Virus record (IMG/VR): IMGVR_UViG_3300042988_000744
Location: 1-27,364 of that record
Source: a virus
Length of the DNA stretch: 27,364 nt
Strand: one strand, 5' to 3'
A program made the translations under genes and the position numbers. Shown piece after piece: positions 1-27,364 of the stretch. How positions within the stretch are numbered: position 1 is the first letter of the stretch; every line of letters starts with the position of its first letter. The notes below the pieces were generated by a model that saw only the letters and a program-made list of their open reading frames with translations, did no database searches and was not told the DNA's origin.

Positions 1-234
1 CTCGGCGGCGGCGGAGGCGGAGGCGGCGGTTTCTACTACACCTACAAAGGTACCACCGCTGTTTACGCAGCCGGAGGTGGCGGCGGCGGCGGAGGCTTCT
101 CTTACGGCGCCTTCATGGTCTCACCTGGGTCGTCTTACGCGGTCACTGTCGGTAAGGGCGGTTCCGGTGGATTTGGGTCTGGTTTCGGCAACGGCGGACG
201 CGGTGGTGACGGCCTCGTCATCGTGGAGTACTGA
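1..234 (+). CDS. Glycine-rich tail/adhesin protein, C-terminal part (truncated by window edge)
   Basis: The reading frame is open from base 1 and ends at TGA 232-234, so only about 77 C-terminal residues are present. They contain runs of seven or eight glycines separated by aromatic and small residues, then a short ending of hydrophobic and acidic residues (LVIVEY). This matches the polyglycine-sheet domains of phage tail adhesins and tail-tip proteins, which act outside the virion in receptor contact. The closing residues resemble the end of the second glycine-rich protein at 1841-2752 (VRIIWPGD), so the two are probably paralogues. The next gene starts inside the stop codon (TGATG), suggesting translational coupling. 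The family call is good; the exact tail position is inferred. Confidence 0.8.
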   Translation, partial: LGGGGGGGGGFYYTYKGTTAVYAAGGGGGGGGFSYGAFMVSPGSSYAVTVGKGGSGGFGSGFGNGGRGGDGLVIVEY

Positions 235-470
235 TGCACTACGCCCGACACAGCGCCGACGGGCTCGTCTTGGAGGTCATTCAAGACAGGCTCAACACAG
301 GGCTTGAGCACCTGATGCACAAGACCCTCGCAGAACAGTTCATTCCGTGCGCACCTGACGTCCAACCCGGCTACCAGAAGGTCGGGGACACGTGGGTGCC
401 GCCCAAGGCCCACGAACCCGGGCCACCTCCACGCCCCCTGCCAACTTCAATTCCCACGACGGAGATCTAA
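234..470 (+). CDS. Small hypothetical protein in the adhesin cluster
   Basis: This 78-aa protein starts at an ATG overlapping the TGA of the glycine-rich gene. Its first 45 residues are predicted helical (VLEVIQDRLNTGLEHLMHKTLAEQF); the rest is a proline-rich tail with PGPPPRPLP near residues 62-70. No known domain was recognised. Its place between a glycine-rich adhesin and other fibre genes suggests a small tail accessory or assembly factor, but this is inference from position only. Antisense reading frames exist here, but the start overlap, strand and uninterrupted spacing favour this one. Confidence 0.65.
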   Translation: MHYARHSADGLVLEVIQDRLNTGLEHLMHKTLAEQFIPCAPDVQPGYQKVGDTWVPPKAHEPGPPPRPLPTSIPTTEI

Positions 471-473
471 AAA

Positions 474-890
474 ATGGCGTATCCAAAAATTGCTGTCAGT
501 TGTGTTGCCTCTGTGTACGTCCGACACATGGTCTTCGAGAAGAAGGGTGACATCGAGGAAGGTCACGCTCATTGCTTCGACCACCAAACCCTGCTGGCCA
601 AAGGCTCCATCAAGGTCAAGGCCAACGGCAAAGAGAACGTGTTCACGGCCCCTCATTGCATCTTCATCAAGGCAGGGCTCGAGCACGAACTCGTGGCCAT
701 GGAAGACGACACCGTCACCTATTGCATCCACGCCCTGCGTGACGGCGACGAGGTCGGCGACATCATCGCGCCTGAGATGCTTCCGCTCGGAGCCAGTGAA
801 GACCAAGCGTTCCGTGTGGCCCAACCTCTGATCTACATCGGAGACGGTGACGCACCCACACCCCACCTTAACGCCGCAGTGGAGGCCTGA
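474..890 (+). CDS. Cupin-fold protein within the tail-fibre cluster
   Basis: The 138-aa product has a single cupin (RmlC-like beta-barrel) domain. Cupin motif 1 is seen as G30-H31-A-H33 with H37 nearby, followed by a glycine turn at G44; motif 2 is the proline/glycine/histidine segment around residues 60-71, ending in H71. These histidines could bind a metal, although the usual motif-1 glutamate is not at its normal place. A good ribosome site (GGAG, 461-464) lies 9 bases before the ATG. Cupins include metal enzymes, sugar epimerases and purely structural barrels. Here the gene sits among adhesin and fibre-accessory genes, so it may be a virion decoration, a sugar-binding element or an assembly helper; no enzymatic activity can be assigned. 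Confidence 0.75.
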   Translation: MAYPKIAVSCVASVYVRHMVFEKKGDIEEGHAHCFDHQTLLAKGSIKVKANGKENVFTAPHCIFIKAGLEHELVAMEDDTVTYCIHALRDGDEVGDIIAPEMLPLGASEDQAFRVAQPLIYIGDGDAPTPHLNAAVEA

Positions 891-892
891 AT

Positions 893-1333
893 ATGAAAGC
901 CTGGATCGAGAACGACACCGTGCGTGACATCGTAGCGGTGGATCCCAACGACGTATTCCACCCAGATGTCGCCGCCCTCTATGTCACTGATGTGCCTGAG
1001 GGTTGCGTGGTTGGTGCCACTCTGGTTGACGGAGTGTGGACGAACCCGCCTCCGCCACCTGTGGAGATCGCGCCGCCCCCAGCACCAGAGCCTGTGCGCA
1101 CCGTCCTGTCCAAACTGGACTACATGAACCGGTTCACCGACGAGGAGCTTGCTGGCATCTACCAAGCGGCCAAAGTCAGCGTCGCCGTCGAAGTCTGGTT
1201 GGAAAAGTTCAAGCTGGCCACAGACATCGATACCACTGACCCACGGACGGTGGCTGGCTGTGAGGCTCTGGAAGCGGCAGGCTTGCTCGCACCAGGTCGC
1301 GCCGCCCAGATCCTCTCCGGCACGCCCGTCTAA
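893..1333 (+). CDS. Phage tail-fibre accessory/assembly-like protein
   Basis: This 146-aa protein has two parts joined by a proline-rich linker (PPPPPVEIAPPPAPEPV, about residues 52-68). The N-terminal half is a small beta-rich unit (MKAWIENDTVRDIV, then DGVWTNP); the C-terminal half is helical, starting with LSKLDYMNRFTDEEL. The layout is common in small proteins encoded directly after phage fibre or glycine-rich adhesin genes, often regarded as fibre chaperones. GGAGG at 881-885 gives a strong ribosome site 7 bases before the ATG. The gene pairs with the upstream glycine-rich gene as the gene at 2762 pairs with the second one. The chaperone role is inferred. Confidence 0.7.
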   Translation: MKAWIENDTVRDIVAVDPNDVFHPDVAALYVTDVPEGCVVGATLVDGVWTNPPPPPVEIAPPPAPEPVRTVLSKLDYMNRFTDEELAGIYQAAKVSVAVEVWLEKFKLATDIDTTDPRTVAGCEALEAAGLLAPGRAAQILSGTPV

Positions 1334-1343
1334 GGAGTAGCCC

Positions 1344-1844
1344 ATGACCAAGGCACGGGATATTGCGGATCAAATCGTACCGGACAGCGCCAAGCCGATC
1401 AGCACAGCAACTCAGGCGGCGCTGAACGCGAAGCAGGCCACTTTGGTCAGCGGAGACAACATCAAGACGGTCAACGGCGGCAGTCTGTTGGGCGGCGGTG
1501 ATCTACAGGTCGGCTACCTCAACATCCCGCAAAACAGCCAAAGCGCGGCCTACACGCTGGTGTTGTCCGACTCTGGCAAGCACATCCTGCACCCAAGCGC
1601 AGACACCACAGCCCGGACATTCACCATCCCTGCAAACAGCAGTGTGGCCTACCCAGTCGGCACGGCCATCACGTTTGTGAATCAGGCGTCGGCTGGTGTG
1701 GTAACCATTGCCATCACCACAGACACCATGCGCCTTGCTGGCACTGGCACGACGGGCAGTCGAACACTCGCAGCCAACGGCGTGGCGACAGCCATCAAGT
1801 TGACCAACACCGAGTGGATCATCAGTGGGACGGGCCTGACATGA
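1344..1844 (+). CDS. Short phage tail-fibre-like structural protein
   Basis: The 166-aa product begins with a helical segment (MTKARDIADQIVPDS), then has the phrase TLVSGDNIKTVNGGSLLGGGDL at about residues 34-55, which recurs in many phage tail-fibre and tail-tip proteins before an adhesin domain. The rest (to ISGTGLT) is a beta-rich, Thr/Ser/Ala-rich module typical of fibre tips. AAGGAG (1332-1337) lies 6 bases before the ATG. The stop overlaps the start of the second glycine-rich gene (ATGA), so the two are probably translated together and may form parts of one fibre. It could equally be an independent tail-tip component. Confidence 0.75.
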   Translation: MTKARDIADQIVPDSAKPISTATQAALNAKQATLVSGDNIKTVNGGSLLGGGDLQVGYLNIPQNSQSAAYTLVLSDSGKHILHPSADTTARTFTIPANSSVAYPVGTAITFVNQASAGVVTIAITTDTMRLAGTGTTGSRTLAANGVATAIKLTNTEWIISGTGLT

Positions 1845-2752
1845 GCGCAAATCAGCAGATATTGGCTGGATCCTCTGGCATCGCGCCTCCCGGCCAGCAG
1901 GAGTACACCACACCCGGGACCTACACATGGGTGTGCCCTGCCGGCGTGACCAGTGTCAGTGTGGTTGCTGTGGGCGGCGGCGGTGGTGGCAGTCGAGGTG
2001 GAGACGGCAACTACGCCGGAGGCGGCGGCGGTGGCGGAGAGCTGCGTTACATCAACAACGTATCAGTGACACCCGGCTCGTCCTACAACGTTGTTGTCGG
2101 TTCCGGTGGTCTCGGAGCGACTGCGGCCTACACCGTAGGGGCGAGCGGAGGTGATAGCTCGTTCTCCACAAACCTGACAGCAAGGGGTGGTTCCGGCGGC
2201 CTTTTCGGCGGTGCTGCCGGTTCTGGTGGCACGGGGGGCACTGGATTCCCCGGAGGCGGCGGCGGTGACGGTGCAAATGGTTACAACGGCGGTGGCGGCG
2301 GCGGCGCCGGTGGGTACGCCGGAGCGGGAGGCACGGGGGGCCGTTACGGCACCATGGGCGGTGACTCCGGAGCAGGCGGCGGCGGTGGCGGCGGGGCTGC
2401 TGGCCTGTCTACCACAAGTGCGGAGGCCAACGGCGGAGGTGGCGGCGGCGGTGTGGGGCTATTGGGGCAAGGTGCGAGCGGCACTGCAGGTGGTTCTACC
2501 TACGGCTTTGGCGGTGGTGGTGGATCTTCTGGCGGCAACGGCGTATCAGCGCCAATCGGCCCACCCGGGTACATCACAAACATAGACGGCGGTAATGGTG
2601 GCGCACGTGGTGGCGGCGGTGGTGGCGCGACTCTAGGCTTCTCTGGCTATATCTCTGGGGCCAAAGGTGGCAATGGTGGCGGCGGAGCAGTCCGAATCAT
2701 CTGGCCGGGCGACCAGCGCCAATTCCCATCAACCCGCACAGCCAACGAATAA
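1841..2752 (+). CDS. Glycine-rich tail adhesin/receptor-binding-like protein
   Basis: The protein is 303 aa when started at the ATG overlapping the previous TGA; an earlier in-frame start at 1814 would extend back into the upstream gene and is less likely. After about 20 residues comes EYTTPGTYTWVCPAGVTSV and a VVAVGGGGGG segment, the signature of the glycine-rich domain found in many phage tail proteins. Most of the remaining 250 residues are runs of 4-7 glycines with short beta-like spacers, closing with GGGGAVRIIWPGD. Polyglycine-sheet adhesins of this type contact receptors at the tail tip. The coding DNA is a near-continuous GGC/GGT repeat, which favours slippage and recombination with the paralogue ending at 234. 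Confidence 0.85.
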   Translation: MSANQQILAGSSGIAPPGQQEYTTPGTYTWVCPAGVTSVSVVAVGGGGGGSRGGDGNYAGGGGGGGELRYINNVSVTPGSSYNVVVGSGGLGATAAYTVGASGGDSSFSTNLTARGGSGGLFGGAAGSGGTGGTGFPGGGGGDGANGYNGGGGGGAGGYAGAGGTGGRYGTMGGDSGAGGGGGGGAAGLSTTSAEANGGGGGGGVGLLGQGASGTAGGSTYGFGGGGGSSGGNGVSAPIGPPGYITNIDGGNGGARGGGGGGATLGFSGYISGAKGGNGGGGAVRIIWPGDQRQFPSTRTANE

Positions 2753-2761
2753 GGACAGACC

Positions 2762-3331
2762 ATGTACTCACACGTTCAACTCAACGAGCAGGGCGGGTTC
2801 CTGCGCTTCATTCCAGCCGGTGAAAACATCGAATGGGATGCCAACAATTACTGCTCAGCGTTCGCGCTGGAGCGGGACGGCAAGGCTGACCAGTTTCGCG
2901 TCAAGCCGTTCTACACCTCCGCACAGCCTGCGTTCGACTCCATCACGCAAGCTGTGAAGGAGGTTGACCCAGCACCTGTTGATGGGCTGTGGACGCAGCA
3001 GTGGGAAGTCATCGACCTCGATGCTGAGGCCATCGCAGCGAATCAAGCAACCAAAGCAGCTGCCGACCTCGCCGCAGCCAAGGCCGCCCGTCAGGGGCTG
3101 GTGGATGCGATCACCGTGACCACGGCGAGTGGGAAGGTGTTTGACGGCAACGAGGTCGCACAACGCCGGATGACGTCCGCTATCACTGGGATGGACGACG
3201 GGGAGGAGTTGCCATGGGTACTGCACGACAGCACTGTTGCAGTTGTCACGCGGGCTGAGTTGCGCGAAGCCTTGAGGTTGGCTGGGGCCGACATGGCCTC
3301 GATCTGGGTTGCACCGTACCAACCAGCATGA
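2762..3331 (+). CDS. Tail-fibre accessory protein with DUF4376-like C-terminus
   Basis: The 189-aa product has an N-terminal segment of about 90 residues, an Ala-rich helix (AIAANQATKAAADLAAAKAAR, about 92-112) and a C-terminal domain of about 75 residues, ITVTTASGKVFDGNE followed by RRMTSAI and a WVLHDSTVAVVTRAEL segment. That last part matches the pattern of DUF4376 proteins encoded beside phage fibre genes. AAGGA lies 6 bases before the ATG. It follows the glycine-rich adhesin directly, so it may assist its folding or trimerisation, or attach it to the tail; this is inference. The stop overlaps the next gene start (ATGA). Confidence 0.75.
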   Translation: MYSHVQLNEQGGFLRFIPAGENIEWDANNYCSAFALERDGKADQFRVKPFYTSAQPAFDSITQAVKEVDPAPVDGLWTQQWEVIDLDAEAIAANQATKAAADLAAAKAARQGLVDAITVTTASGKVFDGNEVAQRRMTSAITGMDDGEELPWVLHDSTVAVVTRAELREALRLAGADMASIWVAPYQPA

Positions 3332-3642
3332 CCTACCTCGCAGTCGCTCTCACTTGGCTGCTCATCTGCCGCCTCAACACGGAGGCGCGGAGGCGCACGC
3401 TCAACGTCCTGATCGGGCTCGACCAACTTGCTTGGGTGGTCCTGACCTTGGGCAACGGCTCACCCGACGAAACAATCAGCGCCGCCCTCTACCGCATGGA
3501 GCGTCAAGGTAAGTGGGCGGGCCGCACTTTCCGGCCCCTCGTCGACCTCATCTTCCTCCCCTTCGAACGCGACCACTGCCGCAACGCCTACAACAGCGAA
3601 TTTCGAAAACTACAGCTCCCACCCGAGTACCGGGGGGATTGA
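3328..3642 (+). CDS. Small phage membrane protein at the start of the lysis section
   Basis: The 104-aa product starts with a hydrophobic helix (MTYLAVALTWLLICRL, residues 1-16) that may be a membrane anchor, followed by a basic stretch (TEARRRTLN) and a second weakly hydrophobic segment (VLIGLDQLAWVVLTLG). The C-terminal half is hydrophilic, containing PFERDHCRNAY. Similar proteins of about 100 residues, with the DQL and HC...E features, are common near lysis genes in proteobacterial phages; their function is not known to me. The ATG overlaps the previous stop and has no clear ribosome site, so expression probably depends on coupling. The stop lies within the first copy of the promoter-like element. 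Confidence 0.7.
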   Translation: MTYLAVALTWLLICRLNTEARRRTLNVLIGLDQLAWVVLTLGNGSPDETISAALYRMERQGKWAGRTFRPLVDLIFLPFERDHCRNAYNSEFRKLQLPPEYRGD

Positions 3643-3671
3643 CTTTCGCGTCAATCGCTTCCAGTCTGGTC
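3632..3671 (+). promoter_or_regulatory. Promoter-like element, copy 1
   Basis: TTGACT at 3639-3644 and CAGTCT at 3662-3667 are separated by 17 bases. The core matches the copy at 5820-5858 at TTGACTTTC and at TTCCAGTCTGGT, while the bases between mostly differ. The spacing fits a sigma-70-type promoter with a good -35 and a poor -10 that keeps only the A2 and T6 positions. This copy also holds a 7-bp inverted repeat, GATTGAC (3637-3643) and GTCAATC (3650-3656), overlapping the -35. Conservation of the ends but not the middle supports a functional site; promoter activity is inferred. Confidence 0.55.
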
Positions 3672-3686
3672 CTCGTGACAAATTGA

Positions 3687-3708
3687 TAAAAGCGCGGGAG
3701 CACTTTTA
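3687..3708 (+). promoter_or_regulatory. Leader stem-loop before the gene at 3726
   Basis: AAAAGCGC (3688-3695), loop GGGA, and GCACTTTT (3700-3707) form a stem with one C-A mismatch, extendable by T3687-A3708 and followed by ATAAG. It lies just downstream of promoter-like copy 1. It could be a weak intrinsic terminator of the upstream operon or an RNA structure controlling the next gene, since the GGGAG ribosome-site-like sequence is in its loop and arm. Confidence 0.4.
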
Positions 3709-3725
3709 ATAAGTTGGGAAATCCT

Positions 3726-4169
3726 GTGTTAGACCAAACCATTCGCGGTGCCAGCCGAGCACTGTGGGACAGTGACCTTGTAGCCACGAGAGTGTCATTG
3801 GCCATCGGCGAGTTTCTCTGGTTTCTCATGCTGGCTTGGCCGGGAGACACCTTCGGTCGACCAACTTACGCGGTGATGGCTCATGTGATGCCTGAAGAGG
3901 CGTGGGCACTGGTGCTGCTGGTGAGTGCAACGATTCAGCTGACGATTGTCGTCACGGAGACGTACCACTCATACGGAGCCCGAGTGTTTGCAGCGTGGAA
4001 CGCCCTGTTGTGGATCTTCCTTGTTGTGTCGATGTTGATGTCTGTGTACCCGCCGCCTGCCGCCATTGGAGGAGAAGTCGCCTTGGCTTGTGCAGCGTTG
4101 TGGATCTGGGTCCGGCCTGCTTTTTTGATGAGGGTTTACAGCCGTGCATTCAGAGCAACGAAACAGTGA
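3726..4169 (+). CDS. Four-helix membrane protein of the lysis section
   Basis: No ATG is available near the start. The GTG at 3726 has GGGAA five bases upstream and is preferred; a TTG at 3714 would add four residues. The roughly 147-aa product has four hydrophobic segments: LAIGEFLWFLMLAW, WALVLLVSATIQLTIVV, WNALLWIFLVVSMLMSVY and EVALACAALWIWV, so it is an integral inner-membrane protein with short loops. It lies between two other small membrane proteins upstream of the endolysin. A holin or holin-regulating role is possible but not shown by any recognised motif. It is the first gene after promoter-like copy 1. Its last 26 bases overlap the next gene. Confidence 0.65.
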   Translation: MLDQTIRGASRALWDSDLVATRVSLAIGEFLWFLMLAWPGDTFGRPTYAVMAHVMPEEAWALVLLVSATIQLTIVVTETYHSYGARVFAAWNALLWIFLVVSMLMSVYPPPAAIGGEVALACAALWIWVRPAFLMRVYSRAFRATKQ

Positions 4170-4527
4170 TTTTCAGGACAGCCAGCTACCTAAGCGGCGT
4201 GCGTCCGACTTTTCACCTGGCGCTGGTGGCGTAGATCCATCCAACGCTCAGCTGATGGCTCACATCGTCGAGATCAAGACCATCCTGACCAACCACATCC
4301 GCGACGTGAACACCGCGTTTCCCGTCGACGACATTGGCCGCCCCGATTACAACGGCCACCGCTTGTCTCACAAAGCATCCAATGAGGTGACCAAGACCAT
4401 TGAAGGCTACAAGGTCGAGCTGACCAAACGCGCCCTGATGTGGGCAGCAGGTGGTCTGGCCTTCCTGTTCTTCTCTGGTGCCGGTAACGCTCTTCGACAA
4501 TGGCTCGCCACTCTGTCGACTCCCTGA
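4144..4527 (+). CDS. Small C-terminally anchored membrane protein, holin-cassette type
   Basis: The protein is 127 aa from a GTG start at 4144, with GAGGG about 9 bases upstream. Residues 1-95 are hydrophilic and include FPVDDIGRPDYNGHRLSHK, a pattern seen in small membrane proteins near phage lysis genes. A single hydrophobic helix (MWAAGGLAFLFFSGAG, about 99-114) is preceded by basic residues (VELTKRAL), consistent with a tail-anchored membrane protein. It may be a holin, an antiholin or a membrane partner of the endolysin; the sequence does not decide. It overlaps the previous gene by 26 bases and the next by 28, a tight cassette arrangement. Confidence 0.7.
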   Translation: MHSEQRNSDFQDSQLPKRRASDFSPGAGGVDPSNAQLMAHIVEIKTILTNHIRDVNTAFPVDDIGRPDYNGHRLSHKASNEVTKTIEGYKVELTKRALMWAAGGLAFLFFSGAGNALRQWLATLSTP

Positions 4528-4691
4528 GGGAGCACTCGGAGCGGGGCAGGGATCTTCCACGCTGGAAGCTGCGGAAGGAAGCCCTGCTTGAGACGCTGGA
4601 GGAAAAGCGTCGCCCGAACCCGATCCCATCGCGTCACGACGACCTGCCTGACGCCGACGATTCCAGCCTCCGTAGGAACCTGTTGCTATGA
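4500..4691 (+). CDS. Small charged hypothetical protein before the endolysin
   Basis: This 63-aa protein begins inside the end of the previous gene and ends with a TGA overlapping the endolysin ATG (ATGA), so it bridges two genes. The sequence is very hydrophilic, rich in Arg, Glu and Asp (WKLRKEALLETLEEKRRPNP), with a short leucine-containing ending. There is no signal peptide or membrane helix, so it is not an obvious spanin. No family is recognised. The ATGA coupling and lack of any other gene in 4528-4687 support it as real; translation of this short frame still needs proof. Confidence 0.55.
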   Translation: MARHSVDSLREHSERGRDLPRWKLRKEALLETLEEKRRPNPIPSRHDDLPDADDSSLRRNLLL

Positions 4692-5257
4692 GCCCACAAC
4701 AACTGCAGCTGGTGATGGGCATCAAACCCAACCTCGCCGCCCGGTGGGCCCCCTTCATCGAAAGGGCTCTTGAGCTCAGCGAGTGCAACACCAAGCAGCG
4801 CAAGGCCGCTTGGCTGGCTCAGATCGGGCACGAGTCCGGGTGCTTGCGCTACACCCGAGAGATCTGGGGCCCAACCCCACAACAACTCCGGTACGAGCCC
4901 GGCACCACGCTGGCGGCCCGCCTCGGCAACACCCAACCCGGCGACGGCGCCCGGTACATGGGGCGCGGCCTCATCCAGATCACCGGCCTCGCCAACTATC
5001 AGATGTGCACGCAGCAGATGCGAAAACTGGTGGAGGGCCTTGAGGTGCCTGACTTCGTTCAGGAGCCGGAGCTACTGGAGCGCCCGAGCTGGGCCTCCCT
5101 GACCGCTGCCGTGTTCTGGAAAAAGAACAAGCTGAACCGGTTCGCCGACAGTGGCAACTTTGTCGAGCTGACCAAACGAATCAACGGTGGCCTGAACGGC
5201 CTGGCACACCGTCAACACCTATACGTGGCCGCCTTGGGAGTGCTTGAAAATGAATGA
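4688..5257 (+). CDS. GH19-family endolysin (lysozyme/chitinase-like)
   Basis: The 189-aa product is a single-domain glycoside hydrolase 19 protein, the chitinase-like fold used by many phages of Gram-negative hosts to cut peptidoglycan at the end of infection. The catalytic-glutamate segment AWLAQIGHESG lies at about residues 41-51 (E49). The family hallmark MGRGLIQITGLANY is at about 91-104, and PTPQQLRYEP precedes it. Length is normal for the compact phage form. There is no signal peptide or N-terminal anchor, so release to the periplasm should need a holin; the holin-like gene follows directly and overlaps by 8 bases. The exact sugar bond cut is not deducible. Confidence 0.92.
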   Translation: MSPQQLQLVMGIKPNLAARWAPFIERALELSECNTKQRKAAWLAQIGHESGCLRYTREIWGPTPQQLRYEPGTTLAARLGNTQPGDGARYMGRGLIQITGLANYQMCTQQMRKLVEGLEVPDFVQEPELLERPSWASLTAAVFWKKNKLNRFADSGNFVELTKRINGGLNGLAHRQHLYVAALGVLENE

Positions 5258-5819
5258 TTTGGTGACCTCCGTCCTTGGGGCGGTCTTTTCTGGTGGGGCC
5301 ACAGGCCTTCTCGGTGTCCTGATCCAACGCTGGTTCGACTTCAAGCACAAGCAGCAGGAGATCGAGGTGGTGAAGCTGCAACTCGAAAACGCCAAGGAGT
5401 TGGCGCAGATCGAGGCAGGGCGCAGCACCCGTGTGGCGGAGATGGACATGGAGGCCCGATTCGTGGAGGCCGACGCCGCCGTGATGCAGGCCAGCTTCAA
5501 GCACGACCAAGCCAGCTACCTGCTTCCAGAGGCACAGCAGCGCAAGGGCTTCGTGGGCGGCTTGATCGTCTTCATGATGGCCAGCGTGGACTTCCTGCGC
5601 GGCATCCTGCGCCCGGGCATGACCGCCTACCTGTGTGGGCTGGTCACGGTGATGTTCTTCTGGGTGCGCAACCTCGCCGCCAGCTACGGCATGTCGCTCT
5701 CGGCTGACCAAGCGTTCCAGCTGATGCTGCAGATCATCCTGACCATCCTGTACGTTTTCTCCACGTGCACAACGTGGTGGTTTGGTGCCCGGCCGCCCAA
5801 AACGAAAGAGTCGTCGTAG
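5250..5819 (+). CDS. Putative holin-like membrane protein with coiled coil
   Basis: The ATG at 5250 (GGGAG 9 bases upstream) is chosen over a TTG at 5244. The 189-aa protein has an N-terminal hydrophobic helix (about 9-26), a highly charged heptad-like coiled coil (about 33-75) and three hydrophobic segments near residues 101-116, 123-141 and 159-177, ending in TTWWFGARPPKTK. The three C-terminal helices with a DFLRGILRP segment and WWFG.RP ending resemble the 3-TM holin family known from gene-transfer agents and phages. The position right after the endolysin supports this. Its coiled coil is longer than in minimal holins and may serve oligomerisation. A non-holin membrane role cannot be excluded. 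Confidence 0.65.
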   Translation: MNDLVTSVLGAVFSGGATGLLGVLIQRWFDFKHKQQEIEVVKLQLENAKELAQIEAGRSTRVAEMDMEARFVEADAAVMQASFKHDQASYLLPEAQQRKGFVGGLIVFMMASVDFLRGILRPGMTAYLCGLVTVMFFWVRNLAASYGMSLSADQAFQLMLQIILTILYVFSTCTTWWFGARPPKTKESS

Positions 5820-5858
5820 GGGGATTGACTTTCTCGAGATCGGATTCCAGTCTGGTTC
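5820..5858 (+). promoter_or_regulatory. Promoter-like element, copy 2
   Basis: TTGACT (5825-5830), a 17-base spacer and CAGTCT (5848-5853) repeat the arrangement at 3632-3671, including the conserved TTGACTTTC and TTCCAGTCTGGT. It occupies most of the 60-base gap between the holin-like gene and the gene at 5880, the right place for a promoter of the second tail operon. The -10 is poor for sigma-70, so an activator or a modified polymerase may be needed; this is inference. Confidence 0.55.
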
Positions 5859-5869
5859 AGATCTCGAGA
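5832..5869 (+). promoter_or_regulatory. Operator-like inverted repeat TCTCGAGATC/GATCTCGAGA
   Basis: Two perfect 10-base arms (5832-5841 and 5860-5869) flank the -10-like hexamer of promoter-like copy 2. Each arm contains the 8-bp palindrome TCTCGAGA (5832-5839 and 5862-5869), and the two palindromes are exactly 30 bp apart, near three helical turns. This is the geometry of a pair of dimer-binding operators. The right arm also overlaps the ribosome site GAGAGG of the gene at 5880, so a translational role is an alternative. Confidence 0.55.
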
Positions 5870-5879
5870 GGTATCCCCG

Positions 5880-6299
5880 ATGAGCTACACGACACAGGGC
5901 GCGAGTGACGTCCTTTCCATGACCCTGCAGGGGGTCGACCCAGCTTGGCGGGCATCCGCCAACGCTTGGCTTGCCCTGCATGAATCCGACCCCGGTGAGG
6001 CTGGTACCGCCGTGACAGGTGAGACCACCTACGTCGGGTACGCCCGGGCCCAGATCACCAAGGCCACCTTCTGGACCGGCACTGGCAACAGCCGCTCCAA
6101 CGCGTCTCTCGTCCAGTGGCCCCGTTGCACCGTCGGCAACGGCGGCGCCACCAAGACCATCACGCACTTCAGCGTGGTGACCTCTGCATCAGGCGCTGGA
6201 ACCATGCTCATGAGCGGTGCCCTGCCTGAGCCCATTCTGGTTTCCAACCGTTCACGGCCTGAAGCGGACGTGGGCGATCTCGTGGCTACTTTGGACTGA
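5880..6299 (+). CDS. Phage tail-associated structural protein
   Basis: The 139-aa protein carries a pattern found in a family of about 130-140-residue phage tail proteins: AWLALHESDPGEAGT near residues 30-44, then TTYVGYARAQI, a SNASLVQWPRC segment, ITHFSVV and a closing glycine/aspartate strand (DVGDLVATLD). It is beta-rich without membrane segments. It opens the second late tail section right after promoter-like copy 2, with GAGAGG (5866-5871) 8 bases before the ATG. Proteins of this family are usually annotated as tail-fibre or minor tail components; the exact position is unknown. Confidence 0.7.
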   Translation: MSYTTQGASDVLSMTLQGVDPAWRASANAWLALHESDPGEAGTAVTGETTYVGYARAQITKATFWTGTGNSRSNASLVQWPRCTVGNGGATKTITHFSVVTSASGAGTMLMSGALPEPILVSNRSRPEADVGDLVATLD

Positions 6300-6301
6300 A
6301 C

Positions 6302-6493
6302 ATGAACACCTTGCAATCTTCCCTGACCTACGCCGCTGGGCAGTTGTTTTTTGAGGGACGCCCCGTTGCGGGCTTCCGCACTTTGAAGGTTTCTGCTGTT
6401 GACGTGCGCGTGACTGTCTTCAAAGACAGCCGTGACATCGATCAGGTCAAGGCCATGAAGGCCGCTGGCGTCAAAGTTTGGAGCGTCAAATGA
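6302..6493 (+). CDS. Small hypothetical protein, tail region
   Basis: This 63-aa protein starts 2 bases after the preceding stop; a weak GGA lies 8 bases upstream. The middle is beta-like (QLFFEGRPVAGFRTLKVSAVDVRVTVF) and the end is a short helix plus strand (VKAMKAAGVKVWSVK). No family is recognised. It overlaps the next gene start by ATGA, which supports it as real. Given its neighbours it may be a minor tail or assembly protein; nothing in the sequence proves this. Confidence 0.6.
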   Translation: MNTLQSSLTYAAGQLFFEGRPVAGFRTLKVSAVDVRVTVFKDSRDIDQVKAMKAAGVKVWSVK

Positions 6494-6693
6494 GCGAGTT
6501 CCTGTTCATCATCCCCAGTGGCTGGACGCGCATCTCCCAAGAGATGATCGACCTGATTGGCATGTCCAACATCGAGATCTGGATGCGGACGAACGACTAC
6601 CACACACTGGGCCAAGCCCTGCGTGAGAACGGTGGGCCTGAGTCCATCAGTGAGGCTGTGTTCTTCAACGGCGAAATCTTGGCCGTTCGATAA
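6490..6693 (+). CDS. Small hypothetical protein before the large spike gene
   Basis: The protein is 67 aa from the ATG overlapping the previous stop; an earlier in-frame start at 6478 is less likely. It begins MSEFLFIIPSGWTRIS and contains an IEIWMRTNDYHTLGQALRENGG helix region. It is compact, with no signal peptide or membrane helix. The stop TAA is directly followed by the ATG of the 864-aa protein (TAAATG), so the two are probably co-translated in sequence. A chaperone or adapter for the spike would fit the position but is speculative. Confidence 0.6.
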   Translation: MSEFLFIIPSGWTRISQEMIDLIGMSNIEIWMRTNDYHTLGQALRENGGPESISEAVFFNGEILAVR

Positions 6694-9288
6694 ATGGCAG
6701 CCTTTGTCGCCAACACCGGGGCGGTGTTCAACTTTGACGCCTATACAGGCGGGAGTACGAATGCCACCCTGGACACGTACACGATCAGCGAGGACTCGAC
6801 GCTGGTTGTGCGCACGGACACCTACGCCTGCCCGAACCACTCTACAGCGTTTGGTTCACTGGACACGGTGTCGTTCAGCGGCAAGGGCGGCACTCTGCGG
6901 TTCGACCCGACCTATGTGCGGGTTGTGGCCTACACGGGCGGATCAGGCAACGCGCCAGCCTATGGCACAACCATCTCGCAGGGTGGTGTGTCTGGTGTGT
7001 TCTTGGGTGCGTGGACAAACTGGCTGAGTGAACCCATCACTCCCGGCTCTGCGATCGGTGCGACAGGCTTCATCAAGATTGGCGGCGTCACGGGTGGCAG
7101 CTTCGCGGCTGGTGCTCTTACAGGTATTACAGCAACCTGCTCTGGTCCAGACGTTCAGGGCTGGATAGAGGTTCGCGGCGCAGACACGGCGGCCATCACA
7201 GTGCCTCGCATCGGCTCTGTGGAGTCGGTGGAAGCATGGTTTGAGATTGGCACGACCAACGGCACCCGAGGGCAGGTCATCCCATGCCCAACCTGTGCCA
7301 CGGTGGCCTCGACATTCCCCGGCGTCTGGATCGAAACGGCTGCTGGCTCGGGCGTCTACGAACCATACGCCTCTGTGGGCACGGTGGTGGCACTGGCTAC
7401 GCACCGGACTGACGCTTCGATGAAGGTCATCACCCAGACCACGGGCGGCATTCGCATTGGCAACGATGGCACGAACGGCGTGTTCTATTTGCCGCCCACT
7501 GGCTGCAAGGTTCGCATTCCAGCGACCATCCTGACCTGCTGCACGCGCACGACTTCAGGTTCTGGCCCACGGGTTTTGCCTAACGCCACGCTTGGAACCC
7601 GGCAGGAATTTGTGACCACAGGTGCGGGGTACTTTGACCTGAGGGGTGTGGTGTGCTTGTGGTACATGAACTTCACGCAGGCCTTCTACGTCAAGTACAA
7701 AGGCTGCGCGGTCGCTGACACCATGGTGCTGTCTGAGATTGCATCCCCGCTGGATGTGGACAACTGCATCGTGGCTCCCACGGTGGCGCAACTGAACTTC
7801 GCACTGAACCTGACTTCCTGTTTTGCTGGCGGAACGATCCAGAACAGTGTGTTCAACCGCTTCAGCTTGGCGGCTTCTGGTGCGTATGTGGCCCAGATCA
7901 ACTACGTCACTGGCGTCACATTCACCAGCAACACGTTCCGCTCTGCCACGCTGAGAGCCAACGCCACAACAGGCGTCATCAGTTCCACGCAGGCCGTGAA
8001 CTGCACCTTCACCAATCAGGTGTTCATCGGTGGCCGTGCGGGCATGACCGGGGCGCAGCGTTGCACGTTCAACAACACCACCTACTACGACCACACGATC
8101 ACCACGACGACAGCCAGCACCAACGGTCAGTACGCCTTTGAATTCAACACAGGTGCAAACGGCAACGTCATCAACGGGTTCAGCCTGCCTCTGCCCAACA
8201 ACGGCCCCTACAGCGGCATCGTCAACTTGAGCGCCTGCTACAACACGCTCATCAAGAACATTGGCACCAGCTACTCATCTCCGCTGGTGATGACGGCTAC
8301 TGTGACGGGTTTGGCTGTCAACGGTGCGGGCAACAACGACGGCATCACCATCAAGCGGGTGTACGTCAGCAACACCCGTACCGGCCCTTGGGCATTCGTG
8401 AACTCTGACACCAACGTGCTGATCGAGCATGTGGCGGGTGACACGGCTGACACCTCTGTGGTGGCTTCGTTGAACACCATCACAAAGAATGCCATGCTGA
8501 CGGGTGCAACCACCGGGCAGGTTTCGGTGTACGGCACCCACTGGATGACCCGGTTCACCAGCACCACAGCAGGCTTTGCTGAGATTCTGTGCAACGAACC
8601 CACCTCTACCAGTGCAGCACAGTGCTTTGCTTCTGGTGGTGTTCCGCAGTTCAACTCTTCTGGTCAGGTTCTGCTGACCAAGCTGGGCGACCAAGTGACA
8701 TGGGAGATGCCTTTCTTCGCGATTGGCTTCACCGCATTCACCAACTCTGCGCCGACCATCACCGGAACGAACGTCACCTATTCCACTGGCGCACGGTGGG
8801 GCAACCATGACATCGAGTTTCAGGTGGACACTGGCTCTGGCTACGGCGGCACATGGCTGGCTCTGACTGCTGCCAACCTGATTGCCAACACGTTCAACAG
8901 CACCACCGGGTTCAAGCTCAAGCTGCGGGCAACCTGTGCCGTGGCATCTGCCACCAACGCCATCACCAACATGCGCGTGGCGCTGACCACCACATCCACT
9001 GACCGCGACACCAAGCTGTACCCACTGAGTGTGAACACCGTCACGTTCACTGGCCTGCCAACTGGCTGCGATGCCGTGGTTCTGACCGCAGGCACCACAA
9101 CGATTCTGGCGCAGGCTGACGCACTGGCTGGCACCAGCTACGCATTCCAGTACGAGGGCACCCCGACTGTGGACGTGGGCTTCATCAAACCCGGCTACGT
9201 GCCGTACTACTTCCGCAACCTGGCGCTGGGATCGACCGACTCCAGCATCCCAGTCACTTTGACGATTGACCGCAACTACCTGCCGTAA
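6694..9288 (+). CDS. Large beta-rich tail spike/fibre protein
   Basis: The 864-aa product is rich in Thr, Ser, Asn, Gly and Ala, with almost no long charged helices, as in phage tail spikes and fibres. Residues about 340-640 contain repeated short strands with aligned N, T and V residues (NSVFNRFSL, GVTFTSNTFRSATLR, NCTFTNQVFIGG, RCTFNNTTYYDH), the look of a right-handed parallel beta-helix. The C-terminal 200 residues resemble beta-sandwich domains. No lyase motif was recognised. It has about 17 cysteines, unusual for an extracellular phage protein. It probably contacts or degrades a surface glycan, but this is inferred from architecture. It starts at the ATG directly after the previous stop. 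Confidence 0.8.
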   Translation: MAAFVANTGAVFNFDAYTGGSTNATLDTYTISEDSTLVVRTDTYACPNHSTAFGSLDTVSFSGKGGTLRFDPTYVRVVAYTGGSGNAPAYGTTISQGGVSGVFLGAWTNWLSEPITPGSAIGATGFIKIGGVTGGSFAAGALTGITATCSGPDVQGWIEVRGADTAAITVPRIGSVESVEAWFEIGTTNGTRGQVIPCPTCATVASTFPGVWIETAAGSGVYEPYASVGTVVALATHRTDASMKVITQTTGGIRIGNDGTNGVFYLPPTGCKVRIPATILTCCTRTTSGSGPRVLPNATLGTRQEFVTTGAGYFDLRGVVCLWYMNFTQAFYVKYKGCAVADTMVLSEIASPLDVDNCIVAPTVAQLNFALNLTSCFAGGTIQNSVFNRFSLAASGAYVAQINYVTGVTFTSNTFRSATLRANATTGVISSTQAVNCTFTNQVFIGGRAGMTGAQRCTFNNTTYYDHTITTTTASTNGQYAFEFNTGANGNVINGFSLPLPNNGPYSGIVNLSACYNTLIKNIGTSYSSPLVMTATVTGLAVNGAGNNDGITIKRVYVSNTRTGPWAFVNSDTNVLIEHVAGDTADTSVVASLNTITKNAMLTGATTGQVSVYGTHWMTRFTSTTAGFAEILCNEPTSTSAAQCFASGGVPQFNSSGQVLLTKLGDQVTWEMPFFAIGFTAFTNSAPTITGTNVTYSTGARWGNHDIEFQVDTGSGYGGTWLALTAANLIANTFNSTTGFKLKLRATCAVASATNAITNMRVALTTTSTDRDTKLYPLSVNTVTFTGLPTGCDAVVLTAGTTTILAQADALAGTSYAFQYEGTPTVDVGFIKPGYVPYYFRNLALGSTDSSIPVTLTIDRNYLP

Positions 9289-9297
9289 GGAGCCGAC

Positions 9298-10680
9298 ATG
9301 GCCAAGATCAGTAGCAAATCACTTTTGAACGTTGGCACCGAGTTGGTGATTGACGAGGGCGCAAAAACCATTCAGTTGGTCGCGGCCGGAAATCTGGTCG
9401 CCAAGGATGGCGTGACCTGGCAGGCGCTGTACTCCAAGCTGCAGGACTTGTGGGCGACGGCCTCCTACCAGGACAGCCCGATGCCCGTTTACGCCATCGA
9501 TGCGTTGTCCGGCCAGTTCCAGATTGGTACAGACGGCGCGACGTACAGCGGGTGGACATTCGCTGATGACACCACTCGCAACATGCTGCGTGATGGTGGC
9601 TGGTCCGAGTACTCCGCTGGCGGAGTCCTGCAGCAGCAGTTCGCCGGCTTCGTTGGCCTGGGTTCCATCAACACAGGTGCCCAGCCTTACTACCACCTAG
9701 CGGCCACGGACGCAGCCACGAACTTCCCATTCACCGACCAGTTCAACGTCGGCGTCAAGGTGTTCGGTGATGCCACGCACGGCAACTTCGACAAGCGGAC
9801 GTACGCCAAGACCTACGTCCGCGAGTACGGGAAGAAATTCAAGTCCAGTGTGTTGGCCGATACCGGTGCTACTGGCACTGGCGCCAACAAGGTCAACTTC
9901 CTGATCTCGAATGAAGACGATCTGAAGATCCAAGGGTTGCTGGGCACCGTTCAGGCGACCGGTGATGCGGCGATGTCTGGCGCACCGTACAGCGGCATCA
10001 CGGTTGCTTACTACACCGCAGACCAGACCAAGACCATTGGTGGCACAGGCTACCCCTTCCGCATCGTCATTCAGGGCAACGGCGGTACGCTGGAGCAGAT
10101 CTACGCCAAGGTGCAGTACCTGCTGCGCCAAGCGACCGACATCAACACTGGCGGCACGGCCGGATCCAAGATCGGCAAGATCCAGTCAGACCTGCTGACC
10201 TTCGTGGGCGACACATTGGTGACCGCGCAGGGTGTGTACATCGACGGCGTGTTGTCGGCCGACTCCAACCGGGTTGAGTTCTACGACCAGAACAACGTCA
10301 AGCGCACCAACCCCTACACCGCCGCTGGCACTATCACATTCAACGCGCCCCTGGTGGGTGCGGGTTCCAGCTATCGCCTGATGTTCACCGCCCCTCCGGG
10401 CGCTGGCAACGACTACGGCGAGAGCGGCGCCATCACAGTCAACGATGCATCCGGAACGCCCATCACCGGGACCATCAGCGCGGCCAGCATCCCGTTCACG
10501 TACGACTACGACGGAAACGTGCAGGGTAGCTTCACCGCTGGAACGGATCGCCCGGTCACCCTGATCGGTATTCGCCCGGGATCCGGCAAGTTCGTGGCGG
10601 CCACAGGCACATTGACCCGCTCAAAGAACATCAGCCTGTCTCTGGTGGCTGAGCAGGATCGGGTGTACAGCGCGGCCTAA
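9298..10680 (+). CDS. Phage tail structural protein, large
   Basis: The 460-aa protein has a strong ribosome site (AAGGAG, 5 bases before the ATG). It starts MAKISSKSLLNVGTELVI and continues with the phrases GVTWQALYSKLQDLW, TRNMLRDGGWSEY and a tyrosine/lysine-rich middle (YAKTYVREYGKKFK). The C-terminal part is beta-rich with Thr/Ala/Gly, ending in RSKNISLSLVAEQDRVYSAA. The layout fits a large virion protein of the tail tip rather than an enzyme; no catalytic motif is seen. It is followed 3 bases later by another tail protein. The precise role is unknown. Confidence 0.7.
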   Translation: MAKISSKSLLNVGTELVIDEGAKTIQLVAAGNLVAKDGVTWQALYSKLQDLWATASYQDSPMPVYAIDALSGQFQIGTDGATYSGWTFADDTTRNMLRDGGWSEYSAGGVLQQQFAGFVGLGSINTGAQPYYHLAATDAATNFPFTDQFNVGVKVFGDATHGNFDKRTYAKTYVREYGKKFKSSVLADTGATGTGANKVNFLISNEDDLKIQGLLGTVQATGDAAMSGAPYSGITVAYYTADQTKTIGGTGYPFRIVIQGNGGTLEQIYAKVQYLLRQATDINTGGTAGSKIGKIQSDLLTFVGDTLVTAQGVYIDGVLSADSNRVEFYDQNNVKRTNPYTAAGTITFNAPLVGAGSSYRLMFTAPPGAGNDYGESGAITVNDASGTPITGTISAASIPFTYDYDGNVQGSFTAGTDRPVTLIGIRPGSGKFVAATGTLTRSKNISLSLVAEQDRVYSAA

Positions 10681-10683
10681 TCG

Positions 10684-11187
10684 ATGCCCATCAGCTTCGA
10701 CCCAGCCAACAAGCGGATCGTCCTCGACTCCGCTTCCGTCACCGCCATGGAGGTCTACTCCCGGTGGTGCGACTGGGTGGCCGCAGCGGACAATGCCAAG
10801 CACCCACCTGCCTTCCGGGCGGTGGGTGGCGACGACTTGGGTGGAGGCCTGTCCATCCCTCCGTACTACTTTCTGGCCAATGGTTGGAGAGTGCGGCCGA
10901 TGGAGGCCAACCACAACCTGACCATCACGGGCAACCTGTTCGTGGAGGGTGGCGGCGTCCCAGTGGTCTCCACGTTGGGCACATTCCAAGTCAACGTCAA
11001 CTACACCGTGCCGGTGCAGGCGCAGGGTATTTCCACTTCAGGTGGGTCTGGTGCCAGCGCGGCCGCCATTGCCGCCGAGCTTCTCGCCGCCCTGCAGTCC
11101 ACAGCCATCCCCGTCAACGTGACCAAAGTCAACAACGTGACCCTTCAGGGTTCCGGTACGACCCTTGATCCGATGAGGCCGGTATGA
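10684..11187 (+). CDS. Phage tail protein with VRPMEANHNLTITGNL motif
   Basis: The 167-aa product begins ISFDPANKRIVLD, then has an aromatic helix (MEVYSRWCDWVA) and the segment VRPMEANHNLTITGNLFVEGG, which recurs in phage tail proteins lying between larger fibre proteins. The last 60 residues contain an Ala-rich helix (AAAIAAELLAALQ). The ATG is 3 bases after the previous stop and lacks its own ribosome site, so coupling is likely. Its stop overlaps the next start (ATGA). The function within the tail is not known. Confidence 0.7.
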   Translation: MPISFDPANKRIVLDSASVTAMEVYSRWCDWVAAADNAKHPPAFRAVGGDDLGGGLSIPPYYFLANGWRVRPMEANHNLTITGNLFVEGGGVPVVSTLGTFQVNVNYTVPVQAQGISTSGGSGASAAAIAAELLAALQSTAIPVNVTKVNNVTLQGSGTTLDPMRPV

Positions 11188-12407
11188 ACTTTTGGCAAGA
11201 CGGCTTCTGGTCGCCGACCTTTTGGTCGGCCGACATGTGGCAGAACGACGGCGCAGCCACCGACATTCCGGTGGCGCTCACAGCGTCGATCATTGCCGCC
11301 CTCACAGCGACAGGGCAGCCAAGTACAAGCACAAACCTGACGGCTGCACCTGCGGCTGTCACCTCCATGGCTCCGCGTTTGACGGCCGGGCAGGGGTTCG
11401 GCGCAAATGTGCCTTCGTCAATTTCGATCGAGGCCGATCTTGTGGCCGGTGCTCCAGTTCTATCGGAATTGGCGGCGGCTATCAATGTCGTCCTGACGGC
11501 CCAGAGCGACATTTCGGTGTCGGGTTCGGCTTACAGCGTGTTGAGCCCTTCTGTTGCGCTGCAGCAAGGTGTCAAGCTGGCCGGCCAGTCTTCGAGCAAC
11601 CTGACGACATTTGGCGGCATCGGTTTCACGGTGCCTCTGTCGGCTGTCGCCAGCTCGACGGCAACCTCGGGCATGGACGCGTACATCGCGTGGCCGGTGG
11701 CGACGGACATGTCGCTCTCCTCCATGGCGGCGGCCGAACTGTGGCTGAAGAACGAAGTGGCGGCGATGGCCAGTGGCCAAGCCACCACGACGCTGTCTTG
11801 GAAATTGGACCAAGGTTTGGCGGGGGCATCTCACTCGGCGGCCCAGACAACGCCGTCGTTGGGACAGGGGAGGGCGTTCGCTGCCTCTGGCTCCGCCAGC
11901 CTCAATGCCTCTGGTGGCGTCGGTCTGGCTTACGCGTTCAGCGGTGCCTCCACCCTGACAGGTAGCCTCACCCCTTGGCTGGGGACGGCCGAGCAGGTTC
12001 AGGGCGGCGTTGTCGGGGCGCTCAACCTCTACTCCCTGCTCAACCAGAGCCAGCAGGTTCGCGGATCCGTTTCCGCTTTGCTGTCGGGGCATTGGTCCAC
12101 TACTCCGTTTGCCGGGTACCCCGACAACGTCGTGGTCGGCGACCCGAGCTGGTCTGTCACCGCGGATCCGGCCTTCCAAGCCACAGCCCCGCAGCACCTG
12201 CTGTACGCCTACTCGCTGGCCAAGCCGTACGTGGCGTCGTCCAAGCGGACGTTGGCTGTGACTGCGGATGCCCGTGCTTGGGCATTCAACAGCAAGAACT
12301 CTCAGTACATTTTTGAAGGAGTCGACCATGAAAGTTATGGGGCCCAAGGACCCGGAGGAAGTGAAGGTCGTGACCTTCGACTTCAGTCCCGAAATCGCAA
12401 GTTCTGA
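11184..12407 (+). CDS. Phage tail protein with W/F-rich N-terminus
   Basis: The 407-aa product starts MNFWQDGFWSPTFWSADMW, a tryptophan/phenylalanine-rich opening found in many phage tail or fibre proteins. The body is low-complexity, dominated by Ala, Ser, Thr, Leu and Gly (about residues 30-330), with a more ordered C-terminal region (WSVTADPAF, HLLYAYSLAKPYVAS, AWAFNSKNSQYIFEG). GAGG lies 5 bases before the ATG. The last 80 bases overlap the next gene, which is unusually long for this window and may reflect an extended C-terminus. A structural role is secure from context; details are not. Confidence 0.7.
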   Translation: MNFWQDGFWSPTFWSADMWQNDGAATDIPVALTASIIAALTATGQPSTSTNLTAAPAAVTSMAPRLTAGQGFGANVPSSISIEADLVAGAPVLSELAAAINVVLTAQSDISVSGSAYSVLSPSVALQQGVKLAGQSSSNLTTFGGIGFTVPLSAVASSTATSGMDAYIAWPVATDMSLSSMAAAELWLKNEVAAMASGQATTTLSWKLDQGLAGASHSAAQTTPSLGQGRAFAASGSASLNASGGVGLAYAFSGASTLTGSLTPWLGTAEQVQGGVVGALNLYSLLNQSQQVRGSVSALLSGHWSTTPFAGYPDNVVVGDPSWSVTADPAFQATAPQHLLYAYSLAKPYVASSKRTLAVTADARAWAFNSKNSQYIFEGVDHESYGAQGPGGSEGRDLRLQSRNRKF

Positions 12408-12627
12408 TTCCATCTCGACAGCTGTGACCACAGTGACTGTCATGAACGGGACTGATGCCACCCCCGCGAGCATGGTGACCGATGCCGCGACCGTGTCAGG
12501 CAAGACGGTGTACCAAAAGGTGCGCGGCGGCCTGACGGGTGTGATTTACAAGCTACGGTGCAAGGCGACGGACAGCTCAGGCAACGTCCACGTGATCGTC
12601 GGCCAGCTGCAGGTGCAGAACCTATGA
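12328..12627 (+). CDS. Small beta-rich phage tail/fibre-adaptor-like protein
   Basis: The ATG at 12328 is chosen because GAAGGA lies 7 bases upstream; an earlier in-frame start at 12268 would overlap the previous gene even more. The 99-aa protein opens MKVMGPKDPEEVKVVTFDFS, then SSDSISTAVTTVTVMNG, and ends with TGVIYKLRCKATDSSGNVH and a closing strand. This matches small immunoglobulin-like proteins often annotated in phages as fibre-tail adaptors. It would connect fibres to the tail tip, by analogy. Its stop overlaps the start of the exported HNH gene (ATGA). Confidence 0.7.
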   Translation: MKVMGPKDPEEVKVVTFDFSPEIASSDSISTAVTTVTVMNGTDATPASMVTDAATVSGKTVYQKVRGGLTGVIYKLRCKATDSSGNVHVIVGQLQVQNL

Positions 12628-12977
12628 TTCGGATCCTCTTGCTCCTCCTGCCTCTTCAGGTGTGGGCGACTGTGGATCCCTTTGCGGAGTACCGCCTGTG
12701 CCTCCCAGTCGTCCGGGCCGCTGACGGGACGATCTACCGGAGCTCAGCCATCAAAGCCGCCTTCCAGCGCCTGCACCCATGCCCATCGACAGGGTTGCAG
12801 AAGGGTTCTTGCCCGGGGTGGTCCATTGATCACGTCATCCCGTTGGCGGTGGGCGGCTGCGATGCCGTCGTCAACATGCAGTGGCTGCCTGACCAGATCA
12901 AGTCGGCGGCTGGCACCTACCCGAAGGATCGGTGGGAGCGCAAGGTGTACGCTGACCCGATGCAAATTGTGAAGTAG
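12624..12977 (+). CDS. Small exported HNH-family nuclease
   Basis: The start is the ATG overlapping the previous stop; the longer frame from 12558 would hide the signal peptide. Residues 1-15 (MIRILLLLLPLQVWA) form a classical signal peptide with a VWA-T cleavage site. The mature part has a minimal HNH core: IDHVIPLAVGG at 68-78 (D69, H70), N84 in NMQWLP, and a YPKDRWERKVY segment. Four cysteines (26, 53, 63, 79) lie in the mature part and could form periplasmic disulphides. HNH proteins cut DNA with a metal ion. As the last late gene, next to the attachment site, it should be made late and exported; its target is unknown. Confidence 0.8.
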   Translation: MIRILLLLLPLQVWATVDPFAEYRLCLPVVRAADGTIYRSSAIKAAFQRLHPCPSTGLQKGSCPGWSIDHVIPLAVGGCDAVVNMQWLPDQIKSAAGTYPKDRWERKVYADPMQIVK

Positions 12978-12979
12978 CG

Positions 12980-13000
12980 GGTGTAAATTCTGGTGTAAAT
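12980..13000 (+). repeat. Tandem GGTGTAAAT repeats (putative integrase arm sites)
   Basis: GGTGTAAAT occurs at 12980-12988 and again at 12992-13000, a 12-base period, directly after the last late gene. The same heptamer GGTGTAA recurs at 13131 and 13144 on the other side of the gap. Directly repeated heptamer-sized sites are typical of arm-type binding sites of phage tyrosine integrases. Confidence 0.5.
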
Positions 13001-13091
13001 CCCTGAGCTTCAGGCCCACTCTTTGACCATCTGAGTGTTGATTTACGTAGGGAAATCACAGCAGCCGTGACGTTCACTTGCGTTCACACGG

Positions 13092-13107
13092 CAAGGTGAT
13101 CACCTTG
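13092..13107. promoter_or_regulatory. 16-bp perfect palindrome (operator candidate)
   Basis: CAAGGTGATCACCTTG reads identically on both strands. It lies between the CGTTCAC repeats and the second set of GGTGTAA sites. A dimeric DNA-binding protein, such as a phage repressor, the excisionase-like protein at 14102-14374 or a host factor, could bind here. No -10/-35 pair is clear next to it. Confidence 0.5.
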
Positions 13108-13119
13108 TATTTCAAAGAC

Positions 13120-13150
13120 TTACACCGCCTGGTGTAATTTCTTGGTGTAA
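13120..13150. repeat. GGTGTAA cluster with inverted copy
   Basis: TTACACC (13120-13126), GCCT and GGTGTAA (13131-13137) form a 7-bp inverted repeat followed by TTTCTT; another GGTGTAA follows at 13144-13150, 13 bases on. It may be an integrase arm site, or a weak terminator of the late operon because the hairpin is followed by a T-rich stretch. The shared heptamer with 12980-13000 favours the protein-binding reading. Confidence 0.5.
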
Positions 13151-13160
13151 CCCGGATTCC

Positions 13161-13235
13161 GGGTCGTTAACTCAGCGGTAGAGTGCCACCTTCACACGGT
13201 GGAAGCCAGTGGTTCGATCCCACTACGACCCACCA
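13161..13235 (+). tRNA. tRNA-Val (anticodon CAC), CCA encoded
   Basis: All arms fold: acceptor GGGTCGT with ACGACCC, D-stem ACTC with GAGT, anticodon stem CCACC with GGTGG around loop TTCACAC, five-base variable region, T-stem AGTGG with CCACT around TTCGATC, then A and CCA. The anticodon CAC reads GUG. It is complete and canonical, with no mismatch in the stems. It stands 24 bases from the end of the integrase gene, with its 3' end facing that gene, as at many tRNA-type attachment sites. Here both flanks are phage genes, so the phage carries an entire tRNA, either as the attP core, for translation, or both. Confidence 0.93.
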
Positions 13236-13239
13236 AACA

Positions 13240-13261
13240 AAAGGACCCTCACGGGGCCTTT
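13240..13261. terminator. Bidirectional intrinsic terminator between tRNA and integrase
   Basis: AAAGGACCC (13240-13248), loop TCAC and GGGGCCTTT (13253-13261) form a nine-position stem with one A-G mismatch. It is followed on the + strand by ACTTTTTG and on the - strand by TGTTT. It begins right after the tRNA and touches the integrase stop codon (13260-13262), so it can end both the tRNA transcript and the convergent early operon. Confidence 0.75.
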
Positions 13262-14246
13262 ACTTTTTGAACGTCCCGTTGAGTGCTTTGCTCAGTTGGC
13301 TGGTCGCCAGATAGGCGTACCGGGACTCTGTGACCTTTGTGCTGGAGTGGCCGAGGATGGCGCTGACGATGTTCAAGGGCACATCGTTCTGGAGCAGCAG
13401 GGTGGCGCAACTGCGACGAAGGTCGCGGTACTGGACATGTGGCATCCCTGCATCCACCCGGGCCCGCCTGAACGCGGACTTGACCCCCTCAAAGTTGACT
13501 CCTATGGGCAGGTGCTTGAGCCATGGGCGCAGCGGCTCTACCACCGGTACCACCCTCGGCTTGCGGGTTTTGGTTGTCGACGTGCGAAAGGTGATGGCAG
13601 TGTCACTCACGTCGTCTGGGGTCAGGCGCAACGCTTCGGCTCTCCTGCACCCGGTGTAGAGGCTGATCCAGATCGCGGCCTGAACGGGCAGGCTGCACAG
13701 ATCTGCGATCTTCTTGATTTGTTCGATGCTGAGGACAACGTCGCGCTGGTTGTTCTCGGTGACTCTGGTGACCTCAGGGCTGTAGTCGGTGTGGGTGAGG
13801 CCGTGCTGCCACGCCAACTTCAGGGCACGCTTGAGTGCGCCGAGGCTGCGGTTGATGGTGGCTGGTTTGTAGGCTTTGGACAGGTCGGAGACGATCTTGG
13901 CGGCAACCTGCCGCGCCTCGCTGACTTTCTTGCCCTCGATCCACGGCCCAATGCGGTAGGCGTGGTGCTTGGCGGTGTCGGGGCTGCTGAGCCTGTCACA
14001 TGACTCAATGTAGAGTGCCATGGCCTTGGTCATCGGCGGGTCGCCGGGGATGACTGGAGCCTTCTTCGGCGCTCTGGCCACGGCCACGCGCAGCTCCGCC
14101 TCTACGCGCTTGGCATCACCCTGCGTTGAGCCCTCGCCGAGGTTGCGATGAACTCTCTTTCCGTCGACCATGATGCCGACATGCCAGCGTCCTTTTTCGT
14201 CTGTCCAAATTGACATTCGTAGTTTGTCCTGAGCCATTGCCGGCAC
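13260..14246 (-). CDS. int: Tyrosine-family site-specific integrase
   Basis: The phage-type tyrosine recombinase integrates and excises the genome by strand exchange at att sites. Numbered from the GTG at 14246 (328 aa): residues 10-60 form an N-terminal arm-binding-like unit, 70-160 a SAM-like core-binding domain, 165-328 the catalytic domain. Catalytic residues seen are R201 (YTGCRRAE), K226 (STTKTRK), R277 (RDLRRS), H300 (LGHSS) and the nucleophile Y310 (SRYAYLA). The usual HxxR histidine is replaced by R274. ATGs at 14237 and 14216 are alternative starts; none has a strong ribosome site. The 5' end overlaps the upstream HTH gene. It is the last gene of the early operon and lies beside tRNA-Val and the repeat-rich attachment region. 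Confidence 0.93.
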   Translation of the reverse strand: MPAMAQDKLRMSIWTDEKGRWHVGIMVDGKRVHRNLGEGSTQGDAKRVEAELRVAVARAPKKAPVIPGDPPMTKAMALYIESCDRLSSPDTAKHHAYRIGPWIEGKKVSEARQVAAKIVSDLSKAYKPATINRSLGALKRALKLAWQHGLTHTDYSPEVTRVTENNQRDVVLSIEQIKKIADLCSLPVQAAIWISLYTGCRRAEALRLTPDDVSDTAITFRTSTTKTRKPRVVPVVEPLRPWLKHLPIGVNFEGVKSAFRRARVDAGMPHVQYRDLRRSCATLLLQNDVPLNIVSAILGHSSTKVTESRYAYLATSQLSKALNGTFKK

Positions 14247-14374
14247 TCGGCCAGGTCGTAGCGTTTGGCTCTGGCGCCGACGGGTGTGAATGGGAGCCCA
14301 GCACCTTCGAGCCGCCTGACGGTGGACTCACTGATGCCAAGACTGGCACAAAGTTGTTGTCGGGTGAGGTACAT
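14102..14374 (-). CDS. Helix-turn-helix DNA-binding protein, possible excisionase
   Basis: The 90-aa protein starts at ATG 14374 with AGAGG a few bases upstream. Residues 1-48 form a compact MerR/excisionase-type helix-turn-helix: MYLTRQQLCASLGISESTVR (helices 1-2), then RRLEGAGLPFTPVGARAKRYD (wing-like) and AECRQWL. These small proteins bind att-site DNA to direct excision or act as regulators. It sits directly before the integrase, as xis genes do. The C-terminal 40 residues are read from integrase coding DNA in another frame (145-base overlap) and look unstructured, so the functional part is probably the first 55 residues. A regulator of the early operon is the alternative. Confidence 0.7.
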   Translation of the reverse strand: MYLTRQQLCASLGISESTVRRLEGAGLPFTPVGARAKRYDLAECRQWLRTNYECQFGQTKKDAGMSASWSTEREFIATSARAQRRVMPSA

Positions 14375-14397
14375 AGCCTCTGCCTCTTGTAAATGAG

Positions 14398-14421
14398 AAG
14401 GCCCGCAATGTAGCGGGCCTT
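14398..14421. terminator. Strong GC hairpin upstream of the HTH/integrase genes
   Basis: AAGGCCCGC (14398-14406), loop AATGTA and GCGGGCCTT (14413-14421) form a perfect nine-base-pair stem. The U-rich tail is weak on both strands (TGGGG on +, CTCATTT on -). It lies in the gap between the early genes and the HTH/int pair, so it could reduce early transcription into the integrase, giving separate control of integration. Termination strength is uncertain. Confidence 0.55.
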
Positions 14422-14439
14422 TGGGGTTGCGTGTTGAAC

Positions 14440-14631
14440 TCAGGAATCCGGCTGGAATACCAGAGTGCCGCGTACGGCTTCTGTCTCGCCCGGCGGGCTT
14501 GTCACCCACCGCTCAATGACGACGGAGGGAAGCCTCCCTGCCATCAGGTTGATGGAGACCCGGTGGATGTCTCCGGTGTCGGGGATGCCGAGCCGCCTGA
14601 GGATTTCGATGTTGGGGTCAGGTTGGATCAT
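14440..14631 (-). CDS. Small hypothetical early protein (63 aa)
   Basis: The ATG at 14631 overlaps the stop of the upstream gene (ATGA) and has GGGAG five bases before it. The product, MIQPDPNIEILRRLGIPDTG then HRVSINLMAG and VVIERWV, is a small mixed alpha/beta protein with no recognised domain. The HRVSINLMAGRLPSVVIER segment looks like paired beta strands. It is the last gene before the hairpin that separates the early operon from the HTH/integrase pair. Function unknown. Confidence 0.6.
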   Translation of the reverse strand: MIQPDPNIEILRRLGIPDTGDIHRVSINLMAGRLPSVVIERWVTSPPGETEAVRGTLVFQPDS

Positions 14632-14837
14632 TTCGGCTCCCTTCTCGTGCAGTCCACTGCTTCCAGCAGCCAGTCATCGCAGTACTTGTCGTAGTCGTAC
14701 ACCTCGAACGCGCCTTGTCCATCTTCGTGGCCGAGGCTGAAGCCGTGCCTCTTGCACACGGCCAGCATCTCGACAAGGAAGGCGTCGATGTCGGGGCGCT
14801 CGACGTCGTCTCGTTTTGATCTGCTCCAGCGTTTCAT
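14628..14837 (-). CDS. Small hypothetical early protein (69 aa)
   Basis: The ATG has a GAGGTGAAGG ribosome site just upstream, in the gap after the SbcC-like gene. The product is basic at the N-terminus (MKRWSRSKRDD) and acidic/aromatic later (HEDGQGAFEVYDYDKYCDDW), ending in a short amphipathic helix. No family is recognised. Its position after the recombination ATPase and its coupling to the next gene suggest an early accessory factor; that is all that can be said. Confidence 0.6.
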   Translation of the reverse strand: MKRWSRSKRDDVERPDIDAFLVEMLAVCKRHGFSLGHEDGQGAFEVYDYDKYCDDWLLEAVDCTRREPK

Positions 14838-14846
14838 GCCTTCACC

Positions 14847-16958
14847 TCACAGTTGAATCAAGTGGTCGGCCACCGCCTCGGTCGCTTCTTCGTGCGACAC
14901 GATGATGGTTTGCTTGAAGCCGGTCTGCGTCAGGAAGCCCAACGTCGTCGCGGTTCGCTCCACGTCCATGGCGGCGGTGGGCTCGTCCAACACCAGCAGC
15001 GGTGCATGAGGCACGAAGGTCTTGACCAGCGCAACCCGAACAGCCAACCCCAGAATGTCCAAGGTAGAGCCTGACAGTGTGGCAGCGTTGTGGCCGTCGA
15101 CGACGAACCCATCAGGTGTCTTCGTCACCAGAGAACGGTTGCCTCGCATATCGCTGAAGTACTTCGACACGGCACCCAACACCAAGGCCCAAAGCTTGTC
15201 GGCAATCACCGGCCGGGCGGTGCGAACAGCTTTCAGCAGGGTGTTGTTGAACTGGAGAACTCGCAGGTCTTCCTTGGCCTTGCTCAGGGTGCCTTCCACC
15301 TGACTGCGCAGCTTCAGGTACGACTCCCACTTGGCCACGGCCTCGCGGTTGTGGCTGCGGCGCTGCTCCAGCTGGGCCCGGGCCTTGTCCAAGTTCTCGC
15401 GGCGTTCGCGCACGGCTTGCTCACGCTCCTGCTCCACACGCTGCAGAGAGCTCAGGTCGATCTCCTCCCGTCCGCCCAGCGATGTGACAGCGTGGTCCAA
15501 GTCCTGCTTGGAGGCTTCGACCGCCTTCAGCGCCTGCTCTTTGCGGGCGTTGGCCGTCTTGTGTGCATCCAGCGCCTGCTTCAGCTCCGCCAGCTCCTCT
15601 AGGGCAGCGGCCACATCTTTCTCCACCGCCTCGAACGACACTGCCCCCGGCCACTTCAAGAGCGGTGGAGTGACGCTGGCGTCGATGTCCAGGTGCTTGG
15701 CGTACTTGTTGGCGAGGTTGACGGCGGTCTTCGACTTCGAGCGGATCGTCACCAACTCAGCCTCGTCCTTCAGGGCCTGAGCCACCTTGCCGCCCAGAGA
15801 ATCTGCCTCTTTTTTAAGCAGTGCCGCCTTGGCTTCGAGCTCGTCGTTCTTGGCCACAACCTCGGCAACCTCGGACACATCCTTGCCGCACAGGGTGCAG
15901 GAGCCTGCGACCTTGAGGGCCAGAGTCGTCTCGATGGCTGCCGTCAACTTGACGCGTTCCATCTTCCACTCGGAGGACCGCTTGCGCAGGGAGTCGATCT
16001 CCTGCTCCAGCTGCTCGAAGGTCCCTTCGTACAGGGGCTCCAAGCCCAGCGCAGGCTTGACTGCCTTGTACACGTCCTCGAGGGCGAGGGCGGCATTGCC
16101 TTCGCGGATGATGGCCTCCTGCTTCTGGATGGCTGTGGCGGCTGGAGCCTTGGGGACTTTGATCGCCTTGAACTCCGCCTCCGACTTCGCCAGCCGCTCG
16201 TTGGCTGCCTCGATGTTTGACTTGGCTCGCCGAATGTCGGCGTTGACTTCCTTTGCATTGGCCAGTGCGGCGGTGGCCTCCCGGTGCTCAGTGGTGGCGG
16301 TGGCCACCAACTGGGTGCCAAGAGAGACGAGCTTCTCGGCCACCAACTCCTGCTCGCGCAGGGCGGCCATGTCGGGCTGCTCCATGGTGCCGAGGTTGTC
16401 CATCTGCACCTGAGCGGATTCGACAGCCGCCTCAGCGGCAGCGGTGGACCCGGTGACGAGCTTGGCCTGAATCAGGTCGATCAGGTTGTCGAGCTGGTCG
16501 AACTCGGCCAGTTTCTCGATCAGCTCCGTGGTGGCCTTGGTGCCTGCCGCCAATGCGCCGCGGATCTCGTTCTGGTTGGCCAGAATGAGTTTGGGCGCAG
16601 CCTGTGCGTCTGTGCCCAGCAGCTTGCCGATGTAGGAGGCTGTCTCGGTTTGGCCGGTGACAGACCCGCCGGCGTAATTGATCTCAGCGCCTGACTTGCC
16701 ACGGGAGATGGTGTAGTCCACCCCGTCGACGACAAAGTCCAGCACCACTTTCAGGGTGCTGACGGGCTTGCCGTAGGTGACGGTGTCTTCGAGGGAGTAG
16801 GGCAGGGCCTTGGTGCCGAAGAGGGCGTAGGCCACCGCCTGAAGCAGGCTGCTCTTGCCCTTTTCGACGGCCCCACGGATGGCAATCAACCCCAGACCGA
16901 AGTCCAGTGTGAGAGCTTCATGGCATTTGAAGTTGGTGATTTGGATTCGTTTCAGCAT
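14847..16958 (-). CDS. SbcC/Rad50-like (T4 gp46-type) recombination ATPase
   Basis: The 703-aa protein is an SMC-like ATPase that works with the SbcD/gp47 nuclease to process DNA ends. Walker A is at 29-36 (GAVEKGKS). Long coiled coils run from about 150-350 and 360-590, joined by a zinc hook C354-T-L-C357. The C-terminal head has an ABC signature-like LSGST at 628-632 in place of LSGGE/Q, Walker B LLVLDE at 654-659 and the switch histidine H689. Length is moderate, like T4-type gp46 rather than long bacterial SbcC. AGGA lies 8 bases before the ATG. Its nuclease partner is two genes upstream, separated by thyX and a DUF551-like gene. A role in phage recombination, replication or host DNA breakdown follows from the family. 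Confidence 0.92.
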   Translation of the reverse strand: MLKRIQITNFKCHEALTLDFGLGLIAIRGAVEKGKSSLLQAVAYALFGTKALPYSLEDTVTYGKPVSTLKVVLDFVVDGVDYTISRGKSGAEINYAGGSVTGQTETASYIGKLLGTDAQAAPKLILANQNEIRGALAAGTKATTELIEKLAEFDQLDNLIDLIQAKLVTGSTAAAEAAVESAQVQMDNLGTMEQPDMAALREQELVAEKLVSLGTQLVATATTEHREATAALANAKEVNADIRRAKSNIEAANERLAKSEAEFKAIKVPKAPAATAIQKQEAIIREGNAALALEDVYKAVKPALGLEPLYEGTFEQLEQEIDSLRKRSSEWKMERVKLTAAIETTLALKVAGSCTLCGKDVSEVAEVVAKNDELEAKAALLKKEADSLGGKVAQALKDEAELVTIRSKSKTAVNLANKYAKHLDIDASVTPPLLKWPGAVSFEAVEKDVAAALEELAELKQALDAHKTANARKEQALKAVEASKQDLDHAVTSLGGREEIDLSSLQRVEQEREQAVRERRENLDKARAQLEQRRSHNREAVAKWESYLKLRSQVEGTLSKAKEDLRVLQFNNTLLKAVRTARPVIADKLWALVLGAVSKYFSDMRGNRSLVTKTPDGFVVDGHNAATLSGSTLDILGLAVRVALVKTFVPHAPLLVLDEPTAAMDVERTATTLGFLTQTGFKQTIIVSHEEATEAVADHLIQL

Positions 16959-16959
16959 G

Positions 16960-17175
16960 TCAAAGTCCTGTCTTGTCGTCTTTGGCGAATGTGGGGTATG
17001 GCGCCCAGTGGGTCCATTCGCTGCCCGGAGTCCACTGGCCCCGGGCGGGGATTCCGCGCTTGCGGTTGATCAGCTGCAATGTGCTGCCTCGTGGGGGCAT
17101 GCCTCTGGACACCGGGATCCAGTGGTACCCGGTGTCCACCACCGCAGCTTTGTCCGTGGTGGTTTTGATGGTCAT
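16960..17175 (-). CDS. DUF551-like small protein
   Basis: The ATG at 17175 is chosen over an upstream in-frame start at 17214 because GGAGG lies 5 bases before it and it overlaps the thyX stop (ATGA). The 71-aa protein has YHWIPVSRGMPPRGSTLQL near residues 17-35 and GSEWTHWAPYP near 50-60, the W..VS...PP.G and WTHW.P.P pattern of DUF551 proteins, which are frequent in phages and have unknown function. It sits between thyX and the SbcC-like gene, with one base before the latter. No catalytic residues can be named. Confidence 0.65.
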   Translation of the reverse strand: MTIKTTTDKAAVVDTGYHWIPVSRGMPPRGSTLQLINRKRGIPARGQWTPGSEWTHWAPYPTFAKDDKTGL

Positions 17176-17981
17176 GCGAGCCTCCGCTCGATCAGCTTGC
17201 GGTGCTGGATCCACCCGACAAAGTTGCCGCTCTGGTGGTCGGCAAACTCAGAGGGCGTGGCTTGGTGCTCCGCAGGCGACGCGTGGATTGGGTGTGACCC
17301 GACAAGGCGCTCGTAAAGCTCGACGTCCTTGCTGATGTCAGGTTCCGCACCGTCATGCGTCAGGTAAGAGACACGTGCGCAGCGTGCGGTGGACAGCTTG
17401 AGCAACACCTCGCGCTTGTACAGATCCCGCTCACCCGCCTTGACGTAAGGCAGGTGCCACTGGCCCGGTATCAGCTTCTCTGGTTCGGTCTCCAGAGCGA
17501 CTCGCATTGCCTGCGCGAGCGCCTGAATCTCAGGCTGGGCGTCTGGATGGTCGCGCAGGTGCAGGAAGTTCTCCCACGTGGTTGAGGTGACGATCGTCCG
17601 CATCAACTGGAACGGCTCCAGAACACGGTTGACGACTTGCTTGTGCAGGCCAAGCGCAGACATTTGCTCTGCACGATTTGCCGCATCTCTTGCAGCGTTT
17701 CGCCATTGCTGCTGAACCTCCACCGTGTCGGCAAGCTGCTCATGCGCCTGCATCCCCGGCTGGTTCTTGCCCCAGTGGATTGGCATAGTCGGGTCGTTGC
17801 GAACCTGTTGGATCATCTTAGAAACCGGGATGGCGCGGGATGACGCTGCGTTTCGTGAGAAGACCCGGTGGGTCATAAACTCAGAGTGAATAAACCGTGG
17901 GTACTGCAACTCCAGTGTGTGGATCGCCCTCCCGTAGGAGTTGACGCTTGCGGCGACGCACTTGGCGGTGATTTGGGTCAT
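17172..17981 (-). CDS. thyX: FAD-dependent thymidylate synthase (ThyX)
   Basis: ThyX makes dTMP from dUMP using methylene-tetrahydrofolate, FAD and NADPH; phages carry it to feed DNA synthesis. The 269-aa product has the ThyX-type motif as THRVFSRNAASSR (about residues 37-49): H38, R39, S42, N44, S47 and R49, with threonine at the place of the first arginine of RHR. Further family features are LEPFQLMRTIVTSTTWENFLHLRDH near 120-145 and a C-terminal histidine-rich segment (SPAEHQATP). Length fits the family. The start overlaps the stop of the SbcD-like gene and its stop overlaps the DUF551-like gene. It lies inside the sbcD-sbcC pair, tying nucleotide supply to recombination genes. No host thyA context is visible. 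Confidence 0.88.
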   Translation of the reverse strand: MTQITAKCVAASVNSYGRAIHTLELQYPRFIHSEFMTHRVFSRNAASSRAIPVSKMIQQVRNDPTMPIHWGKNQPGMQAHEQLADTVEVQQQWRNAARDAANRAEQMSALGLHKQVVNRVLEPFQLMRTIVTSTTWENFLHLRDHPDAQPEIQALAQAMRVALETEPEKLIPGQWHLPYVKAGERDLYKREVLLKLSTARCARVSYLTHDGAEPDISKDVELYERLVGSHPIHASPAEHQATPSEFADHQSGNFVGWIQHRKLIERRLA

Positions 17982-19054
17982 TGCTCTTGCTCCATCAATG
18001 CGCGGACAACAGCCGCTTGTTCTTCTGTCAGGCTCTCCAGCAACATCTCGACGACGTTGACGCTGCGCACGTCCTCGGCGCTCACATCCAGCTCATCGGT
18101 GTCGATCAGTTGGGCCACCTTGACGGCGTTGGTCACCACAAAGGTGGAGGCCCCGATGCGCTGGCGGAAATTGGAGATGGCCTTGATGACGTCGGCGGCC
18201 TCATCCGCCTCGGCCTCGCCGATGACGCGCACGAAAGCGCGTGAGTCCTGCCGGTCCTTCAGGTCACGCCAGTCGATCTCGTCCAAGCCATCAGGGCCTG
18301 ACCGCGACCACGTCTGCACCTTCCAATACCCGTCGCCGTCAAGGATCAGGGCGAACTTCTTGCCGTCTGTTTGGCCATCACCGTGGGCCATGCAATCCGA
18401 GATGCTGGACGACAGTTGGTTTCCGACGATGACGACCTTGCCGCCAAAGGCGGTACGTCCTTGGTGCTCGTGCCCAAAGACCACGGTGATGCCGCGATCG
18501 GTCAACTCTTTGGCCTGAGCCCGGCTCATGTTGAGCGAGTGGTCGGACTGGGTGGCAAAGTTGTTGTCATAGTTGACGTGGACCAGCAGGTATTTGGTGC
18601 CCTCGGGCACAGCCTCCAGTGCCAGATCGAAGTGAGCCTGATTGACGAGGTGCGGCACCACATAAATGCCGTCGCCGATGTCGGTTGGCTTGTCGATCAG
18701 GGTGAAGTTGTCGGGGTACTTCATCCCGAGCAAGGCGCCGATGAACTGCACTGTCCCCAGCTTGGCGCTGTCTTTGGAGAGGTCATGGTTGCCAAGAGCA
18801 ACAACAAGCTCGTGCTCGTCGGTCTCAGCCAACCACGTGTCCATCACCTGGTAGATGTCCAACGCCTCCCCCAAGGGGATGTCGAACTGGTCAGTCAGGT
18901 CGCCGTTGATGATGACCTTGTCGGGGCCGATCCGCAGCAGGTTGGCAAAGCCTTGGAGGAGGTCGTCCTTCAGGGCTGCCGCAGACTGCGGTGTGGTGCC
19001 CGCAGAGCGGGCCACGCCCAAGTGGACGTCATTCAATATGAGTGTGGGTTTCAT
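17978..19054 (-). CDS. SbcD/Mre11-like (T4 gp47-type) nuclease
   Basis: The 358-aa protein belongs to the calcineurin-like metallophosphoesterases. Metal-binding motifs are in order: D9-H11 (NDVHLG), G51-D52 (NGDLTD), GNHD at 88-91, H159 (LVHVN) and GHEH at 194-197. The C-terminal 130 residues are the capping or SbcC-binding part. With the SbcC-like ATPase it should form an end-processing nuclease, as gp46-gp47 do in T4. The start overlaps the stop of the RecU-like gene by ATGA; the leader lacks a classical ribosome site and is A/G-rich (AGAAAGAGAAAG). Length and motifs are complete, so it is probably active. Confidence 0.92.
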   Translation of the reverse strand: MKPTLILNDVHLGVARSAGTTPQSAAALKDDLLQGFANLLRIGPDKVIINGDLTDQFDIPLGEALDIYQVMDTWLAETDEHELVVALGNHDLSKDSAKLGTVQFIGALLGMKYPDNFTLIDKPTDIGDGIYVVPHLVNQAHFDLALEAVPEGTKYLLVHVNYDNNFATQSDHSLNMSRAQAKELTDRGITVVFGHEHQGRTAFGGKVVIVGNQLSSSISDCMAHGDGQTDGKKFALILDGDGYWKVQTWSRSGPDGLDEIDWRDLKDRQDSRAFVRVIGEAEADEAADVIKAISNFRQRIGASTFVVTNAVKVAQLIDTDELDVSAEDVRSVNVVEMLLESLTEEQAAVVRALMEQEQ

Positions 19055-19752
19055 GGAGTCTTTCTCTTTCTAGTTTTCGCTTCCTTGGCCAGCAACACAC
19101 GCGTGGCTTGCTCGCCTTGGCGCACTTCTGTGTCCTTGCGAACCCTCTCGGCTTTTGCCTCGGGGTTCGCCCTGACCTCGTGACACTCTGGACAGCGGTA
19201 CCGTTTGGTGCCGTTGATGTGGCTGAGCACTTTGAAGCCGGTGGACGGCTTGTGTGTGCGGCAGTAGTGACAATAGACAAGTCGTTCCTGCAAGTCCAAC
19301 AAGTGGGAAAACACCTCGTGGGAGTTCCCCAACGCCTCCTGCGCCGATGGGTAGCTCGGCCAGTCCGTCAGGTCCCAGCTTCCTTTGTCGCCGAAGGTGA
19401 CCAGCTCCTTGACCTGCACCGTGCGCCAGACGCCCAGCGTCGAGTGGTGGACCAGCACGATGCAGACGCCGCCCGCCAACTCACGCTTTCGCATGCGCGG
19501 CAGTTGCGGCACCTTGTCTCTGGCCAGTCGATGGGTGTGCTCAGTGGATTTGCACTCCACCAAACCATGTGCGCCGATGGTGAAGAACTCAAAGTCGGCG
19601 GCTGCAGACTTGACGACGCGCCCGGCGGCCCGGGTGTCCATCAGGCGGGTGAAGTCCCTGTCCGCCCGGCCGTACACCCAACGCTCGAGGGCCTTGTGGA
19701 CTGCGTCCTCGGCCTTCTTTCCCCTATCGGCAAACGCGCTCTTGAAGGTCAT
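19051..19752 (-). CDS. RecU-like PD-(D/E)XK nuclease fused to a zinc ribbon
   Basis: The ATG at 19752 has GGAGG 6 bases upstream and overlaps the previous stop. The 233-aa protein begins with MTFKSAFADRGKKAEDAVHK, similar to RecU/PBP-related-factor-A resolvase-like nucleases. Catalytic residues of the PD-(D/E)XK fold are visible: E15, D53 (AADFEF), E66 and K68 (LVECKS), followed by a helix-rich part with GGVCIVLVHH. A second domain at 150-184 has CHYC (151-154) and CPEC (177-180), a four-cysteine zinc ribbon, followed by a basic tail. RecU-type enzymes cut recombination junctions. The neighbouring SbcD and SbcC genes support a recombination role. The zinc extension could give DNA specificity; the exact substrate is unknown. 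Confidence 0.75.
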   Translation of the reverse strand: MTFKSAFADRGKKAEDAVHKALERWVYGRADRDFTRLMDTRAAGRVVKSAAADFEFFTIGAHGLVECKSTEHTHRLARDKVPQLPRMRKRELAGGVCIVLVHHSTLGVWRTVQVKELVTFGDKGSWDLTDWPSYPSAQEALGNSHEVFSHLLDLQERLVYCHYCRTHKPSTGFKVLSHINGTKRYRCPECHEVRANPEAKAERVRKDTEVRQGEQATRVLLAKEAKTRKRKTP

Positions 19753-20006
19753 TTGCGCCTCCAGAGGTTCTTCAGTGCTGACCAAAGGCGTCGGTACCAG
19801 ACTTGGTACACGATGGTGATGACGGCTTCGACGGGGGCTGGCTCGTAGCCTCTGGCTTCTGGCCCGCAGAACCCGTACAGCGGGCTGCGGGCCATACGGG
19901 CCGCGACTCTTTGCCCGGTGACTTCATCCCTGACGTTGTCGGGGTGCAGGCAGTAGGCGATCAGTTGCGACTTGTCGCAGTGTTTGCATTCGTGGCAGAA
20001 GGTCAT
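19749..20006 (-). CDS. Small cysteine-rich (zinc-ribbon-like) protein
   Basis: The ATG at 20006 has GGAGG 7 bases upstream and overlaps the methylase stop; the longer frame from 20099 is rejected. The 85-aa protein starts MTFCHECKHCDKSQLIAYC, giving closely spaced cysteines for one metal site, and a later FCGPEARGYEP. Small proteins of this kind are common in phages with no known role. The last 28 residues (VEAVITIVYQVWYRRLWSALK) form an amphipathic or hydrophobic helix ending in WRRK, which could be membrane-associated. It couples the methylase to the RecU-like gene. Confidence 0.65.
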   Translation of the reverse strand: MTFCHECKHCDKSQLIAYCLHPDNVRDEVTGQRVAARMARSPLYGFCGPEARGYEPAPVEAVITIVYQVWYRRLWSALKNLWRRK

Positions 20007-20767
20007 GACAGGGCCTCCACCCGCAGGATCTCTGCTCCGATTGCGTGAGGGATAGCGGGCACGACGGCGTTCCCCATCTGCTTGACTTCGTCCATCCACG
20101 AGTTGGATCTTCCTGGTAAGGTGGCTTTCATGCTGCCGTCCACCCTTCTGGAAAGCCCATAAACAGATTTAGCCAAGTCGGGTTCAACTTGCCACTGTCG
20201 CTGACCATTGCCGTCAGGTAGAAATGCTTGATCCAGTGGTTGTGGGACTTTGAACCCCTCGGACCACAGCCCTTCCACTCGCTTGCGCGAGGGGTTGGCA
20301 ATAATCCAGATTCGGTCCCGCGAATGAGCGGCACCAACGGCGGAAGCTGGTATGCAATCCCATCGAGCGTGATACCCGATCTCTGCGAGGCCGTGAAGTA
20401 CTTTAGGGAGGCCGCGCTGCCTAAGCGCAGCCACGTTCTCGATGAGCACCCACTGTGGGAGTGCCTGACCGATGATGCGCAGGTACTGGTACCACAGGCC
20501 GGATCGGTCTCCTTCGAGCCCTGCTCCCTTACCTGCGAAGCTGATGTCGGTGCATGGGAACCCGCCACAGATGACGTCGAATGGTTGGTTGCCTGGGTCG
20601 TAGGTGTTGACGTCGTCGTGGATCGGCACGTCCGGCCAGTGCTTTTGCAGCACACGCCGGCAGGCAGGATCGGCTTCGACGAATTGGGTGGTGCGGAATT
20701 GGCCGGTGCGTTCGAGCCCGAGGCTGAACCCTCCGACGCCGGAGAAAAGGTCGAGGACATTGAGCAT
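20003..20767 (-). CDS. C5-cytosine DNA methyltransferase
   Basis: The 254-aa enzyme methylates cytosine C5 using S-adenosylmethionine. Motif I is DLFSGVGGFS (6-15), motif IV GGFPC with catalytic C72, motif VI E110-N111-V, motif VIII AAHSRDRIW (about 146-154, R150 and R152), and motif X GNAVVP (232-237). The region between VIII and X, where the target-recognition domain lies, is only about 70 residues, shorter than in typical enzymes near 330 aa, but all catalytic motifs are present. No cognate endonuclease is recognised, so it is probably an orphan methylase protecting phage DNA or altering regulation. The ATG follows an A/G-rich leader, not a classical ribosome site. Confidence 0.9.
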   Translation of the reverse strand: MLNVLDLFSGVGGFSLGLERTGQFRTTQFVEADPACRRVLQKHWPDVPIHDDVNTYDPGNQPFDVICGGFPCTDISFAGKGAGLEGDRSGLWYQYLRIIGQALPQWVLIENVAALRQRGLPKVLHGLAEIGYHARWDCIPASAVGAAHSRDRIWIIANPSRKRVEGLWSEGFKVPQPLDQAFLPDGNGQRQWQVEPDLAKSVYGLSRRVDGSMKATLPGRSNSWMDEVKQMGNAVVPAIPHAIGAEILRVEALS

Positions 20768-20802
20768 CTCTTTGTTGTTCTTGTTGTGAGATGGAGGGAA
20801 AG

Positions 20803-20821
20803 TGGCCGCTTACGGCGGCCA
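20803..20821. terminator. GC hairpin between the HNH and methylase genes
   Basis: TGGCCGC (20803-20809), loop TTACG and GCGGCCA (20815-20821) form a seven-base-pair stem in the 62-base gap. The following - strand bases (CTTTCCC) give only a weak U-tail. It could be a partial terminator or an mRNA-processing or stability element in the early operon; a similar hairpin stands at 26183-26199. Confidence 0.4.
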
Positions 20822-20829
20822 GTCGTCGG

Positions 20830-21552
20830 TCAATCAGATGAGCTGTACGAACCTCCTGAGTCAGGCTTGTAGGACTCAATCGCCCTCTGAAGGAGAGCCT
20901 TGTCCTCCGATCGCCAGTCAGAGAATCTCCTGCCGTTTGGCTGAGTGGCCACCAAGTCCTCAGTCGACCACTTCCGGTGCTTCATTCGGTCTCTTATCAA
21001 TTCAGGCCCGACACCTGTAATCTCGGTCCACTGATAAAGCTGAAGTGTTCGCCCGAAAGCTGTTACGACAGTCTTCTTGGATCTGTTTCTGCAGTTCACC
21101 TGATGCGGAACCCACCTGACGTTCCCCGGTTCATAATTTCCGTCGTTGTCAATTCGATCCAATGTCATTCCTTCTGGTCTAGGTCCTACATCATTCTTGA
21201 AAGACTCGAAGGACGCTTGCCACTTCGGGTCCATGCGGATACCTCTACCTCCGTATCTTGGGTAACACCTGACGTTGGGGTTGGTTGTTCTGGATTTGAT
21301 GTTCATCCAAATTCCGTGCAGGGAAGTGCCACCCTCTCCGTGAGTTGTCTTGAGCCGTCTGGCTACCTCTTTTTGAATACACCCGCATGACTTGTGCTTG
21401 TCATTCAGCAGGTGGTACTTGATAGCTATAGACTCATTCCCACAGTCACACAGACAGCGCCACTTACTTGGTCGGTGTGATACTTTCTCGATGACTGTGA
21501 GCCTGTGGATCTTCTGGCCTGGAGTTGGATCTGGCGTTGGTTTCCGCGGCAT
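20830..21552 (-). CDS. HNH homing-type endonuclease, free-standing
   Basis: The ATG at 21552 overlaps the polymerase stop (TGATG). The 240-aa protein has an N-terminal zinc-binding unit (C33, C35, C37 and C56, C58), then a central HNH-like region with SLHGIWMNIKSR, CYPRYGGRGI, LDRIDNDGNYEPGNVRW (about 121-137) and an N-rich end. The C-terminal part (QLYQWTEITGVG, then KHRKWSTEDLV) resembles repeat DNA-binding modules of homing nucleases. These enzymes spread by cutting gene copies that lack them. The gene is placed directly after the DNA polymerase gene, a frequent homing target, and is AT-richer than its surroundings (about 45-52% GC in sampled lines). It is probably a mobile intruder with no role in replication. 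Confidence 0.8.
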   Translation of the reverse strand: MPRKPTPDPTPGQKIHRLTVIEKVSHRPSKWRCLCDCGNESIAIKYHLLNDKHKSCGCIQKEVARRLKTTHGEGGTSLHGIWMNIKSRTTNPNVRCYPRYGGRGIRMDPKWQASFESFKNDVGPRPEGMTLDRIDNDGNYEPGNVRWVPHQVNCRNRSKKTVVTAFGRTLQLYQWTEITGVGPELIRDRMKHRKWSTEDLVATQPNGRRFSDWRSEDKALLQRAIESYKPDSGGSYSSSD

Positions 21553-24500
21553 CACTCGCCTCCAAACAGTTCTTGAACTGCTTTCAAGATGACGGCATCG
21601 TCTACCACCTCACCCACCTCGACAGGGCATGTGAAATCCCTGCCAATGGCGATTGAGCTGACGGCAGGGATACACATGTCCGCGAACGGGGCAGTCATGT
21701 GCTTGTGCATTTCACGAATGAAAGGAACAACCTGATCGCGGTGCACACTGGCCACACATTCATCGTGGATGGTTGCAATGAACTCCGCGTCAAACTCTCC
21801 AGAGGTAAACAACCCAGAGGACCACATCCGAGACATGGCCAGCTTCACCTGAGCTGCAGAACTCCCCTGAATGACTGCGTTACAGGCTTGGCGTTCGGCT
21901 CTGGACTCTTCTGACCTGTCTGTTGAACTAAGGGCTGCCGCTAGGTGTCTCCGGTCTCCTAAGAATGTCCTCGAGTAACCCAACAGGTGGGCCTCCTCGG
22001 TGACCTTGTCTTTCCACTTGTTGACTCCCGGGAAGGCTTCATCCAAAGCGTCCAAGAACTTCTGGGCGGTGTCCTCATCTGTCTTCAGCTGCAATGCCAG
22101 TTTCGGAGCTGCAATACCGTAGATCGAGCCAAACAGCGTGGCTTTGGCTCCCTTTCTGAGGGCGTCTGCCTTATCTCTGATGGCCTTATCAGAAGACTTT
22201 CTCATCGCCATGAAGTCTTCGTAGGTGATGGTCTCACCCCATACGTACGGAGCAGCTCTCACCGCTACCAGCGAGTGCACGTCCTGCTTCTTTTCACCTA
22301 CATAGCAACCAATCAGGTTCTGGTCCTGACTTGCGTGCGCAGTAGCTCGAATCTCCTGTGCGTTGAAGTCAAGGCTTACAACAACAGCTTCGTCGTGGTG
22401 AGCTTTCAGCACCGCCCTGAAGCCAGACACCGAAGGCAACTGCTGCAGGTTTGGGTCGCTGCTCGAATACCTCTTGGTCACTGTGGCGCATTGGTTGAAG
22501 TTGGGGTGGATACGCCCATCAGACCAATGCACAACCTTCTTGTAGGTGTTGTAGAACATCTTCATCCGCGTGGTGACCTCCTTGATCTTGAGGTACGCCT
22601 TGAGGACCTTGCGCTGGTCGTCGGTCAGGTCGTCCTTGGCCAAGGCCAAGTCGATGGCTTGGTCGTCCGTCGACGCTTTCTTCTGCCACATCTCCCGCAT
22701 GGCATCCGTGACCTCGACCTTGCGGCCTTGGTTCAGGCGCTTGAGGGCGTTGAACGCCTCGCGCATCTCTTCGTTCTCACGCTCTTTCGGGGTGAGCTTG
22801 TTGTAGATGCGGGGCACCATGCCCAGAGAGCCGTACAGCAACTTCTGCACCTGACGTGGCGAGTCGAAGTTGATCTTGGGCTCACCGTTGAAGTGACGGT
22901 CGACGAAGGCGTTGAGCGCGACCACAGAACCCTGCTCCACGGCCAGTGCGATGGCCTCGGCGGTCTCGTTGTCGGGGAACTGGAGACGCAGGTCGGCGGC
23001 CACGGCTGGCAGCTTCTTCTTGCGAGTGGTGAACTCCTCGCCCAGAACGATCTCGCACACCTGCTTGACGGCGGCCACATCCACACCCTCGAACACCGGC
23101 TTCACGGTGCCGGACCAGCCTTGGGTGAACAGGTAGTCCCGCAGGATTTCCCAGTTCGTCTGGTAGATGGCCTTGTCTTCGCGCTCGAGCTCCATCAACG
23201 TCCTAAGGTCGACACGTACCCCCTTGACGAAAGCCAAGTTGGTCAGATACATGGGCAGCCGCTCGACTTGGTCGAATACGGTTGCAGTCTGCTCGACCCC
23301 CATAACCCGGCGGAACTGCACATGCAGCCAAGCGGTGACGATGGTGTCGTCACAGCCGTAGTTCATGACGCGCCGACCTGTCAGCTCGCACATCTTGTAC
23401 TGCTTCTTGTACCAGCCGTCCTCGGTGATGGCGGGCTCGACGATGACGGAATCTTCTGATCCCTCCTCAAAGCCCCAGACAGCTTCGCGGATCGTCTTGG
23501 TGAACGGCCCAGCCACCACGATACCTCCCGGGAGGATGACGTCGAGGGGGCCTTCCATGGTCGTCACCTGCTCATAGGTCTCCTGCTCGTACCCTAGAAC
23601 CGCCTTGGCCCGGTGCTTCAGTCCGCGAGGCTGGTTCTCGTCGACGTAGGATGCTTCAACCATCGTGTCAACCACGTTTGGCAGGAAACCGAACCAACCG
23701 TTGTCCTTCCACTTGCCTCCCCACGCCCGATGCAGTACGGGCCCCTCAAAGGCTGCGTTGTGCACGATCAGGTCGACAGATCTCGGCACTTCTTCCACCA
23801 TTTCGCGGCACTGGTCCACGGAAATGTTCTCCGTGTCGGCATGGTTCACGCTCATGTAAACCGTGTGCTGCAGGTTGTCGCCGAAGGTCAGGGACATTCC
23901 TGTCAGTTCTGCACCCAAAACGTCGACCTTCTTTCCTCGTGCGCCGATGTACTCCAGCCACTCATCGGACGCCTCGCCAGACGATGTCTCGATGTCCAAG
24001 GAGACAAACTCGGTCTTCTCGAGGGCGGACTTGAACCTGCTGCGGGCGGAGGCGTAGTTGAGGGCGGTCACCAAAGTCTTGGTGCCGTACCAGTGCTTCA
24101 TCTGCGGGATGCGCTGCTCTTCAGGCACCTCATTCCACGGCATGGCCATGGCTGGCACCCAGTCAATGGCGTGGTGCTTGGTGGCCACCTCCTCGGGCAT
24201 CAGGCGTGCCACCTGCCAGCTCTTGTAGACCAGATCCTCGCTGTCGATGATCTTCTGTAGCTTGGGGAACTCGGACACGTCCTCGCGCAGCTTCTTGATG
24301 TCTTGGCTGAGGATCAGCTTCTCGAGCATCTCGAGTCCATCGAGGCCGAAGATGCGCACCAGCTCCACAAAAGACGCATCCCCGAAACCGCGAGCGCCGG
24401 GGATGTTGTCAGAGGTATCGCCTACCAGTGCCTTGTAGAGCGTGATGTAGCGGTGGGGGAAGGCCCCGAAAGGGTTCTTGTTGAGCTCCCCGCCTTTCCA

Positions 24501-24995
24501 GACGTGGGTGTTGGGGTCGACGAGGACGCACAAGTCGCCGTCACCGGTGGAGACGACGTTGGGGCGGTCGCGCAGGTCTCGCACCAACCGGGCGATCACG
24601 TCGTCCGCCTCCCGGGCCTTCACGCTGCACACCGTAAAGCCCACCTGACGGAGCATGGGGGCCAGCATGTCACGGGCCATGCCCAGCTGTGTGTGGACGG
24701 CGGAAGCCTTGTCACGCCCTTGCTTGTAGGGCGGGTACATGGTCTGGCGGAAGGACTTGGCGCCGAGGCCGTCCCACACGCCGATGCAGTCTTTGGGAGC
24801 CACGCCGAAGTGGTTCATCGTGTCCAAAAGCGCATCGAAAAAACGCTCTACACCGTAGAGCGCCGTATTCACATGTTGGACCTTGCCGGTTTCGGGGTCG
24901 GTGACCATCTCGCCGTCGGGGTCCTTGCCGCCGAGGAGGGCGGCGTTGAGCATTCCGTTCAGGTCAACGAGCAGCCTTACGGGTGATTTTTTCAT
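21552..24995 (-). CDS. polA: PolA-type DNA polymerase with 5' nuclease and 3'-5' exonuclease domains
   Basis: The start is the ATG at 24995; the in-frame extension to 25127 lies over the previous gene and reads as unrelated sequence. The 1147-aa enzyme has a FEN-type 5' nuclease (1-270) with READD at 128-132, GDGDLCV at 151-157 and VGDTSDN at 191-197. The DnaQ-like exonuclease (325-560) has DIET at 334-337, HNAAFE at 412-417 and YGCDD at 546-550. The family A polymerase has TKRYSSSDPNLQ at 840-851, motif A SLDFNAQEIR at 874-883, motif B R947...FGSIYG960 and motif C IHDE at 1086-1089. The dNTP-site aromatic is phenylalanine. It is about 200 residues longer than E. coli Pol I, mainly from insertions around 460-530 and 640-800. 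It should be the phage replicase. Confidence 0.95.
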   Translation of the reverse strand: MKKSPVRLLVDLNGMLNAALLGGKDPDGEMVTDPETGKVQHVNTALYGVERFFDALLDTMNHFGVAPKDCIGVWDGLGAKSFRQTMYPPYKQGRDKASAVHTQLGMARDMLAPMLRQVGFTVCSVKAREADDVIARLVRDLRDRPNVVSTGDGDLCVLVDPNTHVWKGGELNKNPFGAFPHRYITLYKALVGDTSDNIPGARGFGDASFVELVRIFGLDGLEMLEKLILSQDIKKLREDVSEFPKLQKIIDSEDLVYKSWQVARLMPEEVATKHHAIDWVPAMAMPWNEVPEEQRIPQMKHWYGTKTLVTALNYASARSRFKSALEKTEFVSLDIETSSGEASDEWLEYIGARGKKVDVLGAELTGMSLTFGDNLQHTVYMSVNHADTENISVDQCREMVEEVPRSVDLIVHNAAFEGPVLHRAWGGKWKDNGWFGFLPNVVDTMVEASYVDENQPRGLKHRAKAVLGYEQETYEQVTTMEGPLDVILPGGIVVAGPFTKTIREAVWGFEEGSEDSVIVEPAITEDGWYKKQYKMCELTGRRVMNYGCDDTIVTAWLHVQFRRVMGVEQTATVFDQVERLPMYLTNLAFVKGVRVDLRTLMELEREDKAIYQTNWEILRDYLFTQGWSGTVKPVFEGVDVAAVKQVCEIVLGEEFTTRKKKLPAVAADLRLQFPDNETAEAIALAVEQGSVVALNAFVDRHFNGEPKINFDSPRQVQKLLYGSLGMVPRIYNKLTPKERENEEMREAFNALKRLNQGRKVEVTDAMREMWQKKASTDDQAIDLALAKDDLTDDQRKVLKAYLKIKEVTTRMKMFYNTYKKVVHWSDGRIHPNFNQCATVTKRYSSSDPNLQQLPSVSGFRAVLKAHHDEAVVVSLDFNAQEIRATAHASQDQNLIGCYVGEKKQDVHSLVAVRAAPYVWGETITYEDFMAMRKSSDKAIRDKADALRKGAKATLFGSIYGIAAPKLALQLKTDEDTAQKFLDALDEAFPGVNKWKDKVTEEAHLLGYSRTFLGDRRHLAAALSSTDRSEESRAERQACNAVIQGSSAAQVKLAMSRMWSSGLFTSGEFDAEFIATIHDECVASVHRDQVVPFIREMHKHMTAPFADMCIPAVSSIAIGRDFTCPVEVGEVVDDAVILKAVQELFGGE

Positions 24996-25359
24996 GGCGG
25001 GGTTCGCTTTCTTCTTGTTGTTTTGCGAAATCGAGAGACGCAATGAAGCGTCGGCTGGTGAAGCGCGGCACACGGCGCGGCTCCATCCAGCTTGGGTAGA
25101 TGGATGGCTCCATCTCCTCAGGGTCAATCACGGCGGTGGCCATGATGTACAGGGGTTCTTTCTGCGAGGGCGTCTGGACGAGCATCACGCGACCTTCCCG
25201 CACCTCAACGGCCAGCCAGCCCCACACGTACCTGTTTGTCAGGCCCAGACCGGCGACCGACGCGCAGAGTCCTCGCCGGGTCTTGGGGCTCTTGAGCAGG
25301 GCGACCAGCATCTTGGTCGCCCGCTCGGAGATCTCGGTTGTGGTCGCTTTGCGTTTCAT
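24964..25359 (-). CDS. Winged-helix-like hypothetical early protein
   Basis: The ATG at 25359 overlaps the previous stop, with AGAGG 8 bases upstream. The 131-aa protein begins with a basic helix (MKRKATTTEISERATKMLVALL), then TRRGLCASVAGLG and a VWGWLAVEVREGRVMLVQ segment, which together look like a winged helix-turn-helix with a two-strand wing. The rest is proline/glutamate-rich (IDPEEMEPSIYPSW) and ends in a charged tail. It may bind DNA and regulate early genes, but no family was recognised. The last 32 bases overlap the start of the polymerase gene, so the two could be translationally coupled. Confidence 0.55.
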   Translation of the reverse strand: MKRKATTTEISERATKMLVALLKSPKTRRGLCASVAGLGLTNRYVWGWLAVEVREGRVMLVQTPSQKEPLYIMATAVIDPEEMEPSIYPSWMEPRRVPRFTSRRFIASLDFAKQQEESEPRHEKITRKAAR

Positions 25360-25592
25360 CCCCGGTACCTCTCCCAATCCACCTGACAGAGGTAGCAGCG
25401 GCGCTTACCGAGGTTCAGTCGGGCTGCCTCGATGGGCTCTGAGCAGTCCATGCAATCGGGGTAGGGGTAGGTCCCATCAGCCCGGGGCTCCTGCTCAGGG
25501 CGGGCTTTCTTACGGGCAAGGTACAGGTGGTTGGCTGTCTCTCGCTCAGCCAGCTCGTTGGCCTGATCGACTTCGTCACCGACTTCTCTCAT
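25356..25592 (-). CDS. DksA/TraR-type zinc-finger protein
   Basis: The 78-aa protein has the compact TraR layout: an N-terminal helix (DEVDQANELAERETANHLYLARK, about 6-29) and a C-terminal four-cysteine finger with C47-M-D-C50 and C66-Y-L-C69, spaced by EPIEAARLNLG. TraR/DksA proteins enter the secondary channel of RNA polymerase and change promoter choice. Phage versions are short like this one and may shift host transcription. The start overlaps the dNMP kinase stop and its stop overlaps the next start, so it is made with the early operon. It could act at the odd late promoter-like elements of this window, though that is speculation. Confidence 0.8.
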   Translation of the reverse strand: MREVGDEVDQANELAERETANHLYLARKKARPEQEPRADGTYPYPDCMDCSEPIEAARLNLGKRRCYLCQVDWERYRG

Positions 25593-26152
25593 CTGCGGCC
25601 TCCGTGCACGGCCACAAATTCGGCGATCTTTCGCAGCTCGACCTTCAGCTCTCCGATCGTGCCGTTGTTGTCGATGTCGAAGTCGACGAGGTTGGGGTCA
25701 ATTCCGCGCTCGGATGCGTGGTCGGCAGCCTCGCCCTTGAGTCCGCCCACGTCCCGGTGCATGCGGAGGATGAAGCCGCCACGGCCCATGATGGCGTGGG
25801 CCTCGTGGTCGAAACGAACATCGGTGACGATCACCGACTTCTCGTTCTTGTACCAAGTGTCCAGGCGGTGCATCAGGTGCCTGACCCAGATGTCATCGCC
25901 AAATACAGGCTTCATGGCGTCGTTGCCAAGCAGCTGCATGATGCGCCGGCGGGTCATCCCCAGCCATTCCACTTCACCCTCTTTCAGTAGGTCGTGGTTC
26001 ATGGCCTGAACGTGCTCGTCGGTGAGCACGGCGGCCATCTTCTTCATGGGGGTGGCAAAGGCGACGGATGTGTACCCGAACTCCTGTTGCAAAAAGGACG
26101 CAGCTGTGTCCTTGCCGGAGCGTGCCCGCCCGGTGATACCTATCAGGTTCAT
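25589..26152 (-). CDS. Deoxynucleoside monophosphate kinase
   Basis: The 187-aa product is a P-loop nucleotide kinase with GRARSGKDT at residues 8-16, the dNMP kinase type also found in T4 gene 1. Other features are an AFATPMKKMAAVLTDE segment for the lid or NMP site, RRIMQLLGNDAMK, and VIVTDVRFDHEAHAI with the Walker B-like D. It phosphorylates dNMPs, working with ThyX to make triphosphates for PolA. The leader before the ATG holds AACAAGAAGAAAG, identical to part of the polA leader, instead of a strong ribosome site. The kinase fold is firm; exact base specificity is not. Confidence 0.88.
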   Translation of the reverse strand: MNLIGITGRARSGKDTAASFLQQEFGYTSVAFATPMKKMAAVLTDEHVQAMNHDLLKEGEVEWLGMTRRRIMQLLGNDAMKPVFGDDIWVRHLMHRLDTWYKNEKSVIVTDVRFDHEAHAIMGRGGFILRMHRDVGGLKGEAADHASERGIDPNLVDFDIDNNGTIGELKVELRKIAEFVAVHGGRR

Positions 26153-26182
26153 CTCGACTCTTTCTTCTTGTTTTAGGTGAGT

Positions 26183-26199
26183 CGCCGCTTTGTGCGGCG
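26183..26199. terminator. GC hairpin upstream of the dNMP kinase gene
   Basis: CGCCGC (26183-26188), loop TTTGT and GCGGCG (26194-26199) form a perfect six-base-pair stem in the 66-base gap between the 370-aa gene and the kinase gene. No U-tail follows on either strand. It may be a weak terminator or an mRNA-processing or stability element, like the hairpin at 20803-20821. Confidence 0.4.
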
Positions 26200-26218
26200 C
26201 GTGATGTTACCAACTTAC

Positions 26219-27331
26219 TCAGTCGACGTCATGCAGGCTGTCATGCCAGCGTTTCAGCCTCCAGATTGCGACGTTTGCGACCACCGCCTGAGGCTCCGGT
26301 TTCTCAACCAACGGGTCGATTCGGGTCAGGTCGTAGAAGCCTTTAGGGCTCACCACTTCATGCCTCAGGACGTAGAAGTTGAAGAGCTCCAGCATGTTGA
26401 CCATGTAGCCCATGCGCTTGCCCAACCTCTGCTCCCTGCACCTGGCCAAGATGTCCCCGAGCGAGGCTTCCTTGGCCAGCTTCGTGGTGTCGTACCGGTG
26501 GCGGAACGCGCCCCGACGACCTACTGGTTGTGTTCCGACTCCCTCGACTGCGTCGTACACAGAGGCCGCGTGAGCTCTCGCCTCCATATCCGTCCTGAGT
26601 TGTCGGAAGATTTCGTTGAGCTGCGCGTACTGGGACGAGAACCTCTCCGGGAAGAGGTCCCGCATCGTGTGGTGATACGCGGCCAGAATGGTCTCGAGGA
26701 ACGGGTCGTCCACGCAGATGACGTCGCGAACCAACGCCCTGTAGGCGATGGGCGTGGCGATGCGAAACTGCTTGGTGCACATCTGGTCCCACCGGAGGTC
26801 CCCGGTGCCGGGGTACAGGTCCAGCCCGTAGTTGAGTGACCCACCTGCGACCTCGATGAACGCTCCGTTGATGTACTTGCGGCCGTTCGACAGGCTGTCG
26901 TCGAACGCCGTGATGACCCCTCGGGGCTGCAGGGCGGCTATGACGGCCGCCACCGTTGAAAGGTTCGCACCCTTCTTGACGTGCGGCCCGCGCAGCTTTC
27001 CTCTGTGGCCCTCCAACGTCCCAAAGGGACTGCGCCCCTTGGTCGGCAGCCCTTTCAGCACCTTGCCGAAATCACTGCAGATGTTTGCCCACTCGCGCTC
27101 TGTGATCGGATGCTGCTTGAGCAGCTGGAACAGGACAGTCGAGCCGTGCAGACCCCACGCCATGGGGCGTGGGTCTGGTCGGTAGGATTTGGGGGCATCG
27201 AGGCCGTACGCCTCCAACCCCAGATCCACCACCTCGGCGAACACTTCGTATGCCCCGTGGTAGCGAAGCTGGCGTTGGATGGCGCCCGCCAGCTTCATCC
27301 GATCAAACTCCGGATACTCGACTGAGATCAC
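26219..27331 (-). CDS. Unknown early protein (370 aa), first gene of the visible early operon
   Basis: The GTG at 27331 is preferred because AAGGAG lies 6 bases upstream; an ATG at 27349 would add six residues but sits directly against its own AGGA. The soluble product has no signal peptide or membrane segment. It has helical stretches (AGAIQRQLRYHGAYEVFAEVV, MGYMVNMLELFNFYVLRH), a basic glycine region (GKLRGPHVKKGAN) and ends with aromatic residues (IWRLKRWHDSLHDVD). No P-loop, nuclease, polymerase or helicase motif could be recognised. Its place ahead of the kinase and polymerase suggests replication or early host takeover, but the function is open. Upstream genes lie outside the window. 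Confidence 0.7.
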   Translation of the reverse strand: MISVEYPEFDRMKLAGAIQRQLRYHGAYEVFAEVVDLGLEAYGLDAPKSYRPDPRPMAWGLHGSTVLFQLLKQHPITEREWANICSDFGKVLKGLPTKGRSPFGTLEGHRGKLRGPHVKKGANLSTVAAVIAALQPRGVITAFDDSLSNGRKYINGAFIEVAGGSLNYGLDLYPGTGDLRWDQMCTKQFRIATPIAYRALVRDVICVDDPFLETILAAYHHTMRDLFPERFSSQYAQLNEIFRQLRTDMEARAHAASVYDAVEGVGTQPVGRRGAFRHRYDTTKLAKEASLGDILARCREQRLGKRMGYMVNMLELFNFYVLRHEVVSPKGFYDLTRIDPLVEKPEPQAVVANVAIWRLKRWHDSLHDVD

Positions 27332-27364
27332 GCAACTCTCCTTCCACATTCCTGTTCAGGGCGG

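Follow-up and report, generated by a model that had tools for sequence, protein, structure and literature searches.

Phage HNH proteins are mostly cytoplasmic enzymes of the homing or packaging kinds. What, then, would an HNH protein with an apparent export signal be doing at the end of a phage late gene block? The question is raised by IMGVR_UViG_3300042988_000744, a 27.4-kb virus record that was analysed over its whole length (hereafter the window), in which a sequence-only reading had singled out a small reading frame as an exported HNH nuclease made with the tail genes. The features on which the argument draws are as follows.

12624..12977, + strand: predicted exported HNH protein, 117 aa (translation, conservation, cysteine pattern, model)
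12624..12668, + strand: predicted signal peptide, residues 1-15, with a putative cleavage after VWA (crude rule and comparison with relatives)
12699..12701, + strand: Cys26, predicted disulfide with Cys79 at 12858-12860 (co-occurrence)
12780..12812, + strand: Cys53 to Cys63, invariant pair, predicted disulfide (61/61 members)
12819..12941, + strand: HNH/beta-beta-alpha core, residues 66-106, with D69, H70, N84, K93, K101-D102 and E105-R106 (conservation, secondary structure, fold match)
12328..12627, + strand: upstream gene, Gp77-like fibre-tail adaptor (PF23148, E 5.8e-11)
4688..5257, + strand: endolysin of GH19 type, part of the rightward late block that holds the HNH gene (PHROG_181 endolysin, E 1.1e-55)
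5244..5819, + strand: membrane protein after the endolysin (PHROG_6637, unknown function)
12978..13259, no strand: intergenic region holding five GGTGTAA repeats and a gene for tRNA-Val (tRNA and repeat scans)
13260..14246, - strand: tyrosine integrase, convergent with the late genes (PF00589, E 7.7e-17)

The reading frame at 12624-12977 and its neighbours

Coordinates and translation of the 117-aa protein were reproduced. It opens with MIRILLLLLPLQVWA, followed after the predicted cleavage point by TVDPF; the N-terminus is hydrophobic up to VWA, and the protein contains four cysteines as well as the stretch GWSIDHVIPLAVGGCDAVVNMQWLPDQIKS. Compared with the 90%-identical copy in a related viral record, L002, the gene has a dN of ~0.025 and a dS of ~0.17 (dN/dS ~0.15), indicating that the reading frame is not a chance one. 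Its ATG shares four bases (ATGA) with the stop of the gene directly upstream, 12328-12627, the product of which matches PF23148, the podophage GP4 fibre-tail adaptor Gp77. Downstream there is only an intergenic stretch of ~280 bp with tRNA-Val and then the leftward integrase, and the gene is therefore the last supported one of the rightward block, as had been proposed. Terminator and promoter scans gave results at chance level, with no promoter-like site found near the HNH gene by a simple scan. Judging from its position and hydrophobic segments, the 5244..5819 product may be holin-like; its gene belongs to a block that is 97% identical at the nucleotide level in L002, where the block adjoins the HNH gene.

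All five GGTGTAA words of the window lie within 12980-13150 and are probably integrase arm sites, and 12978..13259 is a probable attachment-site region. The tRNA-Val (CAC) gene between the late genes and the integrase is complete; L002 has the integrase at this place without the tRNA. In addition, a second, unrelated HNH-like reading frame (20830-21555, leftward) with no obvious signal peptide adjoins genes for DNA polymerase and a DNA-methyltransferase-like protein, and looks like a free-standing homing-type endonuclease.

A conserved family with an HNH core and export features

Scanning of viral contigs gave 14 loci with the single protein and 72 with an alignment, and a scan of genome contigs gave nine, mostly in Betaproteobacteria. 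The resulting alignment holds 61 distinct proteins, the window's included, nearly all of which come from contigs of uncultivated viruses, with a few from betaproteobacterial genomes. The only good match in 50,697 phage records was the metagenomic podovirus MW202512, which falls in the chromosomal-type clade described below, the other matches being weak and confined to the core; the family is thus essentially uncultured, and seemingly undescribed. Matches on plasmids were partial. Thirteen of 399 sampled Burkholderiales genomes matched, most of them with a more distant chromosomal type (CPGY..DHIIPL..GGAD.PSNMQWQT) that is homologous and has the same signal peptide and C..C/DH..N core, but lacks the WLPD.IKS...KDRWER end of the phage family, forms a separate clade (10 rows against the 61 of the phage family, support 100/99) and is a stand-alone gene where inspected (L085). 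Four of the chromosomal records, L085-L088, are small Burkholderiales genomes (1.3 Mb) with exported HNH proteins, and in L085 the gene adjoins a ROK-type kinase-like gene, not phage genes. One Nitrosomonas genome contig (G052:C25) carries two family copies ~2.2 kb apart, at 653-961 and 3185-3517, and the copies in L073, L074, L078 and L082 are frame-disrupted or truncated.

The minimal HNH core recognized earlier stands up well in this alignment. Residues R24, R39, C53, P54, C63, W66, H70, G78, D80, N84, W87 and K93 are invariant in the 61 members, and D69, K101, D102, E105 and R106 are among the near-invariant ones, such that the Asp before the catalytic His and the central Asn typical of the HNH superfamily are in place (D69-H70, N84). 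The third HNH residue is non-canonical, being neither His nor Asn; its place is taken by invariant K93 and near-invariant K101-D102..E105-R106, with K93, D102 and E105 as candidate metal ligands. The AlphaFold model (mean pLDDT 87) has strands at 66-70 and 85-89 and a helix at 101-109, that is, a beta-beta-alpha fold, and the top PDB matches found by Foldseek were HNH nuclease domains (8ydb, prob. 0.99, E 0.018), while the top viral-model match was an HNHc protein of an uncultured phage. The best solved-structure matches, the HNH domain of Cas8f-HNH (type I-F CRISPR) and the Gme HNH nickase 4h9d, share the beta-beta-alpha core but are parts of cytoplasmic enzymes, and whole-chain similarity to them is low (TM 0.37). 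PDB matches to interleukin-1 antagonist (E 0.14-0.17), which lie outside the HNH core, were dismissed as chance.

Library searches pointed weakly in the same direction. The window protein matched Pfam HNH_5 (PF14279) with E 0.032 and 14.6 bits, below the curated cut-off of 27.5, and PHROG endonuclease VII with E 5e-4 in a single-sequence search; across the family, 24 of 61 members reached E <= 0.01 for HNH_5 (best 8e-4). NCBIfam gave no match for the window protein and Pfam none to a nuclease family other than HNH, so the family assignment rests on alignment and fold. From these features the protein would be expected to act as a nuclease, with DNA as its substrate.

Export was judged from signal peptides, scored by a crude rule and by comparison with relatives, and from cysteines. 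The window protein passes the rule, having a hydrophobic region and a V-W-A cleavage-type site, as do 63 of 71 family members vs 47 of 837 other genes at the same loci (~6%). The signal peptide is kept across the family although its sequence drifts, and lipoboxes are present in L054, L063, L080 and L081. The four cysteines of the window protein are C26, C53, C63 and C79. Besides the invariant pair C53/C63, three pairs co-occur among the 61 members: C26 and C79 are both present in 38 and both absent in 20, with C26 alone in three (two of these three having CC at position 26) and C79 alone in none; C76 and a C-terminal Cys are found together in 36 and both absent in 25; and C95 and C100 together in 26 and both absent in 35, the last two pairs being free of exceptions. 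The number of cysteines in the mature part is even in 60 of 61 members. Fisher p-values for the pairs (1e-13 to 1e-18) overstate the evidence because the members are related; on the tree, ~11 independent changes were counted in total (~3 for C76/C-terminal Cys, ~6 for C95/C100 and 2-3 for C26/C79), and in a strict independent-pairs test the well-supported pairs were too few to reach significance. Cysteines that form disulfides are expected to come and go as pairs, as they do here, and stable disulfides in turn indicate a periplasmic or extracellular location. Family-wide signal peptides, the lipoprotein signals of some members and the paired cysteines thus all support export, and the earlier claims of a clear signal peptide, of cysteines suited to the periplasm and of an exported protein were borne out at the level of prediction.

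Linkage to lysis genes

Of 49 viral records searched for domains of lysis proteins (GH19, Amidase_2, phage lysozyme and Rz), 22 had one; most records are fragments, and the tally covers only those with a recognizable enzyme. A peptidoglycan hydrolase or Rz lay within 2 kb of the HNH gene in 17 of the 22, compared with 4.1 expected from the lengths of the contigs, and the lysis gene was on the HNH strand in 21, in agreement with the late-gene position first proposed. Merging of the near-duplicate records L002/L003 and L030/L034 left 15 of 20 with a lysis gene within 2 kb; in five of the 22 there was none within this distance. Since the nearby hydrolases are of three unrelated types, the linkage is not that of one phage lineage only. 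Among the upstream neighbours, matches to endolysin and amidase families are the commonest, and holins and Rz spanins occur as well; co-location and co-orientation with holin, endolysin and spanin genes, as in a lysis cassette, were seen across the family. In 37 of 75 loci, duplicates included, the start of the HNH gene overlaps the gene before it by exactly four bases. Rz was detected by Pfam in one record only, suggesting that the spanin linkage is rare or underestimated. For example, L054 has, in order, two holin-like genes, an endolysin, Rz with an embedded Rz1 and the gene for an HNH lipoprotein, the holins, endolysin and Rz1 being read from the sequences and Rz from Pfam. The lipoprotein following this lysis cassette (L054:4127-6315) is a possible tethered variant.

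In the window, the HNH gene is 7.4 kb from the endolysin gene on the same strand, with ~7 kb of tail genes between it and the lysis genes. L002 is 97% identical to the window in the lysis block and 94% in the replication block, but the region between the lysis genes and the HNH gene is different and shorter, placing the HNH gene 1.3 kb after the endolysin. Comparison of 5834-12640 with L002:5399-5983 showed that the flanks are 94-97% identical and the tail-fibre region differs, with the HNH gene kept (91% at the nucleotide level), a difference that represents a tail-module swap beside the HNH gene. Given the shared blocks and the 1.3-kb spacing in L002, the layout in the window appears to be the same one, except that a long tail module separates the lysis genes from the Gp77-HNH pair.

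Possible roles of the exported HNH protein

We consider the chances about even that the protein is a late-expressed, exported, disulfide-stabilized HNH endonuclease, a 'burst DNase' that would act at the envelope and at lysis. It would be translated together with the late structural and lysis genes and carried by Sec to the oxidizing periplasm, where its disulfides would form and where it would wait apart from the cytoplasm, in which the phage DNA is replicated and packaged. Once holin, endolysin and spanins had opened the cell, the protein would reach the host chromosome as it spills out, together with any DNA left unpackaged, and its metal-dependent beta-beta-alpha active site would cut this DNA, lowering viscosity and freeing virions, with the packaged genomes shielded by their capsids. 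As contact with DNA would come only at or after failure of the envelope, the phage's own replicating DNA would be safe. The export signal, the paired cysteines, the HNH fold and motif and the late/lysis linkage in many phages are features of the sequences themselves; catalysis, the DNA substrate, the timing of expression and a benefit for lysis are what we infer from them. Counting against a burst DNase, the third HNH residue is non-canonical, five of the 22 records have their lysis gene farther than 2 kb away, the HNH gene of the window directly partners a tail adaptor gene far from the lysis genes, and lipoprotein members would be tethered rather than free.

Since all the roles considered share the same biochemistry, only the late-gene coupling and the lysis linkage discriminate between them. 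The sequence-only reading had offered two, degradation of extracellular DNA at lysis and superinfection exclusion. The former is favoured because the family travels with endolysin, holin and spanin genes in many phages; the latter, in which the nuclease would cut the DNA of other phages crossing the periplasm of the infected cell, found no specific support and seems to us unlikely. Compartment and enzyme kind would suit exclusion, and a small HNH nuclease could cut regardless of sequence, but the gene is coupled to late and lysis genes rather than standing alone or beside a repressor, little of the protein is expected in a lysogen given the lack of a promoter-like site near the gene in the simple scan, and protection just before lysis would be of limited use. 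Expression in the lysogen would also be needed if the nuclease were to protect the prophage from being cured by natural transformation, as secreted DNases of other mobile elements do (PMC4774983); the window phage does have an integrase, yet the gene sits in late/lysis transcription units, and we regard such a defence as improbable. We give about the same small weight to nucleotide salvage or biofilm escape, in which eDNA would be digested for neighbouring lysogens or the eDNA matrix opened for phage spread. Here the biochemistry is the same and lipoprotein members could act on the cell surface, but the sequence does not separate these roles from a burst DNase and lends them no specific support.

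Two further readings dispense with exported nuclease activity. An exported HNH-fold protein that has a structural or regulatory function within the lysis module or the tail module would be consistent with the non-canonical third HNH position and with the coupling to the tail adaptor, but near-invariant D69 and invariant H70, N84 and K93 in 61 diverse members make this very improbable. Least probable of all is an ordinary cytoplasmic protein with an accidentally hydrophobic N-terminus. It would agree with the usual nature of phage HNH proteins, and the crude rule also assigns a signal to ~6% of other genes, but nearly all relatives have a signal peptide, some have lipoboxes and the cysteines are paired. 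With these export features and the tight coupling to the preceding gene, we rejected a homing or packaging role.

In streptococci, the genes for secreted prophage DNases lie near lysis genes and the attachment site, and the fold of Spd1 is a related metal-finger one. Like the window protein, Spd1 and Sda1 are phage-encoded with a signal peptide for secretion, whereas the family described here belongs to a Gram-negative host group, has a different HNH core, is disulfide-rich and is tightly coupled to late genes; no Streptococcus phage was among the tblastn matches with E up to 1, and sequence homology to Spd1/Sda1 was thus not found. A role at lysis was proposed for spd1, namely breakdown of the host chromosome and lowering of viscosity (Broudy 2002, as cited in PMC2658872). 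CJIE1 Dns (Campylobacter), IdeA (V. cholerae) and YokF resemble the window protein as secreted or exported nuclease-type proteins on mobile elements, but belong to other protein families and act in the element-bearing cell. We know of no tie of these three to lysis genes. They block transformation (PMC4774983). According to a 2022 review (PMC9145820), active degradation of eDNA by phages had not been reported. Phage-encoded secreted DNases are thus already known, but, as far as our searches show, not in this HNH family, in this host group or with such a linkage to lysis.

More generally, and with somewhat less than even confidence, we suggest that many Gram-negative phages may carry, besides the genes for holin, endolysin and spanins, an extra lysis gene whose product, an HNH nuclease that is exported and folds oxidatively, would clear host DNA at the burst; in some phages it would be a lipoprotein encoded after Rz/Rz1. 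The family is a defined, conserved, predicted exported protein of nuclease type tied to lysis genes in many phages, and may supply small, disulfide-stabilized DNases. With its link to lysis genes and copies in sequenced Betaproteobacteria, its role is directly testable.
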